DNA of 64,000 nt. Origin: an uncultured cyanobacterium. GTDB lineage: Bacteria > Cyanobacteriota > Cyanobacteriia > CACIAM-69d. This document shows positions 1 through 64,000 of the stretch, piece after piece; position 1 is the stretch's first letter; each line of letters starts with the position of its first letter. The stretch is from positions 1 to 64,000 of the forward strand of contig CALGDE010000014.1 in assembly GCA_937883785.1 (NCBI GenBank), written 5' to 3'. Below the pieces are notes generated by a model. It made no database searches and was not told the DNA's origin. It saw only the letters and a list, made by a program, of their open reading frames with translations. The position numbers and the translations under genes were made by a program.

Positions 1-2
1 AG

Positions 3-2108
3 AGCAAGGCGCTGGAGTATTACGAACGGGCACTGCCTCTGCTACGAGCGGTGGGCGATCACGGCGGCGAGGCAGCGACGCTCAACAACACGGGATTGGT
101 CTACTTTTCCCTGGGAGAGAAGAGCAAGGCGCTGGAGTATTACGAACGGGCACTGCCTCTGCAACAAGCGGTGGGGGATCGCGGCGGCGAGGCGACCACC
201 CTCACTAACATCGGATTGGTCTACGATGACCTGGGCGAGAGCAGTAAGGCGTTGGAGTATTACGAACGGGCACTGCCTCTGCTACAAGCGGTGGGCGATC
301 GCGGCGTCGAGGCGACCACCCTCAACAACATAGGATTGGCCTACTCTTCCCTGGGAGAGAAGAGCAAGGCGCTGGAGTATTACGAACGGGCACTGTCCCT
401 ACAACGAGCGGTGGGTGATCGCGGTGACGAGGCAACCACCCTTAACAACATTGCCTTCGTCTATCGTGATCGCGGCGAGCTAACCCAAGCCATCGAAACT
501 ATCGATCAAGCCATCGCATTGGTGGAAGACCTACGCAGCGCCATTGATAACCCCGACCTTAAAACCAGTTTCTTCGCTACCGTTCAATACCATTACGAAC
601 TTAAGATCGATCTGCTAATGCAACTGCATCGGCAAAATCCCGATGCTGGTCGCGATCGCGAAGCCCTCACCGTTGCCGAAGGTAGCCGCGCCCGATCCCT
701 CAACGAACTCCTCTGGGAAGCCAATGCTGATATCCGTAAAGGTGCAGACCCCAACCTCCTAGATCAGGAACGGCAACTGGAATCCCAATGGCAGGCCCTT
801 GAAACTCAGCGCGCCCAACTCTTTTCCAAGCCCGACCCGGCACAAGCTGCTATTGACAATCTTGATCGAGAGCGAGATGCCCTACTCGACCAGTTCGACC
901 GCCTCGAAGCCCGCATCCGCAGCGCCAGCCCCGCCTACGCCGCCCTCAAATACCCAGCCCCCCTCACCGCCGAGCAAATCCAAAACCAGGTGGTGGATGA
1001 AAACACCGCCCTTGCCCAATACTTCATCGGCACCGACAACAGCGTTCTCTGGCTAATCACCACCGACGGCATCGAAACCTACGAACTCCCCGGACGAAGC
1101 GAACTCACCGACCTCGCCACCAGCTTTCGAGAAACCCTCGCCGTCTCTGGGGCAACCCCCTCCGAAATCGCCCTCACCGGCAACGCCCTCACCGACATCA
1201 TCCTCACCCCTATCGCCGACAAACTAGGAGATAAACGCCTAGTGGTCGTCGCCGACGGACCCCTGCAATACATTCCTTTCTCAGCATTGCCTGCACCAGG
1301 ACGGGACACCTACGAACCCCTAATCGTGAATCGCGAAGTGGTCCATCTCCCCTCATCCACCACCGCCCACATCATCCGCACCACCCTCAATAACCGCCCC
1401 GACCCCACCCAACAACTCGCCATCCTCGCCGACCCCGTCTTCAACGACCGCGACCAACGGGCCACCAAACGCCCTCAAACTCCAACCGAAGACGTACTTC
1501 TAGCCGCCGCCACCCGCGACTTCGACTGGGACAACATCAAACGCCTACCCCACACCCGCAGCGAATTCGACGCGATCGCTCCTCTGTTTCCCGATAGCAA
1601 CCGGGCGATCGACTTCGCCGCCAACCTTGACTGGCTCACCGGCTCCAACAACACCCAAGCCCGCTACATCCACCTAGCCACCCACGGGTTCGTCAACGAC
1701 AAACGCCCCGAACTCTCTGGTCTTGTCCTTTCCCTACTCGACGAAAACGGCACCCCCCGCAACGGCTATCTACGCCTGCGGGACATCTTCAACCTCCAGA
1801 TGCCCGCCGAACTCGTTGTCCTGAGTGCTTGCGAAACCGCCCTTGGTGAAGACGTGCGGGGTGAGGGACTTGTCGGTCTCACCCGAGGATTGATGTATGC
1901 CGGCGCGAAACGAGCGGTGGTTTCCCTTTGGGCAGTCAACGACGCCTCCACCGCCGACTTGATGGCAGCTTTCTATCAACAAATGCTTGAGGATGGTCAG
2001 ACCCCAGCCGCCGCCCTACGCAGAGCCCAAATTGCCATGTGGAATTCGGAAAACCATAGCAGCCCTTACTACTGGGCAGCATTTACCCTACAAGGAGAAT
2101 GGCGGTAG
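3..2108 (+). CDS. TPR-CHAT protein (5' end outside window)
   Basis: The frame is already open at the window edge, so the N-terminus is missing. Four near-identical 40-residue TPR units (120-bp DNA period, each with the L-E-Y-Y-E-R-A-L signature) are followed by a further TPR-like unit, a linker and a C-terminal CHAT domain. CHAT domains are caspase-related peptidases. The expected dyad is visible: His in HLATHG (codon starting at 1683) and Cys in LSACET (codon starting at 1830). The TPRs probably act as a protein sensor or scaffold. CHAT proteins are often proteolytic effectors of defence or cell-death systems, but the partner and substrate here are unknown. The nearly identical TPR DNA repeats suggest recent expansion. 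The reading direction is away from the phage genes, so it may be host flank. Confidence 0.9.
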   Translation, partial: SKALEYYERALPLLRAVGDHGGEAATLNNTGLVYFSLGEKSKALEYYERALPLQQAVGDRGGEATTLTNIGLVYDDLGESSKALEYYERALPLLQAVGDRGVEATTLNNIGLAYSSLGEKSKALEYYERALSLQRAVGDRGDEATTLNNIAFVYRDRGELTQAIETIDQAIALVEDLRSAIDNPDLKTSFFATVQYHYELKIDLLMQLHRQNPDAGRDREALTVAEGSRARSLNELLWEANADIRKGADPNLLDQERQLESQWQALETQRAQLFSKPDPAQAAIDNLDRERDALLDQFDRLEARIRSASPAYAALKYPAPLTAEQIQNQVVDENTALAQYFIGTDNSVLWLITTDGIETYELPGRSELTDLATSFRETLAVSGATPSEIALTGNALTDIILTPIADKLGDKRLVVVADGPLQYIPFSALPAPGRDTYEPLIVNREVVHLPSSTTAHIIRTTLNNRPDPTQQLAILADPVFNDRDQRATKRPQTPTEDVLLAAATRDFDWDNIKRLPHTRSEFDAIAPLFPDSNRAIDFAANLDWLTGSNNTQARYIHLATHGFVNDKRPELSGLVLSLLDENGTPRNGYLRLRDIFNLQMPAELVVLSACETALGEDVRGEGLVGLTRGLMYAGAKRAVVSLWAVNDASTADLMAAFYQQMLEDGQTPAAALRRAQIAMWNSENHSSPYYWAAFTLQGEWR

Positions 2109-2374
2109 AGGGCGCTGCCGACCAGGAAATAATGGAATAGACTCACACAATCGTGATCGCAGCGAGTGGGCTAGTGGGACTGGGGGAGATTGCGGCATTC
2201 TAAGCCAGTCGACGTAAACAATCTTCTAAGCTTTTCTCTCCTTGCGGACAAATGGTGTTGATCTTGGGGCGATCACCATATGCTTTTTGAGGCACACATA
2301 GTCACTCGCTGTTGGTACAGGACGTATGAAAAGTAGCTTCTGCGCACTGAGCGGAGTCGAAGTGCAAGCTTATC

Positions 2375-2668
2375 CTAAATTGAGGGCGAGGCACATAGCA
2401 CTATTCCCAGAGATGATTTTCGATTTATTTCTGAGGAAAGGAGGAAAGCTATCGTGAGCACAGCCATATTTCGTGCGGTCTGGTTCTGGTAGGTTTTGCA
2501 GTTCTCTTCTGGTTTTGGGGGTGGTGCTATTGTTTCGTCCAGGTTTTTGACCAGCATCCCGGCTAGCACGCGAAGTTGGTCCATACTTTGAACTCTATTC
2601 TGAAGCTCTGGCTGCAGCATTTTGTCTTTCCACAGCACCGCCACAAAGTCACCGCAGGTCGCCTGAAA
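2375..2668 (-). pseudogene. Truncated copy of the 60.7-61.3 kb membrane protein gene
   Basis: The minus-strand reading frame gives QATCGDFVAVLW, then QSMDQLRVLAGMLVKNLDE, then KTYQNQTARNMAV. These match, in order, the C-terminal half of the protein encoded at 60693-61277 (ATCGDFVAALW, KNMDQIRVLAELLVKSMDK, KVYQNQTVRDMAV). The N-terminal membrane segment is absent and the C-terminus has drifted into unrelated sequence. It is therefore a broken paralogue rather than an independent gene. The similarity stops just before the helicase gene that reads the other way, suggesting a recombination join there. The 2109-2374 spacer to its left shows no gene. Confidence 0.7.
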
Positions 2669-2730
2669 GAGTGGCGGGTACGGTGGTTTCCAGAGTTAAC
2701 TCAAGGAGTACTGTAGGAGGCGATCGCACT

Positions 2731-4155
2731 ATGGCGACGAGCGACACGGATCAGCCCACTGAACCGTTGAAGGGACAGGAGCTGAAGTCTAATTCCATTG
2801 GCTATGACGACCTAACCCCCAGTCAGAAGGAAGCTTGTGATGGCATCGTCGATTTTCTGTGTGGTCCCCTTGATGAGTCAGAAAAGATTTTGACCGGCTA
2901 CGCAGGGACCGGTAAGACCACCGTTATCGCGATCGCCATTAAACGCGCCTTAGAAGAATCCAAGGGTTTAAGCGAGTCGGATATCTTGCTGGCAGGACCT
3001 ACCCATAAAGCCTGTCGAGTTGTCAGTGCATCCTTCGCTGCCGCTGGGCTGCGCCTGGACGTGGCCACCTATGCCTCCATGTTGGGAATGCGAGGAAAAA
3101 TTGACGAAGCAACGGGGGAAGAAATATTTTCACCAGACCCTAGCGCTCCCGAATGCTTCAGCAAATATCCAATCGTTATTGCCGACGAAGGCTCTCAGGC
3201 ATCCCATAGTTTAAAAGAGTTGATTGATGAGCGCATCAATCTGCTTCAGCGCATTGTTTGGATTGGCGATCGCGCCCAGTTGCCCCCCATTGAGAAACCG
3301 CCCAAAGATTCGACGCCTCCCCACGAGTCGCCTGTGTTTTCACTGCCCGGATGGAATTTAGAGGAGATCGTGCGCTATGACGGCAACCTAGCGTACTTGG
3401 CAGAGGCGCTCCGCCAGGATTTAACGTCCCCCAACCTGCCTCCAATTAGGGATTTTGCCGATGAGGAAACGGTGTTCTGTCACCCCAGACCCCGTTGGAC
3501 CTCCGAATTATTGAAGGCGTTTACATCTGAGGCATCCCTTGCTGATCCTGACCATGTGCGGGTACTCGCCTGGCGGAATGAAACTGTCGCAGCCCATAAT
3601 CGCGTCATCCATCGCGCTCGGTTTGGTCCCAGCGCTCCAGAATTTTGCGAAGGAGAAACCGTCGTCGCCAACAAGCCTTGTTTACTTGAGCCTCGTATTT
3701 TAGGCATACCGCCCCAGGTGCTGTTAACGAATGGTTCTGAAGCAAAAATCGTTGCTCGACGTGAAGGGGTAATCCTGGATGTCCCAGTACTTCTGTTGGA
3801 TTGCATTACTGAGTTTTCGCAAGAAATCACCTTGAAAGTGGTCTCTAAGGGAGGGCAAAGACCTTACAACGCTCGTCGCCAAAATCTCAAGAGAAGAGCA
3901 TTACAGGCTGACCGGCTTGATCGGGGACGGGCATGGGTGTCCTATTACCAATTTGAGGAAGAATTTCATCCGGTCTCTCTCGCATATTCCCTAACGGTGC
4001 ATAAGTCACAAGGGTCGACCTTCCGCAATGTGTATGTGGACAATGGCGATATTTGTTCACTACGAGGGACGGGCGATCGCATAATCCTCAGAAACAAACT
4101 GTTCTACGTTGCTACGACTCGCGCGTCTGATGCCGCTCACTTCAAAGCGGCATAA
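2731..4155 (+). CDS. SF1B DNA helicase, Dda/RecD2-like
   Basis: A 474-residue single-domain ATPase with the full superfamily-1 helicase motif set: Walker A GYAGTGKTT near residue 56, Walker B IADEGSQ near 150, motif III IGDRAQLPP near 178, motif V HKSQGS near 424 and motif VI FYVATTR near 458. Phage Dda and RecD2-type enzymes of this form unwind DNA 5'-3' using ATP in replication and recombination, so a role in replicating the element is likely. An in-frame GTG lies 60 bases upstream, but the ATG used here has a good ribosome site (TAGGAGG at 2714-2720) and so sets the start. No nuclease domain is visible, which argues against RecB/AddA-like enzymes. Confidence 0.88.
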   Translation: MATSDTDQPTEPLKGQELKSNSIGYDDLTPSQKEACDGIVDFLCGPLDESEKILTGYAGTGKTTVIAIAIKRALEESKGLSESDILLAGPTHKACRVVSASFAAAGLRLDVATYASMLGMRGKIDEATGEEIFSPDPSAPECFSKYPIVIADEGSQASHSLKELIDERINLLQRIVWIGDRAQLPPIEKPPKDSTPPHESPVFSLPGWNLEEIVRYDGNLAYLAEALRQDLTSPNLPPIRDFADEETVFCHPRPRWTSELLKAFTSEASLADPDHVRVLAWRNETVAAHNRVIHRARFGPSAPEFCEGETVVANKPCLLEPRILGIPPQVLLTNGSEAKIVARREGVILDVPVLLLDCITEFSQEITLKVVSKGGQRPYNARRQNLKRRALQADRLDRGRAWVSYYQFEEEFHPVSLAYSLTVHKSQGSTFRNVYVDNGDICSLRGTGDRIILRNKLFYVATTRASDAAHFKAA

Positions 4156-4179
4156 CTATGGCGGCATAACTATGGCGAC

Positions 4180-4278
4180 ATGAAAATTCTTTCCCTATTT
4201 TCTGGCTGCGGGGTATCTGGACTGACGGGTGATTGCCTTGGGCTTACCACCATCGCCCGGTGGAGAAGAGGGGCATAA
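4180..4278 (+). pseudogene. 5' remnant of a C5-cytosine DNA methyltransferase
   Basis: The frame opens with MKILSLFSGCG, which is the start plus motif I (AdoMet-binding FxGxG) typical of Dcm-type cytosine-5 methyltransferases, then loses similarity and stops after 32 codons. No catalytic PCQ motif or target-recognition domain follows. A 15-bp tandem duplication (GGCATAACTATGGCG) immediately precedes it. It is best read as the leftover start of a lost methyltransferase gene. It could be chance, but the 11-residue match to this highly conserved N-terminus makes that unlikely. Confidence 0.5.
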
Positions 4279-4442
4279 TTCCTCTTTGGCATCCCTTTTT
4301 CTGTTCGTGCTGCTGTAGCCACGAGGAAAGCAGTTTTGGATGGGCGTCTGGCGATTGTACGGCGGAGGGCGGCGATCACAGGGGACGGAGCTGAAATGGT
4401 CTTCCGAGAGCGTTTCCCGCATCGATTCTCGACGCCAAAACT

Positions 4443-4476
4443 AAGCCCCCACGAGGGTTGATCCTCGTAAGGGCTT
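4443..4476 (-). terminator. Hairpin terminator downstream of the tRNA-like locus
   Basis: Arms AAGCCC/GGGCTT and ACGAGG/CCTCGT form an interrupted 12-bp stem with a six-base loop. On the minus strand it is followed by TTAGTTTTGG. It lies 15 bases past the 3' end of the tRNA-Val-like sequence, the usual position for a tRNA terminator. Confidence 0.55.
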
Positions 4477-4489
4477 AAATACTTGAGAA

Positions 4490-4599
4490 TGGACGTAACT
4501 GGACTCGAACCAGTGACCCCCACGATGTCAACGTGAAGGTCCGAAGGCTAGACCCCTTGTGTGGCGGTAGGTGTAGCTGCGAAGAAAACTGTTACGTCC
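4490..4599 (-). tRNA. Aberrant tRNA-Val(GAC)-like sequence; normal 3' half, abnormal 5' half
   Basis: Reading the minus strand, the 3' half is textbook tRNA-Val: anticodon arm with loop TTGACAT (anticodon GAC), short variable loop, T-arm ACTGG-TTCGAGT-CCAGT, acceptor strand TACGTCC and discriminator A, with no encoded CCA. Upstream is a four-base-pair D-arm-like hairpin (GGTC/GACC), but its loop lacks the GG pair. The matching acceptor strand GGACGTA sits about 36 bases too far upstream (4593-4599), and a second GGACGTA follows at 4604-4610. The gene is too long to fold as a normal tRNA. It may be a 3' fragment left by integration, a decayed tRNA, or an unusual tRNA with an insertion. Genes and operons nearby do not depend on it. 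Confidence 0.55.
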
Positions 4600-4694
4600 G
4601 AGATACGTCCATTTTCTTGGATATTACTGAAGTTGAACGATCCTAAAATCACAGGCGCGGCGGAGTGATCACGGACCTCTCCCGTCAGCATAAG

Positions 4695-5048
4695 CTACGT
4701 TTCGCCGGTTGAAACATAGATAAAGATTACTTCCCCTTTTAACGGTCTTCCTGGGGTGGGGCGATCGCTGGGGCGAGGGCGACAGCGGCAGGGGGAGGGA
4801 CCGATTGCATAGGGGACAGATCGTTGGAATGTGGGGGTGTCGACGCCGCTGTTGATGCCTGTGAATCCTTTGGCGATCGCTCCTGCTGGCACATCCATCA
4901 AAGAAGTTACTCGAATTTCTGCGCTTTGTTCCTTGCGGGTGCGCCGCCTCGCCTGTGATTTTTGGGTGAGGGAATTTTTAAGCTTGACCCGTTCTCGGAT
5001 GCGGGATTTTGCCGCTAACAAATTAGTTGGCAGATTGTCCACTGGCAC
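4695..5048 (-). CDS. Small basic phage protein, tail operon end
   Basis: I do not recognise a family. The 117 residues begin with a basic stretch (AAKSRIRERVKLKN, then QARRRTRK) followed by a small hydrophobic and proline-rich part ending in KGEVIFIYVST. The GTG start overlaps the end of the tail-hub gene by 26 bases; a second GTG six bases further in is equally possible. Same strand and overlap suggest it is the last gene of the tail-tip operon. There is no strong ribosome site, so translation may depend on coupling. It could still be a chance frame. The stretch 4611-4694 shows nothing. Confidence 0.45.
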   Translation of the reverse strand: MPVDNLPTNLLAAKSRIRERVKLKNSLTQKSQARRRTRKEQSAEIRVTSLMDVPAGAIAKGFTGINSGVDTPTFQRSVPYAIGPSPCRCRPRPSDRPTPGRPLKGEVIFIYVSTGET

Positions 5049-6819
5049 CCACTTTGGCTAGATAGCAAATCATTTCACTGTCTTGCTCCGACGCCTCCGC
5101 TACGTAGGTGAGGGTTCGTGCCTCCTGGCAATAAACCTCGCCGTCAATCACTACCTTTGCGAATGGCTCGGGGCTCCAATAGCTCGCCCGTAGGGGCATG
5201 GTCATAATTTTGCCAGCGTCTCGAGCCCATGCCTGATCCAGCAGCATTGCGGACAAGTCGTTGGCATCACCGCTCCCATTACACAGCTCTTCCGTGATGG
5301 TTAATTCTTTTGGGTAAGGCAGCTCGTCAATCCACGCCACTTCAGCCTTGCCGGAGAATGGCTCATCCACCAGCTCTTTGTCCGGCGGTAGTGAGTTGGG
5401 CGACGGTGGGGTGTCAACCCATTCAAGGTCGCCCCCGTCAGGCTGCATAGGACCGTATTTGTACTGCCCTTCTTCTGCTTCTTGCAGCTCGCGTCTGACA
5501 GAGCGTCCCGTGAAGTGCCGATATACAGAGGTTTTCCCCCCTACGGTATTGGCGGACTTTTGCCAGGATTCGGTAATGGATTCGATGGTGGTCCAATCTG
5601 GCGCTAATCCCCAGGAGTCAGAGCCCGTCAAGCTAAAGGGAAGCCGTCTAAGTTTCTGTACCGTATGTTTAGTGACCCAGTCATCAATAGCACTGATGTT
5701 CCAGGACTCAATTTTGATTTCCAGGGTTCGTACGCGAGTGTCCCCTGGGAATTCGTCAGGGTACATTGCGCCAAGGGCTGCAGCACGGCTAGTGTATACC
5801 TCTACCAGAAATCCTTTGGCAGTGTGAGTGCGGGTGGTGACGGTAGAATCCGTGAGGATTAAATTGGTACTGCCTTGGTGGATTGGATCTTGGGGGAACA
5901 AGCTGCCTGCCGCCTGCCAAGTTTCGGTCCCTTCAGTGTCGCCAGCCTTGAATTTACGGACAGACTCCACCACGGCAGTAAAAGTTTGTGGGAGATCACT
6001 TTCCTCGTCGTCAACACTGTCCCCGGTGGGCGGGAGAGGAATTTCCCCGACAGTGTTAAAGGTTTCGTCGAAGTCGCGATCGCTATCCTCCACCTTCCGA
6101 TATCGCGCTGCGGAGCCTGATACGGTAATGCGATCCGGTGGGGGCTCAGCTTCTACGTCATCAAATTCATCTACCTGAGATCGCGGCAAATCCCACAGCA
6201 CCGGCAATCCTCCCATCTCCTGGGGGGCGGGCCACTTTGCCACCTGAGGCTTTTCGTCGGCATCTAGGTATAAGGCATAGCGATCTAGTCCGCAAATTTT
6301 GGCGGCATGCCCCCACCGTGGACCAGCAAGTTTTACGGGAGCCAGGTCGTAGGTGCGTGAGGTTTGAAATGACGGAGGTGCGGTTAATCCTGACTCAGCA
6401 AAAACCGATTCCACCGCCTCCCATGCGGAGATGTCTTCCCCGTCACCATGGGATTTGGGCGGCGCGGCGGGGTTGTCGATCGCCAGTAAATCTTCCAGCT
6501 CAATTTGGGATACAGGGTTGTCAGGGTCGGACCGGTCCAGGCGGTAGGACTTAATCCGTAGAGTGGCGATTAGGGCACCCTGCAAAATAAATTTCACCGG
6601 CTGTTGCCGAGGACGCCACCGCTGGGGATTTTCCTCCAGATCCAAAGATTCACCCAGTGATCGCACGGTGCGCACCAGTTCCAAGGTGCCGGTCTTGGCG
6701 TAGGGTTCAGCGTAATTCCACTGGGGCTCGGAAAAAAAAGCGGCGGTAACCCATGGGGTCACGTTTAAATCACCCACCCAAATTTCAATAATGGGCGTGA
6801 CCTTATTAAGTGGAGCCAT
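5023..6819 (-). CDS. Putative tail hub/baseplate protein
   Basis: This 598-residue protein starts with a beta-rich domain (IIEIWVGDLNVTPWV, then TGTLELVR and PVKFILQGALIATLRIKSY) that resembles the hub domains of long-tailed phages, in which such domains form the ring at the tail tip. The middle is acidic and low-complexity. The C-terminus again predicts beta strands (KVVIDGEVYCQEARTLTYV). It lies three bases after the larger tail protein upstream, so both are probably cotranslated late structural genes. The hub assignment rests on position and general pattern, not on a catalytic motif. No signal peptide or membrane segment is visible. Confidence 0.5.
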   Translation of the reverse strand: MAPLNKVTPIIEIWVGDLNVTPWVTAAFFSEPQWNYAEPYAKTGTLELVRTVRSLGESLDLEENPQRWRPRQQPVKFILQGALIATLRIKSYRLDRSDPDNPVSQIELEDLLAIDNPAAPPKSHGDGEDISAWEAVESVFAESGLTAPPSFQTSRTYDLAPVKLAGPRWGHAAKICGLDRYALYLDADEKPQVAKWPAPQEMGGLPVLWDLPRSQVDEFDDVEAEPPPDRITVSGSAARYRKVEDSDRDFDETFNTVGEIPLPPTGDSVDDEESDLPQTFTAVVESVRKFKAGDTEGTETWQAAGSLFPQDPIHQGSTNLILTDSTVTTRTHTAKGFLVEVYTSRAAALGAMYPDEFPGDTRVRTLEIKIESWNISAIDDWVTKHTVQKLRRLPFSLTGSDSWGLAPDWTTIESITESWQKSANTVGGKTSVYRHFTGRSVRRELQEAEEGQYKYGPMQPDGGDLEWVDTPPSPNSLPPDKELVDEPFSGKAEVAWIDELPYPKELTITEELCNGSGDANDLSAMLLDQAWARDAGKIMTMPLRASYWSPEPFAKVVIDGEVYCQEARTLTYVAEASEQDSEMICYLAKVGASGQSAN

Positions 6820-6822
6820 AGA

Positions 6823-9276
6823 TCATCCCGCTGAAAAGCTTGCGTCAAACACCGTCGCGTCTGCATCGTCTCCCTTCAGAATGGCTAGGGATGGGGACAC
6901 CAGGGGGGATAAGCTACCATCATCCACCTGGAATGCTTGGGGCTGGATTTTGCCGTTTTTAGCGCGATAGTCCAGCCCCTCTGATGTTTGTGGGACAACG
7001 TAAAGTACTCCGTTGGCAAGGGTCAAAAAGCGAGACCATTGGTATTGCTCAGGATCTTGCCAGGCGATCGCCGGGAGTAAATCGAAGATCTCTATGGCGA
7101 TCGCTATCGGTGCCGCTCCAGCTTTTTGGTAATACACCACCTCAGAATCGTAGGGATAAGGGGGCGTAAATGAACTGCTTCGGGTGCGGGGGGTGAGAAT
7201 GCGCACCAGGTACACTGCCTCTTCTGGGGCAGTATTGGCAGAGTTCTGGGGTGACCGCGACACCATGGGATAGGGGATTTCAAACGCTAGCTCATAGGAG
7301 CCGGTGGGTGAGCCTGGCGTAAGGGAAGAATTAGAGCGAGCTCCGTTCCAGTCCGCTTGGTTATTGGTGGATTCGATAAAGGCTTCTCGGAAATAATGGC
7401 GCGATCTCAGAGATGGACTCACCGCCGCCATGATCTCCAGCTCCGTCGCCTGGGTTACGCTCTCGTTCCAGTTTCCACCGGGAAAAATTCCTGGCGGGAA
7501 TCCAAAGTCAGGGGGAGCAGGTCCACCGCCGGGGACTCCAGACCCTGGGGCGTCTGAGAAGTCGTTTGGGTTTGGCGGCGGGCTAATGGGAGTGCCCGCA
7601 CTCACCACTGTCTTGGCGGTGTACTGCCTGACTTCGGAAGGACGAAAGCACCATTGCACATAGACTTGGCAAGTTCCGTCGCTAGGTCCTGCCACCCAAT
7701 GACACCTTGCGTTGGGTCCGAGGGGGTCAGGGGCGTCCACCCAGCAAGATTCATCAGAGCCGATCAAGGTGTAGCTCGTTATCCCTGGACCACGCCCTTC
7801 GTAGCCAAGTCTTTTGAAAGGAAGGGAACTTGAATTTGAGTCGGCTAGGTGTGTTACCGCGCTGGTAGTACCTGCATCGACGACCCTGTACCGAGGGAGA
7901 GTGCCTTGACGGCTGTCAAAGGAAACTGTTTCAAGGCTACTGTCCTGGCTGATGTACTCACTGGTGTAGTGAGGAACAGTGACCTGAATGCCAAAATTCT
8001 CCCAGGTCAGGGTGACCTGTTTGGTGATAGGCCAAAAATATCCGAACCCAGGCTTGGTGATTTCCTTGGAACGCCAAAATCCTGCCTCGGAACCCGCCGC
8101 ATCAGCCGCGCTTGGCCATCCACCGGGGAAACCTGCCCCGCCGGGAGAGTCGCTGTCAGAATAAGCGGGTCCGGTGGTGTTAGGGGGGCGGGATGCATCG
8201 CCGGTGAACTCGGTAGTGCGGCTTTGGGTCCACGTGCCCGTCAATAAAACGTACTGTCCGTAATGCCATAGCAACTGGTGAATATTTCCGGACTTGCTAA
8301 AACTACCGGTCTCGGATCCCTCAATGCGAATGCCATAGTTTTGAGTAGGGTTGGCGGTAATGGCCTCTACGGTAGGTTCCCCGGAGGTAGGGATGGTGTA
8401 GATCCAAAATTCCCAGGTGCCAGCGGGCCATCCTGACGCGCCAATATCTCCATCGGTAAATGCACCGACAGCAGGCTGGTAAAAATATCCGTGGGTGGGA
8501 GCCGCGATTGCCAGGGCATCTCCCACTTGGGGTGGTCTGGTCAGGGGGTCTGCTTTTGGGCGGGCATTATTCGCTTGAACCTGTGCAATGGTCTGCCCTT
8601 CATGGAACACATCAAAAACAATTTGCCCCGAGGAGTAACGCTCGCCGTAAGGAGCAGGGTCATCAATGGGATCACTGGGAGAGTTGTCAATCAGCCAGAT
8701 TTCATCACACGCTCCGATGTAGTTGTATCCGAAGGCGTGGGCGTTGGTGACCCCAGCGGAACTGGGGGGCTGAGGGGTTAGATAAGGTGGTTTACCATTG
8801 CTGAGGTCGTAGCGGCTTAGTCCGGCGATCGCCCCTGGGACTAATACCATCCCTGGCGGCAGATCAATAATTACGGTGGCATTGACGGTGGGGTCGCCAA
8901 CGGAAACCCCCTGTTCTTTCGCAAATAAGCTGCCACCGATAAAGCACCCTTCACCCACCCACTTCGGGCGGCGACTTCCCCAGGATTCTTTTTGCCCCGC
9001 ATCCCGAGGGTCTTCCGTCAGGGGTGAGCCGTCCCAGGTTTCCTGCTGGCGTTGTCCATCGGCACCTTTCCAGGCGATCGCCCCACCGGCAATTAATGGC
9101 GCATCTTCCGCCGCCCCTTGGGGCTGCCCCCAAACTGCACCAGCCACCCATTCGTCCCTTTTTTTGGGGGCCAGCTTATCCACATAAAGCTGTAGCCCCG
9201 GCACGGTGGCATCAACAGCATCATCAAAGGGCGCAAATGGGACTTTAGTAAATCCCGCGCAAAGGATTCCAGTCAC
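6823..9276 (-). CDS. Large phage structural protein, probably tail tip or fibre
   Basis: An 817-residue protein rich in Gly, Pro, Ser, Trp and Tyr, with long disordered-looking linkers (for example PPPNPNDFSDAPGSGVPGG) between beta-rich blocks. No enzyme motif, signal peptide or coiled coil is seen. Composition and position between the hub-like gene and the prohead protease fit a virion surface protein. It starts with GTG six bases after the stop of the protease gene, which implies cotranscription with it. I cannot name a family. A receptor-binding or tail-fibre role is inference. Confidence 0.5.
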   Translation of the reverse strand: MTGILCAGFTKVPFAPFDDAVDATVPGLQLYVDKLAPKKRDEWVAGAVWGQPQGAAEDAPLIAGGAIAWKGADGQRQQETWDGSPLTEDPRDAGQKESWGSRRPKWVGEGCFIGGSLFAKEQGVSVGDPTVNATVIIDLPPGMVLVPGAIAGLSRYDLSNGKPPYLTPQPPSSAGVTNAHAFGYNYIGACDEIWLIDNSPSDPIDDPAPYGERYSSGQIVFDVFHEGQTIAQVQANNARPKADPLTRPPQVGDALAIAAPTHGYFYQPAVGAFTDGDIGASGWPAGTWEFWIYTIPTSGEPTVEAITANPTQNYGIRIEGSETGSFSKSGNIHQLLWHYGQYVLLTGTWTQSRTTEFTGDASRPPNTTGPAYSDSDSPGGAGFPGGWPSAADAAGSEAGFWRSKEITKPGFGYFWPITKQVTLTWENFGIQVTVPHYTSEYISQDSSLETVSFDSRQGTLPRYRVVDAGTTSAVTHLADSNSSSLPFKRLGYEGRGPGITSYTLIGSDESCWVDAPDPLGPNARCHWVAGPSDGTCQVYVQWCFRPSEVRQYTAKTVVSAGTPISPPPNPNDFSDAPGSGVPGGGPAPPDFGFPPGIFPGGNWNESVTQATELEIMAAVSPSLRSRHYFREAFIESTNNQADWNGARSNSSLTPGSPTGSYELAFEIPYPMVSRSPQNSANTAPEEAVYLVRILTPRTRSSSFTPPYPYDSEVVYYQKAGAAPIAIAIEIFDLLPAIAWQDPEQYQWSRFLTLANGVLYVVPQTSEGLDYRAKNGKIQPQAFQVDDGSLSPLVSPSLAILKGDDADATVFDASFSAG

Positions 9277-9282
9277 CGGTGC

Positions 9283-10305
9283 TTATGCCAAAAACTCTTT
9301 CGGCAAGTAAGGAACTAAAGGGTGGGCATCGGTGAGGATGGAAGCGGCGGGGAGGCATGGGGCTCCCACCAGACTCACTTCTACCAAGTCGTTCACTGTC
9401 GCCCACTGGGCGTAGGAAGCTACTGATAGCCGCTCGCCCCATGCATCAATGGTTTCCCCCGGCACCAGCCACGGGCGCTGAGGCGGAAGATAGTTGCATT
9501 TCTCGTCGGTGAACGGGGTATTGGTTTCCGGGCAAATTAGCTCCCGGTGATCATGGGAAAACCAACTAATGGAAACTTTATTGGTCATCCCAAGTTGGAT
9601 TTTTCGTAGTTCTGGGGAAGATGAGGGGATTGCGGCCTGAAAGATCGCCCCATAGAACCCGTCACGCCGCACGATTTTTTGGATCTCGCCGCCGCGCCCC
9701 GACAGGTCTATTAACCCCATCAGTGCATCGCTTTCTTGAAAAGTGCCCCAGGGGATGTGAATGGTGGTGGCGTTGATAACGACACCGAAAGTGGCGCTGG
9801 AGGTGCGTAGGTTGTGGTCGGTGATAAATGGAATGTGGGTGGCGCGGCGGACAATGTCGGCGATCGCCTGGGGGGAGAATGCCTGATCCGTGCGATCAAT
9901 TAAGTTGTCCGCCGCCAATATTGGACATAGGTACCAGTCCTCTTCCTGCAAAGTTGCACCCCTGAGGGCAGCAGATACCCGCCCAAGTTCTTCATCAGTG
10001 GCTTTGTGCATGGTGGTGGATTTATTTATGGAATGGAAATCGAAAAGCCCCATAAAATCAGCGGGGGAAATATTGGACCATTGGCACAGGTGAAAGATTT
10101 CACCAAGCTGGATATCTCGCTCGCCTTTCCTGATTCGGGACCAGGTTTGGCGAGATATACCGGTTCTTTGAGCGAGGTCAAAATAGGTTTTTTTGTCGCC
10201 AGCTTCGCTGTTGCTTTCCCCACCGCCGCCATACTTGCGCTGACGAATTAGCCAGTCAACGATCTCCGCCACCTGTTGAACGTGTTGTCGATAGGGGGAT
10301 GCCAT
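9283..10305 (-). CDS. XRE-type HTH fused to a prohead maturation protease
   Basis: Residues about 38-90 form an XRE-type helix-turn-helix (FDLAQRTGISRQTWSRIRKG, then DIQLGEIFHLC). The rest matches the HK97-type prohead protease pattern: histidine in FITDHN, serine in KVSISW, and the closing DLVEVSLVGAP strand. These enzymes cut the scaffold part of the capsid protein inside the procapsid. Such proteases normally have no DNA-binding domain. The gene is divergent from the major capsid gene, and the 94-base spacer holds a perfect palindrome, so the HTH might control that promoter. A TTG start 33 bases upstream is possible. Two separate genes could exist if the ATG at residue 99 is used, but the frame is continuous. 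Confidence 0.75.
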   Translation of the reverse strand: MASPYRQHVQQVAEIVDWLIRQRKYGGGGESNSEAGDKKTYFDLAQRTGISRQTWSRIRKGERDIQLGEIFHLCQWSNISPADFMGLFDFHSINKSTTMHKATDEELGRVSAALRGATLQEEDWYLCPILAADNLIDRTDQAFSPQAIADIVRRATHIPFITDHNLRTSSATFGVVINATTIHIPWGTFQESDALMGLIDLSGRGGEIQKIVRRDGFYGAIFQAAIPSSSPELRKIQLGMTNKVSISWFSHDHRELICPETNTPFTDEKCNYLPPQRPWLVPGETIDAWGERLSVASYAQWATVNDLVEVSLVGAPCLPAASILTDAHPLVPYLPKEFLA

Positions 10306-10366
10306 TGCAGGGGTGCAATTTGTACCAAGATCGGACAAAAGCCCGCTTACTACCTACAGATTGCCA

Positions 10367-10376
10367 GCATTAATGC
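10367..10376. promoter_or_regulatory. Palindrome in the protease/capsid divergent spacer
   Basis: GCATTAATGC is a perfect 10-bp palindrome lying between the divergent starts of the HTH-protease and capsid genes. It is a reasonable operator for the fused HTH, but no clear -35/-10 pair accompanies it. The assignment is positional. Confidence 0.3.
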
Positions 10377-10399
10377 AATAGAGTTTTTGAGGTATTGCT

Positions 10400-12283
10400 G
10401 TGACCCGAAAAGTGACGGGAGCTGGCTTCGGAGCGCCTAGCAAAAATGGTGCCGCTTTGCTGGACGACATTACGCGACGCAAACTGGAAAGTAAGCGGAC
10501 CAGCAATACTGCGCAAGAGGCAGATGGTAGCGGTTTACCCGCAATGATCTCCAAGTCGAATGACGCTACCCCTAAGGAGGATGAAGCTGGCGATGCACCT
10601 GCGATCATTCCTAAAGCTGCCACTTCTGAAGCGGAAAGCAAGGGCGCAGAGGAGAGTGGTGAAGGCGACCGCACCCTGGATTCCCGGCTGGCGGCGCTAG
10701 AAACGGCAATGGCGACGCAGCAGGATGCCCTGGCAGCGAAGAATACTGAGCTAGAGGCTCAGCTAAAGCAAGCAACCGGCGATCTATCCACTGAACAGAG
10801 CAAGACTGAAGAGCTAAGCCAAAAGTTGGCGACGGCTCGTAGTGAGGTGGAGGCGGCGCAGACGGGACTCTCTGAAAAAGAAGCTCAAGTGGCGGCGCTG
10901 GAAAACTCCTTGGAAAAGCAAGGTGATCGCATGGACGCCCTAGAAAAAATGTGGAACGGGCAGGGCGCTGTGGCTCAGCCCAACGCTGATGAAGAGCGGC
11001 GTGGCGTGAACCTCAACACGGGAGGTAGTCGCGACACCCAAGTGCTCAAGGACTTGCAGCGAGTTTTCGACAACTCTCCGACGTTGGGGGTCCACACCCA
11101 AAAGGGATTGGAGGTGCAGCGTGACACCCGCGAATTTGATGTGTTTGTCCGGAAGAACCGCCGGGCAATCCTGGAGGATCTGCAAACCCAGCTACGAGCC
11201 AAGGGCTTTTTGCAGGGTGCCAGCGTAATTCAGAAGGTGTCCGACACCACGGATTTGCCTCACTTGCTGCTTCCCGTTTTGTCCTCTGAGCTGCGCCAAG
11301 TTCAAAGCGATCGCTACATCTTCCACCAGTTCACTCGAACAATCCAAGAAATCGGGCGTGGTCCAGGGATGCAGATCAATATCCCTCGATTCAAGAATTT
11401 GGACGACCCCACAAACATCGCCGACTATGAGCTGGACGTTAACGATGTTCTAGGCACCACCTACACCGACATTTCTGAACGGCAGGTGTTGTGCACCATC
11501 AAGGAATTGGGGCGTGGAAAAAATGCCGCGCCGCCAGTAGCAATTTCCACCTTCCTACAACGCTATTCCATCTTTGACCTGACGAACGAAATGTTCCGAG
11601 CCCTAGGTCAAAACTATCAAGCCGTAACGGACTTGCAGATCCGGTCCCTGTACGCCACCGCCAACTATGTTGTTTACTCCAACGGCGATGGGCTGGTGGC
11701 AACTCCCGGGGAGGTGGTAACCGGTGGAACGTTCGGGCGAAAGCAGGCAATCGACCTGTTGCGTGTGGCGCAGGATTTGCGATTCTCGCCCATGCCCGAC
11801 GGTAGATATGTGCTGGTGCTCAACACCCGTCAACTGTCCCAGTTTGCTTCTGATTTAGACGACACGGCACAAAACTTACGGGCTGATGGCAGCGACGTAG
11901 TTGCCGAAATGTTCTCCATGGCAACGGGCGCCAGCCAAGCTGAAATGAATGGCTACTACGGCGACTGGGGCGGATTCCACCTATTCTGCTCCAATGCCTT
12001 CGCCAATGGTGCCCCAGGATCTGAGGGTGTTCAAACGGAAACCCTTGGGACAGGCGCTACGACTACTCGCACCGGCTACATGTTTGGACTGCCTGCGGTG
12101 GGACATGGCGTTGGGATGCCCATGGAAATTCGCATGCATGAGCTGAGTAACTTCCAGCGCACCCAGGCTGCTGTCTGGAATTCCCACGAAGGTTATTGCG
12201 CTCTGGACATTAACGAGGACGCCGCCACCCATAGCTATACCGGCGTGGTTGCGTTCCACACCACCGACCAGGCGGTTGCTTAG
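10400..12283 (+). CDS. Major capsid protein with N-terminal scaffold domain
   Basis: The first 90 residues are polar and low-complexity; residues about 90-190 are a heptad-like coiled coil rich in Ala, Glu, Gln and Lys, as in the delta/scaffold domain of HK97-type capsid proteins. The remainder, from about residue 265, is a mixed alpha/beta block with capsid-like features (FTRTIQEIGRGPGMQINIPRF, YVVYSNGDGLV, AAVWNSHEGY). Its length and its place beside a prohead protease support major capsid rather than a minor head protein. The scaffold part would be removed by the protease. The GTG start is followed without gap by head genes. No exact cleavage site can be read. Confidence 0.8.
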   Translation: MTRKVTGAGFGAPSKNGAALLDDITRRKLESKRTSNTAQEADGSGLPAMISKSNDATPKEDEAGDAPAIIPKAATSEAESKGAEESGEGDRTLDSRLAALETAMATQQDALAAKNTELEAQLKQATGDLSTEQSKTEELSQKLATARSEVEAAQTGLSEKEAQVAALENSLEKQGDRMDALEKMWNGQGAVAQPNADEERRGVNLNTGGSRDTQVLKDLQRVFDNSPTLGVHTQKGLEVQRDTREFDVFVRKNRRAILEDLQTQLRAKGFLQGASVIQKVSDTTDLPHLLLPVLSSELRQVQSDRYIFHQFTRTIQEIGRGPGMQINIPRFKNLDDPTNIADYELDVNDVLGTTYTDISERQVLCTIKELGRGKNAAPPVAISTFLQRYSIFDLTNEMFRALGQNYQAVTDLQIRSLYATANYVVYSNGDGLVATPGEVVTGGTFGRKQAIDLLRVAQDLRFSPMPDGRYVLVLNTRQLSQFASDLDDTAQNLRADGSDVVAEMFSMATGASQAEMNGYYGDWGGFHLFCSNAFANGAPGSEGVQTETLGTGATTTRTGYMFGLPAVGHGVGMPMEIRMHELSNFQRTQAAVWNSHEGYCALDINEDAATHSYTGVVAFHTTDQAVA

Positions 12284-12284
12284 T

Positions 12285-12593
12285 ATGGCTGACGCGAATA
12301 AAGCTGCGGAGGGGGAAGCGATCGCCTCCTCCACCCCCAACCCCAAGAAGACGACCACTCGCCGAAAGCGATCGCCCACTAAATCCTCCACCGCCAAGGC
12401 GACGCCCAAAAAAACGCCTACCAAGAATCCCGCACCACCCCCAGCGGAGCCAGAGGGCAAGGTGGCGAAGCCCCTGGATATTGAGATCCACCCCCATGTG
12501 CCTGGGCGAAAGAAATGTACAAAATGCCCAGCCTACTTGAGTGCAGCGATCGCTCCTGGCAAACTGGTGTGCCCCCATGGGTGCTCCCAATAA
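12285..12593 (+). CDS. Lys/Ala/Pro-rich small protein with CxxC...CxxxC motif
   Basis: A 102-residue protein starting one base after the capsid stop codon. The N-terminal two-thirds is disordered and rich in Lys, Thr, Ala and Pro. The C-terminus has KKCTKCPAYL followed by LVCPHGC, a four-cysteine set that could bind one zinc ion. Position suggests a head decoration or DNA-packaging accessory protein, but no family is recognised. An earlier in-frame start lies inside the capsid gene; the ATG chosen gives tight spacing. Confidence 0.6.
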   Translation: MADANKAAEGEAIASSTPNPKKTTTRRKRSPTKSSTAKATPKKTPTKNPAPPPAEPEGKVAKPLDIEIHPHVPGRKKCTKCPAYLSAAIAPGKLVCPHGCSQ

Positions 12594-12612
12594 GATTCAA
12601 CGGAGAAACACA

Positions 12613-12783
12613 ATGAATGACGCTGACCGGATGATTTGGGACCCCAAGACTGACAAGCCATTGGGGCTGGAGTCAGAACTGGGAGAGCAGAGTGCAGGCG
12701 CAGATGCTAGTCCGAAGAAGGCAGCCCCCCAAGGCAAAACCAAGCCTAAATCGCCTGAAAAGGCAGAAGAAGCTAGTGAGTAA
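12613..12783 (+). CDS. Small charged head-operon protein
   Basis: A 56-residue hydrophilic protein (starts MNDADRMIWDPKTD, ends in a Lys/Glu/Pro-rich tail). The start is chosen because CGGAG lies just upstream and it clears the previous gene. Its Lys-rich tail resembles the composition of the preceding gene, so both may have similar head-related roles. No family is recognised. Confidence 0.5.
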   Translation: MNDADRMIWDPKTDKPLGLESELGEQSAGADASPKKAAPQGKTKPKSPEKAEEASE

Positions 12784-12802
12784 CGCCCTAAGAGCAAGAA
12801 AT

Positions 12803-13342
12803 ATGCAGCCTGACCTTTCTAGAATTATTTCCGCTCCAGGTGAACCTGCGTTGTATGACGTAGATCTGGATTACCTCTTTGACTATCATCCGCCTACTAC
12901 AGAAGAGCGAAAGAAGAAGCACCAAGAAATAAATTTGGCAGCGAAAACTGCCGCGAGGTCCGCGATCTCCGCCGTCAAAGCGATATGGGGCGAACCAGAA
13001 GAAGCCACGTCAACTCAATCTGCCGCCACGGATATCCTTGTCAATATTCAAACGGCTCGGATGTTTGCCAATCAATTAGTCACATTGATTGAGGAATACC
13101 CACAATTCCTTGTGAAGGTTGAAGATTATGAACAGCTCCCCGCCATTGAGGTTTCTTGCGACAATGCGGATTCCCAAGAGCTGATTAAGGCGGTCTCGAA
13201 AGACTGCGCTGCCTTCCGAGACGTAATTGCCCAACATTGCGGACACGGGGTCTTGTCCCAACGGGCTTTAGCGTTAATTGCGCTTGTGCCCGAGACGATT
13301 CAGCAAGGGTTCTTTGGGGACCTCCTGTCCACAGGCGAGTAA
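12803..13342 (+). CDS. Possible Acb2-like cyclic-nucleotide sponge with C-terminal extension
   Basis: The 179-residue protein has an N-terminal module of about 75 residues that starts LFDYHPPTTEERKKKH and continues with two Ala-rich helices, the second ending NIQTARMFANQLVTLI. Acb2 proteins (phage anti-CBASS and anti-Thoeris sponges) commonly start FxYHxP and end in a helix with AxMxAN. The match in order and spacing is suggestive but not proof. The C-terminal 100 residues (acidic, two Cys near EVSCDN and KDCAAF) are not part of that family. The ATG at residue 38 of the longer frame clears the previous gene and follows a purine-rich AAGAGCAAGAA. An alternative is an ordinary head-completion protein. 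Confidence 0.45.
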   Translation: MQPDLSRIISAPGEPALYDVDLDYLFDYHPPTTEERKKKHQEINLAAKTAARSAISAVKAIWGEPEEATSTQSAATDILVNIQTARMFANQLVTLIEEYPQFLVKVEDYEQLPAIEVSCDNADSQELIKAVSKDCAAFRDVIAQHCGHGVLSQRALALIALVPETIQQGFFGDLLSTGE

Positions 13343-13348
13343 TTAGCT

Positions 13349-13990
13349 ATGGCGATCCTCACCCCCGGAGAAATCGCCAGTTTGGCACCTGGCAGCCCCT
13401 TGCTGGGTGTCACCCCCATTGAGTGCGCCAAGGAATATTTGGACGAGGCGCAGCTTGTCGCCCAGTCATTCGATGCCGCCAATCGCCCTCTAGAACAGAC
13501 AGAGCACCGAGAAATCTTGCGGGTGCCCGGCGATCGCATTATCAATCCCAACTATTACCCCATCTCCCGCCGTCGAACGCCCCACATTGAAATCACCCAA
13601 GTGCGCGGGAGCGATCGTCGTAACTTTCCCCACTGGAAACCTATCGAATTTGGTACTAATTGGGGCTTTAATCGGCGTGGACAAATTGAGCTTAAATCCC
13701 ATATACAGGCGGCGCGAGTACGGGTCGCTTATGTGGGTGGGTTTGACTTCCAGTCCCCAGAAGAGGGTACCGAGCCGCTAGTGACGCATATTAAGCGCCA
13801 GGTGCTGGGTATTGCAGAGCAAACCTACGTAACCGCCCAAAGCTATGAGCAGGGAAACTTTACGGCGATTGGATTGTATTCGGTAACGGCGATCGCCTCA
13901 GGACGTATCGGCTCCACCGCCCACAAGGGCGACCAAGCTAAGCTGGAACTAAAGCGCTATCTCCCCGGTTTTGGTCCAATACTCCCTTAA
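13349..13990 (+). CDS. Head-tail connector-like protein
   Basis: The 213-residue protein opens with LTPGEIASLAPGSP and a helix EYLDEAQLVAQSF, like the gp6/gp8-type connectors that bind the portal ring in long-tailed phages. A central beta region (RVRVAYVGGFDF) follows. It sits six bases after the preceding gene and six before the next, so it belongs to the capsid operon. The connector call comes from the helical N-terminus and location. No catalytic motif, signal peptide or membrane segment is present. Confidence 0.5.
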   Translation: MAILTPGEIASLAPGSPLLGVTPIECAKEYLDEAQLVAQSFDAANRPLEQTEHREILRVPGDRIINPNYYPISRRRTPHIEITQVRGSDRRNFPHWKPIEFGTNWGFNRRGQIELKSHIQAARVRVAYVGGFDFQSPEEGTEPLVTHIKRQVLGIAEQTYVTAQSYEQGNFTAIGLYSVTAIASGRIGSTAHKGDQAKLELKRYLPGFGPILP

Positions 13991-13996
13991 CTCGAT

Positions 13997-14602
13997 ATGC
14001 CCGAAAACTTAACGACGCCTGATATTGCTGCGATCGCTGACACTCCACTTGCCCAAGAGCCGTTGGAGCTGGACGTGACGGTGGATGATGGTGGTTCGGT
14101 GGGGCAGGCGATCGCTCAACTCCGGGCTGGGTATGAATCACTTCTTGCGGAAGCTGATCGCATTGAAACGGCAATCAATGCTGTTGAACCTGTTCAATTC
14201 AGTGTCTCGTCGCTGACCAAGGGAGAGGTGCCTCGAGTTACTGCTCTCTGCGACGGGAAGTTTGCCATTGAAATCGACGCCGGGGTTGAGCTGGGGCAGG
14301 GCGTCGTCCGCGCTGCGATTCTGTGTCCACTCCCCACAGAGGCGGCAAAAGTTGAGGAAGTGTTGGCGATTTGGGGTGCCCTACTAAGCCTTTATCCTGG
14401 ACCTCGACGGCAGTGGTTAGTTAGTACGCTGCTGTTGGTAGGGCGGCTCCGCAAGGACGCTGAAGAGTTGGCGATCGCCACAGAAACTGAATTCACAGGA
14501 CTGGCTGAACAAAGCCTGACTGTTGAGGACTACCAATACACCCTCCACAGCGATCCTTCGGGGAGGCTTTGGACGTTGAGCGTAAAATATTTGCATCCTT
14601 AA
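13997..14602 (+). CDS. Unrecognised head-operon protein
   Basis: A 201-residue acidic protein. Residues about 40-60 form a short amphipathic helix (SVGQAIAQLRAGYESLL). The centre is compact alpha/beta (FAIEIDAGVELGQGVV, LSLYPGPRRQWLVSTLLLVG) and the end is beta-rich (RLWTLSVKYLHP). It is the last gene of the capsid operon and ends just before a cluster of CAGATCTG palindromes. A neck or tail-completion role is likely only by location. Confidence 0.5.
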   Translation: MPENLTTPDIAAIADTPLAQEPLELDVTVDDGGSVGQAIAQLRAGYESLLAEADRIETAINAVEPVQFSVSSLTKGEVPRVTALCDGKFAIEIDAGVELGQGVVRAAILCPLPTEAAKVEEVLAIWGALLSLYPGPRRQWLVSTLLLVGRLRKDAEELAIATETEFTGLAEQSLTVEDYQYTLHSDPSGRLWTLSVKYLHP

Positions 14603-14607
14603 CTCAA

Positions 14608-14730
14608 CAGATCTGAGGCACGGCAACGTCGCCCCCCAGATCTGAGCATAAAGATGCTATCTGAGCATAAGAGGTTCTATCTCCGAACATAGTGATGCGA
14701 GCTCCGAGCATGACCGAACAGAGTGACGTC
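14608..14730. repeat. CAGATCTG palindromes and GAGCAT-type short repeats
   Basis: Two CAGATCTG palindromes (14608 and 14637, 29 bases apart) follow the capsid operon. After them a loosely repeated unit occurs about four times at 19-31-base spacing (ATCTGAGCATAAAGATGCT, ATCTGAGCATAAGAGGTTCT, then ATCTCCGAACAT and CCGAGCATGACC). The same palindrome recurs at other operon ends in the window. No gene is seen in 14603-14893. Confidence 0.5.
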
Positions 14731-14893
14731 AGCTCCTAGCCGAAAAGACTCAGCCTCTCTGAGGCATGAATTTTTTGTAAAAAGCCTGTAATACGGTGAC
14801 TGGTCGGAAAATCGCCAGAAACACTTGAGGAATGATGGCGAAGAGCTCATAGTTGAAACTAGTAAGAGAACTTCGATCTGTAAGAGGCTTTAA

Positions 14894-15156
14894 ATGTCTA
14901 GCGAAGTGGAAAAGCGAGCAAAGAATGCGATTTCTCTGATCCGTAATGGCAGATGGGATGAAGGCACGCCAATGCTGGAGGCGGCGTTGGAAGAGGCGTC
15001 AGGAGGCGAAGACTTGGAGGCTTTGCCTTTGTGTTGTCTTATTCTGCTGAGTCGGCAATGATGCAGGGTGATCTCCCCAAATCCAGAGCAATCTACCGCA
15101 AAGCACTCCATGTTCATGGACTTCACCTGAAGGGAGAAGCTCAAGGGGTGGATTAG
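14894..15156 (+). pseudogene. Small TPR-like gene split by a -1 frame change
   Basis: A 55-codon frame (MSSEVEKRAKNAISLIRNG, ending LCCLILLSRQ) stops at 15061. A second frame begins at the overlapping ATG (ATGA overlap, 15058) and continues GDLPKSRAIYRKALHVHG to 15156. Together the two give one helical-hairpin pattern of TPR type, with GDLPKSRAIYRKAL as the A-helix of the next repeat. It is either a frameshifted gene or two coupled small genes. AGAGG at about 14884 could be its ribosome site. Both pieces are too short to assign a job. Confidence 0.35.
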
Positions 15157-15176
15157 AGCCAAGGCAACAACAATGG

Positions 15177-15593
15177 CTAAAACGGGATGTCTTCGTCGAA
15201 TTCAGATGGCGGAGGCAGTTGTGACGAGTTGGGCGGCGGGCTTGGCTGCTTTTTTGATGGCGCTGGGATGATCTCTCCACCCTCCCCGGCACTTACGGAG
15301 TGAATCCGTACTATCCGCAGCTCAGCTCGTTTTTCCTTGGTGCCACTTTGAAGTTGCACCATGTTCATTCGCAGGGAGCCTTCTAGGATTATGGAGTCGC
15401 CCTCCCTAGCCTTCCTCGGCAATTCTGGCGCATGTTTCCCCATTTGCACTGCTTTCAAAACGCCGGGGGATTCTCCCTCACGCAGCGCAGGAATTGTAAT
15501 CAGCATTTCGGTGATCGCTAGATTATCTTGGGTATGGCGCACCTGGGGCGATCGCACCACCGTCCCAGCAACGATGCAAGAATTTAAGCTCAT
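15177..15593 (-). CDS. ssb: Single-stranded DNA-binding protein
   Basis: The 138-residue protein has an N-terminal OB-fold (NSCIVAGTVVRSPQVR, then GDSIILEGSLRM and KRAELRIVRI), a Pro/Ser-rich linker and the acidic tail DEDIPF, which in SSB proteins recruits replication and repair enzymes. The RYTQDNLAI-like segment (RHTQDNLAITEML) resembles the second SSB-like protein of cyanobacteria more than E. coli SSB. It coats single-stranded DNA during replication and would work with the helicase at the left of the window. Its start is 17 bases from that of the next, divergent gene, so any promoter must be inside coding sequence or shared. Confidence 0.85.
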   Translation of the reverse strand: MSLNSCIVAGTVVRSPQVRHTQDNLAITEMLITIPALREGESPGVLKAVQMGKHAPELPRKAREGDSIILEGSLRMNMVQLQSGTKEKRAELRIVRIHSVSAGEGGEIIPAPSKKQPSPPPNSSQLPPPSEFDEDIPF

Positions 15594-15610
15594 TTAATTG
15601 CCTCATCAAT

Positions 15611-15958
15611 ATGGATATGAATGATCTTCGGGACCAGCTAATGCGGATGGCAGGTGAGACTCAATGGCGATATCGCGATCTGCTGGGAGAGGTTATTCCC
15701 AGTCCTGACAATGGCTCCCCGTTCGCGACTGGGATGCTGGCGGCGTTAGGGATGGAGTTGGACAAGGAGGACGCCATTGCTCAAACAGAGAAAGATGCGA
15801 GAAGGGCGACTGCTGAAGGTTTGCCCAGGCTGCCCGTTCATACTCTGTCCAACGTTCCGTCTGATTATTTCCCTGTTTCGGTGGAAGAACTCGAGATTTT
15901 GCTGGGGCGTAAATCGCCAACTACACGCCCGCTCTGCCACCTCTTAGTACCCGGCTAG
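15611..15958 (+). CDS. Unrecognised small protein, divergent from ssb
   Basis: A 115-residue mostly helical protein (DLRDQLMRMAGETQWRYRDLL, then EELEILLGRK near the end). It is divergent from ssb and convergent with the next gene, overlapping its stop by four bases. No known domain is recognised. The gene's isolated single-gene layout suggests an accessory gene. Confidence 0.4.
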   Translation: MDMNDLRDQLMRMAGETQWRYRDLLGEVIPSPDNGSPFATGMLAALGMELDKEDAIAQTEKDARRATAEGLPRLPVHTLSNVPSDYFPVSVEELEILLGRKSPTTRPLCHLLVPG

Positions 15959-16542
15959 GTGGGACTGTCAGATTTAAGCTCACCCAAAATCCTCAGATTG
16001 ATCGCAAAGATATCTTCCATTCCGCCAATTCGCTCCTCAAATTGAGTTAATTGATGGTTGATGAGCTTTTGGGCATCTTCAAATATTTCTTTTTCAAACG
16101 CCCTTTCAAGATCAAAAATTTGCCTTTCTGCCGCTGTCGGAGACAACTGCTGTCCTTTGATACTTTCCAGCTCCAGTGCTTGTCGCCTTTGGTTTTGCTC
16201 CTCCATGAAATTCTGTTTGCGCTGAGCCACCTCATTCTCAAAGGCCTGATTCTTCGCACCCATAAGCCCTATTTCGGTGTAAACATCCAGCAAAGGCTGA
16301 TACGCCCCCACCAGAACATAGAAAGCCCCTGTCTCTGGGAAGCGGATCCCTAAAGCGCACCTCATCCCCGGACCTCCCACCATAAAGTCCGTTTTCTGTG
16401 CGGATTTAAACCCGTTGAGACAGACTTTTGCCAGCCTGTACCTTTCTTGTTCGGGTAGCTGTTCAAAGTCGCAAGCCAAAGACGATAGCGATTTGTATAA
16501 GAGCTGCATCCCTTCGTTCGGATGAATGATTCTGGAACCCAT
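15955..16542 (-). CDS. Coiled-coil protein of unknown function
   Basis: Residues about 1-95 are globular (LACDFEQLPEQERYRLAKVCLNG, then GAFYVLVGAYQPLLDVYTEIG in pieces), and residues 95-190 form a long Glu/Gln/Lys-rich coiled coil (FENEVAQRKQNFMEEQNQRR). The ATG at 16542 is preferred to a GTG six bases upstream. It stands alone between convergent and same-strand tail genes, with a 160-base spacer upstream (16549-16710) that shows no feature. No family is recognised. Confidence 0.5.
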   Translation of the reverse strand: MGSRIIHPNEGMQLLYKSLSSLACDFEQLPEQERYRLAKVCLNGFKSAQKTDFMVGGPGMRCALGIRFPETGAFYVLVGAYQPLLDVYTEIGLMGAKNQAFENEVAQRKQNFMEEQNQRRQALELESIKGQQLSPTAAERQIFDLERAFEKEIFEDAQKLINHQLTQFEERIGGMEDIFAINLRILGELKSDSPT

Positions 16543-16710
16543 TTTCACCTAAAACTCTTCGTGATTTTGCGTTTCCTGCTTGCCGCCCAGCAATCGCAAT
16601 CTTTCTACTCGAATTTTTGGGGCGCTGCGTCGCTCGCCGGTTTGGCGATCGCTCAAGGTTGCGCACCCTTACGTCCCCAAGTTCAAAGAAAGTCTCAATC
16701 TCAATTTAAC

Positions 16711-17097
16711 TTAGTGGGGCGATCGCTGAGTTTCTAGCACCACATTCCACGCTAGCCCCACCATTTTACTTTCGGTAATTCCACCGCGTGGGAACACCCT
16801 GACCCGCGTTCCCACCTCGGGAAATTTCAGTTCCCAGGGCTCTTTTAAGTCCAGTTTGTTCAGGATTCCATCACCTTTGACAATGCGGCACCGGTAGGCG
16901 GGCGTCGGCTCTGAGAATCCTCCATCGCTGCCCATTAACACCATCTCGTCGTCACCCATCACTGTGATCTTTGGATTGGCGCCATTGGACTGCACAACCC
17001 TCTCGCCACCCACCCATAGCTCCACCGGGTGCGCTGTCACGAGATCGCCCTGCAACACAAAATCGCGCCGAGATTGTATGGTCCAGTCAAAGCTCAT
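16711..17097 (-). CDS. Small beta-rich tail-operon protein
   Basis: A 128-residue protein made almost wholly of predicted beta strands (FVLQGDLVTAHPVELWVGGERV, TRVRVFPRGG, KMVGLAWNVVLET). It is the last gene of a five-gene minus-strand operon whose genes overlap by about four bases. Such small beta proteins are typical head-tail joining or tail-tip components, but I cannot assign a family. Confidence 0.5.
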   Translation of the reverse strand: MSFDWTIQSRRDFVLQGDLVTAHPVELWVGGERVVQSNGANPKITVMGDDEMVLMGSDGGFSEPTPAYRCRIVKGDGILNKLDLKEPWELKFPEVGTRVRVFPRGGITESKMVGLAWNVVLETQRSPH

Positions 17098-17822
17098 GAC
17101 AGCCGTGCCGTGCCGTTAAAAATGCTGGTTAGGCTGACGGGGTAAGCCCCCCCCGCTGGCACCTCCACCGGCACATCCAAAATGTTGATTGGGCTATGCA
17201 AATAGCCCTGGGCAGGGTGGAGATAGAGATTAGCCCCATCGGTGGTGAAGTCAATCGCCATCCCCGTCCCCAGATCAATTGGCGTAATTGTGGTCGCGTC
17301 GTCCACCCGCCCATGGATAATACCGCTGGACAATCCTGCAGGCAGATCACCAGATAATACGAACGGGACCGTTTGACCGGCTAGGGCGGTATAGTCTGCG
17401 GTGGCGATCGCCAAAGTATTCAGCCCATTATTTGCCGTTGCTGCCGCCGGTCCTCCCATGGAATGGAAGTCGCCTAAATTAACGCCCACACTTTCCAGCA
17501 AAATGCCATAAAAGCCAATGGTTATCGTTTCAGTGGGGCTAATGGTGGCAAACACGGCGTCTGCCTCAAGCTCGCCGCTGGCATTTTGAGTGGTGTTGGC
17601 GGGGGTTGCGAATAAGGGGCGACTGTACCAGGATTTGCCGGTGAACTCCGCCGCCAGGGTTGCCGCGCGATCTCCCTCGGGGGTGCCGGTGCTTTTGGCG
17701 ATGCCGCCAGTGGGCGTGCCAGCGGGCAGGGTTAGGGATGGTCCGGCAATTAGTCGCGCTGGTCGCCCCGCCATCAAAGCCGTAAATATAGCCAAATCAG
17801 TATCGGGAGTTTCAATTAGCAT
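17094..17822 (-). CDS. Putative virion beta-rich protein
   Basis: The 242 residues are Thr/Gly/Ala-rich with no charge clusters, typical of phage structural proteins. There is an Asn/Ala-rich middle (AAATANNGLNTLAIATADY) and a C-terminus of alternating hydrophobic residues (INILDVPVEVPAGGAYPVSL). It overlaps the next gene's start by four bases (ATGA-type coupling). No enzyme motif is visible. Its gene is in the neck/tail-completion operon. Confidence 0.45.
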   Translation of the reverse strand: MLIETPDTDLAIFTALMAGRPARLIAGPSLTLPAGTPTGGIAKSTGTPEGDRAATLAAEFTGKSWYSRPLFATPANTTQNASGELEADAVFATISPTETITIGFYGILLESVGVNLGDFHSMGGPAAATANNGLNTLAIATADYTALAGQTVPFVLSGDLPAGLSSGIIHGRVDDATTITPIDLGTGMAIDFTTDGANLYLHPAQGYLHSPINILDVPVEVPAGGAYPVSLTSIFNGTARLS

Positions 17823-17825
17823 GGG

Positions 17826-18380
17826 TCAAATCCGCAGCTCCGTTGCGGTAAACGTAATTTCAAACATGTCGTAGGCCACTTGCTGCCAGCCATCGTTTTC
17901 GTCTGGCACGGTGATTAGCGCTGGCACAATGGGGAATCCCTGAGTCATCGCCCCCAGCGTGATTTCCGATTCCGGGACAAAGGAATTGCGAGGGGTCGTG
18001 GCTAGCTTCGATAGGCGGACGTTGTCATGGATAAAAGCGAAGTAGTCAATGACTAGCCCCGCCGCTGGGTTGCCCGCTTGCAATTTGGCGATCGCGTCCA
18101 GTTGCTCCTGCTGGAAGGCGGCGATCGCGTGCACCGCCATTGCTCGCACATAATCCAACCGCGCCGTCAATTGATAGGTATAGTAACGCTGCTCCTTTGG
18201 TGGTCCCCCCACTCGGGTTACATTGCCCCCGGTGCGCCCCCGTGGTGTAATTTGCCCCACCTCAGTGCGCTGGTACCCACTGGATCCAAACTCAAGGATG
18301 CGAATCGGGTCCAATCCCATCAATGGGGGCGGGATAATATCGATCCATAAATCTAGAGGGAATGGGGGGCAGTAGGTCAT
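17826..18380 (-). CDS. Neck or tail-completion protein
   Basis: A 184-residue protein with a Pro-rich N-terminus (CPPFPLDLWIDIIPPPLMGLD), a basic Gly/Arg segment (ITPRGRTGGNVTRVGG) and a C-terminal helix-strand block (YFAFIHDNVRLSKL, FEITFTATELRI). The stop and start codons of the neighbours are three bases or less away, so translation is probably coupled. A tail-completion role is inferred from position. Confidence 0.45.
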   Translation of the reverse strand: MTYCPPFPLDLWIDIIPPPLMGLDPIRILEFGSSGYQRTEVGQITPRGRTGGNVTRVGGPPKEQRYYTYQLTARLDYVRAMAVHAIAAFQQEQLDAIAKLQAGNPAAGLVIDYFAFIHDNVRLSKLATTPRNSFVPESEITLGAMTQGFPIVPALITVPDENDGWQQVAYDMFEITFTATELRI

Positions 18381-18898
18381 GAAGGTGGAGCGTTGAGCAG
18401 GCGGTACCGAGATAGAAACCCGCCGGTCACATATCCAGTCTGCCCGCCATTGCCCCCGTCATGGGAATCAAGTACCTGATGGAATTCAGTCTTATCTGGC
18501 AGCAGCCCCGATACGTTAAACCCCGTCCCTCCCCGAATCAGGGCAGCATTGAGTTTTTCCAACTCCCATTCAATATTCAGCAGCTCTTCCAGTACCGTTG
18601 CCCCATATTGATGGCTGCACAATACGCGCAACCCCAAGTCAAAATTGCCGTAGGTTACGGGGGATGAATTGATTGTGTTGCTGCGCGGCTCGCGGGCGTA
18701 AGCAAAAATTGCACCCTTAGGGTTTGCTTGATAAGTGATTCGGTCCGCGCCCAGCGCCGCAAATTCAGAGTCCGCATCCTCAGTCGGCTGATGATTGTCG
18801 CTGTAGTAATTCCACCGAAAATGAAACGATTGCTCTAAATAGTTTCTGAGCTCGGTGATCGCTCCAGTCCCCGGTGAACCGTTCAGGCTTCTGGTCAT
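18377..18898 (-). CDS. Possible tail terminator or neck protein
   Basis: The 173-residue protein begins with a helix (GAITELRNYLEQSFHFRW) and a beta region (FDLGLRVLCSHQYGATVLEELL), roughly the helix-strand order of phage tail terminators, but it is longer than the usual 120-140 residues. It overlaps the flanking genes by four bases on each side. Assignment is from location between a tail-completion-like gene and a gp10-like gene. Confidence 0.4.
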   Translation of the reverse strand: MTRSLNGSPGTGAITELRNYLEQSFHFRWNYYSDNHQPTEDADSEFAALGADRITYQANPKGAIFAYAREPRSNTINSSPVTYGNFDLGLRVLCSHQYGATVLEELLNIEWELEKLNAALIRGGTGFNVSGLLPDKTEFHQVLDSHDGGNGGQTGYVTGGFLSRYRLLNAPPS

Positions 18899-19404
18899 TT
18901 GATTTTCATCCTAGATATTTCCCGGGCAATGCGAATCACTGCCCGATCCACCGCGCCGCCTTTCAATGCTTCTCCTTTGCGCCCAATCCCCAGATCGTGA
19001 TTGCCCCCATCACGCCATCGCTGGGTGCCTCGCTCTCGAATACTGCGCCGAATCGCGATCGCCACCCACCGCGCATTTTTCCCTCGGGCAATGCCCTTAT
19101 GTTTCACCCATTGAATTAATGGCTTTACCTCGGCGATCGTTCCTGGCGCAGAACCGGCAATGCGTTGTAAGGCATCAGGGGCGGAGTTGGTGATACTCAT
19201 CCCAAAACTAAACCCGGCGGTGGACTTGCGCGGCTGGGTCACATTCCAACCCCGTCGCAGTTCCCCCGTCGCCCCCAGGGGCGATTTGCGTTGGAGGTCG
19301 GCGGCTAAATCCAGCCCCGCATCCAAGAGGCGATCGCGCACCTGCTTGGCAACCTCTTCAGGCACCGCACTGGGGTTCCCCGTGAGAGTGATACAGAAAG
19401 GCAT
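18895..19404 (-). CDS. HK97 gp10-like head-tail protein
   Basis: A basic 169-residue protein. The first half (VPEEVAKQVRDRLLDAGLDLAADLQRKSP, split here) and the block LRRGWNVTQPRK resemble the gp10 family, in which a helix packs against a small beta sheet at the neck. The second half is very basic (KHKGIARGKNARWVAIAIRRSIRERG). An upstream in-frame start would overlap the portal gene, so the ATG at 19404 is preferred. It is divergent from the portal, with only 11 bases between starts, so the two operons must share or nest promoters. Confidence 0.5.
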   Translation of the reverse strand: MPFCITLTGNPSAVPEEVAKQVRDRLLDAGLDLAADLQRKSPLGATGELRRGWNVTQPRKSTAGFSFGMSITNSAPDALQRIAGSAPGTIAEVKPLIQWVKHKGIARGKNARWVAIAIRRSIRERGTQRWRDGGNHDLGIGRKGEALKGGAVDRAVIRIAREISRMKIK

Positions 19405-19415
19405 ACTGATGAAAA

Positions 19416-20708
19416 GTGGCGGAAATAACGGTGCCAAAAACAAATCCAGTCGCTAATTTTCTCGGTCGTGTGGGGGGATTATTTACCCGAGGACGACGAA
19501 AAGAGCAGCCGAGCCAGCGCCCTGTTGGACGCGCGTTTGTTGGTACTGTCTATAGCAATTCAAGGGTTGCTCGGAATTACGACCTTCCCATTCAGCATAA
19601 TCCTGTTCGTCAGACGGAATGGGCGCGGATGGCAATGGAAATGGAAGCCCATTGCCCCGAAGTGGATCTTGCTCTGTCCATTGGAGTCAGGAATATTTTT
19701 TCTTCATTTGATGGAGACTCTGGGCGAGTCAGGGTGTCTCCTTACGCCAATAAAGAATCGGGGGAGTTGCTAGACGCTGACGTATATAAAATTGCGTCGA
19801 AAACTTTTGATCGGGTCTTCGATTACGCCACCCTGAAAATCATTGCCCGGCAAATGATCAGCTTCGGCGATTGCTTTGGGTTCTTGCTTGTTAAAGGCTC
19901 CCAAATCAACCGAATCGTCATACTGCCCCCATGGGAAATGTTTCGGGTCGAAGATGATTTAGGAGTGTTGCTGGGGTTTGAACAGCGACGTTTCTTGACG
20001 GAATCAGAGCCCCGCTGTTTTCGCCCCGCCACTGTTGCTCACTGGCGCCATAATCCTGAAAATCTATATGGGCGATCGCAGTTTTTTGCCTGCCGCCAAG
20101 ACTGGGGTGAGTACAAAGCCATCTATCACGATCTGGCAGATTCACGGAGATCATTGGCAATCAATCCCATCGTTTTTGAGCCCGAAGATGGGGCAACGCC
20201 GGGTCAAATTGACAATTTTCGAGAGGAGCGGCAACAGGAGCTAAAGGAAGATTTTCTCCCCGAGATTTATTTAAGGCCAGGCATTAAAAAAGTGTCGCGA
20301 CTGGCATCTGGGTCCCCAGATTTAAGCGGGTTGCTGAATGATTTAAATTCGCGGCGGCTGGCAATCATCCGAGCCAGTGAGGAGCCCATTTGGCTATTCC
20401 CCGGCTTTGAGACTACGGGCGCACGGGATATTTCAGGGCAGCCTGCTATGTCCAACGCTCGCCAGGTGAATGATCGCCGCCAGGAGCTGACGGAAGGACT
20501 CCGCCAGGTATTGCTCACCGACTTAAGGCTTCAGCTTGGCTTGCAGGAATTTGCTCGACGGGGCGCGGACCAACTTCGAATTGAATGGCCCGAGTTCTTT
20601 GTGGATACCCACGCCCAATCGTCTCGACAGCAGGAGGACCGGGACACCACCAGCCCCGTCAACATAGAAGCCGCCATTGGCGATGAGGTAGAAAAATGCC
20701 TGCCTTAG
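19416..20708 (+). CDS. Portal protein
   Basis: The 430-residue protein has the features expected for a dodecameric portal through which DNA enters the capsid: a basic, Pro-rich N-terminus, a central block with VAHWRHNPENLYGRSQFF (the 'WH...NPxxxYGxS' signature of portal proteins), then a helix-rich stem and crown region (SRRLAIIRASEEPIWLFPG, then RQELTEGLRQVLLTDLRLQLGLQ in pieces). It starts with GTG and overlaps the next gene by 13 bases. Terminase large subunit is encoded 18 kb away on the other strand, unusual for a phage. Confidence 0.75.
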   Translation: MAEITVPKTNPVANFLGRVGGLFTRGRRKEQPSQRPVGRAFVGTVYSNSRVARNYDLPIQHNPVRQTEWARMAMEMEAHCPEVDLALSIGVRNIFSSFDGDSGRVRVSPYANKESGELLDADVYKIASKTFDRVFDYATLKIIARQMISFGDCFGFLLVKGSQINRIVILPPWEMFRVEDDLGVLLGFEQRRFLTESEPRCFRPATVAHWRHNPENLYGRSQFFACRQDWGEYKAIYHDLADSRRSLAINPIVFEPEDGATPGQIDNFREERQQELKEDFLPEIYLRPGIKKVSRLASGSPDLSGLLNDLNSRRLAIIRASEEPIWLFPGFETTGARDISGQPAMSNARQVNDRRQELTEGLRQVLLTDLRLQLGLQEFARRGADQLRIEWPEFFVDTHAQSSRQQEDRDTTSPVNIEAAIGDEVEKCLP

Positions 20709-21943
20709 AGTCAACAACAGAGATCAGAGAGGGATGCCCAGAGCTTCAGTTGTTGGAGGCTCTGCTCAAAGCCACTCTTACTCCGTCCCCCCATCAAGAG
20801 TTTTTTCGGGGTAGTGCTCATACACTGTCCCACGGACCATTATTGCGATCGCGCCCCATTACCCTCCACAGAGAATACCCTCGCCAAATCTGGACCGAGG
20901 TGCCGCCAGGGGAATATCACCTGGAAGATGACGGGCGGCTCATGGTCAACCCCGCTGGATATGATCATGAGATCGCTTACTGGACCGGCTATGACTTGTC
21001 GGCAGATCCTCTTAGCCCAATGGCGCAGCAGATTGTAGGTGTGGCGCGATCACTCACCCCCTATGTCGAAAATCCAATAGCTGCGAATATCCTGTCCCAA
21101 AAAATCAACGGTGAATATTCCGTCACCTTTAGCCGCTCGGCTTTATCCGACCGCGATAGGGCGGTAGCTGTCAAGGTCCGCGGATTGGGGGCAGCCCTGG
21201 AGCTGGGATTTACCACCCCGTCTTACCTGTTAGACCGCACGGCGGCAGAACGGGCAGACATGTTCGGAGATGTAACGGATCAGCCCCAGACAGTGGCGGC
21301 AATGCTGAAAGTCGCTGGGGTTTTAGGTGCCCCTTCTATCCCGCAGCTCGTGATGACAACGTTAAAGGTCGCCGGAGTTTTAAGTACTCCTCCTGGCTCG
21401 CCGCCGGTGATATCACTGATGAGCATGACGGGCATGGTGGGCGATCACCCGACTCCTTCGCCCCCTCAATCAATTTTGTCCACCGCCGGGATGACGGCAT
21501 CTCACCAGAATCCGCATCCTCTGACCGCCGCGCTGCTCACGATGGGTGTGATCATTCATCACCCTCTTGCCCCTCCTCCATCCACCCAATCAATTTTGTC
21601 CACCACCGGGGCAACGGCGTCTCACCACAATCCCCATCTCCTGACCGCTGCACTGACCATGGTGGGTGAGATGGACGCCCCCACTCCTACGCCGTCGTCC
21701 ATTGTTGGGGATTTGCAGGTGGGAGGTAGCATCGCCGGTGGCGGCGTCATTGAGCCCACTCCATCACAACAGGTGACCGCAGAGGAGCTTTATTACGCTG
21801 CCCTGTCCCGTGGCGCTCGGATCAGTTTCTGGGAGGCTGACTTGGTTACATCCCAATCCGCCTCTATTGAAGAGGCTATGGCACGACTCAAAACCAGCCC
21901 TTACGGGGTGCTGGGTTGCCGTGTTGGTCGCCGTCGTTTCTAG
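20696..21943 (+). CDS. Head protein with internal repeats
   Basis: The N-terminal 200 residues are globular and acidic. Residues about 200-345 carry imperfect repeats built around (S)ILSTxGxTASHxNPHxLTAAL and TLKVAGVL, alternating hydrophobic turns with Pro/His-rich segments; the repeat is also visible in DNA (CAATCAATTTTGTCCACC occurs twice). A short C-terminal domain follows (TAEELYYAALSRGARISFWEADL). Overlap with the portal gene suggests coupled expression and a virion or head-completion role. No family is recognised, and the repeats may form an elongated beta structure. Confidence 0.5.
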   Translation: MPALESTTEIREGCPELQLLEALLKATLTPSPHQEFFRGSAHTLSHGPLLRSRPITLHREYPRQIWTEVPPGEYHLEDDGRLMVNPAGYDHEIAYWTGYDLSADPLSPMAQQIVGVARSLTPYVENPIAANILSQKINGEYSVTFSRSALSDRDRAVAVKVRGLGAALELGFTTPSYLLDRTAAERADMFGDVTDQPQTVAAMLKVAGVLGAPSIPQLVMTTLKVAGVLSTPPGSPPVISLMSMTGMVGDHPTPSPPQSILSTAGMTASHQNPHPLTAALLTMGVIIHHPLAPPPSTQSILSTTGATASHHNPHLLTAALTMVGEMDAPTPTPSSIVGDLQVGGSIAGGGVIEPTPSQQVTAEELYYAALSRGARISFWEADLVTSQSASIEEAMARLKTSPYGVLGCRVGRRRF

Positions 21944-22008
21944 TTATTCCCACTGGAGGAAGAATGGTTGTAGTACACACAGAATACGGACGCCGAGAGG
22001 AATAGCTA

Positions 22009-22338
22009 ATGGCTTTCAGCTACCGCAACGGTATTGAAACTGGTGACGGCGTCACTTCTCATGGAGTCTGGGGCTTGATTACGCCCCTGCCTTCCGAAAG
22101 TGAGCCTCCTGCCGACCCATTGGCTAACGCCACGTCCGCGACTTTGCTGGTGACGATCAAACAAAGCACGTCGCCTGACGTCACAACGTTTTCCGTGGGT
22201 CCTCACACCTTTAGCTATCTTGCTGAGGAGAACGCCGAATGCATTGGCACAATCCTACTTGGCCCTGGCGATCCTGAGCCGCAGGTGGTGATCGGGGATG
22301 GCGTTGTTTTGAATTTCCAACTAAGTATTAACCAGTAA
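22009..22338 (+). CDS. Cassette A, first gene: small structural-like protein
   Basis: A 109-residue beta-rich protein. It shares a layout with the first gene of cassette B at 25226-25561: the N-termini both read GDGV, then W-G-x-I-T-x-LPSES, and both end with LxPGDPEPx followed by a hydrophobic strand. It is the first of three adjacent genes of the same order as in cassette B. A tail-fibre or decoration role is plausible, but no family is recognised. Confidence 0.5.
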   Translation: MAFSYRNGIETGDGVTSHGVWGLITPLPSESEPPADPLANATSATLLVTIKQSTSPDVTTFSVGPHTFSYLAEENAECIGTILLGPGDPEPQVVIGDGVVLNFQLSINQ

Positions 22339-22340
22339 TT

Positions 22341-22997
22341 ATGGCAGGCGTTTCGGGCGAGGGTTTTGCTGATCGCAAAACAACATCAATGTTTCGGGTC
22401 AGAGGACCGGAGCATGTTGCAACGAGTGTCGATATATCCGGGGCGGATCCGGCAACGAATATCCCAAAAGATATCCCTTATCAAATTGGGTCTAAAAACG
22501 AGTCAGTTGCTTGGATAAATCCAACGATGACGGGCGATATTGTCATCCACGAGATCGTCGGACCTTCCGGCAATGATCCAAGCAAGATGCTTGACCGGAC
22601 GAGTGGCGAATACTTTACCGCCGAAGGTTTGGGGCGGGCGATCGTCTTTGACTTCGATCCAAAAGGCGAAGGGCGGCGAATCTTGCCCGACGGGTGCTTT
22701 TTTCAGCACGGACGCGAGAACAGATTCCGGCGAATTAGGAGCTTCTCAATATATGGGTCTAACGGGACGGACGTAGATAACACAACTAGTCAGTTGCTGG
22801 TCATGGTTGATGATTCGGGCTTCTTGTCAGAGGCGGCATTTGGCTGGTCTGAGTACACGGCGCTAGCTCCCCCTTCGGAGCCGGTCCGATTCATTGAAAT
22901 TCATATGGACGGACCCAATACCTCGGGGCTTTTACAGATCTACTGCAGTGGTTTTTTGGTTGGCGGGCAGATTTTTCCCGGAAGCCAGGGATACTGA
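22341..22997 (+). CDS. Cassette A, second gene: beta-rich virion-like protein
   Basis: A 218-residue protein, two bases after the previous gene. It pairs with the 25561-26214 protein: both carry VDISGAxPxxxIPxDI near the N-terminus, a central FDxxxxG(D/E) segment (VFDFDPKGEG against VDFDPQQKGD), and end in G(R/x)W/F-L-x-GG. The long Gly/Ser/Thr content and alternating hydrophobic residues suggest a jelly-roll-like structural protein. Function is unknown. Confidence 0.5.
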   Translation: MAGVSGEGFADRKTTSMFRVRGPEHVATSVDISGADPATNIPKDIPYQIGSKNESVAWINPTMTGDIVIHEIVGPSGNDPSKMLDRTSGEYFTAEGLGRAIVFDFDPKGEGRRILPDGCFFQHGRENRFRRIRSFSIYGSNGTDVDNTTSQLLVMVDDSGFLSEAAFGWSEYTALAPPSEPVRFIEIHMDGPNTSGLLQIYCSGFLVGGQIFPGSQGY

Positions 22998-22998
22998 T

Positions 22999-23505
22999 AT
23001 GTCTAAACCTTTTGCTTGGTTCAAATTCGATAAAAATGGTGCCGAGATTGACAGATACCTGCCTGGGCAGGCGGGGCTGAGCGCTAACGACCACCGGGCG
23101 GCAGGGCGTATTCCGGTTAGCATCCCGCGAGGATACCCTTACGACGAACTTATATCAGCTCGGCGTAATCCCGATGGGCGAGTGGTGATGGAATGGCCCG
23201 CTTACCTTCGAGATTGGGTACGGTTTTGGCGCGCCATCTCAGGCGAGCCCATGTATAAAGAGGCGATCGCAGGCGGCAGGGTTTCACCGCCCTTAGGGCT
23301 GTCAATTAGCTTGTTTGCCCTTGCCCTAACCGCCCTTAAGACTGACGGGGCGACGCCTGAAGAATTTACTCGACTACAGCAGCTCTGGGAGGTTCTTAGG
23401 GCGGATATCTTGGCGGGCACATTTCCTCAGTCAGCCCCCCAGGAAATTGTGGATCGCTTGTTGGCGATCGCCACATCCTTAAATATCAATCTGGAGGCTG
23501 GCTAA
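22999..23505 (+). CDS. Cassette A, third gene: helical protein
   Basis: The 168-residue protein starts MSKPFAWFKFDKNGAEIDR and ends AIATSLNINLEAG. Cassette B has the same pattern (MSPNALFAKIDPQTG at 26204 and AIATSLNIDLES at the end), so these are paralogues. A conserved LRDW sits before the helical second half (VRFWRAISGEPMYKEAIAG). Chaperone-like tail-fibre assembly proteins often sit directly behind fibre genes, and that is a reasonable guess here. The start shares the ATATG with the previous stop region. Confidence 0.5.
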   Translation: MSKPFAWFKFDKNGAEIDRYLPGQAGLSANDHRAAGRIPVSIPRGYPYDELISARRNPDGRVVMEWPAYLRDWVRFWRAISGEPMYKEAIAGGRVSPPLGLSISLFALALTALKTDGATPEEFTRLQQLWEVLRADILAGTFPQSAPQEIVDRLLAIATSLNINLEAG

Positions 23506-23609
23506 TGAAAGACTCAGTTGCCCCCAAAAGAGAAAGGTCAATGTGGGGAGCGGCAGAATCAATAATTGCCAGGGGTGCGCAAGCCTATGCCTTCAATCGA
23601 CACTGGTAA
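23505..23609 (+). CDS. 34-residue coupled small protein
   Basis: Its start overlaps the previous stop codon (TAATG) and its coding region runs over the ribosome site and first codons of the next gene. The peptide is basic (MKDSVAPKRERSMWGAAES, then ARGAQAYAFNRHW). Such overlaps indicate coupled translation within the operon. It could be a leader that sets translation of the next gene rather than a functional protein. Confidence 0.35.
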   Translation: MKDSVAPKRERSMWGAAESIIARGAQAYAFNRHW

Positions 23610-24507
23610 AAATAGCCCCCAATGGCAAGAGGTTTCTGACTCGTCCCTCAGCGTGGATGGTCCTCGCAATATTCGCATTGTTGGTCCAGTGCCATCTATT
23701 ACGCTGCCTGAAGCTACGCCGTCCCCCGAAGGTGGTACAGGCAACCGATGGGTAATTGAAAACACTAGCCCTATCCCCGCCATTGTCCGCCCCACCGCCC
23801 TGAATACAGGTGTGGCGATTGTTCGCCCCAACGAGCCAACAACCCTATCCCCAGTGAATATTGGGGGCGTGGTCGTGAATCCTGGCGAGACTGCCTACGT
23901 TTATGAGCAGCCAGAAACCTGGGGCGGCACGCTACTGATCCCTGATCCCGCCGACCTGAAATTCTCTGTCTATGCCATGGGATTTAGGGTGATCGCTTCC
24001 ATCGATGGAGAGTACTCCGGATCGCGCCTGGGGATTCGCATGCTGGCGATCGCCCACATCGGTGGAAAGCGAGAAATCACTAAGTCCGTCACTGGGCTGC
24101 GGGCTGCGGCAACGATGGGATGGCGATGGAGTGGCGGCGTCTTTGAAGTAAGGTTGCGGGCGACCTCCGGCATTGGCGGCACCACGTCTCGGTTCAGGTC
24201 TATTCTGAGTGCAACGGCGAGGGCTTCCATTGGCAGCTATACCGCCCGGACTAAAACCGTCACCGGGCTGCGGGCGACTTCCAGTATTGGTGGATCTACC
24301 AAGCAGTTCGGGTATATCGGCAAATTATCCGCCCTTGCCTCTATTGGCGGATTTACCGCCAGGAACAACGTCCCCGCCAGCACCGTTATTTTCCTGATGC
24401 ACGCACGGGGCTACAGCGCCACCCTATGGGATGCGCAGCAAATTGGGAACAGGTCCTCCAGCACAGAGCAGGTGCTTTATTTCTTGAATTCATCCAGGAT
24501 TGAATAG
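23587..24507 (+). CDS. Repeat-containing virion-like protein
   Basis: The 306-residue protein has a beta-rich N-terminal domain of about 125 residues, then at least five copies of a short hydrophobic repeat with core (L/A)RAxxSIGG or IASIxGG, spaced 16-30 residues (for example VTGLRATSSIGGSTKQFG and LSALASIGGFTAR). Runs of such repeats make regular beta structures in phage fibres. ATG is chosen over an upstream TTG because AGGGG lies 11 bases before it. It is followed without gap (TAGTG overlap) by the next gene. Confidence 0.45.
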   Translation: MPSIDTGKNSPQWQEVSDSSLSVDGPRNIRIVGPVPSITLPEATPSPEGGTGNRWVIENTSPIPAIVRPTALNTGVAIVRPNEPTTLSPVNIGGVVVNPGETAYVYEQPETWGGTLLIPDPADLKFSVYAMGFRVIASIDGEYSGSRLGIRMLAIAHIGGKREITKSVTGLRAAATMGWRWSGGVFEVRLRATSGIGGTTSRFRSILSATARASIGSYTARTKTVTGLRATSSIGGSTKQFGYIGKLSALASIGGFTARNNVPASTVIFLMHARGYSATLWDAQQIGNRSSSTEQVLYFLNSSRIE

Positions 24508-25226
24508 TGACCAGGTACACTACAGCGCACTTTTCCAAATTGGTAGCAGAGCAGGTCTACCGTGGTGTCGCCCCCTTCCAAAATCCCGCAAGCCCGTCGC
24601 CCCCCGACTGGCGTGTTGTCTTACTAAAAAATCCCATTGCCCCCGCCTCGGTCCCCGATGCCACGAACGTGGATCAAATAGCTGGGGTCTTCGCCAGCCA
24701 GCAGGTGTTGCCTGTCAGTGGGTACCTCGGAGCGATCGGTACTTACGTTTTGGAAGAGTCAACGTTTAATGCCGCGACCGGGAATTTTGATGTGCCGGTA
24801 GCTGAGTTGATCCTGGCAGCAGCGGGCGGTGGCATCCCATTCGAATCCTTTGTGTTTGTACGCGGGCTTAAATGGATCGCGCCCCAGTCTTGCACCATCA
24901 GCAGCCAGACGGTGACGGCTTCAGGTCACGGGTATGGGAATGGGGACTGGGTGACATTATTCACTGGCGACGGTGGTTCATTGCCTTCGGGTTATACAGC
25001 CGCTTCCGTGGTGAAGGTGAAGTCTGCATCTGCCAACACCTTTGAAATTGAAACCCTCAATGGGTCGGCGATCGCCCTGAGCAGTGCAGGATCGGATGTG
25101 TACGTCGCCGACGCTAGTGGAGCGTGGTGCTCCTGGGAAAATTTGCCCGCCGCCCAGGAGATTGGGGATGGGGAAGAACAGAAATTTGCCTTATTTGGCG
25201 CGGGAGACGGGGAGGTCGTTAGCTAG
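24507..25226 (+). CDS. Beta-rich virion-like protein
   Basis: A 239-residue protein beginning at a GTG overlapping the previous stop (TAGTG). It has an N-terminal globular part, then a domain with VTLFTGDGGSLPSGYTAASVV and VYVADASGAW, a pattern of turns and strands common in phage adhesins and decoration proteins. It lies between the two copies of the duplicated cassette. No family is recognised. Confidence 0.45.
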   Translation: MTRYTTAHFSKLVAEQVYRGVAPFQNPASPSPPDWRVVLLKNPIAPASVPDATNVDQIAGVFASQQVLPVSGYLGAIGTYVLEESTFNAATGNFDVPVAELILAAAGGGIPFESFVFVRGLKWIAPQSCTISSQTVTASGHGYGNGDWVTLFTGDGGSLPSGYTAASVVKVKSASANTFEIETLNGSAIALSSAGSDVYVADASGAWCSWENLPAAQEIGDGEEQKFALFGAGDGEVVS

Positions 25227-25561
25227 TGGCACAAGCATTTCGAGAAGGGCATATCCGTGGCGACGGGGTGAACTGGATTCCCTTGTGGGGGCAAATCACG
25301 CTACTGCCATCTGAGTCAGGTCCCCTATCTACCCCCTTCGACTCAGAAAGCACTTCCGCCAACCTCATTGTTTATGTCAATCAGGGTGATTCTGGGGATC
25401 TAACGAAAGTTCGCCTGGGGAACAGCGGTGACGGGCGCCACTATATCGCTGAGCCTCATGGGCAGTGCACAGCAGTCATCCCCCTTAGCCCTGGAGACCC
25501 GGAGCCAGAAATATTGAGCCCGGCGGATATATATGTGGACTTCCGGGTGGAGGTGCTGTAG
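25226..25561 (+). CDS. Cassette B, first gene
   Basis: The 111-residue paralogue of the protein at 22009-22338: GDGVNW then PLWGQITLLPSESGP near the start and PLSPGDPEPEI near the end. It begins at a GTG overlapping the previous stop (TAGTG). Its acidic, strand-rich character matches the first copy. Sequence divergence between copies is substantial, so the duplication is not recent. Confidence 0.5.
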   Translation: MAQAFREGHIRGDGVNWIPLWGQITLLPSESGPLSTPFDSESTSANLIVYVNQGDSGDLTKVRLGNSGDGRHYIAEPHGQCTAVIPLSPGDPEPEILSPADIYVDFRVEVL

Positions 25562-26214
25562 TGCCGCTTCCTCTGAGGGCTGGATTCAAAGACGGACCCA
25601 CTTCTCCGTGGGGGAGATATGCTCCGTGGACAGAGGTAGATATCTCTGGAGCCAACCCAAACATCCAAATCCCTCAAGATATTTTATGGAGCAAGGTGAC
25701 CAATGAAGGTCAGGTAGCCTACTCAGACCCTATCTCCTCGGGCAATGTTCAAGTCATATTATCCAGCGTTCAATTTAACACCACACTCTCTCAAATAGTC
25801 AATAGGGATCCTGGCAGTACATTTGTCTTGACCAACAATGCAATTGGATCCTGGTGTGCTGTTGATTTTGACCCTCAGCAAAAAGGTGACTGGGTTTGCC
25901 CATCAGTTTTTCGCACCACCCACGGATACAGCACTTTTACTGCCTTTCGACTTCAAAACTTTTCCTTGCAGGGTGGGAATGGCAATAATGTGTATTCCGC
26001 CACATGGCAGGATCTGCTGACCGTCACCAATACAATTGCAGTGCCCGACCCGGCTTCAAATGCGTGGTCTGACGAGTTCCCCATACTGGGACTAGACCCC
26101 AACGTTGACCAGTTTCGTTTTCTGCGACTGCTTCAAACGGGATTAAACACGCAAAATAGCTACGAACTTGCCGCCGGACGATGGCTCTTGGGAGGTGCTT
26201 ACAGTGAGTCCTAA
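25561..26214 (+). CDS. Cassette B, second gene
   Basis: The 217-residue paralogue of the 22341-22997 protein, again starting at a TAGTG overlap. Shared landmarks include VDISGANPNIQIPQDI against VDISGADPATNIPKDI, VDFDPQQKGDW, and a closing AAGRWLLGGAY against YCSGFLVGGQ. It is Asn/Ser/Gln-rich, like adhesins. Overlap of the next gene's start inside its last codons indicates tight coupling. Confidence 0.5.
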   Translation: MPLPLRAGFKDGPTSPWGRYAPWTEVDISGANPNIQIPQDILWSKVTNEGQVAYSDPISSGNVQVILSSVQFNTTLSQIVNRDPGSTFVLTNNAIGSWCAVDFDPQQKGDWVCPSVFRTTHGYSTFTAFRLQNFSLQGGNGNNVYSATWQDLLTVTNTIAVPDPASNAWSDEFPILGLDPNVDQFRFLRLLQTGLNTQNSYELAAGRWLLGGAYSES

Positions 26215-26734
26215 CGCTCTTTTTGCCAAGATTGATCCGCAAACTGGGGAGATGAAAGAAAAACGACAGCCATCAGACTTCCCGCTCAACTATAATCCTC
26301 GCAGTGATGGGTGGGAGCAATTGATCTTGCCACCAAAGCGCCGATATTCGGATGTACTCGGCTATTCCAGGAGTCAAGGTTTTACTTTCCCAGCACACTT
26401 GCGCGACTGGGAAGAATTCAAGTCCCGACTCTCGCAGTCACCACGATTTGCTGAAGTGATAGGCGCCCTTCCAAGCAGCCCTGTGCTAGGGAGCTTGCTA
26501 AACCTGCTGATCAGCTCAATTGATTCCTTGATCAGAATTGAGTCTCAGCGGCACCTTGCAACTTTCCTGCAAATGTGGACGGCGTTTAAGGAGGTGGTCG
26601 TTCAATCTGTCAGAAATGGAGAATTGCAGGAAGGACTGGTTGAGGAATTTGAAGCGATCGCCACATCCTTAAATATCGACCTAGAATCCCCCTCAGCTGC
26701 GCCCGCACCCCAAACACCGGGCGAAAATCCTTAG
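26204..26734 (+). CDS. Cassette B, third gene
   Basis: The 176-residue paralogue of 22999-23505, with an LRDWEEFKSRLSQSPRFAEVIG block that parallels LRDWVRFWRAISGEPMYKEA and the same near-C-terminal AIATSLNIDLES. A Pro-rich tail is added. The GTG at 26204 aligns with the start of the first copy, so it is preferred to an earlier ATG. It ends the operon and is followed by CAGATCTG palindromes. Confidence 0.5.
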   Translation: MSPNALFAKIDPQTGEMKEKRQPSDFPLNYNPRSDGWEQLILPPKRRYSDVLGYSRSQGFTFPAHLRDWEEFKSRLSQSPRFAEVIGALPSSPVLGSLLNLLISSIDSLIRIESQRHLATFLQMWTAFKEVVVQSVRNGELQEGLVEEFEAIATSLNIDLESPSAAPAPQTPGENP

Positions 26735-26811
26735 GGATAATCTCGTGATCACGCCTAAAAAAGATCGCACCCCCACCCTTCAGCACTCACATTGCCCGCA
26801 GGCGCTCTAAA

Positions 26812-26876
26812 CAGATCTGTTTAAGGTGGGTTTTGCGAGGCGCTGCTTAAGGTAGGTCGCGCTACATCAGATCTGA
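26812..26876. repeat. Paired CAGATCTG palindromes between convergent operons
   Basis: ACAGATCTGT (26811-26820) and ATCAGATCTGAT (26866-26877) are 56 bases apart in the 193-base spacer between two convergent operons. The same pair, in the same order and at nearly the same distance, occurs at 60622-60682. The core recurs at 14608, 14637, 62310 and 62841. The remaining spacer contains no gene. Confidence 0.55.
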
Positions 26877-26927
26877 TATGACGATCACCAAGAAGGCTCC
26901 CAGCCCCTGGTGCAGGTGTCTTGCTTC

Positions 26928-29900
26928 TTAGTACCCAGCTCGCGAATACGCTTTTAGGGCGCGGAACATTTCATCATCTGGATTGTCCCACCGATTAAAG
27001 GTGAATGACGGTGCTGACACCTTAGTGGGTCCACCTCGGTTGCTGAGCTTGCGGTCAATGCTGTCTAGGGTTTTCTGCATTCTACGGACATCACTGCCGG
27101 TAAAACCGCTGTGGGGGACGGTGGCTGTAGGGGCGACGATATTGGCAGCGATCGCCGGCAGCTGCATGTGAATTGATTGCTGCACCGCTTTGATAGAATC
27201 TCGCCGGCTTAGGACACGTCCATTCCTGGGGAAGGTCACCAACTCGGGTCCAAACTCCCCAACCCATGCGGTTTCTCCTGCGGTAACTGCACCACCTCGA
27301 AATAATCCGCGAACTTGTGATTGCGCATTACGAGCGGAGCCTGCGGACGACCGAAGTGTTCCTTCTAGGGCGGCGGCTCTGTCCAAGGTCTCCCCTAGGT
27401 TCGAGATGTCGGTGCTTTCTAGGATTCGCTTAACCTGCTCGGCATTTTCCTTGGTTAGGCGATCGCGAGTCTCCTGGGCAGTCTTCTCCAGGTCCAGCAT
27501 GTCCTTCTTATGCTGGGCTTCCAATTTTCGTTCATTATCCTCAAACGCCTTTTGCTTTAGCTCCTGCTCGTCCTCAAATCGTCGCTTTTCATCACGCAAT
27601 TGATTTTCAAATTCACGCTTCTGATCAGTGATTGCCTGCTCTGATTGCAGCTTGCGCTGCTCCAGCTCATCTTCAAACGCACGCTTCCGAACTTCCAGTT
27701 TTTCCTCTAACTGCTCCTTCTTAATCGCTAGATCATCTTCAAACGTCTTTTTGGCTTCAGCCTGTTCCTCCTCGAAAGTCCGCTTCTGGCTTTCAATTTC
27801 TTGCTCAAATGCCAGCGCCTCGTCGCGCAATTCCTGTTCAAATGCCCGGCGATCCTCCGCCAGCGCCTCTTCCTTCGCCCGGCGTTCCTCATCCAGCCGT
27901 TCCTCCTCCGCAATGCGTTCCTCCTCCTGCTTCGCCTTAAACGCTTCCTCCTTCGCCTGGCGCTCTTCTTCCCAGGCATTGCGTCGTTCATTCAGCCCCG
28001 CGAATAATTCTTCACGCCGCTTAGCAACTTCATCCTCCTTGGCGAACTGTTCTTCCAGGCGGGCTTGCTCCTCGGGACTTTCGGCAGTTTCAAGCTGTAG
28101 CTGACGCTCTAGCTGCTTCTCCTCCTCGCTAAACCCTTCCTGCTTTGCCTTATCCTCTAGCTCCAGCGCTGCCTGGAATGCCCGCTCTTCCGCCTGCTGC
28201 TGTTTGGCAAATGCCGCCTTTCGAGCCTCTATCTCTGCTTCAAAGGCACGCTTACGAGCTTCGTCCTGCTTATCCCTAGCGAGTTTTTTGGAGGCTTGTT
28301 CTTCATCAAAAACTCGCTTCTGAACCTCCTGAGCGTCATTAAATGCCTGCTCAGCTTGGCGTTGCTCCGCTTCGAAATTTAGCTTCGCTGCTTCCTGCTG
28401 CTTCTCAAATGCTTGGCGATCGCTCTGAAGCTTATCCTCAAACCTCTGCTTGTCCGCCGCAATATCTGCCTCGATCTGGCGCTTCTGGGCAGCGATATCG
28501 TCCTCAAATGCCTGCGTCTTTGATCGTTGCGCATCCTCAAATGCTTCTTGCTCCGATTCCCGTCGTTCCTCCTCGACAAATTTACGGTTCTCCTTGCCCT
28601 GCTGAACATTCGCCTCAATGTCGATTTTTTGCTTGGCAAAGCGATCATCAAACTCTTTCTGTAAGCCCTTCAACGCCTCTTCTGCTGGGTCTGTATCAGC
28701 GTCTACCTCCAGGGTTGCCGATAGTTGCGCCAGAGCATCCTGCTCCGATAGTCCGCCCGAAATCAACTCATCAAGCTGCCCCTGTAATTCCTCAATGGAC
28801 TTACCTGATCGCTTCGCCATATCGTCCAGGGAATTGGCAGTGCTCTCCGTGGCTTCCCCTGCACCCCCTTGCAGCCGCTTTAAGACAGCCTGAAGATTTT
28901 CAATCTCCTTCCGAGCCTCGTCCGTATCCACCTTTTCCAGTTCGGAGATTGCCAACTCTATCTCCTTTATGGTTTGCCCAGCTTCCTTTTGGAATTGAGC
29001 AAACTGCTCTGGGCTTAAATCCTCCGCCGTCTTCTTCCCGACCACTCCGTACTTCGACAACAATCCAACCCCGTCTTCTAGGATTGGATTCGCTTTTTCA
29101 AGGATTTCCTGCCATTTCAGTTGTGCCTGTTGGTTCTCTAGCTGCTCCTGGCTGACAACTCCAAAGGATTGCCCATATTTTTGAACTTGCTCTGAAGCCT
29201 CATCTGTAAGCCCCAGAAACTCGGCGAAGGACTGCTGAATATCCGCGAGCCCCTGTCCTAGCGCTCCGAAAATATCTCCCTCTGCCAACAAATCCAGGGC
29301 TGATTTAGTTTTTTCTGCCTCTCCCCGAATTTCTTTCAATCCGTCCTCGAAGGACTCTAGAGCCTCCTTGTTCTGGAGCGCCTGCCCCGTATTTCCGACC
29401 CCCGCCTGTAATACGTCAAAAGCATTTTTTGTTAGCAATACCGCCGCCACTAGCGCCCCCAACGTTGCAACCAAAGGCAGTGCTGCCAACAACGCTCCCT
29501 TCGCCGCTACTGCGGTCGCCCCCAGTCCCGCAGACAGCCCCCCGGATGCTGCCGTCGCCCCGCCAAGTCCAGGTATTAGGGCTAGCGCCTGTTTCGCCAT
29601 AGACGCCAATACTTTTACTCCGGAGCCTACGTCTGCGGTGAGGACTTTTTGGGCGATCGCATAAGCCGTAGTTGCCACCGTCGCTGCTTTGGTTGCGGTG
29701 GTCGTCAGTAGAATTTTTGCCGCCACCACTCCCTGGCTCACTCCCAGAGCTGCGTTCGCCGCTTGCAAGCCAGCTACAACACCGATTGCCGCCGCAACAA
29801 TGGCAGTGAACCCACCCACTGTCGCGATCACCGTCTGGATTGGTGCGGGTAGCTGAGCAAATCCGCTCAAGACCGCAGTAAGCCCATTTACTAGCGGAGT

Positions 29901-32696
29901 AACAATTGGTTCCAGCGCTGAACCTAGCTGAAGAAACGCCCCCTCCAGCGCACTGTTTAGTGCATCAATGGAGCCTGATAGCCCCTGCTTCATCTGCTCA
30001 CCGGCACGACTAGCACTGCCGGCAAGATTGTCAAAGTTGTCATCAATTTCTTTGACTTTTTCTTCGGTCAGCCCCAGCAAAGCCTTGATGGCGTTGCCAC
30101 CCCGTACGCCAAACAGGGAATTAATTAGGACCGCTTTATCTCCTCTGGATAGTCCCGCCGTGGACTCCTGGATTGCGTCTAGTACCTCGGGGAACTGTTT
30201 CATCGTTCCGTCAGCATTCGTCGCCGAAAGCTGCAACCGTTCGAAGGCTTGAGTCGCTTTCTTGTTGCCTTCAAAAAGCTTGCCCATCTTGGTCGTTGTG
30301 GCAGCGCTCGCTAAGTCCACCCGGCGCAACGCCTCAGCGTACTGAGTGCCCGCCGAGCTGCCCTTGATGCCCGCCGCCGCCAATCGCGCCAAGATCTTGG
30401 TGGTGGACTCAAGGGTCTGCCCAGAGGTCTTTGCAGTGGAGCCGACAAACTTTAGCGCCTCGCCAATGTCTTCCACTCCTTGAGGTGAGGAGTTGGCGGT
30501 AGTGACCAGGATGTCCGCAATTCGCTCACTGTCTTTCGCCGCAAGCCCGAACTGGTTGATGGCAACGCCGACAACATCACCCACCTGCTCCATGGTGTTG
30601 CCGGTAGCGATCGAGGCATTGGTTACCCCTTGCAAGCCATTCTCAATTTGCTCAGCACTGAATCCAGCCCGAGCCATGGTGGTTGTAAATTCCGCAATCT
30701 CCGATGCTGACTTTGGAGTTGTAGCCCCTAACCGCTGCACCTCATCCGATAACGCCTTAAATTCTTGTTGTCCTTTCTCCGTATTAAATGAACCGGTCAA
30801 AACCCCCGTTTGCTTGATTTGGCGTTCAAAGTCGATGAAGGTTTGAACGCCTTTCGTTAACGGAGCCCCGATCGCCAAGGATAGCCCCGCCGCTCCTGCC
30901 GCCAGCTCTTGCAGCCCCGCCTGGGCACTGCGCCCCACCTTATCTAGCTGCTGGAACTGCTTCGACGTAATTCCAACTTCCTTCTGCAGCGCTTCAAAGG
31001 ATTCCTCGGCGGATGCCCCGGCGCTACGCATTTGATTAAGGGTTTGCGCCGCTTTTTCAAATTGCTCTGAGGTAAGCCCAATTTGCCCCTGCAGTTTTCG
31101 TGCTTGCCCGAAGGTGAGCCCTAAATCCTGCGCCGCGCTGGCGATATTTTGTCCAAAATTCTCAACGCTGCTTTTGCCATCCTCATACGCCGCCGCCAGC
31201 TGCCGTGCCTGTTGGGCGTTGAGCCCAAAGGTTTTGGATAGTGCCTGGATTTGTTGATCTGAGGATTGCCCCGCCGCATCCAGTCGCTTCATTAGGGCGA
31301 TCGCCTTCTCCGTCTCAACAGAGGCCAGCTTTAAATCCTGCGATAGCTGAGCCGCGCCATCGAAACTTAGGTCAAGCTGTGCCGCAACCCGTGACGTTGC
31401 CGATCCTTCTCGCTGTTGCGATCTCGATTCTCGTTGCTGTGCCCTGCCATCCTTGGTCGCATTCGCCGCCTCGACCTCTGCTTGGGTGCGTCTCTGAATT
31501 GTTTGGGCGAGCTGAATAAACTGGTCCGATGCCAATCGGGACGATGCTGCAAATTGTTCAATGCCCTGCTCCGTCAGCTGCCCCTGCTGCGCCAAGGACT
31601 TCAGCGATCGCAGCTCCCCCACTTCCTTACTGGTGATGTCGAAAGCGGTGGCAAGTTTGCGCGCTTCAACGTCGGTGATGCCCAGTAATTTGGCGAGCTG
31701 GGCGGAAGTGGTGGCTAATTGTTTTTGGGCTTGCTGTGATCGCCGTTGCTCCTGGACGGCAGATTCTTGGGCTTTAGCTCGGACACTGGTCGCCTTTGCG
31801 AGACCGGCGATCGCCCGTACACTAAGCCCCGTCTCATTGGCTAAATCTGTTAAAGCAGTCTTGGTAACGGTGCCCGACTGCACCATTGAGCGCAGTACCG
31901 CCCCCGCCCTGGTGAGATCCTTCGCAGTGCCATCAAACCCGTCAGATAGTTTGACAACTTCCTCTGCACTAATCCCTAGCGATCGCGCTAAATCCCCCCG
32001 CGCCTGGGTAAGTTCAGAAGCCTTTGATGCTTGCTCCTTTTCCTGCTGCGCCAATGCCCGAGACTGACTAAGACGCTCCTTCGCAAGGGTGATCGTCTGC
32101 TCCGTCTGGGCTACCTGCTGCTTAAGCTGCAGGATCTGTTGAGCGAGTACTTGCTTAAGCTGCTGTTGCTCGGACTGTAAGTTAAGGTCGCCCTGCTGGG
32201 GGTTGCTGGCGATCACCCCCGACTGGGTGCTGGTTGTCCTGCCGCTCGCCCCTCTCTGGGATTGAGCCGCCGCCAACTTACCTAAGTCAATGCCCTGGGT
32301 TGCTTTGCCGACATCTTCAGTGGCTTTGGCGAGCTTTTTCGTCTCCGCCGTTGCCTGTTTGGATGCTTCGCTGGTTTTTTGGGCGATCGCGGCTAGTTCT
32401 CTGAACTGGGCAGGTTCAATCCCTTCAATGCTCTTTTTTAAAGCTGCAAATTGGCGAGAAAGTTTAACGCCTTCCGCCTGCCAGTCACCCATGCTGGCAA
32501 TAACTTTGCGGAGCTGTACCTGGTTAAGACCCAGGGATTTGGCGATGCGCTTTAGCTCTGTTTCGTTGACGCCTAAGTCTTTAGCAAGCGCCTTAAATGC
32601 CTGCTCCGTTTTGATGGCAGATTTTGTAATCCCGCCAAAACGCTTCTCAATTGCCTTGCCGCCTTTGTCTTCAAAGTCGTAGCGAATTTGGGGCAT
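26928..32696 (-). CDS. Tail tape measure protein (very long)
   Basis: The 1922-residue protein is by far the longest and sets tail length as the ruler inside the tail tube. The first 600 residues repeat an approximately 80-residue helical motif (a LGI/LGL-x-x-x-x-E/Q-x-x-K/R-L-A pattern). Residues about 615-930 match the TP901-type tape measure domain (DFERQIKQTGVLTGSF, VEDIGEALKFVG, INSLFGVRGGNAIKALLG). Residues about 960-1100 are hydrophobic and may insert in the membrane during DNA entry. Residues about 1360-1750 form an extreme Glu/Lys/Arg/Gln-rich coiled coil with phased Phe residues. Four genes behind the tail tube, in the usual order. The plus-strand frames opposite are shadows. Confidence 0.92.
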   Translation of the reverse strand: MPQIRYDFEDKGGKAIEKRFGGITKSAIKTEQAFKALAKDLGVNETELKRIAKSLGLNQVQLRKVIASMGDWQAEGVKLSRQFAALKKSIEGIEPAQFRELAAIAQKTSEASKQATAETKKLAKATEDVGKATQGIDLGKLAAAQSQRGASGRTTSTQSGVIASNPQQGDLNLQSEQQQLKQVLAQQILQLKQQVAQTEQTITLAKERLSQSRALAQQEKEQASKASELTQARGDLARSLGISAEEVVKLSDGFDGTAKDLTRAGAVLRSMVQSGTVTKTALTDLANETGLSVRAIAGLAKATSVRAKAQESAVQEQRRSQQAQKQLATTSAQLAKLLGITDVEARKLATAFDITSKEVGELRSLKSLAQQGQLTEQGIEQFAASSRLASDQFIQLAQTIQRRTQAEVEAANATKDGRAQQRESRSQQREGSATSRVAAQLDLSFDGAAQLSQDLKLASVETEKAIALMKRLDAAGQSSDQQIQALSKTFGLNAQQARQLAAAYEDGKSSVENFGQNIASAAQDLGLTFGQARKLQGQIGLTSEQFEKAAQTLNQMRSAGASAEESFEALQKEVGITSKQFQQLDKVGRSAQAGLQELAAGAAGLSLAIGAPLTKGVQTFIDFERQIKQTGVLTGSFNTEKGQQEFKALSDEVQRLGATTPKSASEIAEFTTTMARAGFSAEQIENGLQGVTNASIATGNTMEQVGDVVGVAINQFGLAAKDSERIADILVTTANSSPQGVEDIGEALKFVGSTAKTSGQTLESTTKILARLAAAGIKGSSAGTQYAEALRRVDLASAATTTKMGKLFEGNKKATQAFERLQLSATNADGTMKQFPEVLDAIQESTAGLSRGDKAVLINSLFGVRGGNAIKALLGLTEEKVKEIDDNFDNLAGSASRAGEQMKQGLSGSIDALNSALEGAFLQLGSALEPIVTPLVNGLTAVLSGFAQLPAPIQTVIATVGGFTAIVAAAIGVVAGLQAANAALGVSQGVVAAKILLTTTATKAATVATTAYAIAQKVLTADVGSGVKVLASMAKQALALIPGLGGATAASGGLSAGLGATAVAAKGALLAALPLVATLGALVAAVLLTKNAFDVLQAGVGNTGQALQNKEALESFEDGLKEIRGEAEKTKSALDLLAEGDIFGALGQGLADIQQSFAEFLGLTDEASEQVQKYGQSFGVVSQEQLENQQAQLKWQEILEKANPILEDGVGLLSKYGVVGKKTAEDLSPEQFAQFQKEAGQTIKEIELAISELEKVDTDEARKEIENLQAVLKRLQGGAGEATESTANSLDDMAKRSGKSIEELQGQLDELISGGLSEQDALAQLSATLEVDADTDPAEEALKGLQKEFDDRFAKQKIDIEANVQQGKENRKFVEEERRESEQEAFEDAQRSKTQAFEDDIAAQKRQIEADIAADKQRFEDKLQSDRQAFEKQQEAAKLNFEAEQRQAEQAFNDAQEVQKRVFDEEQASKKLARDKQDEARKRAFEAEIEARKAAFAKQQQAEERAFQAALELEDKAKQEGFSEEEKQLERQLQLETAESPEEQARLEEQFAKEDEVAKRREELFAGLNERRNAWEEERQAKEEAFKAKQEEERIAEEERLDEERRAKEEALAEDRRAFEQELRDEALAFEQEIESQKRTFEEEQAEAKKTFEDDLAIKKEQLEEKLEVRKRAFEDELEQRKLQSEQAITDQKREFENQLRDEKRRFEDEQELKQKAFEDNERKLEAQHKKDMLDLEKTAQETRDRLTKENAEQVKRILESTDISNLGETLDRAAALEGTLRSSAGSARNAQSQVRGLFRGGAVTAGETAWVGEFGPELVTFPRNGRVLSRRDSIKAVQQSIHMQLPAIAANIVAPTATVPHSGFTGSDVRRMQKTLDSIDRKLSNRGGPTKVSAPSFTFNRWDNPDDEMFRALKAYSRAGY

Positions 32697-32708
32697 GGCG
32701 TTATCTCT

Positions 32709-33398
32709 CTAGTGCGGCGCGGCGGGCGATCCTGGGGATGGCGAAGATGGTTGAGATGAATGTGGTGTGGCGGGCATGGCTTGATTGCCCCTGACTTTAT
32801 CCGCCTTCAATGCCGCCATGTTGGCAGTGGCTTCCTTTTGCTTCGGCGTCACTGTAGATTGCCGATCTGACTCATTTTTTGCCTTCAAAACATTCAGCAG
32901 CTCACGACCTGGAATATCGCGATCATTGGCAAGGGCGATCGCTTTTTTTAGATCGCCAGTGTGGGTCCAAAGAGAAGTCAGCAAGCGAGAGGCGGCGGCA
33001 ATATCATCTTTCTCGTCTTGGGGTTCTGGTGGCGACTCATCGTCCGGGCGTGAGGGAAATTCCATCTCAGCCAGTGGTCCTCTTGCTGCGTCCCCATTCC
33101 CGAACAGCAACATCCAGCCCAAATCAACCGAAATATTGTCAAAGGGAATCAGGAAAAGCTCTAAGCAGCGACAGAAGCTTGCCCGAAACTTCGGGTCATC
33201 ATCAAAAAGGTTTTGGGGGAATGCAGGTGCCTTTAGCTCGGCAATGATCTTCAGTAGGACTTGAAGCCGCCCTTGAAACTCTGAGCGGGCTGATAGAGGG
33301 AGTCCCCGGATACGGATTGTGGTGCCGTCTAATCCCTCAACTTCTATGCACGCCCATGGCCATGGGTAGAATTGGTACTCTTCAGTCCACCCTGTCAT
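32709..33398 (-). CDS. Tail assembly chaperone
   Basis: Located between the tail tube and the tape measure, the position of gpG-type chaperones in long-tailed phages. The 229 residues have a globular N-terminal half (TEEYQFYPWPWACIEVEGLDG), an acidic linker, a small helical domain (LLTSLWTHTGDLKKAIALAND) and a Pro/Ser-rich tail. In many phages a -1 frameshift makes a longer form, but no clear slippery heptamer near the stop is evident here and the C-terminal helix may already serve that role. The start is one base from the tail tube stop codon. Confidence 0.6.
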   Translation of the reverse strand: MTGWTEEYQFYPWPWACIEVEGLDGTTIRIRGLPLSARSEFQGRLQVLLKIIAELKAPAFPQNLFDDDPKFRASFCRCLELFLIPFDNISVDLGWMLLFGNGDAARGPLAEMEFPSRPDDESPPEPQDEKDDIAAASRLLTSLWTHTGDLKKAIALANDRDIPGRELLNVLKAKNESDRQSTVTPKQKEATANMAALKADKVRGNQAMPATPHSSQPSSPSPGSPAAPH

Positions 33399-34142
33399 TT
33401 ACGCCACATCCAAAATGACGTAGGGCAGCGCATAGCCAGAAAGCTGTTGCACGCTAAATACCAGCTCCATGGTAGTCACCTCTCCAGTGGCAGAGAGGGT
33501 GGGACGAGATTGGAGAGACATCTGCGGAATCAGGATGTTCTGCTTAACCGCTCCCCCGTTGGCATACAGCGTGAAGGATGATTCTAGTCCGGACCCCACC
33601 GTAGGGGCTTCCGTGTCGCGTCCAATAGTGGGAACGTTGGTATAGGTCTTATAAACAGCGATACCAACAGCCTTGCCAGCTTCTTCTGCGTTGAAAACCA
33701 GCGAGTCTGTGGTGACTTGGAACTCGCCCGCCTGGGGTGCAGCGGCGGCTGGAGTTAAGAAATAGCCGTCAACCCCCTCAACAGTGGCCAGCACAGTGGT
33801 CGATGCCGTCAGTCCCGCATAGGCATAGTTGCCGTCATCGGGCACAATCAGCTCACCATGGCGAGGGATGGTGATTTCTGGCGTGGTGGTCTTGGCGCGC
33901 CCCATCGCCAGTTCCATCGTGTCGTGCCCCGTCACCTCAAACGTTACGGTCAGGGTGTGAGTTTCAGAGGCGATCGCGTCGGCGAGAACTTTAGACGTGC
34001 CTCCCACCAATCCTCGAGCCTCTGCCGTTTCCGCCTCGCTAGTCAGCTCAATACTTGCAGGGGGGGTCGGATAAAGTTTGTTGGTTGCGGGGTCAATGAT
34101 GATCATTTCACCCGCCCCAAAAAAGGCGGTTCGCTTTCCCAT
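33399..34142 (-). CDS. Major tail tube protein
   Basis: A 247-residue, beta-rich protein. It contains an Ig-like segment, residues about 95-170: ELIVPDDGNYAYAGL, then GEFQVTTDSLVFNAEEAGKA (in parts) and YKTYTNVP. The same segment occurs alone in the 38475-38798 protein. Position before chaperone and tape measure and the lack of enzyme motifs fit a tail tube subunit, which polymerises around the tape measure. A region of 47 bases to the divergent HTH gene likely holds both promoters. Confidence 0.7.
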   Translation of the reverse strand: MGKRTAFFGAGEMIIIDPATNKLYPTPPASIELTSEAETAEARGLVGGTSKVLADAIASETHTLTVTFEVTGHDTMELAMGRAKTTTPEITIPRHGELIVPDDGNYAYAGLTASTTVLATVEGVDGYFLTPAAAAPQAGEFQVTTDSLVFNAEEAGKAVGIAVYKTYTNVPTIGRDTEAPTVGSGLESSFTLYANGGAVKQNILIPQMSLQSRPTLSATGEVTTMELVFSVQQLSGYALPYVILDVA

Positions 34143-34189
34143 GGTTCAATCTATTTCCGTCACAGTTGAATTCAGAATAGACACGTTCC

Positions 34190-34789
34190 ATGTGCAAGGT
34201 TTTCAGCGCGGTGCTGGCGTCGGGAGCTTTCCTGAATATGGAACGCTTATCAGGAAGGATTGTTCAGAATAGTTGCCGGTTAGTCGCCATTCCACGCCCC
34301 CTTCCCAAGAAAAAGATCCAAAATGCTGCCAAGCTATTTGCCGCTGGTTGGACCCTGCAGGAAATCTCGGAGACCTTGGGGGCAGCAGTTCGCACGGTGT
34401 CGGGGTGGAAAAAATCCGACGAGTGGCGTACAGAAACAGAAAAGTTGGCGGTGGTAGAGCAACAGGCGCAAGCAGATTTGTTGCTGAATTACAAGGAAGC
34501 GTATGTGCAAGAAATGCTCGCCAGTCGGGACATTATGCGCAAAACCCTGAATGCTCAAATGCAGGTAGCGGGGCAGTTGGCGATCGCGGCATCAAAGGCT
34601 TCGGCACTGATCCTAAAATCCAGCGATCCCATGGATGCGGTGATGGAACTGAGCAAAGGGGGAGTATGCCACGTGTCCCAAACCAGCTCTATGGTTTCAA
34701 AGTCTTCCCAGTCCTTACTGGAAGCGATTTACGGCATTAATCGAGTTATTGAACGTCTTCAGAGGGATGAGAATGGCGATCGCCCGTAA
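34190..34789 (+). CDS. Small-terminase-like HTH protein (copy 1)
   Basis: Residues about 40-75 form a helix-turn-helix (KLFAAGWTLQEISETLGAAVRTVSGWKKSD in parts) like the DNA-recognition domain of small terminase subunits, which pick the packaging site for the large terminase. A long coiled-coil-like region follows, also typical. An internal ATG at 34238 would give 183 residues and cannot be excluded. It overlaps the start of the methyltransferase gene. A similar HTH protein lies on the other side of that gene at 36081. Confidence 0.6.
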   Translation: MCKVFSAVLASGAFLNMERLSGRIVQNSCRLVAIPRPLPKKKIQNAAKLFAAGWTLQEISETLGAAVRTVSGWKKSDEWRTETEKLAVVEQQAQADLLLNYKEAYVQEMLASRDIMRKTLNAQMQVAGQLAIAASKASALILKSSDPMDAVMELSKGGVCHVSQTSSMVSKSSQSLLEAIYGINRVIERLQRDENGDRP

Positions 34790-35978
34790 AAAGCTGGATG
34801 AAATTATTCCCTATGAAAATAATCCGCGAACCCATCCTGAAACGCAGATTGAACAACTGGCCGGGCTGATCCAGAAATATGGATTTCATGATTCCCACGC
34901 GATCGCCGTTGACGAGGGTGGGGTGATCATCTGGGGACATGGGCGGCTTCAAGCGGCACGGCAAGCGGGACTAGAAACGGTGCCGGTGGAGGTGATTGAA
35001 GGATTAAGTGATAGGGATAAGAAGTCCCTGCGCATTGCCGACAATGGCATTGCTGAGCAGTCGGGGTGGGATATGAATATGCTGCTGCGGGAGCTGACAA
35101 CACTAGAAGAGATGGGTGTTGGCAGTGATGTATTGTCGCTGGATGAATCGGTGCTGGAGGAGTTGGGAGACGCGCTGCTAAATGATGTGGACGATTTTGA
35201 AGGGGATACGGACCCTGACGAGGTGCCCGACGAGAGCGCGGTGGAGTCGCAAGTGCGACGTGGGCAGGTGTGGCAAATTGGGCGGCACCGGTTGATGTGT
35301 GGGGACTCAGGGGTGATCTCCGAAGTGGAAAAGCTGATGGATGGCAAACAAGCCGACATGGTTTTCACCGACCCGCCCTATGGGGTTGGTTACACAGGCA
35401 AGACGAAAGACGCGCTGACCATTGAGAACGACGACGTCACACCAGAGGACTTAAGGTCTTTAGTGGCGCGCTGGTTCGATTGCGTGGGCAACGTGGTCAA
35501 GGATGGAGGATACCTACTAGCAACAGTTCCTGCTGGACCATTACATTTGATTTTTGCGCAGGATTGGGAAAGCCGAGGATGGCTGCGTCAAATCATGGTG
35601 TGGAATAAGTCGCAACTGGTGCTTGGGCACGCTGAATATCACTACAAGCATGAGCCAATCTTGTTTGGCTGGAAACCAGGCGATCGCTTAAAGAACAGTG
35701 ATCGCACCAAGACCACGGTGTGGAATTTCGAGAAGCCATTAGCAAATCGTGACCATCCCACCATGAAACCGGTGGAGATGTGGTGCTATGGAATCAAAAA
35801 CCATACGTTACCGGAAGGACTTGTATACGAGCCATTTTTGGGCTCTGGCACCACTTTAATTGCCTGTGAAAAATCTACGCGCACCTGCTACGGCATGGAG
35901 TTAGACCCTCGCTACTGCGATGTGGTGATTAAGCGATGGGAAGAGTTTACGGGGCAGCAGGCTGAATTAATTGGCTAG
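34773..35978 (+). CDS. ParB-domain DNA methyltransferase
   Basis: The first 90 residues are a ParB/Srx-like domain (KLDEIIPYENNPRTHPETQIEQL split over its length; the motif GHGRLQAARQAGL is clear). The rest is an amino-methyltransferase of beta class: catalytic DPPYGVGY near residue 200 and the AdoMet motif FLGSGTT near 355. Such phage enzymes methylate adenine or cytosine-N4, often to protect virion DNA from restriction. Target sequence is not readable. ATG at 34773 is favoured because AGAGGGA lies six bases upstream. It overlaps the preceding gene by 17 bases. Confidence 0.85.
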   Translation: MAIARKKLDEIIPYENNPRTHPETQIEQLAGLIQKYGFHDSHAIAVDEGGVIIWGHGRLQAARQAGLETVPVEVIEGLSDRDKKSLRIADNGIAEQSGWDMNMLLRELTTLEEMGVGSDVLSLDESVLEELGDALLNDVDDFEGDTDPDEVPDESAVESQVRRGQVWQIGRHRLMCGDSGVISEVEKLMDGKQADMVFTDPPYGVGYTGKTKDALTIENDDVTPEDLRSLVARWFDCVGNVVKDGGYLLATVPAGPLHLIFAQDWESRGWLRQIMVWNKSQLVLGHAEYHYKHEPILFGWKPGDRLKNSDRTKTTVWNFEKPLANRDHPTMKPVEMWCYGIKNHTLPEGLVYEPFLGSGTTLIACEKSTRTCYGMELDPRYCDVVIKRWEEFTGQQAELIG

Positions 35979-36080
35979 GCGGTGATTGCCACTCCTCTCT
36001 AAGCAAAAGAGCTCGGATGATCGCCGCAAACTCCGCATTTTTATTGGCATCTATGCTGGTAGAAACTCCCATTGGATTCC

Positions 36081-36602
36081 ATGTCTCCCCTCCCACCTGT
36101 CGACAAGATTCGAATCGCTGGCGAGATGCACCGCGCTGGCAAGACGATCGCTGAAATTGCCCAGCACTTCGGAGTGGTGGAACGGACGGTGCGCGCCTGG
36201 AGAAAAAACACCGCCTGGGGGCACGAAATTGGCGAGGAGGAACACATCAGGCTACGCAGCCTGGTGGCGCTGGAGTTTTACTACAGCAATCAATACAGCA
36301 ATGACGTAAAAGAATTACGTGCAGAAATTGTGCGCAGCGCAACCCAGGAACGGGAAACCATGGATAACCTGTGGGCGATCGCCAACGCAGCCCTCACGGA
36401 AGCCAAAGAGTTTGTTGATGGAGGCGAGAGCCCCCTAGAAGCGTGCAAAAAAGTTGGCGGCTCGTCAGTTACATACCTGCTGCAGGTTTATTCTCAACTG
36501 CGGCGATCGCAGGAGGAAAGCATGGCCCGACTACAGGGCATTGACCAACTGCTAGCCCTGCTTAAGGAACAGAAAACCCTACGGGAACAAGCGACGCCAT
36601 AA
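36081..36602 (+). CDS. Small-terminase-like HTH protein (copy 2)
   Basis: The 173-residue protein has HTH at residues about 10-45 (AGEMHRAGKTIAEIAQHFGVVERTVRAWRK in parts), then a helical region (KELRAEIVRSATQERETMDNL) and a C-terminal helix (RLQGIDQLLALLKEQKTLR). It is the same plan as the protein at 34190, with low identity. One may be the packaging-site protein and the other a regulator. An in-frame TTG nine bases upstream is possible. No fold other than HTH is recognised. Confidence 0.55.
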   Translation: MSPLPPVDKIRIAGEMHRAGKTIAEIAQHFGVVERTVRAWRKNTAWGHEIGEEEHIRLRSLVALEFYYSNQYSNDVKELRAEIVRSATQERETMDNLWAIANAALTEAKEFVDGGESPLEACKKVGGSSVTYLLQVYSQLRRSQEESMARLQGIDQLLALLKEQKTLREQATP

Positions 36603-36677
36603 GCCACCCCAGCACGGGGACGAACTTTCCACACTTGACCTCGCCGAGCAATTTAAATACTTAGATCTATATTTTGC

Positions 36678-36706
36678 TTGTATTTTTATAGCTTTAGAGC
36701 TATAAT
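36678..36706 (+). promoter_or_regulatory. Sigma-70 promoter overlapped by an inverted repeat
   Basis: TATAAT (36701-36706) is a perfect -10 box; TTGTAT (36678-36683) is a weak -35 box at 17-bp spacing. The inverted repeat TATAGCTTTAGAGCTATA (36687-36704, 7-bp arms) covers the spacer and -10 box, as expected for a repressor site. The promoter reads into the gene starting at 36737. Confidence 0.6.
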
Positions 36707-36736
36707 ATTGATGTACCAAATTGATGAGGCACATCA

Positions 36737-37087
36737 ATGAACAAGCAACAACGAATCCAGGAAATCTTCCGACGCATGGAGGCAGCCCCCGCCGCTTCCG
36801 ACCTTGTGTCTGCTCTGGACCTACTAAGTCGCACCATTGACGCGGTAGAGGACGAACTCACGAACACCCCCAACAACCCTGATAACTGGGCAGCGGACGG
36901 GCGGATATACCCTCCCCAGTTCGATAACGCCCGACAGGTAAAGGGATGCCCCGGTGTTACTCGGTTCCGCAGCCGAAGCCACAACACCTACATCGCTGCC
37001 AACGGGGCGATCGAGGTCCAAACCCTGGAACAGGAGGTTATCTTCTCGAAGCCCGGATCTAATGGGCAGGAGGTTTGGGCTCAATAA
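36737..37087 (+). CDS. Unrecognised 116-residue protein in XRE module
   Basis: The N-terminal half is helical (QQRIQEIFRRMEAAPAASDL, then LLSRTIDAVEDELTN); the second half has short beta strands (FRSRSHNTYIAANGAIEV). It lies behind a strong-looking promoter and directly ahead of an XRE regulator, a common layout for toxin-antitoxin or self-regulated modules. No toxin fold is recognised, and a toxin role is only a possibility. Confidence 0.5.
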   Translation: MNKQQRIQEIFRRMEAAPAASDLVSALDLLSRTIDAVEDELTNTPNNPDNWAADGRIYPPQFDNARQVKGCPGVTRFRSRSHNTYIAANGAIEVQTLEQEVIFSKPGSNGQEVWAQ

Positions 37088-37097
37088 TTGACGAGCG

Positions 37098-37147
37098 CCC
37101 CATAAAGCTTTTGTGCTATAAATAAATAGCTCATAAGCTTTATGGGG
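37098..37147 (+). promoter_or_regulatory. Perfect 13-bp inverted repeat around an extended -10 promoter
   Basis: CCCCATAAAGCTT (37098-37110) and AAGCTTTATGGGG (37135-37147) are perfect arms. The loop contains a further inverted repeat (GCTAT/ATAGC at 37115-37119 and 37126-37130) and an extended -10 motif TGCTATAAA (37114-37122). It shares AGCTAT with the operator-like repeat ahead of 36737. It lies just upstream of the XRE gene, consistent with autoregulation. Confidence 0.6.
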
Positions 37148-37156
37148 AGTACGCCA

Positions 37157-37690
37157 GTGACAGACCTTCCAATTCAGACGTTGATGTATCGCTTGCGAGG
37201 GCAATATCCTTCCCTGGAGATGTCCTTGGATGCCCCCGATTCACCGGTGGGAGATTGGTTTCTTGATTTACAGTCAACGCCTCGGATTACTGCCCAGTGG
37301 CATTCATCCCGTGGCTTTGGATGTTCTGTTGGTGGCGGAGAGTACGGGGAAAAGCCTGATGAAATCTATCGATCTATTGATGCCGTGTTTGGGCGCATTG
37401 TCTCCTTGTTAGACGATGACTCAGAGTCGCAGCCCAATTCAGTGCCTCATCATGGGCAGATGGCTCTGGCTGAAATTCGGAAAAAGATCGTTGGGATAAA
37501 TCAGACTGACCTGTCGGCTCGCATGGGGGTGAAACAGCCCACGCTTGGCAGTATGGAGCGTGGGCGAGACCCTCATATAAGTTCAGTTCGTCGGTACGTG
37601 GAGGCGCTGGGAGGGGAGCTTCAAGTGCTGGCGGTTTTTGGCGATCGCGTCATACCAATTTGTTTTGGTGAGGAGGAATCAAATGCTTAA
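37157..37690 (+). CDS. XRE-family regulator with N-terminal domain
   Basis: The 177-residue protein has a C-terminal XRE helix-turn-helix (INQTDLSARMGVKQPTLGSME) followed by a strand-like end (YVEALGGELQVLAVFGDR), as in HigA-type antitoxins. The N-terminal 90 residues are a separate domain (LQSTPRITAQWHSSRGFGC) of unknown fold. GTG at 37157 is chosen because GGGGAG lies seven bases upstream; an ATG 15 bases earlier is inside the inverted repeat. It probably represses its own promoter and that of the gene before it. Confidence 0.7.
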   Translation: MTDLPIQTLMYRLRGQYPSLEMSLDAPDSPVGDWFLDLQSTPRITAQWHSSRGFGCSVGGGEYGEKPDEIYRSIDAVFGRIVSLLDDDSESQPNSVPHHGQMALAEIRKKIVGINQTDLSARMGVKQPTLGSMERGRDPHISSVRRYVEALGGELQVLAVFGDRVIPICFGEEESNA

Positions 37691-38033
37691 TCTCGTAGTT
37701 ATTCGCGTTGCAAACATTGACCGTTCCAGGGCTTTTTATGAGGCGATCGGTCTGAGCTTTGAGCGTCACCAGCATGGTAGTAAGGGGCTCCCGCACTTTG
37801 CTTCTGTGGAGGAGGAGAACCAAGGTGTTGTGTTCGAAATTTACCCGTCTGCTGGGAAAGAGACGGTTGATGTGCGACTTGGGTTCAGTGTTCCTGATGT
37901 GGACGAGACCTTAGGGGTTCTCACCTCTCAGGGAGGGACAGTATTGTCCAGCGCCAAGGATTCCCCGTGGGGAAGGCGTGCTGTTATCAAAGACCTTGAC
38001 GGGCATAAAGTTGAGCTTTGCCAGTCCGCCTAA
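37683..38033 (+). CDS. VOC-family (glyoxalase/dioxygenase-like) protein
   Basis: A 116-residue single-module protein with the VOC beta-alpha-beta-beta-beta pattern: LVVIRVANIDRSRAFYEAIGL, GLPHFASVEEENQGVVFEIYP, and the closing PWGRRAVIKDLDGHKVELCQ. VOC enzymes use metal for glyoxalase, fosfomycin-resistance or dioxygenase reactions. Here the usual N-terminal metal histidine is not evident, while the last Glu of VEL is present, so activity is uncertain. The ATG is preceded by GAGGAGG. It overlaps the end of the XRE gene, which suggests an operon with it. Confidence 0.75.
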   Translation: MLNLVVIRVANIDRSRAFYEAIGLSFERHQHGSKGLPHFASVEEENQGVVFEIYPSAGKETVDVRLGFSVPDVDETLGVLTSQGGTVLSSAKDSPWGRRAVIKDLDGHKVELCQSA

Positions 38034-38080
38034 AAGGTAGTTGGCGGCGGCTATTCATCGCGGACAATGTTCCCTGTGGA

Positions 38081-38464
38081 TCAGTAAAGCTCTTTGATTT
38101 GGAGGTCGATTCTTCGAGCCCCATGATTTTTTACTAGCCAGTCAACAAAAAACAAATGGCAGGCAGAGCACCAAGTAACAAGGTCGTCGCCAGTTAGCCC
38201 ACCAGGCTCCTCCAACAGGACCTTAATCTCTAACCCCGCTTCTAGGCATGCTTGGGCAGCCTTAGAGTCGGGTTCTTCCATGTCCATATATTCAATATCA
38301 TCGGCTCTCAGCAGCCTGGGGTTTTCCCAGCCAAAGTTTTTTATAAAAGCTGAATAGAGTTCCTCTATATTAAGGGATGCGGGAACTTGAATTAGCCCGA
38401 ATATCTGCTGAGCTTCTGGGTAGTCTGCTGTCCTTAAAAGAATATTTTTTGGGTGGGGATTCAT
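38081..38464 (-). CDS. Unrecognised 127-residue protein
   Basis: A mixed alpha/beta acidic protein (NILLRTADYPEAQQIFGLIQVP, then a ADDIEYMDMEEPD segment and CSACHLFFVDWLV near the end). The upstream in-frame start would run through the next gene, so the ATG at 38464 is chosen, leaving a ten-base gap. Four cysteines, two of them in WCSAC, might bind metal or form disulfides. No family is recognised. Confidence 0.45.
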   Translation of the reverse strand: MNPHPKNILLRTADYPEAQQIFGLIQVPASLNIEELYSAFIKNFGWENPRLLRADDIEYMDMEEPDSKAAQACLEAGLEIKVLLEEPGGLTGDDLVTWCSACHLFFVDWLVKNHGARRIDLQIKELY

Positions 38465-38474
38465 CCTTTTGATT

Positions 38475-38798
38475 TCAGTCTTGAATCTTAGTGCAGTAAT
38501 CAATGATTTTTTGGTCAATGGGAACGTCCGAATAAGTCCTGTGAACGATGACCCCAACGCGCTTCCCTCTGTCATTAGCATTGAATTTCAGCCCATTGTT
38601 GATTGCCTGAAACTCTCCTGGGCGAGGAGAGGTGGTGACAGACGTAAAGTTAAAACCTTCTGTCCCAATAGAAATCACCTCAACCTGAATGTCTGGGGTT
38701 AAGCCAGGACAGTTCCAATTGCCATCATTCGGTATTTCTAACTCTTCAGCTTCAGGTATCCTCAGCTCGGGGATCACAAACTCTGAATCTCTCGGCAT
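38475..38798 (-). CDS. Orphan tail-tube segment protein
   Basis: A 107-residue protein that is essentially a single copy of the Ig-like segment of the major tail tube protein: ELEIPNDGNWNCPGL, GEFQAINNGLKFNAND, and HRTYSDVPI all align with ELIVPDDGNYAYAGL, GEFQVTTDSLVFNAEE and YKTYTNVPT. It lies between terminase and a small unknown gene, far from the tail genes. It could be a tail decoration protein or a domesticated piece. An upstream TTG start would add four residues. Confidence 0.55.
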   Translation of the reverse strand: MPRDSEFVIPELRIPEAEELEIPNDGNWNCPGLTPDIQVEVISIGTEGFNFTSVTTSPRPGEFQAINNGLKFNANDRGKRVGVIVHRTYSDVPIDQKIIDYCTKIQD

Positions 38799-38821
38799 AA
38801 TCCTTGGCAATAGATTTACTC

Positions 38822-40399
38822 CTAGTGTAGTAATCCACCCCGCGATCGCCGCCGCACCGGTTGTTGATCGCGGGGCTTTTCGCTGTTGGATTTTGGTTCA
38901 GAGAAGCGGAATTGTCCCCAGTTGACGAATTGAGAAAGGCTATCCACCTGATCGCTGAATTGGGACGCAGGGAATAGGGTGATTTCTTCCATAAAGGTGT
39001 TTAGCCATGGGGCGCTGACCGGCAAAATTACCCGACCCGCTTCAATGGTGGCGGTAATTGATTCTGCCCGCGTTACTTTCGAACCACTGCTAGCAGAAGG
39101 GCGTATAGGGATAACTCGGATATATGCCCGGTCCTGGGGTCCGTCGCCTGTAGGAATGCCCTGCTTAAAATCCTGAATTAATACGGTGCCAGTGCTAGCA
39201 TCCTCGATCAAGATTATTTGTGGCTTCCAGTGCAATGCCAGGCTAAATGCCACCTTCCGCCCAGCAGAATACTGATGGCGATCGCGGTGCACGTGGAGCA
39301 AATGCATATTTTGCCCCTTCACTCCCCAAGTGGTGCACACCCAGGGGCAGTTGGTCGCCTTGTCCTTGCTGGCGGTATCCCAGCTTTGGAAAATATCCAG
39401 CTCTTCTAGTGGCGGTGGGTGTTGGTGAATAAACCATTCACGTTTAAATGTCCCACCTTCTCGTGGCACCGGTCGCTGCTGATGCTGCCCTGCGTAGCGG
39501 TGTTCTCCAAGCTCCCTCTTGAAGGAATCAACAACATCCTCGGGGAATCGGGCGGGATGCATTAACTGTTTCTCTTCCACCCTCGGGTCTTTCCACCCAA
39601 AAACAGTTTCTTTATCCCCTAGTTCATACCGCTGGCGAATAATTAGCCGATGCCAATCATTAGTCGCATACACATGCCCAGACAAATCATTCTGCGCGAG
39701 TCGCTGCATAATTAGCAGCCGAACAGAGATTGCCGGGCTGTTGATCCGGCTTGACCAGGAGCTGTCCCATTTATCCAAAACAGCTTGACGTTTCACCGGG
39801 CTATCCACCTCCTGGGCGTCATGGGGATCATCTATGAATATGGCGTCTGCTCGTATACCGGTGGCTTTTGAGGTGAATCCACACGCCCGTCGCCGTCCGC
39901 CTCTCGTATTCCAGAAGTTTGAAACCGCGTCCTTTTTCTTTCTAATTTCCCAATCGGGTTGAAAAGTTTTTCGATACCAATCCGACCGAATCAAATCCCG
40001 GCAAAATGTGGCATCGCGTTCTGCCACGCGGGGATTGGAACTCAAAAACAGCCCGGTCCAGGAGGGCTCCAATAACCAAAACCATGCAGGCGCACAAACC
40101 GATACGATTCTCGATTTCATTGAGCCTGGTGGCACATTAATCAGAAACTTATTCGCTCGCTGTTTGTATTTTGGGTCGCGTCTTGCGCTTCGCCAGTCAA
40201 GCAATATTTGCTCCACATGGAGGCAAATGACTTCAATGTGCCAATTCCACTCCAGCGGAGTTTCTGGCTCCAATACATGCCAAGACTGACGCAGAAATTC
40301 TGACAGGCTAGGGATCGGCGGGCGTTGCTTGGGGCGAGCCAGCTCCTGCGCCGTCAACATATCTAGGGCAAAACTATCAAACCCTTTTCCTCTTGCCAT
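38822..40399 (-). CDS. terL: Terminase large subunit
   Basis: A 525-residue packaging motor. The ATPase has Walker A VPPGSMKS (residues 89-96) and Walker B IFIDD (187-191) followed by a coupling motif. The C-terminal nuclease, RNase H-like, has acidic residues in SWDTAS (341), IEDASTG (399-400) and DQVDS (483, 486). It translocates DNA into the capsid through the portal and cuts genomes from concatemers. Its reading direction is opposite to the portal gene, and portal and terminase are separated by about 18 kb, unlike most phages. A Ser-rich tail (RRRSRGG) completes the protein. Confidence 0.9.
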   Translation of the reverse strand: MARGKGFDSFALDMLTAQELARPKQRPPIPSLSEFLRQSWHVLEPETPLEWNWHIEVICLHVEQILLDWRSARRDPKYKQRANKFLINVPPGSMKSRIVSVCAPAWFWLLEPSWTGLFLSSNPRVAERDATFCRDLIRSDWYRKTFQPDWEIRKKKDAVSNFWNTRGGRRRACGFTSKATGIRADAIFIDDPHDAQEVDSPVKRQAVLDKWDSSWSSRINSPAISVRLLIMQRLAQNDLSGHVYATNDWHRLIIRQRYELGDKETVFGWKDPRVEEKQLMHPARFPEDVVDSFKRELGEHRYAGQHQQRPVPREGGTFKREWFIHQHPPPLEELDIFQSWDTASKDKATNCPWVCTTWGVKGQNMHLLHVHRDRHQYSAGRKVAFSLALHWKPQIILIEDASTGTVLIQDFKQGIPTGDGPQDRAYIRVIPIRPSASSGSKVTRAESITATIEAGRVILPVSAPWLNTFMEEITLFPASQFSDQVDSLSQFVNWGQFRFSEPKSNSEKPRDQQPVRRRSRGGLLH

Positions 40400-40408
40400 T
40401 CAAAACTC

Positions 40409-40999
40409 TCAAAGAGCCGTACCAAAGTAATCATCAGCCCAAGCGAACTTGGCCCCCGCATTTTCAGCGGCTTTTTGATCGGATCCCATATCCCCAACAA
40501 AAAGACACTTTCCGGGGTCAACCTTATAAAACCGGCATAGGTAATCAATCATTCCTGAACACGGCTTCCTCCAAACACCTTCCCCGGAATCATCCAGCGA
40601 GATTTGGTGTGACAGCCAAGTACAGTGACCTCCAGAAAGTAACTCGAAAGGCATTGATGTGTTTTGCCCGTTCGCTTCACTTCGTGGCTCAATAGCAAAA
40701 GCCTTCCCGCCATTCATTTCCGGACAAAACACACCATGGTTTATCCCGGCAAGATGCATTGCATAATCCATCTCAAGAATGGCGTCTTCCAGTCTCTTGA
40801 ATCCTGCCGATACACCACCTTGATTGCTCGCGATTGCAAGCTTCAGTCCAGAAGCAGTCAACTCTGCCAACCTCTCGGACACTCCCTTGAGAAGCACCTG
40901 ATCCTTTGGGTTTTGAACGAAACGAGCACCGCCTTTCGGTATTGAGAGCGTTCCATCCTTGTCGAAGACAACCAACTCCAGGTCAGACAATTCAAGCAT
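40409..40999 (-). CDS. HAD-superfamily phosphatase, PNKP-like (copy 1)
   Basis: The 196-residue protein has the HAD motif 1 VFDKDGTL, motif 2 AIASNQGG, motif 3 lysine in RKPCSGMIDYL and motif 4 FVGDMGSDQKAAENAGA. The VFDKDGTL and ASNQGG sequences and the length match the polynucleotide 3'-phosphatase and histidinol-phosphatase-type HAD proteins. Phages use 3'-phosphatases in nucleic-acid repair, but a small-molecule substrate is also possible. A paralogue with the same architecture lies at 48201-48773. A 420-base spacer follows upstream. Confidence 0.8.
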   Translation of the reverse strand: MLELSDLELVVFDKDGTLSIPKGGARFVQNPKDQVLLKGVSERLAELTASGLKLAIASNQGGVSAGFKRLEDAILEMDYAMHLAGINHGVFCPEMNGGKAFAIEPRSEANGQNTSMPFELLSGGHCTWLSHQISLDDSGEGVWRKPCSGMIDYLCRFYKVDPGKCLFVGDMGSDQKAAENAGAKFAWADDYFGTAL

Positions 41000-41433
41000 C
41001 TTTGCTCACCCAAAACTACTTATATGACTTAACTCAACTCTAGCTATTGAATGCGAGAACATCAATCAAAGTTCAAGCATCGGATCGCACCCGGTCCGTG
41101 TTTCGCCAATTGGCACTCCAACTTCGGATCACCCCTCTTCGGCAACCTCGGAGCAAGAGGTAAATATTCCAGCCAAGCCAAGCCCAAACGATCCGAAGTT
41201 CAACCACGAAGTCAAAAAGCCCACGATTCTCGTAACCCCTGATCTAACAGGATCTTTGATGATCCTTGGTGATCCGAGTGATCCGAGGTTGGAAGAACCT
41301 TCACAAAAACACTTGCCCGCCCACTAGTCGCCACAATGAATCCAGGGCTTGCCTTCAGAATAGGCACTTCGCCTTTCCAGGGTTCATGCGCCAGGATTGC
41401 CGAGGCGCAAGACCAACCAATTAGGGCTTATTG
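41000..41433. other. Gene-free spacer with 10-bp-phased GATC run
   Basis: No convincing gene is present. GATC occurs at 41241, 41251, 41261, 41271 and 41280, that is every 10 (last 9) bases: gatctaacag, gatctttgat, gatccttggt, gatccgagtg, then gatccgag. Short ATCCGA/TCGGAT copies also occur at about 41122 and 41190. Regular phasing suggests a protein-binding or methylation-sensitive region upstream of the REC-like gene. Confidence 0.4.
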
Positions 41434-42219
41434 ATGAAAGTCAGATACCTAAACGGTGGGCTAGAGATTGAGTCTTACAAGCTGCTGGTGATTGAGGGCT
41501 CAGAGATTTATTTCGAGTTCATCAACGACCTGCTTGAAAAGTCGAGAATTTATCTTGACCCCTCAGAAAATGATTCTCGTCCACGAGAGTTTCGCGTGGA
41601 TCGATGCAAGGCGATCGCCGGAGCCATCGCCAAGCTTGGGGATAGGTCAAAACAGTACGATGCGGTCCTGGTAAGTAATCGGTCTCGCATCAGGGCGAAA
41701 AAAGGTGCCATGGGGACGCTTATTCGAGATGCAGGGACGGCACCAGTGTTGCTGCTGACTACCTTGGGTGATCGGGATGATGATATCCGCCAGTGTCTAG
41801 AGGCGGGGGTGGTGGCACACATTGCAATGTCCACCTTGAGATACCAGGGCGGGGAGTTGTTAGCTCACTCTGTGCTGGACGCGATCGCCCTGCGCCGAGG
41901 GGAGTTCGCCAAGGAAGAATCCAGAGCTGAAGCGGTCTCCAAGAAGGCGCGAAAAGCACGAAAAATCCAGCAAGGGGTTGGTATTTTCCTGTGGGGCGTG
42001 GTGGTGTTTGTGGTGATTCCGTCCTTCCGGAATGGGGGGCTGACAGTTGACTTTGCTGGGGATAAATCGCTAGAGAACTTCTTTGCGGGGGCGGGGACTG
42101 TACTTAGCGTGGATTTGGGGTCTCGATTGTCGGGAGCCGTCCAATACTTTCGCCGAAATGCAGCAAGGCTGGCCAACAAAATCAGCTCAGCGAGAAACCG
42201 AGGATGTGCCAATGACTAG
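41434..42219 (+). CDS. REC-like domain protein with one membrane segment
   Basis: The 261-residue protein resembles a response-regulator receiver in its first 150 residues (YKLLVIEGSEIYFEFINDLLE, YDAVLVSNRSRI, and APVLLLTTLGDRDDDIRQCLEAG), but the phospho-acceptor position after the third strand is not obviously aspartate (VLVSNRS), so it may be a pseudo-receiver. A helical region is followed by a membrane segment (GVGIFLWGVVVFVVIPSF), then a short soluble end. It overlaps the EAL gene by eight bases, suggesting a joint signalling unit. ATG is preceded in frame by TTG, so start is uncertain by one codon. Confidence 0.5.
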   Translation: MKVRYLNGGLEIESYKLLVIEGSEIYFEFINDLLEKSRIYLDPSENDSRPREFRVDRCKAIAGAIAKLGDRSKQYDAVLVSNRSRIRAKKGAMGTLIRDAGTAPVLLLTTLGDRDDDIRQCLEAGVVAHIAMSTLRYQGGELLAHSVLDAIALRRGEFAKEESRAEAVSKKARKARKIQQGVGIFLWGVVVFVVIPSFRNGGLTVDFAGDKSLENFFAGAGTVLSVDLGSRLSGAVQYFRRNAARLANKISSARNRGCAND

Positions 42220-42934
42220 TTACACTCCACCTAAAAACGCCCTGCGGGTTTATTTTCAGCCCATTGTTCATTTACAGAGCCAAAGGGTTTATGCCCATGA
42301 GGCACTGGCTCGGTGGGAAACTAGCCTCGGGACTTTGCTTGCCGGAGAGGTTATTCAGGTGGGGATGGAGCTGGGCATCTCCCAATCACTCAACTTGCAC
42401 CTGTGGGAATATGCTGCATCCCACTCCCCAGGAGGGCGCACATCGGTCAACGCCTCGCCACGGGATGTGGTTTCCCAATTGCCGGACTTACTGCGCTGTG
42501 CGGAGGACGCCCAATCCCACGGCGATGAATTTATCGTGGAGGTGGCGCACCCTCCCCATCGTTCATCGGAGCAAATGCAGTTGGCTCGCGCGATCGCCAA
42601 ATTACGGCGATCAGGAGTGGCGGTATGGGCGACGGATCATGAGGTTGGTCCCGAGATTGCAGAGCATTTGCAGGATGTGCCGGTGGATGGGATTAAAGTT
42701 GATTGCCGTGCCATCCAGAAAAATCCGGTGTGCTTAGGGCGCAAGGTGCGGCACATCCAAGATTTGGGGATAAGAGCGATCGCCGAAAAAATCGAGTCGG
42801 AACATCTATGGCGACTGGCAAAGTCTGCCCGCTGTGATTATGGGCAGGGATTATATCTGGGAGAACCTCAGCCGAAGGAGCAGATTGTTTCGGGCGCATC
42901 TAATGGGCTGGTAGTGCCAAAGGGCAAACCTTAG
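42212..42934 (+). CDS. Degenerate EAL-domain protein
   Basis: The 240-residue protein begins directly with an EAL-type fold: YFQPIVHLQSQRVYAHEALARW keeps EAL, VNASPRD keeps the conserved Asn, and IKVD and YGQGLYLGEP are recognisable. But the usual ExTE is VEVAH, the DDFGTG loop is TDHEVGPEI, and AEGVE is AEKIE, so several metal ligands are lost. It probably binds c-di-GMP or a partner without hydrolysing it. Start overlaps the previous gene; a longer in-frame extension upstream would run through that gene. Confidence 0.7.
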   Translation: MTSYTPPKNALRVYFQPIVHLQSQRVYAHEALARWETSLGTLLAGEVIQVGMELGISQSLNLHLWEYAASHSPGGRTSVNASPRDVVSQLPDLLRCAEDAQSHGDEFIVEVAHPPHRSSEQMQLARAIAKLRRSGVAVWATDHEVGPEIAEHLQDVPVDGIKVDCRAIQKNPVCLGRKVRHIQDLGIRAIAEKIESEHLWRLAKSARCDYGQGLYLGEPQPKEQIVSGASNGLVVPKGKP

Positions 42935-43284
42935 CGACCACGCTTACATTGAGACGTTTTCCTGCCAGAGATTCCAGGAATAATAGTGCTCGGGTCGACA
43001 GCCTCAGCAGGGCAGCGCCCTGGGGCATAGGCTCCGTTCGGATCCGAGTCGCGATCCGTTGGTCTAAGCTCAAAATACCGACGGTGATAGTTCTTCCACT
43101 CCTCTTTTTTTAGCCCTGGGACCAGCCTTGTAAACGCGATCATTCGGTACCCCTCCGCCAGCAAAGGTGGAATCTGGTAAGGATCCACAACGTCCCAGCT
43201 GATCTCTCGGACGTAATCGAGATTGCCTGGCTCTTCAAGCCAAACTACATTGTCCTCAAGCTCCAACGGCTGATCTTTGCCCAT
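42931..43284 (-). CDS. Unrecognised small protein between EAL and GGDEF-EAL genes
   Basis: A 117-residue acidic protein (ELEDNVVWLEEPGNLDYVREISWD), with KKEEWKNYHRRYFEL in the middle and a basic C-terminus (GRKTSQCKRGR). It overlaps the end of the convergent EAL gene by four bases. No domain is recognised. The 80-base spacer to the GGDEF-EAL gene has no clear feature. Confidence 0.45.
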   Translation of the reverse strand: MGKDQPLELEDNVVWLEEPGNLDYVREISWDVVDPYQIPPLLAEGYRMIAFTRLVPGLKKEEWKNYHRRYFELRPTDRDSDPNGAYAPGRCPAEAVDPSTIIPGISGRKTSQCKRGR

Positions 43285-43364
43285 GAACTACGTCCGCCAC
43301 TAATGTACAGAGGCAGTAAATCATGTCCATTCAAAACTGGCAAACTGATTGGTCCCGTATTCGT

Positions 43365-45293
43365 CTAAACAGAGATCTTTGCCGCCACCATAGGCTTGGC
43401 AAAGTAATATCCTTGCCCCTCATCAATCCCAATTTCCCTTAGCAAGTCCAACTGCTCTTTCGTCTCCACACCCTCCGCCACGGTAATCAAGTCAAAGTCA
43501 TGGCATAGGTGGGCGATCGCCTGGCACACACGAATACGATCAGCATCTTCAGCATTCACAGGAACTAGGGAACGGTCAATTTTTACCGTATGCCATGGGG
43601 TGGACAATAGGCGCTTTAGGCTACTGTCCCCGGTGCCGAAATCATCAATCTTTAATGCCACCCGTAGCGCTGACAGCTCCGTTAATACCTCCTGGTAATA
43701 CTTCACGTCATTGGTGACCGCCCGCTCTGTCACCTCAAGGGCAATGTGGGAAAGGGGGACACCATAGCGATCACAGGTGTTGCGTAAATTCAGCACAAAA
43801 TTTGGTTGTTCCAAGTCGCAGGGCGAAACATTGACGGACACCGGTAGTCGGCAATGCCACTTAGCCACCTGGGCGATCGCCATTTCAATTACCCAGTTGC
43901 TAATTCGGGGAATTTCCCCAGAATCCTCGGCGATTGGGATAAATTCGCCAGGGCTAACCCACCCCAAGTCCTTCGACTTCCAGCGAATTAACGACTCAAC
44001 CCCTGTTGTAATGCTGGGGTCGGAGAGCTGAACGATAGGCTGGTAGTACAGTTCAAATTCGGAAGAATGGCGATCGCGAATACTTTGCAGCTCTAACTGG
44101 ATACGCTCTTTTCGTAGCTGGGATTCCACCATCGCATCATCCCAAGGGCGCACCGCGCCACCGGCTTCCTTGGCGGCATACATAGCCAAATCCGCTGAGC
44201 GCAACATCTTTGATAGGTCTCCAGCGCTGCGATCAACAACACCGATGGACGCATCAATCTGGATGGAGCGATCGCCAATCCAATAGGGGCGTTGGAGTTC
44301 ATTTAGTAAGTGCTCTCCCCGTTCCACAAGCCCCTCTAAATCAAGATCGTCCGCGATCAGAACTAGAAACTCATCGCCCCCTAAGCGAAACGCCTGATCC
44401 TCCCGCCCAAGCAGCAACTGAAGCCGCTGCACCACCGACCTCAGAAGAGCGTCCCCAACGTCATGCCCTAAGGTGTCATTAACAGACTTGAACCGGTCCA
44501 GGTCGATATAAAGAGCCCCAGAAAAGTCGCCGTGATTGGATACTTTTGATAGGGCATATCGATTTTGCAACCCCGTCAGCGTGTCTATTTTTAGTCGCTC
44601 CTCCAATTCCTCCTGGGCTTGTTTCAGGTTGGTGATATTGGACCAGGTAATGAGCAACCGCGATCGCGAAATTCGCACCACATTCTGTGAGAACCACCCC
44701 CGCGTAATGGTCACGGGATCTTCGTAAAATAACTCTCGCCCAAGAATGGGACGCCCCGTATCCAAAACATTTAAGTAATCGTTGAGCAGCCCTTCGCGAT
44801 GTCCTGGCTGCGCAACGCCAAGCCAAGTGGATTCACCCATAGGGTCGAACCCAAGATCGCGAATAGCCGATACGGAGCGCAATTCCCATTTCAGATCTCG
44901 CACCCCATCAGGGGCGATGCCTTCCCGGAACAGTCCAATGCCGCTGGGGGTGTACTGCAAAATCAAATGCCCGACCCCAATAAAATCCAGCATGGGCTGG
45001 ATGCATCGCACAAGATAAATCACCGATACCCAGGAAATTATGGCGGTCATGATGAGCCATTCCGTCGCGAGGTCGTGCAACTGCAACCCCTCTAACCCAT
45101 GCCCAATGCCTGCACACAGCACAGAGGCGCACAGCAGGATAACTGCCCCTTTTAATTCCGGCGGAATCCGACCAATGTAGCGAGATACGGCGGCGGGGAA
45201 CACAACATATGCTGCCGCGATCGCCAGGTTCAGGGAAATATGGACAACGGGTGCAGACATCATTCCAGTCGGATCGTTTAATTCATAATGCAT
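43365..45293 (-). CDS. Membrane GGDEF-EAL c-di-GMP enzyme
   Basis: The 642-residue protein starts with about four hydrophobic segments (residues 10-110, for example LNLAIAAAYVVFPAAVS), then a PAS-like sensor (residues about 110-235), GGDEF (RLGGDEF near 305) and EAL domains. The GGDEF active site is intact. The EAL signature reads ESL (GVESLIRW), and other metal sites are kept (VNVSP, EVTER, IDDFGTG, VAEGVE), so hydrolysis is plausible. It would make or break c-di-GMP at the membrane, controlling attachment or motility. It is rare for a phage-type region to carry such a gene. The promoter should lie upstream of 45293; the MerR-like gene there is divergent. Confidence 0.88.
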   Translation of the reverse strand: MHYELNDPTGMMSAPVVHISLNLAIAAAYVVFPAAVSRYIGRIPPELKGAVILLCASVLCAGIGHGLEGLQLHDLATEWLIMTAIISWVSVIYLVRCIQPMLDFIGVGHLILQYTPSGIGLFREGIAPDGVRDLKWELRSVSAIRDLGFDPMGESTWLGVAQPGHREGLLNDYLNVLDTGRPILGRELFYEDPVTITRGWFSQNVVRISRSRLLITWSNITNLKQAQEELEERLKIDTLTGLQNRYALSKVSNHGDFSGALYIDLDRFKSVNDTLGHDVGDALLRSVVQRLQLLLGREDQAFRLGGDEFLVLIADDLDLEGLVERGEHLLNELQRPYWIGDRSIQIDASIGVVDRSAGDLSKMLRSADLAMYAAKEAGGAVRPWDDAMVESQLRKERIQLELQSIRDRHSSEFELYYQPIVQLSDPSITTGVESLIRWKSKDLGWVSPGEFIPIAEDSGEIPRISNWVIEMAIAQVAKWHCRLPVSVNVSPCDLEQPNFVLNLRNTCDRYGVPLSHIALEVTERAVTNDVKYYQEVLTELSALRVALKIDDFGTGDSSLKRLLSTPWHTVKIDRSLVPVNAEDADRIRVCQAIAHLCHDFDLITVAEGVETKEQLDLLREIGIDEGQGYYFAKPMVAAKISV

Positions 45294-45365
45294 GCTGCCA
45301 CCCAGGCAGAGCGGATACAGTGGAATTGATTAGTGTTCAGAATTTTCCATGAGCTGAAGGTGAAA

Positions 45366-45857
45366 ATGCCAAGCTTTTCCAGAAAAGAGGTCATGATTTT
45401 GACCAGGTGTTCATCTAGTCGCCTTGCCTATTTGGAGAAAGTGAGGCTTATTGTCCCCGAAAGAATAAATACTCGCGATCCCAGATTTACTTGGGAGCAA
45501 ATGATCGCCATTCGCATCATCAAGGTTCTGCGAAAAGAGCATCCCACCTCTATAGTGAGAGCGATTATTGAACTTATTTGTGACAAAGGGCTGAGCCAAG
45601 TCTATCAAGGGCAACAAATAGCCGTATTAGAGAATCAAGCTTTCTGGGTCAGCAGCAATTGGTCCAACTTTGGGGAAGCTTTTCGACAGACCCTGAGAAG
45701 TGTGGGGAAGCATCCTCAGAAGGCTGGGACATATAGATTTTTCATTGCGCCGCCTCTACGCGACACCATGCTTACAATCTGGGATGAAGCCAGGCACTCT
45801 CCCCTGATTAACTACACGTCTTTTGTCGCAAAAACTCAAAGAGCCTTCAAAGAATAG
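45366..45857 (+). CDS. MerR-like DNA-binding protein
   Basis: A 163-residue protein with a winged-HTH start (FSRKEVMILTRCSSSRLAYLEKV, then FTWEQMIAIRIIKVLRKE), like the MerR family that twists promoter DNA. There is no effector-binding cysteine domain; the rest is a unique mixed segment (WVSSNWSNFGEAFRQTLRSVGK). ATG at 45366 has GAAGG 8 bases upstream. It is divergent from the GGDEF-EAL gene and could regulate it. No operator is obvious. Confidence 0.6.
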   Translation: MPSFSRKEVMILTRCSSSRLAYLEKVRLIVPERINTRDPRFTWEQMIAIRIIKVLRKEHPTSIVRAIIELICDKGLSQVYQGQQIAVLENQAFWVSSNWSNFGEAFRQTLRSVGKHPQKAGTYRFFIAPPLRDTMLTIWDEARHSPLINYTSFVAKTQRAFKE

Positions 45858-45873
45858 GGTGTGAGAGCCCGCC

Positions 45874-46272
45874 TCAGTCCTTGGCTTGTCCGTTCTTTCT
45901 CAATAATTTCAAAACTTCCGCCTGCATGGACGCAAGTGATTGCTGCTCGGACACTAGCTTCTTTTTTTGCCTCACGACTTGGGCGAGCTCTTCAATTTCT
46001 TCTAGCTTCTTAAGCAACTCCTCACTCAATTCACCGCCCACCCCATCAACAGATCGCAATAGTTTGGCAAAGCTTTCGCCCGCACAAGCACCGGCAATGC
46101 CTGCTTGATTGAGCGCCTCAAGTTCCGCATCAGATATGTCGTCGTCGCCAAAATTTATTTGGACAGGGGAGCCATTGCTGTCTAGCGCCCACCATCGCCC
46201 ATCGATGATGGATGGGTTTGTGCATCCCAGCTCATGGCAGTAGGCAGTAATAATGTCAGGCACCTTGTCCAT
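45874..46272 (-). CDS. Unrecognised 132-residue protein with C-terminal coiled coil
   Basis: The first 80 residues are globular and acidic (SPVQINFGDDDISDAELEAL). The rest is a coiled coil (EELLKKLEEIEELAQVVRQKK in parts) with Leu at regular spacing. It lies downstream of a membrane protein gene and ahead of a convergent MerR-like gene. No family is recognised. Confidence 0.45.
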   Translation of the reverse strand: MDKVPDIITAYCHELGCTNPSIIDGRWWALDSNGSPVQINFGDDDISDAELEALNQAGIAGACAGESFAKLLRSVDGVGGELSEELLKKLEEIEELAQVVRQKKKLVSEQQSLASMQAEVLKLLRKNGQAKD

Positions 46273-46314
46273 GTTCCACTCCAGTTAGGCGGGCAGCTCA
46301 ACACCATCCTATCC

Positions 46315-46683
46315 TTAGACCATCCTTCTGCCTCTGCCTTGCTCTCGCTGGGTTCGTCGCCACCCATCGAACGCCCGTAATATTCCCTCCATCAGCCCCG
46401 TTGCCAGCGCACATAGCGCACAGCCTGCACCGTAGACCAGCAAGATGTAGCCCGCTAATTCCCAGTAGGAATGCAGGTCCACCAATCGAATCCCAATAAA
46501 AAAACACAACCCTGCCTGAGTTGACGAGAACTCACGCAGGGTTATTAGCGATCGCGCTTTGTCTTTGATTAATTCCCAGATATCAACAGAATCGCCGAAG
46601 AAACATTTCACCCATCCAATCCATCCCAGTGCCGCTGCTATCAACAGCATCACCACGACAGCAACATCAAATAGCCCGTCCAT
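46315..46683 (-). CDS. Small membrane protein
   Basis: A 122-residue protein with three likely membrane segments (VVVMLLIAAALGWIGWV, GLCFFIGIRL-VDLHSYW-ELAGYILLVYGAG, and CALCALATGLM in part) and a basic C-terminus (RRTQREQGRGRRMV). Size and layout are compatible with a holin, but nothing links it to a lysis enzyme. The neighbours are unrelated small genes. Confidence 0.45.
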   Translation of the reverse strand: MDGLFDVAVVVMLLIAAALGWIGWVKCFFGDSVDIWELIKDKARSLITLREFSSTQAGLCFFIGIRLVDLHSYWELAGYILLVYGAGCALCALATGLMEGILRAFDGWRRTQREQGRGRRMV

Positions 46684-46720
46684 AGCATCCAGGGAACTCT
46701 GGATTCAGTCTAGCGATCGC

Positions 46721-47308
46721 TTACACCGCTAGGAGATAGCTTTCATCATCTTGGGCGATCGCCTCTGCCACCCACACTTTTCCTCCCATTTCTCGATAAT
46801 TCTGCGCCCACAAGGAAGCACACTCTAGACAGTCTTCAATCCCTTGCAGTCCAAACGTCGGGTCATGAAATTGCCTGTAAACAACGACATCATTAAAGCC
46901 ATGAGAAGTGTCACGGTGAATGCCGAGGCGTAATCGCCACTGTCCAGTTTCGTCATACTGAATCCCATCACGAGGACGAACGATGAGAGACGACTGAAGA
47001 ACTCCCTCCTCAATGGCAATAAATTCCTGGAGGCAAGACCGTATGTGTTCATATAAGGGTTTAAAGGATTCAAAAGGTTCGTCCGGAGATAGTCGCGCAT
47101 AGGATGAATGGGGTTCTTCCTCGTGCATTTGGCGAGCCGAGCCCTCATCTAGAAACAAGTGAGTTCCAAAATGGGACCAAACAACATCCACTCCAAAAAA
47201 ATGATCCGCCCCGCAAAATTTTTGAGGATCGGAATGCAAAAAAAGTTTCCTCCATTTGTTGTGGTGCAGGAATAGTAACGTGCCTGGATAGTGTTCGTGT
47301 TTGGGCAT
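46721..47308 (-). CDS. Unrecognised 195-residue protein
   Basis: Mixed alpha/beta protein rich in His, Trp and Phe (KHEHYPGTLLFLHHNKWRKL, then DVVWSHFGTHLFLD). It has several conserved-looking histidines but no recognised metal motif. It belongs to a run of four consecutive minus-strand unknown genes with spacings below 30 bases, probably one transcript. Confidence 0.45.
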   Translation of the reverse strand: MPKHEHYPGTLLFLHHNKWRKLFLHSDPQKFCGADHFFGVDVVWSHFGTHLFLDEGSARQMHEEEPHSSYARLSPDEPFESFKPLYEHIRSCLQEFIAIEEGVLQSSLIVRPRDGIQYDETGQWRLRLGIHRDTSHGFNDVVVYRQFHDPTFGLQGIEDCLECASLWAQNYREMGGKVWVAEAIAQDDESYLLAV

Positions 47309-47332
47309 TGAATCGGGACCAAAGTTTCAAGG

Positions 47333-47836
47333 CTAAAGCAAGCTTAACTGGGCTGGTGGGTTGATCAGGGCAAAAGCTTCTGACTGCTCGGACGTTGACG
47401 GAAGTGGCAAAAAGTCGAAGCGAATAACTGCCACGTTGAGGGTTGAATTGCCATCGAAGTAACGGTCAATAAATTCTGAGACGCTATCAACCATGCCGCC
47501 CTCAGCGACTAGATCACTGTCAGGCATTTCTGCCAGAAACTGACGGTGGGGACGCTCTTTTAGCCGAATCAGCCCAATATCTTTGCCGCCCCACCCTAGA
47601 TTTTTGCTGATGGCCCGGTGCCACACTCGCCCAGCATCAAACCCGCGCTGCCAGTGCGCCAAGGTGCAGTCTTTCCAGTTTCTCCTGGTGCAGTCTTTTG
47701 GTCCCTTTGGCGGAAGATAATCCTCCGTCCATCCATAGGACAGCAGCTTCAGCTTGTACGGCGGCATCCCCGCCAAGATCGCCGCGATCAGGCTTTGCTC
47801 TTTTGGAGGTAGATCTGCGAGGGTGATTAGCGCCAT
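47333..47836 (-). CDS. Unrecognised 167-residue protein
   Basis: The protein has a helical start (DLPPKEQSLIAAILAGMPPYKLKLLSYG split over the region), a basic middle (CTRRNWKDCTLAHWQRGF, two cysteines) and a strand-rich end (TLNVAVIRFDFLPLP). No family is recognised. It shares the operon and the absence of known domains with its neighbours. Confidence 0.4.
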   Translation of the reverse strand: MALITLADLPPKEQSLIAAILAGMPPYKLKLLSYGWTEDYLPPKGPKDCTRRNWKDCTLAHWQRGFDAGRVWHRAISKNLGWGGKDIGLIRLKERPHRQFLAEMPDSDLVAEGGMVDSVSEFIDRYFDGNSTLNVAVIRFDFLPLPSTSEQSEAFALINPPAQLSLL

Positions 47837-47848
47837 TTAACTGGGGAC

Positions 47849-48235
47849 TTAGGCTTGCTCAATTGGGGATGGACAAGGGGGCTCATAAAAATGCTCCAGC
47901 CCAAACTCTGTAAGTAGTGGCAGGTTGCGAAATAATTTATCCCCATACACTGGGCACTTAGCCCGAACAGACTGGTGATCAAAATCCTCCAGGGTAGATA
48001 GTCGGGCGAGGCACACTGCCAGCAAAGAGCCCAGCATCTGGAAGTTTGTTCGACAACAATAATCTAGGTCGTAGACCATCTCTCCAACTCTCCCGCCACG
48101 GACTCTGAACCCGAAAAGGACTCGATAAACTCCGATTTCGTAAACCTCCTGACCATCAACATCAATAAACACATGCCGATTGGTTAGCCCCTCGTTATCT
48201 TCAGCTTTTACGTATTCCAACTGGATTTCTCCCAC
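47849..48235 (-). CDS. Unrecognised 128-residue protein
   Basis: A compact alpha/beta protein (HVFIDVDGQEVYEIGVYRVLFG, then MVYDLDYCCRTNFQMLGSLLAV). It starts with GTG inside the end of the HAD gene, indicating translational coupling. Cys-Cys in the middle and acidic edges are visible, but no function can be given. Confidence 0.4.
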   Translation of the reverse strand: MGEIQLEYVKAEDNEGLTNRHVFIDVDGQEVYEIGVYRVLFGFRVRGGRVGEMVYDLDYCCRTNFQMLGSLLAVCLARLSTLEDFDHQSVRAKCPVYGDKLFRNLPLLTEFGLEHFYEPPCPSPIEQA

Positions 48236-48773
48236 TCAAATAATCTTTAGCCCACGCAAATTGCACCTCCGCCGCGATCGCCGCTTGGCGATCAGATTCC
48301 ATATCGCCAACAAAAAGCGTCCACTCTTTTAGGGATCCGGACTGAGGGAAACACGCCTCATAGAAAGCAATGATCCACAGCAGCATTCCAGGATCAGGCT
48401 TTCGCGATTTGATGTCGCCAACCGCACGTCCCGCCGCCTCTGCCTCGGCTTCACAGCTTGGAGGGTAAATTCTTGCTACTGCCTCCCCGTCCATGTCTAT
48501 ACAGAACAGGGACAGGTGAATCCCTGTTAGGTGATAAGCGTAGCGAAACTCGTGAATGGCTTCTTGCAGAGTCTTATGCCCTGCTTCCACTCCCGCCTGG
48601 TTTGAGGCGATCGCTGTGTGGACTCCTTTGAGCGGCAACAGCTTCACCTTCTCTTGGACCCCCGGCAGTAGCACTTGGCCCTTGGGGTTTTGCACAAACT
48701 TGCCGCCACTAGCTGGCTTAGTAAGCGTCCAGTCTTTATCGAAAATAATTAGCTTAAAATCTTTTTCCGGCAT
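48201..48773 (-). CDS. HAD-superfamily phosphatase, PNKP-like (copy 2)
   Basis: A paralogue of the 40409-40999 protein: FDKDWTL (Trp replaces the usual Gly of motif 1), FVQNPKGQVLLPGV, AIASNQAGVEAGHKTLQEAI, RKPDPGMLLWIIAFYE and FVGDMESDRQAAIAAEVQFAWA. Both carry GKFVQNPK or ARFVQNPK segments, so they derive from one ancestor. The first aspartates and the motif 4 acids are kept, so activity is likely. The ATG at 48773 gives the canonical start; the longer frame begins earlier without support. Confidence 0.75.
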   Translation of the reverse strand: MPEKDFKLIIFDKDWTLTKPASGGKFVQNPKGQVLLPGVQEKVKLLPLKGVHTAIASNQAGVEAGHKTLQEAIHEFRYAYHLTGIHLSLFCIDMDGEAVARIYPPSCEAEAEAAGRAVGDIKSRKPDPGMLLWIIAFYEACFPQSGSLKEWTLFVGDMESDRQAAIAAEVQFAWAKDYLSGRNPVGIRKS

Positions 48774-48788
48774 AACTTCAATCCTCAA

Positions 48789-50090
48789 CTACGATCCCGC
48801 TTTGTCCGCAGAGCGATAATCCTTATTCAGCACGAACAGCATCCGATCACGATCACCTTCAATCGTTGCAATATTGGTGGCGGCAATGATCGGGAAATAA
48901 GCACGAATAGAATCGGCGTCCATTACCTTGGTGGGCTCAGCAGCCCGAGAATATTGCATGACATTTGAGGCGGAAATCTTCGGTTGCCCATCATCTCGCA
49001 GATGTTCAGCGATTCTAATGATCGCTTCAATAACTTGCTGCGAAGACTGAAGGTTGGGAGATGGCGGGCTTGACTCTGCATCTAGTCGCCGCTGCTTGGC
49101 GCTTAGCTCAGGGTGGTGTTTCATGTAGCTAAAACCTATGTTTTGGTCAGAAGCCCAACGCAGATCATCCGCCAGTCCTACAAACCCTTTGCCCTGGGTG
49201 GACGCTAGAACAGGAGTTCCCTTGTACACAGAGTCGGGGTTTGTGACGGTAGCGATCGCGAACCTCAAAGACTGCTTAAGCGCCTCCCTGGTCACTTCGT
49301 CGGGGAAAACATTGTGGTCCTTAACCAGGCGTTGAACGGACCCAAACCCGCTCCCCTCATCTTCTGACTCACGCCCCTGCGCTACCGTTACTACGGACTC
49401 CTTCATGGCTCCACTAAGCCCGACCTCTTTCACTAGATGGGACTGGGTAATAAGCAGCACTCGGACCCTGAGTTCCCGCCCTCGACTGATAATGTCGTTT
49501 AGCTTGACCGTCAGGTTGTGAATCCCCAGATCCTTTCGAACGCTAGGGGGAAACCTGTTCCATTTGTCGAGGAGCCCGAACCAGTCATCAATAACGGTCA
49601 AGTGTGGTTCAAATTCTGGCTGAGGTTGACCCTCCTTCGCTCGTTTTGCACGCATTTTTACGCGATCGCGATAGCGACGCCAGGTTTTATCTATCACTTC
49701 CGATAGCGCCACCAGCTCTGAGGCAACCAGCAGAGTGTCAGGGTCAAGCTCACTTGCGGATTCTGGATAATGAGGGCGGTCAGTCACCAATTGATAAACA
49801 ACCCCAGGGCAGTTCTCTAGTCCTAACCACCCTGACCCTTTTGAGTCGGCGACTGTAAGGGTACCTCGTGGGAACGCGTTGTGGTATTCAACCAGGCAAT
49901 AGTGCAAGGACGTGGTTTTTCCCGCGCCAGACTTGCACGCCAACAACCCCGACAAGTCACCAACAGCTAAGTGGTACAACAAGTCTCCCGGCTCATTGTT
50001 GGTATGACGCTGGACTAGCTCCTGTTCTGGGCTGACAAAGGAGCTGGTTTCAGCTGCCTGCGAGCCAAATAGGTTGGCGACGTTAACCAT
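48789..50090 (-). CDS. HerA/FtsK-like ATPase
   Basis: The 433-residue protein has Walker A KSGAGKTT (53-60), Walker B TVIDDW (165-170) and a sensor region VRVLLITQSHLVKEVG of the HerA-FtsK type. These are hexameric motors for DNA or protein translocation at membranes, including conjugative coupling proteins. No membrane segment is present in this chain; the membrane part may come from its partners upstream. It lies at the end of a four- to five-gene operon that encodes secreted and membrane proteins. A non-conjugative use such as packaging or virion assembly is possible. No relaxase was found. Confidence 0.75.
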   Translation of the reverse strand: MVNVANLFGSQAAETSSFVSPEQELVQRHTNNEPGDLLYHLAVGDLSGLLACKSGAGKTTSLHYCLVEYHNAFPRGTLTVADSKGSGWLGLENCPGVVYQLVTDRPHYPESASELDPDTLLVASELVALSEVIDKTWRRYRDRVKMRAKRAKEGQPQPEFEPHLTVIDDWFGLLDKWNRFPPSVRKDLGIHNLTVKLNDIISRGRELRVRVLLITQSHLVKEVGLSGAMKESVVTVAQGRESEDEGSGFGSVQRLVKDHNVFPDEVTREALKQSLRFAIATVTNPDSVYKGTPVLASTQGKGFVGLADDLRWASDQNIGFSYMKHHPELSAKQRRLDAESSPPSPNLQSSQQVIEAIIRIAEHLRDDGQPKISASNVMQYSRAAEPTKVMDADSIRAYFPIIAATNIATIEGDRDRMLFVLNKDYRSADKAGS

Positions 50091-50093
50091 GTT

Positions 50094-50264
50094 CTAGATT
50101 TCCTGAACGGCAATATTTTTCTGAGGGCAAGGTGTCTCTGGTGGCGGCTGCCCAAGGTTGATCATTTTCAGCGGCGGTGCGGGCAACCCAGCTTGGGCAC
50201 TGACTATGCCGGTGAAATGGTCAAAGGTGGCGATCGCAATGAAACTCCAGAAAATCGTTTTCAT
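50094..50264 (-). CDS. 56-residue secreted or membrane small protein
   Basis: The ATG at 50264 gives MKTIFWSFIAIATFDHFTG followed by IVSAQAG, a signal-peptide-like stretch, and then a Pro-rich mature part (GLPAPPLKMINLGQPPPETP). It lies two bases after the previous gene and three before the ATPase, so it belongs to that operon. Size and layout resemble small lipoprotein or pilin-type subunits, but no lipobox is visible. A longer frame upstream overlaps the neighbour and is not preferred. Confidence 0.5.
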   Translation of the reverse strand: MKTIFWSFIAIATFDHFTGIVSAQAGLPAPPLKMINLGQPPPETPCPQKNIAVQEI

Positions 50265-50266
50265 CT

Positions 50267-50869
50267 TTATTGACCTTGAACCTGTTCTGCGTTGGGGCTG
50301 GGATAGAAAACGCCTCGAAGAAAATCTGGGGTTGCCATTAAAGGACGGAGCTGAAACCAAATCATTACCGCTGCCCCAATAACGGACCAGCTAGCGCGAC
50401 GAACCCACGGAGAATTTGGATTCCCAGTCGCCTTAATACCCCAATTCACTGCCATTAAAGCCACGCTAGTAATTGCCAGGAAGTTTAGAGTCCCTGGCAT
50501 CAAGGCTTTAATGGCCATGCTTAGCGCCAATCCCCACATTCCACAGGCAGACAGCTCAATCACATTGCTTTTTACGTTATTAAGCGCTCCCTGGGCGATG
50601 ATTTCAGCACGCCCCGCCATCTGCTGAGGTCCCATCTGCGCACTCTGGGGAGCCTGTGGATATTGCGCCAGCGGGGCTTGAGATTGCTGTGGCTGCGGTT
50701 GAACTTGCTGTGGTTGCGGTTGAACTTGGAGCTGCTTGGCATCTTTAACTTTTCCTCTCACTTTCCCGTTTGTTGGGGCTTGCTGTGTCATTGCTGGTGG
50801 CTCCTCATAAGGATCTGCAAAAGGGGCGGGCGTGGAATCGAACGGATTTGTTAATTGTTTCTGCGTCAT
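50267..50869 (-). CDS. Gln/Pro-rich membrane protein, VirB2-like arrangement
   Basis: The first 90 residues are disordered and rich in Gln and Pro (repeated VQPQPQQ). Residues 95-180 hold three hydrophobic stretches (IELSACGMWGLALSMAIKAL, LNFLAITSVALMAVNW, SWSVIGAAVMIWFQL) with a short basic loop. This paired-helix arrangement resembles VirB2-type pilins, but the long N-terminus is unlike them. It shares an operon with the ATPase and overlaps the upstream gene by four bases. The role is inferred only from neighbours. Confidence 0.5.
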   Translation of the reverse strand: MTQKQLTNPFDSTPAPFADPYEEPPAMTQQAPTNGKVRGKVKDAKQLQVQPQPQQVQPQPQQSQAPLAQYPQAPQSAQMGPQQMAGRAEIIAQGALNNVKSNVIELSACGMWGLALSMAIKALMPGTLNFLAITSVALMAVNWGIKATGNPNSPWVRRASWSVIGAAVMIWFQLRPLMATPDFLRGVFYPSPNAEQVQGQ

Positions 50870-51555
50870 AGATCACCCCCCAAAGACATGGGCTGAGATG
50901 AACGGGCGGGGCGCTGTGGAGGCTGCCCCATCTGTTGGATTGCACCAACCAACCCAACAAAAAGAACCGCAACGACGAGGGTCACCCACAAATCTGCGAC
51001 AGACCATCCCCAGCCTGGACTGTCTGATTGAGATTCGCTCTTGCTGTCAGCGATCGCCCTGCCGCCGTCACCACCATGTCCATGCACCTCATTGAGAATG
51101 TGCACCTGCACTGGCGGCTGTGGTCGTAACTGCTGCTGTGCTTGGCTCTGGAGATAAGCTTCTAAATTGTTGTTGAGCCGATTGAGTTGCTGATTGCTCA
51201 TCCCGAGCTGGTCGGTGTTCTGATTGATCGCCTGGGTTGCCATACTCAACTGCTGAGTATTCTGTTGGACAGCTGCCGCCAAATTGTTGGCGCGTCCCTG
51301 GAGTGCAATGATCTGTCCCACTAATTGAGCGTGTTGATCTGAGCTGGCAGCGATCGCCCCTTTATTGAATTCCTGAGTAAGGAAAGCGCGATAACCCTGG
51401 AGCATCTGCGCCAGCTCGCCATAAGCTTGCGCCTGACATAGCTGCACAATTTGCCCATAAGACCCTTGATGGTGATCCGGGTGGATCGCAGGCAATACCT
51501 GATCAGGCGTGATTGGCACAATCCGATCAGGTGGAATTGGCACGATCTGAGACAT
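50866..51555 (-). CDS. Gln-rich helical protein with C-terminal membrane anchor
   Basis: A 229-residue protein. The N-terminus is Pro-rich, then a long Gln/Asn-rich coiled-coil-like stretch (VQQNTQQLSMATQAINQNTD), and a single membrane segment near the C-terminus (LWVTLVVAVLFVGLVGAI). The anchor sits in almost the same place as the frameshift tail predicted for the 51738-52574 protein. It may be a cell-surface or secretion-complex subunit. ATG at 51555 is used; an upstream ATG 12 bases earlier is also possible. Confidence 0.5.
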   Translation of the reverse strand: MSQIVPIPPDRIVPITPDQVLPAIHPDHHQGSYGQIVQLCQAQAYGELAQMLQGYRAFLTQEFNKGAIAASSDQHAQLVGQIIALQGRANNLAAAVQQNTQQLSMATQAINQNTDQLGMSNQQLNRLNNNLEAYLQSQAQQQLRPQPPVQVHILNEVHGHGGDGGRAIADSKSESQSDSPGWGWSVADLWVTLVVAVLFVGLVGAIQQMGQPPQRPARSSQPMSLGGDL

Positions 51556-51651
51556 GGCTCTCCTCAACTTACATAGGCAGAGCCAGCGTAGAATTATGGC
51601 TGACCCTGGATTGACGTGTTTTTTCTTGGGTTCCCGCTCCTTGACTGCTAC

Positions 51652-52574
51652 TCAGGGGGCGGATTTTTCTATGGAATGGGGACTGGGGCGATCGCTGGAC
51701 GAAAGAGAAAATACTGCACCCCCAACAACAGCCAAAATCAAGATGACTGCTCCGATGATGGCGAGACTACCCCGGCGGCGTTTCCCAGCTCGACCTCTTC
51801 TGCCTCCATTTGGAGGCGAACCTGCATATCCGCCCGTGCTTTCTCTTTAACCATGAATTCTTCAACCGCCTCTTGCCGTCCCTGCGCCCGACGAAGACGC
51901 AATCGAGCAACCCGGAGCGATTCAGCAGAGTCAACGGCTTCGGCGGTAATATCCAAGGCCTGTTCATAGCGAGTCATTGATTGCCCGCCAATTTGCTGCA
52001 TATAAGCCTCTAGAGCTCCGCCGCGAGTGGTTACAGGGGCTAAGGACTCTTGGACTAAAACCTCTCTGGCACCACCTTGAATCACAACACCATCAGCGGT
52101 ACTGAATGGCTCACCGCCGACAACTTCAGGAGTCACTGTCCGCACACTTAGCGCCGCCGCCACGCCAGAAATCCACATCTGCTGAGCGTCTTCCGGCGAC
52201 TCTCCCGGGAAGAGCTCCTCATATCGGGCATAACTCAAACAAGCAGCATTGAACAACGACGTGTATCGAGAGCCTGAACGGACCCGATCTGCACCGATCG
52301 CTCTAGCAATCCAACGCATCCACCGAGTTCGAATAGCAGCATCGCTAATTTGTCGTACCTCCTGAGTCACGTTCGCCGCGATCGCTGTTGCTGTATACGT
52401 CTTGGGGTCATCCACGAACTCCAATAAGAACGAAAAATCAGCACGCTCTCCTCTTGGGGTGTTCTGAACGGGTTCGCCGCGTGGTTCGTCCGAACGTTCG
52501 GCGACGGGTTCGCCGTCAGCCAGCTCAACAGGAGCTGCGCCCCCAAACCCTTGCCCCGACCGAAAATTAGCCAT
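51652..52574 (-). CDS. Operon-leading protein; -1 frameshift may add a membrane anchor
   Basis: The normal frame ends at 51738 (278 residues, helical end rich in Arg/Ala/Glu and a Ser-rich tail). At codons CTG GGA AAC the heptamer G GGA AAC (51786-51780) is in the X XXY YYZ register. A -1 shift there leads into an open frame of 42 residues, RRRGSLAIIGAVILILAVV then GGAVFSLSSSD to a stop at 51652: three arginines followed by a membrane segment. Without the shift, 51568-51737 would be empty. No ribosome site or start codon precedes that frame. The product would be 307 residues. It lies at the head of the ATPase operon. It could instead be a decayed gene fusion. Confidence 0.6.
51780..51786 (-). 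promoter_or_regulatory. Candidate -1 ribosomal frameshift site G GGA AAC
   Basis: Minus-strand heptamer GGGAAAC, register checked against the 52574 start: the first G is the third base of its codon. GGGAAAC and close relative GGGAAAG are known slippery sequences (the latter works in phage lambda's tail gene G/T). GC-rich sequence follows, which could form the stimulatory structure. Confidence 0.5.
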
Positions 52575-52644
52575 ATTCTTCCTGGTTCGACTTAAGTTCT
52601 TTTAGCCGTTCGGCGCGTGTTCGCCTTTTGTTCTCCGGCTGTTC
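52461..52644. repeat. Eleven GTTC elements phased at 11-12 bp
   Basis: GTTC occurs at 52461, 52472, 52484, 52496, 52508, then 52585, 52596, 52608, 52619, 52630 and 52641 (plus strand). Five copies lie within the start of the 51738-52574 gene and six in the spacer upstream of it, separated by a gap of about 75 bases that holds the start codon. A GAAC on the same strand at 52648 gives an inverted end. The two clusters resemble the iteron clusters of plasmid centromeres such as R1 parC (five plus five 11-bp repeats). The repeated Glu-Pro codons in the coding half may explain part of that cluster, but not the non-coding half. Confidence 0.6.
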
Positions 52645-52654
52645 TAAGAACATT

Positions 52655-52676
52655 AAAAAACCCGCACTCTGGCGGG
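52655..52676 (-). terminator. Rho-independent terminator
   Basis: Minus-strand stem CCCGC-CAGAGT-GCGGG followed by TTTTTT. It ends transcription of the small gene at 52733-53053 just before the repeat array and the ATPase operon. Confidence 0.8.
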
Positions 52677-52732
52677 TCAATAGTTTCTTCACGCTATCGT
52701 GAATCATAAAGAGTAAAAGCTTCACAAAGCCG

Positions 52733-53053
52733 TCATCGAATTCCCCGGTCGTGAAGGGCGTTAATGCTTGAAGTTATCGTTCGAATAGAGTGAACCAGGG
52801 CAAGTGTCCACGGGACAATGTCAGGGCACCTGCTGAAGTCAGCCCCCCAGTGGGCAATGATAGTGGAAGGGGAGGTAGTCCTCCCAAGGGCTTCGCTTAA
52901 CTCCTGTGCCGCAAGCTTTTGGAACCCGCGATCGCCTGGCTGCATCCCTGGATGCTTGAGGGGAACATAAAGGTCCACAAACTCTTTGGGGGTCATTGTT
53001 GTCACTTGAGACTGGCTGCTGACCAATCTTTGCACATAGCTAAGTGCAGTCAT
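52733..53053 (-). CDS. Small HTH-like protein between two repeat arrays
   Basis: The 106-residue protein contains a helix-turn-helix-like part (FQKLAAQELSEALGRTTSPSTIIAHWG), flanked by short helices (TPKEFVDLYVPLKHPG and LVHSIRTITSSINAL). It has its own terminator and stands between two phased repeat arrays, as expected for a replication or partition regulator that binds them. No ParM, ParA or Rep motif is present. The array upstream of its start (53108-53216) probably overlaps its promoter. Confidence 0.55.
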   Translation of the reverse strand: MTALSYVQRLVSSQSQVTTMTPKEFVDLYVPLKHPGMQPGDRGFQKLAAQELSEALGRTTSPSTIIAHWGADFSRCPDIVPWTLALVHSIRTITSSINALHDRGIR

Positions 53054-53107
53054 AAAGCCACCATCACGATATCGTTAAAACATGATGGCACACCGGCGTG
53101 AAGTTTC

Positions 53108-53216
53108 GCACTATTACCTCTCTAGTGCTTCTCTATTGCTCCGCTATTCCTTGACTGTTACTATTTCCCACTATTTGCTCTAGATGCAGCAATAGTCAGG
53201 GCTAGAGCAAATAGTG
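53108..53216. repeat. 11-bp-phased CTATT array with large inverted repeat
   Basis: CTATT-type pentamers start at 53111, 53122 (CTAGT), 53133, 53144 and 53155 (CTGTT): exact 11-bp steps, one per helical turn, so proteins bound to them would line up on one face. They are followed by CTATT at 53161 and 53171, and a perfect 15-bp inverted repeat CACTATTTGCTCTAG (53169-53183) against CTAGAGCAAATAGTG (53202-53216). It is just upstream of the small HTH-like gene. It may be an operator, an iteron origin or a centromere. No gene is present in 53054-53267. Confidence 0.6.
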
Positions 53217-53267
53217 AAGGTAGCTTCCGCTCTCTAAAAGACCCAAAATGTGGGAAATTCAGCCGCC

Positions 53268-54161
53268 CTAAGGCACTGCGATCGCCCGCATTTTATCCAT
53301 GGCATCTCGTTCAATTTGTCGTACCCGTTCCCGAGTTAGCCCCATGTCTTCCCCGATGGACTTAAGACGGCGATCGCTTCCAATCAACTCGTGGCGGCGG
53401 GCGATAACAAACCGCTCCTGGGGTTCAAGTTCTAGTAGTAGTTGGCGAATCTGGTCCCAGTCCCCCATTTTCTCAAGCTGTAGTTCGCCTGATTGGCTCT
53501 CGTCAACGATGTAATCCACCAAGTATCCGTCCCGTTTTTGGGCAGTGCCAGCATTTTTGCTGGACCCCAGGGGGATATCCAGGCTACGGGGAAGGCGCTC
53601 ATAGCTCATTAATCCCAGCACCCGGTCCACCGTTACTTCCAACTCCTCCGCCACTTCCTCCAGCTTGGGCGATCGCCCCAATTTTGCGGTCAGGCGTGAC
53701 GTTGTCTGCCGTAATTTTCGTACTCGCTCCACCACCTGCACCGGCAATCGGATTGTGCGCCCCTGGTTGGCAATGCCACGGATTACTCCTTGTCGAATCC
53801 ACCAGGTGGCGTAGGTACTAAACTTAAACCCCTTAGTGGGGTCAAACTTCTCAGCGGCGCGATCTAGCCCGATATTGCCTTCTTGGATCAGGTCCAATAA
53901 ATCCAATCCTCGTCCGGTGTAGCGTTTCGCAATGGATACCACCAACCGCAGATTCGCTTCCATCATTTTTTGCTTGGCCCGCTGTCCTCGCCGGGCAATG
54001 CGTTTTTCCTCCGACGATCGCGGTTCATCTGTTTTGGGAAGGGCTAACCATTTCTGGATCTTGGTGCCTAATTCCAGTTCCTGCTCCGCCGTTAGCAGGG
54101 GAATTCTACCGATGCCATTTAAATAATCTCGGATCGGATCGCCAATTGTAGGTTGCTGCAT
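53268..54161 (-). CDS. RNA polymerase sigma-70 family factor (group 2 type)
   Basis: A 297-residue sigma factor with regions 1.2 ([15 protein letters not shown]), 2 ([20 protein letters not shown] and [13 protein letters not shown]), 3 and 4 ([20 protein letters not shown]). Region 1.1 is missing, as in non-essential group 2 sigma factors. It could switch host RNA polymerase to the element's genes. Region 2 is almost identical in pattern to housekeeping sigma, so -10 boxes of TATAAT type, such as that before 36737, are plausible targets. Phage or host origin cannot be decided. It is transcribed away from a spacer containing the 54308-54511 gene. Confidence 0.9.
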
Positions 54162-54307
54162 TAAATTGGTTCATCGTTTGGGTACTCCATAAACTCCTTT
54201 TCTGTTCCCAAGCTAATTCAAGACGCGCCAAACCGCCCCAATCCCACGAAAAAAGCGACAACCGGCAGTGGTCATCGCTTTTGAAATTTGCATTATGGGC
54301 GATCGCC

Positions 54308-54511
54308 TTAATCCAGCAATCCGTCTCGCCGCAATCCTTCCAAGACGTACTCCCGAATCTTCTCCTGCCTATTGGGGAGCGATCGCAATACCCCATCAAC
54401 CCGAACGTAATGGGTCGTATTGATAGGCTTCTTCGCCAATGGCTCCGTGATCTCACCCTGGGGCTTAAACCGTGTCTGGACCCCATTTTTCCCAGCGTCG
54501 TAATTAGGCAT
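54308..54511 (-). CDS. Small conserved-looking protein
   Basis: 67 residues ending YVRVDGVLRSLPNRQEKIREYVLEG then a short helix. A beta strand followed by two helices is typical of ribbon-helix-helix-like or antitoxin-like proteins, but the strand is short, so the match is weak. It is 146 bases upstream of the sigma gene. The opposite-strand frames here are shadows. No operator is recognised, although a large inverted repeat lies 66 bases before its start. Confidence 0.45.
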   Translation of the reverse strand: MPNYDAGKNGVQTRFKPQGEITEPLAKKPINTTHYVRVDGVLRSLPNRQEKIREYVLEGLRRDGLLD

Positions 54512-54576
54512 CTCAAGTAATTTTAACCACTATGATTGCCATGTTAGCGGCAATCATGTACTATGTCTATATAAAG

Positions 54577-54621
54577 CAACGGACTCGCCTGTGTCCTAGA
54601 AAAACCAAGGCGAGTCCGTTG
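54577..54621 (+). promoter_or_regulatory. Perfect 14-bp inverted repeat ahead of the 54648 gene
   Basis: CAACGGACTCGCCT (54577-54590) and AGGCGAGTCCGTTG (54608-54621) are separated by 17 bases. TATATAAAG directly upstream could be a -10 region, so the repeat would lie in the 5' untranslated leader. No run of T follows, so it is not a terminator. It may be an operator or an RNA structure controlling the gene. Confidence 0.5.
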
Positions 54622-54647
54622 GGTCCCCAACAAAGTTAGGTATTAGT

Positions 54648-55121
54648 ATGGTCGCACAATTTAAGCCAGTTGCCCGTCGCACTGTGTCCGAGTATGCCGC
54701 CCTCAATCTGCCTGGCGCTGAGGCAATGTCGATACAGCGGCAATTTCACTTGGCGGTGAAATGCCAAGGATGGGATGTGAGGGAAATGGCTCGGGATTTG
54801 TTGTTGGGCAACATGACAGCAGCCTGGTTTGAGTCTTTGGCTTTTGATCAGGTCGACCTGGGGGAAGACCAACACCATAGCGCCAACAGCCCGATCGCCG
54901 TAGCCCTATTTGCCCACCTCCAGCGATTGTTCTACGCCTGGGAAGAGTTGGCGGACGATATCAAGGGCGAAATGGAGTACGACACGTGGGACCAGGCGAT
55001 CACCAATACAGAGCTGGAACGGATTGGGGTGGATATCGAAAGCTTCTTTGATATTGATGTCAGCGTCCGTGAGGAGTGGAAAGGAGCACAGCAATACTTT
55101 GCTGAGGTGTGGGGAGTTTAG
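54648..55121 (+). CDS. Unrecognised 157-residue protein
   Basis: Helical protein. The first part (MSIQRQFHLAVKCQGWDVREMARDLLLGN in parts) could be a helix-turn-helix, the rest is acidic and helical (HLQRLFYAWEELADDIKGEMEYD). It follows an inverted-repeat leader. No family is recognised; it could belong to an antitoxin or regulator pair. Confidence 0.5.
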   Translation: MVAQFKPVARRTVSEYAALNLPGAEAMSIQRQFHLAVKCQGWDVREMARDLLLGNMTAAWFESLAFDQVDLGEDQHHSANSPIAVALFAHLQRLFYAWEELADDIKGEMEYDTWDQAITNTELERIGVDIESFFDIDVSVREEWKGAQQYFAEVWGV

Positions 55122-55202
55122 TTGACTAGATGTGTTGGGGTGGGCGATCGCTTACCCCCTCAAGTGATCGCTATGATGCCCGCATAGAACTTCGGTGAGC
55201 AT

Positions 55203-55499
55203 ATGAATACTTCGCATTATCGAGTCTTCGTTGAAGCGAGTGACGGAACCTGGTTTGACTTGGGCTTGTATGACATTAAGCCTGGCACCAAAGAAGGTAG
55301 CGGGCAGGCTACGATCGCGACAGTTTCAGCTGTGCTGGCGGTAGATCCAGAAATCTCTCTCCCTCTAATGGAATGTGTCCATCCATCAAAATCAGAAGCG
55401 CTCAACGCGGCAAAGAAAGTGGCGAGGGGGATTGTTGAGGCTGTGATCGCTAACGAAATGATTGATCAGGAAATGATTCAGGCGATCGCTCAGCAATAA
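55203..55499 (+). CDS. Small protein of unknown function
   Basis: 98 residues. Strands in the first third (HYRVFVEASDGTWFDLGLYDI), helical and acidic end (ARGIVEAVIANEMIDQEMIQ). It has its own spacer of 81 bases behind the 54648 gene and could be cotranscribed with it. No domain is recognised. Confidence 0.45.
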   Translation: MNTSHYRVFVEASDGTWFDLGLYDIKPGTKEGSGQATIATVSAVLAVDPEISLPLMECVHPSKSEALNAAKKVARGIVEAVIANEMIDQEMIQAIAQQ

Positions 55500-56051
55500 A
55501 CCTACCGCGCTTAGGTATTTTCTAGTGCTTCAACGCAAACCCCAAAATCGACAGTTTTCACGTTAGTTTCCAGTGTGGGCAAGGGGTGAAGTGCTTCAAC
55601 GCAAATCCTGAGTTTGCACCGGGAACCGCCATCTGGATCATTGAAGTCCCCACCGCATTCAAGATTGCCAGGGGAAAACAAATACAAAAATATTGAAATC
55701 AGCTCCGCCAAGCCCCACCTGTAGCAAGAACCAAAGACAGGAAATGGCGAGGAAACAAAACAACTTTGATCAGGCTTGTTGAAATAAAATACTATTAGCC
55801 AACTTTGAAGCCTAGAACGATGACAGATAGGTGATCCCCGGAGACGCACCGTGTCTCTGTGAGCATCTCATGGCATCAAAAAACATCAATTCTATTCCCG
55901 CCTTATTCCTATTGACATCCGACTATTAGTTGATTTCTTGCCCAAGAAGGCTACTTTGATCGTCTTGCCTATTCGCAAAGTTGAAAACTAACTAGGGTGG
56001 GTGTATCTGCCGTCGTCCTTCGCACTAAAGCACCCTCGACGCCCAATAAAT
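55500..56051. other. Spacer without a clear gene
   Basis: A 16-bp direct repeat, AGTGCTTCAACGCAAA, occurs at 55524-55539 and 55590-55605. A weak TTGACA-like element is at 55912-55917 with no good -10 box at 17 bp. A minus-strand frame covering 55511-55849 looks random in composition. No RNA gene or terminator stands out. Confidence 0.3.
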
Positions 56052-56777
56052 ATGACATCCTCCCAACTTCTCGTTAGTAATTGTTTGGCAACCTACCTCT
56101 CTCGTGAGGTGGGCTCACCACTAAATCAAATCTTTCAGCGGTGCCTCGTTGAAGTTGGCAATGAAGTCAGTAACCAGCACCTAACTTTAAACTTTCTCTC
56201 GTTAGTAGAGTTGTATCAGCTCGCAGAGTATTCTCCGTCCCAAGCAATGCTCCAGGCGCTGGTTAGGATAGGGATGAAACCTAAAATTAGCTATTGCTTT
56301 AAGGGAGAAGAGTACGTGGCACAAGATTTTAGTTCACCCCTGCCGCCTCCTGAAGTAGTCGCGGATCAGTATCGGGCGATCGGCTGGATTGCTCAATGTC
56401 AGCAACCGGCGGTGCTAGTCATTAACAACGCCGTGGTGATGTGTTCCCCGGCATATCAAGAAATGACACAGATGTCCGCCGTTGATTGGATTTTGGATTG
56501 GCAGTGCATTGAAGGGCGGCCCATCCATGGCAATGCGGTGCGCCATCTAAAAGGAGGTGCGGAGAAGTTGCAGGCGGAGATTGAACAATCGCCCAGTAAG
56601 CAACTTCTGAATCATGAATGGCTCGCTGTCTATGCGCCGGATGATTCTGTGCGGAAGTTTCGCGGCAGCTTTCAGTACGTAAAATGGGGCGATCGCGTAG
56701 GGCGATTGTTGGTGCTAGATGGCGTCCCCCAACCGGTGGAACTGGAAGCCTCTGGTGGGGCACGGCAAAGCGTCTAA
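56052..56777 (+). CDS. Possible PAS-domain protein
   Basis: 241 residues. The second half has a PAS-like start (QPAVLVINNAVVMCSPAYQEMT) with strands and helices of matching length, ending VGRLLVLDGVPQPVEL. The first half is helical (LATYLSREVGSPLNQIFQRCLVE). A regulator or sensor is plausible. An upstream in-frame ATG 51 bases earlier is possible. It converges on the next gene with a four-base overlap of stop codons. Confidence 0.5.
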   Translation: MTSSQLLVSNCLATYLSREVGSPLNQIFQRCLVEVGNEVSNQHLTLNFLSLVELYQLAEYSPSQAMLQALVRIGMKPKISYCFKGEEYVAQDFSSPLPPPEVVADQYRAIGWIAQCQQPAVLVINNAVVMCSPAYQEMTQMSAVDWILDWQCIEGRPIHGNAVRHLKGGAEKLQAEIEQSPSKQLLNHEWLAVYAPDDSVRKFRGSFQYVKWGDRVGRLLVLDGVPQPVELEASGGARQSV

Positions 56778-57610
56778 CTTGGATGGGAGCTAATGGTGTC
56801 TTGATTGGTTGCTGAAGGTTGCGCCACGCCGGGGGGCTTCCTCCAAGCGGTCTCGCAAAACCATCGTAATTCTTCAGGGGTCAGAAGCTCCCCGTTTTCT
56901 TGCTGTAGGTCTAATCTATTGCTGGTTAGTATCCCGTACTCAACCTCATTGAGTAAGGTCTCACCTTTTAAAAGCAGCTCAATGCGATCCACTTTTAGCA
57001 GGTCAACGCCGGTAGCTTGGGCATAATACTGAGCAACTTCCACGGGAGATCGCTCAGCATGCCAGTGCTGGAATAATTCGGTGAGTCGCTTTTGAGCATC
57101 TTGAGCGGAATCAAAAAACATGGGTTTGGTGGACCTTGGTTGGGACGTATTGGCAGCTCTGCCACCTTCGGAATCCAAAGATTCGATAATGGCGATCGCC
57201 GTAGCGACCTGAATATCCCGTGGGGCACCCTTGATTCTAGCGGGTAAATTCTCCCAGAAGGCTTCCCCTACTGCTTTCCCCGGCAGCCGATCCGCCTCCT
57301 CCACCGGCATGCCACAGGCGATCGCTTCAACTACTTCCAAAGGGCGATCACCAAACAACCCCGCACAATGAAGAATCCGCAGGGTTGCCACTTTAATGAT
57401 TTTTGTTTTGCCGGTGATAAGCATCCCCAGCGCCTCCCCCTGGGGGACAGACAGATGACTGGGGACGTCTACCCGTTCAGCGATCCATAGCTGTACCTTG
57501 CTGTAACTTAGGTCTTCTCGACGCAGCCCTTCTTGGATCAGTTTCGCCACCTCCGCACACCCCTTTGGGGTATATACCTGCGGTCGTGGCTTTATGTTGG
57601 CAATGGACAC
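56774..57610 (-). CDS. Unrecognised 278-residue protein, possible DNA-binding start
   Basis: The first 80 residues look like a helix-turn-helix (LIQEGLRREDLSYSKVQLWIAERVDVP in parts). The rest is helical, with DAQKRLTELFQHWHAERSPVEVAQYY and LDLQQENGELLTPEELRWF regions, and a disordered C-terminus. GTG is the start. It may regulate neighbouring genes, but a family is not recognised. Confidence 0.5.
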   Translation of the reverse strand: MSIANIKPRPQVYTPKGCAEVAKLIQEGLRREDLSYSKVQLWIAERVDVPSHLSVPQGEALGMLITGKTKIIKVATLRILHCAGLFGDRPLEVVEAIACGMPVEEADRLPGKAVGEAFWENLPARIKGAPRDIQVATAIAIIESLDSEGGRAANTSQPRSTKPMFFDSAQDAQKRLTELFQHWHAERSPVEVAQYYAQATGVDLLKVDRIELLLKGETLLNEVEYGILTSNRLDLQQENGELLTPEELRWFCETAWRKPPGVAQPSATNQDTISSHPS

Positions 57611-57740
57611 GATTCCCCCCGTGTTGCCCCTTTATTCTTCGCTTATTGCGACAAGTCCATCCTACCGAATGAGTGCCAAGGCGATTTGCCGAACAAGAAA
57701 ATCTTTAGGTGTGCGTTGCCACGAGAACACCACACCTTAA

Positions 57741-57911
57741 TTAACGCACCGAAAACAACTTAAGTATTGCTGTCAACCTGTTCGTCGCCACTATCAACAA
57801 GGGCATAAGTGTTGGTGCGGAGGACTCCCCTATCTTGATCAGTGAGAACCCCACAACCGCCGTCACCAGCGCAATCACCGCAGTGTCGAACATGTCTTTC
57901 ACCACTTCCAT
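57741..57911 (-). CDS. 56-residue small membrane protein
   Basis: Residues MEVVKDMFDTAVIALVTAVVG and then MPLLIVATNRLTAIL (separated by a short polar piece) give two hydrophobic segments. The frame stops at TAA just before a same-strand spacer of 130 bases. It sits between the frameshifted gene at 57975 and the 56774 gene on the same strand. No ribosome site is strong. A phage-type small membrane protein or a membrane-active peptide is possible. Confidence 0.35.
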   Translation of the reverse strand: MEVVKDMFDTAVIALVTAVVGFSLIKIGESSAPTLMPLLIVATNRLTAILKLFSVR

Positions 57912-57974
57912 ATCTTCAATTGAGCCAACTCAACTAAAAAACAGCACAAATATCTACCGTCAATTCCACGAACC

Positions 57975-58324
57975 TCAACCTTGATCCTCGTCAGCCTCCT
58001 GCCAATCAAACAGGAAAACCCAGTAAGAATTTTCTGAGAAAGCTAGTACAGCCATGTTGTCTTTGATGGCGCACCAATCAAAGCCGTAATAGTGAAGACT
58101 GGCGCGGGCGCGACTGATTCGATGCAGTAGCTCTGTACTATTGTCGGTCCAGCGACGAAAAATAAACGTCGTTAGGACATGAACCTCTTCCAAAAGCCCA
58201 AAAAGAGTGACTATGGGGACCTCGTTGTAAATTGCGCCCTGGGGAACCGCCGCTTCTGCAATATTTTTCCGCCAACTAAATGGGGTCCCAATTTTCTTGA
58301 ATTGCCCAAAAAATTGTTCGACAT
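57975..58324 (-). pseudogene. Gene with a -1 frame change at a U6 site
   Basis: An ATG at 58324 has a good ribosome site (GAGGAAAAGTGAA) and encodes MSNNF, but stops early in that frame. The protein-like frame is one base back: FGQFKKIGTPFSWRKNIAEA in part, then GLLEEVHVLTTFIFRRWTDN, then FDWQEADEDQG. The shift falls at TTT TTG, the heptamer T TTT TTG in X XXY YYZ register (58314-58308 on the minus strand). It could be a programmed frameshift or an ordinary 1-base deletion in the T run. The joined protein is about 116 residues and has no recognised family. It lies 55 bases behind the tmRNA. Confidence 0.45.
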
Positions 58325-58379
58325 TTCACTTTTCCTCGTAGGTCGCCGTGATCGCCCCCACGGCGAAAACATCAAATAG

Positions 58380-58746
58380 TGGAGCTGGAGGGAATCGAAC
58401 CCATCGTCCGTTCCGGTGATTAATGCATTGCTCGCTCACAGGGATAGCCATTTATCCAGTAGGCGAGATCCGTTGGTTTACCTCAACGGCAAGGGGAGAG
58501 TCTCGCTTAGCCACCGTGGCGACTCAATTCAATGGTGGAGCATCCGCTAAGGTTTCCAGAGGGCGATCGCGGAGTTCGCTATCTGGTCCCGTTGCCGGGT
58601 TGGGGTTCACGCGGCGGCAGTTAACCGGCGGGCGAACGGAACAATGCTGTTGGCATTTGTTGATTTGGGTGTTGATTTTCAAGGGACGCCCACCCTTGCC
58701 CTGATCACAATGCAGTTTCTCAGAACGTCGAAACCATTTCAGCCCC
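58380..58746 (-). ncRNA. ssrA: tmRNA (transfer-messenger RNA)
   Basis: The minus strand starts GGGGCTGAAATGGTTTCGAC, the canonical tmRNA 5' end, and ends with TTCGATT-CCCTC-CAGCTCC-A, which pairs with GGGGCTG. The internal frame GCC AAC AGC ATT ... GCG TGA encodes the tag ANSIVPFARRLTAAA, close to cyanobacterial tags beginning ANNIV. tmRNA rescues ribosomes stalled on broken messages and marks their products for proteolysis with SmpB. The length of 367 bases is normal for a one-piece cyanobacterial tmRNA. CCA is not encoded. The T-stem carries a one-base bulge. It is a full copy in a phage-like region, 29 bases after a small protein gene. Confidence 0.85.
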
Positions 58747-58775
58747 GTACGTTATTCAAAATCATAGCAATGCTG

Positions 58776-59198
58776 CTAGCAGCGAGGTTCCGGGGATTGG
58801 ATGGTAGCGATCGCGCTGCCCAGGGGGATAGTGACGACCACTTTACCTACCGGTGCGCCACGTCCTAAGGTGCGCCCTCGGATGGTTTCGCCGCCAGGGA
58901 GTTGTACGGTGGCGGTCTTGGTTGAGGAATCGTAGCCCACCACTTGACCGGAGAAGACGCGACGGGTGGCGGCTAGTTCGCGGGCTTCCTCTGCGCGACG
59001 CGGACCTACCGCCTCGATTCGCATTCGGTGCCTATTCCTGAATTCACGAAGGCGCTGTTGTAGGGTGGGCGATCGCTGCCTTCGCTGCGCCCTGTCGGCT
59101 TGACTGAGCTCAAGCTCTCTCTCCGCGAGCGCAAGTTCCTCTTCTCGCACTCTCTGCAGGGCGAGGGCGTCTGCTTGAGTTATTTTTGCTTTGTTCAT
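58776..59198 (-). CDS. Unrecognised 140-residue protein, coiled coil plus beta domain
   Basis: The first 80 residues are a Glu/Arg/Gln-rich coiled coil (RVREEELALAERELELSQ). The C-terminal 60 residues are a small beta barrel-like module (VVGYDSSTKTATVQLPGGETI), possibly an OB or phage tail-associated spike segment. It ends 29 bases before tmRNA on the same strand. No family is recognised. Confidence 0.5.
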   Translation of the reverse strand: MNKAKITQADALALQRVREEELALAERELELSQADRAQRRQRSPTLQQRLREFRNRHRMRIEAVGPRRAEEARELAATRRVFSGQVVGYDSSTKTATVQLPGGETIRGRTLGRGAPVGKVVVTIPLGSAIATIQSPEPRC

Positions 59199-59651
59199 CC
59201 GCTTGATCTTGTGGATGCATCCATCATGGACTTAGAGAAGACCGCGATCGCCTCCAACAAACTTCATCCCCAAGAGCGCACAACTCCACCATGAGTTGAC
59301 AAATCAGCATGGGTTTTTGGTGTTTTTGGGATGATTTTGTCAACTATCGCGGTTATTTAGGCTTGATTGGTCAACTCATTCCGCGATCGCCCAACTCGCT
59401 GGCGGTCAAAAATTAAGCCCATATTTAGTGCGACAGCCTCAATTTTTCAGGCGACCTCCTCTAAATATGAAAATGTTGGTAAAAATGAATAGGCGCACCT
59501 CGTATCTCACCACGACGCGCGCCAAATATCCTAGATTTTTATTATTTACATGCTACAGCGCACCTTGATCCGGCTGCAAATTCCGGGATTGAGCACGGCA
59601 TAGAGCGTTGAACGTTGCTTTGTTTCGTTTAACGTCTTCTGCCAATTGAAT
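59199..59651. other. Spacer with nested inverted repeats
   Basis: GTTGACAAATCA (59295-59306) is inverted as TGATTTTGTCAAC (59332-59344); ATGAGTTGAC (59291-59300) is inverted as GTCAACTCAT (59370-59379). The two overlap at their left arms, so alternative hairpins are possible. No promoter or terminator is certain, and no gene is seen between 59200 and 59645. Confidence 0.4.
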
Positions 59652-59954
59652 ATGCCTTCAAAGTTGATTGTCCGTGTCAGTGCGGACTGCTTTCAGTCTG
59701 CAATGTCTGGTGAAGAAATATCTGGACAGTGTACCAATATCAGGCGCAGCAAGCCGCCCACCGTGCCAGATGTGATTGTTGTTCTCGGGAATGAGAAAGA
59801 ATATATACCGACCAAGAAAGATAAACTGTCCGGGGTTGAAAAGAGAATATTCCTCGGGGGCTGGGTCACCAGTGGACGCCGCTTGAAAAACGGCGCATTC
59901 ATCAAAGACGGTGATGAACAGAAGTGGCCGAGGCCAATTATTATCCACTGCTAA
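59652..59954 (+). CDS. Unrecognised 100-residue protein convergent with an antitoxin-like gene
   Basis: A basic protein (start MPSKLIVRVSADCFQ, end GDEQKWPRPIIIHC). It has an alpha/beta pattern with several Lys and Cys residues. It ends four bases into the Panacea gene. In the known systems toxins of this size sit in the same direction as Panacea, so this is a poor fit for a toxin. Opposite-strand frames here are shadows. Confidence 0.4.
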   Translation: MPSKLIVRVSADCFQSAMSGEEISGQCTNIRRSKPPTVPDVIVVLGNEKEYIPTKKDKLSGVEKRIFLGGWVTSGRRLKNGAFIKDGDEQKWPRPIIIHC

Positions 59955-60466
59955 CCAATGGGCGAGGAGACGGCAAATGCTCCTTCTCCGAAAATGGATT
60001 CAATGGAAACATCGCCACTTTCTAGGTCAATGTCGTCAGCGCGAGAAGAAAAGTAGTCTCGCATTGCCTCTTGGGTGATTTCAGGGCTTTGCCCATCAAG
60101 CTTTCTGGCTTCAATCCAGGGCGGATCCGCGTGGGTCATCCCCACCAACAAATCAGCGCTGAAGCATCCGTAAGTGGACCAAATCGCTTCCAGAAATTTC
60201 AGGGCTTCAGGATCTTCAATCGGGTTCCCAAATGAACCATCAGCGGGAATTTTGTTGCCTCTACAATCTTGCAGCGATCGCAGTGATGTAATGACGGGAC
60301 CATGCTTCCAAGCTCTTACCGCCTCACCAAACAGAGGGGTGCCATAAATCCCCAGGTGATAAGACTGGGCGTAAAAAGTTAGCTTTTGAACCTTGAGTTG
60401 GGTCATCTCAGGGTCATCGGCTCCCTTTTCTACGAAGAAACGAGCAACGTCTAACGCTTTAATCAT
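59951..60466 (-). CDS. Panacea-domain (DUF4065, SocA/GepA-like) antitoxin
   Basis: The 171-residue protein begins with the family pattern DVARFFVEKG, then LKVQKLTFYAQSYHLGIYGTPLF and FGEAVRAWKHGPVITSL. This is the typical Panacea signature (LKLQKLLYYAQ...EAWKHGPV). Panacea proteins neutralise a wide range of toxins by direct binding. No cognate toxin is obvious directly behind it: the convergent gene is small, and the next upstream gene is 230 bases away. It may be an orphan antitoxin used against host or phage toxins. Confidence 0.8.
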   Translation of the reverse strand: MIKALDVARFFVEKGADDPEMTQLKVQKLTFYAQSYHLGIYGTPLFGEAVRAWKHGPVITSLRSLQDCRGNKIPADGSFGNPIEDPEALKFLEAIWSTYGCFSADLLVGMTHADPPWIEARKLDGQSPEITQEAMRDYFSSRADDIDLESGDVSIESIFGEGAFAVSSPIG

Positions 60467-60621
60467 GAATCCTCTCCCGCCAAACTCCCTCCTTTTGTTG
60501 CCGCTTTTATAACGCCAACAACTTAATCTTAATTCAGCTTTAGCGGGATCCCATCTTAAGTGACTAATTTATAGACCCGGCGCGATCGCCCCGCCCACCC
60601 AACGCGACAGAACACCCTAAA

Positions 60622-60682
60622 CAGATCTGTGTTGAACCCTTTCTCCCGGTGGAGGTGCTGAGCGATCGCTGTATCAGATCTG
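60622..60682. repeat. Paired CAGATCTG palindromes
   Basis: ACAGATCTGT (60621-60630) and ATCAGATCTGAT (60673-60684), 53 bases apart, in the 226-base spacer between two same-strand genes. The arrangement, including the CTAAACAGATCTGT lead, is the same as in the 26812-26876 spacer. Confidence 0.55.
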
Positions 60683-60692
60683 ATTAACTCAG

Positions 60693-61277
60693 CTACTCAG
60701 TAAATCCAGAGAGGGCGATCGCGTATACAGCCATATCGCGAACGGTTTGGTTTTGATACACCTTGCGGTTTTCTTCCGGGTCGGGCAACGGTGCCATGGC
60801 TTTGTCCATGCTTTTAACTAGGAGCTCAGCCAAGACCCGAATCTGATCCATGTTTTTGATTTTTGCCTGAAGCTCGGGCTTTAGCTTCTCACCCTGCCAC
60901 AGCGCTGCCACAAAATCACCGCAGGTTGCCAGCTTGTTCGCATAGGTTGCCTGTTGCCATTCCAGGGCGCCAGCTTTATGGAGTGTGCCGCCGTCATACC
61001 AGTTTTTCTCGGGCTCGCTGGGCGCTGGCTCTTCCTCCTTCACCTCTGCGCTGGCCGCCTTGAAATTGTCGAGGGCTTCCCGGTTCTTGCGTGCCTGACC
61101 CGTGTTGCCAAGCCCTGCATTGAGAGTGCCGATAACTCCGTTCCCAATAATCGCTACGGCGACAAGACCAGCGATCGCGATGCCAATATCCTTGGGAGAT
61201 TTGAAGTTCAGGAAGCTTTTCTTTTTGGGTTTGCCTACGAAGCTTTTGACGACGGGCTTGCTAGAGGACCGGGGCAT
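60693..61277 (-). CDS. Membrane protein sharing a segment with the tape measure
   Basis: The 194-residue protein has a basic start, one membrane segment (IGIAIAGLVAVAIIGNGVIG), and GLGNTGQARKNREALDNFKAA, which matches GVGNTGQALQNKEALESFEDG in the tape measure near residue 1100. The rest is a globular helical domain (ATCGDFVAALW, MDQIRVLAELLVKSMDK, YQNQTVRDMAVY) that is repeated in broken form at 2375-2668. ATG at 61277 gives the natural start; a longer frame begins far upstream without support. The segment shared with the tape measure suggests either domain capture or a common virion-linked function. Confidence 0.65.
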   Translation of the reverse strand: MPRSSSKPVVKSFVGKPKKKSFLNFKSPKDIGIAIAGLVAVAIIGNGVIGTLNAGLGNTGQARKNREALDNFKAASAEVKEEEPAPSEPEKNWYDGGTLHKAGALEWQQATYANKLATCGDFVAALWQGEKLKPELQAKIKNMDQIRVLAELLVKSMDKAMAPLPDPEENRKVYQNQTVRDMAVYAIALSGFTE

Positions 61278-61341
61278 GGCGCTTCTCCTGGGATGGGGGT
61301 TGGCTGATTTACAGGATGGCGATCGCGGCAGACGCTTCCGA

Positions 61342-61893
61342 TTAGCTACCCGAGAAGCACAGGCGATCGCTGTTGCTTTGGAATTGCCAATCGAACATGC
61401 AGGGCACTGACCTTGTAGTTCCGTTATCTCGAATGCCGGCGAAGGACAGTTGCTCAATTCCTGGGAAGCGAGATCGATAAACCTTGGCGGTAACCCTTCC
61501 CTCTAAAGCAAGGACACCAAGGCGATTGCCGCTGGGGGAGGTCCACTCATAGGCGGTTTCAGTTGAACGCCCTCCACCACGGTTCAAGCTGCGTCCTCGG
61601 GTCGCCTCACCTAACTCCCTCTCTATTTCAGAAATTCCAGAGCTGCCCACACGAATTCCCGTGTAGTCGCTGAAGTTGGGACTTTCGTTGTCGCCAATAC
61701 CAGCATCCGATTCGCTGGCGATCGCTCTCGACCTTGGCACTGTCCGTGACCCTTCGGATGGGGTGCCTCCGCATAGGGCGCTTAGGTCTTCGCGGGTGCC
61801 GTCGGCGTAGTCGAAGTAACAGAGGGGCGCGGCTTTGGGGGATGGAAAGAGGCTGAGGCTTCCAATAAGTGCGGTAGCAAGAAGGATCGACAT
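61342..61893 (-). CDS. Secreted protein of unknown function
   Basis: A 183-residue protein with a signal peptide (ILLATALIGSLSLFPSPKAA) and a mature part starting CYFDYADGTREDLSALCG. The ATG at 61893 has AGGAG eight bases upstream. The mature domain has short strands (GNRLGVLALEGRVTAKVYRSRFPG in parts) and a few cysteines. It lies 65 bases before a membrane protein on the same strand. No family is recognised beyond a general cyanobacterial exported-protein look. Confidence 0.6.
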   Translation of the reverse strand: MSILLATALIGSLSLFPSPKAAPLCYFDYADGTREDLSALCGGTPSEGSRTVPRSRAIASESDAGIGDNESPNFSDYTGIRVGSSGISEIERELGEATRGRSLNRGGGRSTETAYEWTSPSGNRLGVLALEGRVTAKVYRSRFPGIEQLSFAGIRDNGTTRSVPCMFDWQFQSNSDRLCFSGS

Positions 61894-62033
61894 ACCTGGC
61901 TCCTGTGCAAAAGGTTCCTTGAATATGTTCTCAAAGCTCCGCAACAGTTATTCACAAATACATGGATTTTAACGGTGGCGAGAGTGGGCGCAGCAGTGGA
62001 GATGGCGCCCACTGAAATCATTGCCAATTTAGA

Positions 62034-62062
62034 TTGACGACTGCCAATTACACTTTTAGAAT
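62034..62062 (+). promoter_or_regulatory. Sigma-70 promoter
   Basis: TTGACG (62034-62039) and TAGAAT (62057-62062) are separated by 17 bases. The promoter faces the terminator at 62220-62257 and no protein gene. Confidence 0.6.
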
Positions 62063-62068
62063 GAGCTT

Positions 62069-62257
62069 ATTGAACGGCAAGCACGTTTGATGGGGCGGCG
62101 ATGAAGTGCCGATGATTGTTGTTAACCCAACCCTCACCTCGGTGTTTCTGTTCCAGCGCCGCCTTTTCTTCTCTCAACGGGGTCTGACAAAGGCTGTGGC
62201 TCTCCTTTTCGGATGGGGAGGCTGCGAATGAGATTCGCTCTGGTCGCAGCCTTTTTT
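62069..62257 (+). ncRNA. Candidate small RNA of about 190 bases
   Basis: A promoter and a strong terminator enclose about 190 bases that contain no standard gene. One short frame (39 codons, 62112-62231) would run into the terminator stem and is not convincing. The transcript is the simplest reading of these two signals. A leader peptide, a small RNA or a remnant of a longer gene are all possible. It lies between the secreted-protein gene and an RHH gene. Confidence 0.45.
62220..62257 (+). terminator. Rho-independent terminator
   Basis: Stem GGCTGCGA (62220-62227) pairs with TCGCAGCC (62244-62251) around a 16-base loop, followed by six T. It is the strongest terminator in this part of the window. 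Confidence 0.85.
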
Positions 62258-62305
62258 ATAAGAAAAAGCGAGCACAAAAAATCCACCTCCCTGAAGAGAT
62301 GGATC

Positions 62306-62321
62306 AACACAGATCTGTGTT
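62306..62321. promoter_or_regulatory. Perfect 16-bp palindrome AACACAGATCTGTGTT
   Basis: A longer version of the CAGATCTG element, just past the RHH gene's stop. A related site (AACACAGATCTGTT) lies at 62837-62850 inside the start of the 62804 gene. The two flank the RHH gene and its promoter region, so they may be binding sites of one regulator. Confidence 0.45.
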
Positions 62322-62359
62322 GTTTCCCCCGCCCTTTAGGCGAGTGGTTTGGGTGTTGA

Positions 62360-62545
62360 CTAGTTAGTCTTTACGGATTTTTTGAGTGCTTCGCCCATTC
62401 TGTCTAGCTCCTCGTCGTACACAGGCATAACTTTCTCGAGAAGAAACTCTACGAGGTTTGCTTCAGATCGCTTGGCTTTTTTTGCCAGTCTTTTGACCTC
62501 CTTAAGCAGATTCTCCTCAAAACGCATAGATGTTTGTTTTTTCAT
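62360..62545 (-). CDS. Ribbon-helix-helix DNA-binding protein
   Basis: A 61-residue protein: strand TSMRF, then two helices (LLKEVKRLAKKAKRSEANLVEFLL). This is the RHH arrangement of CopG/Arc-type repressors and many antitoxins; dimers put the strand in the DNA major groove. It is divergent from the 62804 gene. The 62631-62656 inverted repeat at that gene's promoter is a candidate target. No toxin follows it. Confidence 0.65.
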   Translation of the reverse strand: MKKQTSMRFEENLLKEVKRLAKKAKRSEANLVEFLLEKVMPVYDEELDRMGEALKKSVKTN

Positions 62546-62630
62546 GGCAATTCGACTCGTTGGCGCTCACAGGCTCACGCCTGGCTTGGATATCAACACA
62601 TTGACATGAATATCTCCTTCACGACAACAG

Positions 62631-62671
62631 CACTACAATGTATTGACAATGTAGTGCAAATGAAATACATT
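62631..62671 (+). promoter_or_regulatory. Promoter with overlapping operator
   Basis: TTGACA (62643-62648) is a perfect -35 box and TACATT (62666-62671) a -10 box at 17-bp spacing. The inverted repeat CACTACA (62631-62637) and TGTAGTG (62650-62656) encloses the -35 box. It faces the 62804 gene and is 86 bases from the divergent RHH gene start. Confidence 0.65.
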
Positions 62672-62803
62672 AAGTTGCAAGCGAGGTCGGGGCTGCTGAG
62701 GTGGTGATAGGGGCCAGCAAACCCAACCGTTATGGCTGGTAATTCTGTTCCACCCTTCACCACCTGCCCGCCTCGCCTTCTTCCCGAATTCAAAAAAGAG
62801 CCC

Positions 62804-63367
62804 ATGAAAACACAAGCTCACCATTCAAAGAAAAAGAACACAGATCTGTTATCGATTCCATCCCCTCTCCACGTGGACTGGGAAAGCCTCAATCTCGCCA
62901 CCGTTGATAACGGTCGTGAGCTCCCCGATTTGACGTTGGCGTTGCACAAGCGGCAGCAGCAGTTCACAGCCCAAGTCCCGTTCAAGACCAAGTCTTTAAT
63001 TGACGCGGTCCGGTCCAAGGCGCGAGAACGTGGCTTCTCGCGATCGCAGTGCCGGCAAGTTTTGGTGCTGTCCTGGTGTTTAGAGGAAGCGCTGTTGGGA
63101 TTGGATCTAACGAAGCCTCGGCAGGCGGCGGAATGGGAGCGGCGCACCACGTTCTTTATGGAGCGCCCCCAGAAGATTGCTGTTGCCAATTCCACCGACC
63201 CGTTACCCACCTTGCCGGTGGCGAGTGTTTATCACCCCCAGATACAGCAAATCATCGTAATGACGGCAAAGCGGTTTGGCGATCTAGCGCACATCGGGTG
63301 GGTGGTTTATCGGTTGGTAGCGATCGCGTTAACGGACAGTCAGGCAACCACAACGGAGGTGGCGTGA
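62804..63367 (+). CDS. Unrecognised 187-residue protein
   Basis: A basic, helical protein. The middle (FKTKSLIDAVRSKARERGFSRSQCRQVLVLSWC in parts) has an HTH-like look, as in some replication initiators or regulators. A second helical part (FGDLAHIGWVVYRLVAIAL) follows. ATG at 62804 has AAAGAG six bases upstream and clears the operator region. It overlaps the next gene by one base (TGATG), so both are one operon. No family is recognised. Confidence 0.5.
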   Translation: MKTQAHHSKKKNTDLLSIPSPLHVDWESLNLATVDNGRELPDLTLALHKRQQQFTAQVPFKTKSLIDAVRSKARERGFSRSQCRQVLVLSWCLEEALLGLDLTKPRQAAEWERRTTFFMERPQKIAVANSTDPLPTLPVASVYHPQIQQIIVMTAKRFGDLAHIGWVVYRLVAIALTDSQATTTEVA

Positions 63368-64000
63368 TGGGGACCCGGTCTCTTATTAAGGTGATCTCCC
63401 CCTCGGGTGAGGGAAAGATCATTCAGTACGGGCAATGGGACGGCTATCCAGAGGGGGTAGGAGCGGGCTTGCTGGGGTTGCTTAAGACGCCAGGCTTCCT
63501 AAGCAAGCTCACTGAATCCCTACCCAAGATCCGCTTTCTGGAGCCTAAGGGCAAAGACAAGGCGTTCTGGGAAGACTACGAACAACGTTGCCCTGAATGG
63601 TCGAACGAACCCGACAATCGCACTGAAGAGCAGTGTCGTTGGTGGGCAACGTTCTGCCATCGCAACTTGTCCGAAGAAGTACTGCAAAACATCGTTGATT
63701 CCAAAGACGCTGAAATTGTTCTCCTCAAAGGGGATTGGGAAGATTTCGACTGGATTGAGTGGCGCTACATCGTAGACCTCAAATCGCGAACATTTACGGT
63801 TGAGTCCTTGAATTCTTATTCCGAGTCCTTTGATGAGTGTGGGCAATTCAGCCTAGATGAGCTCCCGTCTCTAGATAACTTCAGGCAAGCCCTAGAAGGA
63901 TCGCCAGAGGAGGAAGGGGATGACGTGATGGTTGTGACGCAACACCCCCAAGTCTTCTCCAGTGAATCAGCGCGATCGCATCTGAAATCCATCTACGGCA
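63367..64000 (+). CDS. Unknown protein, 3' end outside window
   Basis: The ATG overlaps the previous stop codon (TGATG), and the frame stays open to the window edge (211 codons). The start is SLIKVISPSGEGKIIQYG, then a WEDYEQRCPEWSNEPDN acidic stretch and a later VVTQHPQVFSSESA. No domain is recognised. It is probably the second gene of the RHH-controlled operon. Confidence 0.55.
   Translation, partial: MGTRSLIKVISPSGEGKIIQYGQWDGYPEGVGAGLLGLLKTPGFLSKLTESLPKIRFLEPKGKDKAFWEDYEQRCPEWSNEPDNRTEEQCRWWATFCHRNLSEEVLQNIVDSKDAEIVLLKGDWEDFDWIEWRYIVDLKSRTFTVESLNSYSESFDECGQFSLDELPSLDNFRQALEGSPEEEGDDVMVVTQHPQVFSSESARSHLKSIYG

Follow-up and report, generated by a model that had tools for sequence, protein, structure and literature searches.

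The window examined here, meaning the whole 64,000-nucleotide stretch of DNA that was analyzed, carries on its minus strand a putative four-gene operon. The zero frame of its gene 1 (ORF 52574-51738) is predicted to encode a soluble protein of 278 aa with a helix-turn-helix (HTH)-like region and a charged, helical C-terminal half; its product matched no Pfam, NCBIfam or PHROGs family, and its relatives in other cyanobacteria were found with profiles. Gene 2 (50866-51567; 26% identical to a paralogue at L003:2430-3194) combines a coiled-coil-like body with a C-terminal hydrophobic segment in a single frame, as an earlier, sequence-only reading of this DNA had stated. Its ORF is listed from a TTG, and the likely start is an ATG near 51555. 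Gene 3 (50267-50869) contains hydrophobic membrane segments, judging by the hydrophobicity of its sequence, and gene 4 (48789-50090) encodes a P-loop ATPase of the FtsK/HerA/TcpA type, 30% identical to a second copy in the same genome. A terminator-like hairpin (52678-52659, minus strand) immediately precedes gene 1 and makes it plausible that gene 1 is the first gene of the operon, as had been claimed, but such hairpins are no more numerous here than expected by chance, and a 106-aa gene is found further upstream (52733-53053, minus strand). A counterpart of that gene, judged similar by eye, occupies the same place in the second operon copy, where it is internally doubled (L004:7586-8200).

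The operon adjoins a prophage-like region (5000-40400) on the same 78-kb contig, with a terminase gene at 38822-40399, a portal-like gene at 19416-20708 and a gene for a 1922-aa tape measure protein at 26928-32696. Since the two share a contig, this may be a prophage beside a plasmid-type module, or a phage fused with one. Further genes near the operon (56001-57610 in the window and L004:2508-3768) are apparently common to contigs C14 and C34 of this genome, which suggests that it harbors two related mobile elements.

Near the end of gene 1, the minus strand reads GAG CTG GGA AAC GCC GCC GGG GTA, placing the heptamer G GGA AAC (51786-51780) in the X XXY YYZ register of the 278-aa ORF. Zero-frame translation ends 13 codons past the heptamer at a TGA (51740-51738). 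The -1 frame remains open for 42 codons (51779-51652) and begins RRRGSLAIIGAVILILAVVGGAVF; it encodes RRR-GSLAIIGAVILILAVVGGAVF-SLSSSDRPSPHSIEKSAP followed by a stop at 51652. A ribosome slipping at the heptamer would thus read LGN|RRRGSLAIIGAVILILAVVGGAVFSLSSSDRPSPHSIEKSAP and complete a product of 307 aa. The extension contains one predicted membrane helix after its three arginines, with IIGAVILILAVVGGAVF as the most hydrophobic 17-residue stretch. Upstream of that stretch the open -1 frame has zero ATG, GTG or TTG codons, and TTG codons are present inside the membrane segment. The heptamer, its register and an extension lacking its own start ahead of the membrane segment had all been described in the sequence-only reading, and each was confirmed. 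GGGAAAC by itself is at chance frequency and not remarkable: it occurs 968 times on both strands of the window's genome, compared with 1019 in a reversed control.

A second, diverged copy of the operon is located on contig C34 of the same genome, where gene 1 is 37% identical to the window copy over 96 aa, gene 2 is 26% identical and the ATPase 30%. The corresponding zero-frame end, ACG GGG GGA AAC GGT TAG, has the same heptamer in the same register (L004:9153-9159, plus strand), and the -1 frame encodes RLALSVLLLVIFVLGCVGGVVFFTEKPFHKPTSPVYNKGHQQ. The -1 tails are 42 codons long in both copies, whereas the 0-frame tails, 13 codons in the window and 1 codon in C34, bear no resemblance to each other. 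In the C34 operon, the region from the end of gene 2 into the start of gene 3 is duplicated in tandem (L004:9420-11424). A third homologue was identified in genome G144 by profile search (E 1e-8), with the heptamer G GGA AAG and a -1 tail that starts ARRNPYPSLLVLIFGIAVLCLFLAPH.

Relatives of the window protein were reached in two ways, by a three-row profile applied to whole genomes and through the ATPase. Direct searches with the window protein or the first three-row profile returned nothing from genome contigs, viral contigs, plasmids or phages, and when a profile built from the window, C34 and G144 genes was run against 146 genomes of the phylum sample, it had no matches beyond the window's genome. 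Sequence searches of the PDB were uninformative. A profile built from the window and C34 ATPases led to related operons in other cyanobacteria. The first genes of these operons have G GGA AAG and a -1 membrane tail in four genomes (G133, G336, G084 and G007) and A AAA AAG with such a tail in a fifth (G088). A profile of these first genes in turn matched 54 of 390 cyanobacterial genomes, representing 23 of 160 genera; named relatives include Nodosilinea, Stenomitos, Tildeniella, Phormidium tenue and Scytolyngbya.

We assembled 83 copies for examination, including the window, C34 and G144 genes and one from Leptolyngbya sp. BL0902 that is possibly a duplicate of G249; two further profile matches (G329 and G275:C66), whose ORFs diverge ahead of the site, were left out. 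A canonical heptamer is present in register in 77 of the 83 (73 GGGAAAG, 2 GGGAAAC and 2 AAAAAAG), and these 77 fall into 48 clusters at 80% identity and 29 at 60%. The hydrophobic -1 extension is likewise conserved, with a clear helix (mean hydropathy of at least 1.6 over 17 residues) in 72 of the 77. The heptamer type can vary and the tail stays in the -1 frame. We also looked for the combination among 1764 non-family ORFs of at least 100 aa, scoring a canonical heptamer no more than 90 nt from the stop together with a -1 membrane tail. None had both, compared with 72 of the 83 family copies; a single formal match among the controls (L196) turned out to be a family member.

The tail might instead be the remnant of an in-frame anchor displaced by an indel, whether a frameshift mutation, phase variation or a sequencing error, and single-base indels are indeed common errors. 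The out-of-frame layout, however, recurs in 48 clusters and many independent assemblies, and none of the 83 copies carries the tail in the zero frame, the arrangement that the sequence-only reading had associated with a local indel. That reading had also set against frameshifting any loss of the heptamer with retention of the tail. This pattern is confined to three copies from G203 (L121, L142 and L143), in which the tail is kept in the -1 frame behind G GGG AAG, still a G run; with four Gs, it is a variant slippery site. Two G188 copies lost both heptamer and tail, as an indel origin would allow. Among the other exceptions, the 0 frame of G290:C218 is shifted upstream, putting GGGAAAGC out of register; one G120 copy has the heptamer and lacks the helix, and the helices of a few other copies are weak.

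Tail sequences beyond the 0-frame stop gave a dN/dS of 0.32 in the -1 frame, compared with 0.88 and 2.0 in the other frames, across 46 comparisons among relatives that are not independent of one another. These values point to purifying selection on the -1 frame only, with the tail evolving as protein in that frame, and selection of this kind also counts against an indel remnant, an explanation to which we give almost no weight.

Codon usage at the site is similarly constrained. The glycine there is encoded by GGA in all 75 sites of the glycine type, although GGA accounts for 14.9% of glycine codons elsewhere in the same ORFs, and Gly-Lys pairs elsewhere in family genes are mostly GGC AAG or GGC AAA. 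The invariance of the GGA AAG codons at one spot is left unexplained if the tail is made as a small membrane protein in its own right, either through re-initiation or from a start codon within the overlapping -1 frame. Overlapping short ORFs are often translationally coupled, and in 20 of 77 copies an ATG or GTG does occur in that frame close to the 0-frame stop. Yet 69 of 76 tails have no ATG, GTG or TTG before the helix, and we regard a separate protein as very unlikely. Net positive charge between the slip site and the helix, found in 65 of 76 tails, fits an anchor whose body would lie in the cytoplasm, as expected.

A further possibility is that the frame changes in the mRNA, through slippage of RNA polymerase. 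Classic polymerase slippage requires long runs. The A AAA AAG variant of G088 includes an A run that could promote slipping, but the runs in GGGAAAG are no longer than three, which makes this route to a frameshifted message highly improbable. Runs of A/T have been studied in this context (PMC1088944).

We conclude that gene 1 very probably uses programmed -1 ribosomal frameshifting to yield a membrane-anchored isoform, as judged from comparative sequence evidence. Most ribosomes would terminate in the zero frame, yielding a soluble protein composed of an N-terminal HTH DNA-binding domain and a long helical, probably coiled-coil, stalk. Where the stalk ends, a fraction of ribosomes would move back by one base on G GGA AAC (in relatives, G GGA AAG or A AAA AAG) and go on to translate a basic patch, a single transmembrane helix and a short tail. 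The same DNA-binding protein may then be present in the cell as both soluble and anchored subunits, with the slippery site setting their proportions; we infer that the tail inserts in the membrane and that the two kinds of subunit mix. The proposal of the sequence-only reading that one protein is made in soluble and membrane-bound forms is plausible.

The heptamers of the family mostly belong to the X_XXA_AAG class that is prone to shifting in bacteria (PMC4066793, PMC5009743). The most efficient heptamers in E. coli are C_CCA_AAG, G_GGA_AAG and A_AAA_AAG (PMC4066793, PMC5009743). G_GGA_AAC is weak there, yet it is employed by insertion sequences (PMC4066793); frameshifting at the site in the window may accordingly be infrequent. 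A downstream stem or pseudoknot, envisaged by the sequence-only reading, was not borne out as a conserved feature: the mean folding z was -0.34 over 74 distinct downstream stretches. The window itself gave a z of -1.94 over 75 nt and about 0 over a 60-nt stretch, and its paralogue gave 0.56. An Rfam search was negative, and Shine-Dalgarno-like tetramers were not enriched (23%, against a background of 17%). The missing stimulator does not exclude frameshifting, because in E. coli 61% of heptamers cause measurable shifting even when no stimulator is present (PMC4066793). The site does have a recurrent context, (C/T)TG GGA AAG CC, and a bare slippery site seems to be enough in this family.

The window protein and the large family are connected indirectly. 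Compared at the sequence level, window gene 1 and the large family give no significant match (E 0.26, 0.021 and 0.0026), whereas the ATPases of the two sets of operons do match (E 3.5e-45). We tie window gene 1 to the family on the basis of this homologous ATPase, the position of the gene and its architecture; either the two have diverged past recognition or the design evolved twice. Relatives of the HTH part alone mostly lack a tail, and we set them aside as a separate, tail-less subfamily. Many gene 1 copies have no recognized ATPase of the FtsK/TcpA-like type within the stretch read, partly since many of these stretches are short. One contig classed as viral (L222, IMGVR_UViG_3300034630_000009) shares its frameshift gene 1 and ATPase operon with G084/Lyngbya; it is probably a plasmid misclassified as a virus.

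Structure modeling of a gene 1 relative (mean pLDDT 78.8) yields a small HTH domain, a middle part of low prediction quality and a single long helix of 84 residues (93 to 176), whose end coincides with the slip site. With Foldseek, the best match for the HTH was weak, the DNA-/centromere-binding domain of pSK1 Par (8csh; E 0.15, probability 0.98), followed by RacA, a likeness to MerR-type winged HTH domains that is suggestive only. pSK1 Par, RacA and RocS are HTH-coiled-coil proteins that partition or tether DNA (PMC11500499). They share with gene 1 an N-terminal HTH, a coiled-coil stalk and a C-terminal anchoring element (PMC11500499), but their anchor is an in-frame amphipathic helix, and that of gene 1 would be a transmembrane helix reached via frameshifting only. 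The DUF536 domain of pSK1 Par and RocS was not found in gene 1 by Pfam search. Within the family, the N-terminal HTH has been swapped among members (L148, L149, L152, L135, L134, L137, L154, L173, L167, L175 and L171), with stalk, slip site and -1 anchor retained.

The ATPase reached no curated Pfam or NCBIfam threshold. A low-confidence model of a relative (mean pLDDT 67.7) shows a RecA-like motor fold with a P-loop and matches TcpA of pCW3, FtsK and EssC (E about 1e-5); the profile match described above joins the window ATPase to this fold. The operon ATPase resembles FtsK, TcpA and VirD4-type coupling ATPases in its predicted fold but is very diverged from them.

We consider the chances about even that gene 1 tethers plasmid DNA to the membrane next to this FtsK/TcpA-like ATPase, for partition or transfer, a role to which weak structural similarity and gene position point. 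The frameshifting itself could be real and have as its chief purpose a membrane subunit that brings in the ATPase for DNA transfer, or a regulator located in the membrane, in place of a partition tether. This rival is compatible with programmed frameshifting as the mechanism, and we consider it a serious possibility, if one a little short of even. In its favor, the operon includes a coupling-type ATPase, and genes for an M23 peptidase, a transglycosylase or a lysozyme, of the kind seen in conjugation systems, occur in some relatives. In more distant plasmids (Oscillatoria, L. boryana, Tolypothrix, Aulosira and Nostoc), which contained no heptamer-plus-membrane-tail gene of the gene 1 kind, the ATPase is annotated as a type IV secretion system conjugative DNA transfer protein (Nostocales) and lies beside CyRepA1, in some also beside relaxase genes; a Tolypothrix plasmid with a related ATPase encodes a MOBP relaxase and MobC. 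Against a transfer role, the BL0902 plasmid retains gene 1 with no ATPase recognized nearby, the HTH weakly resembles a partition protein, and a Nostoc UHCC 0302 plasmid has a ParM/StbA gene (L230:7380-8495) in the operon slot of gene 1. ParG and CyRepA1 genes are divergent from the latter and upstream of it, and a DNA phosphorothioation-associated methyltransferase gene is present on the BL0902 plasmid (L107).

Gene 1 resembles dnaX, insertion sequences and the lambda G/T pair in heptamer class (X_XXA_AAG), in register and in having a C-terminal -1 extension. It differs in that the extension would be a single membrane helix on a DNA-binding protein, that the family has no conserved hairpin or Shine-Dalgarno stimulator, and that it is not a polymerase, transposase or tail chaperone gene. 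The parallel to lambda G/T drawn in the sequence-only reading accordingly holds for the heptamer but not for the gene: the lambda pair adjoins the tape measure gene, whereas gene 1 lies about 19 kb from that of the prophage and is followed by the ATPase operon. A change of frame also decides the presence of a membrane segment in arteriviruses, where a -2 frameshift product has an alternative transmembrane region (PMC5009743); that case is viral and -2, and gene 1 is bacterial, plasmid-type and -1.

We found no earlier report of this family in the open-access literature. To our knowledge, few conserved bacterial genes require -1 frameshifting outside insertion sequences, phages and dnaX. A gene family found in 54 or more of the 390 cyanobacterial genomes that were sampled seems to gain a membrane anchor in this way, and in the one record examined for annotation, the complete plasmid NZ_CP046160.1 of Leptolyngbya sp. 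BL0902, which has the same arrangement, only the zero-frame product is annotated. With odds a little short of even, gene 1 may belong to a system for plasmid partition or transfer that is widespread among cyanobacteria; frameshifting would set the ratio of soluble to anchored protein in it, and mixed oligomers would form a tether between centromere and membrane. The family offers a directly testable switch between soluble and membrane-bound forms, and a lead on how the plasmids that carry gene 1 are held or moved.
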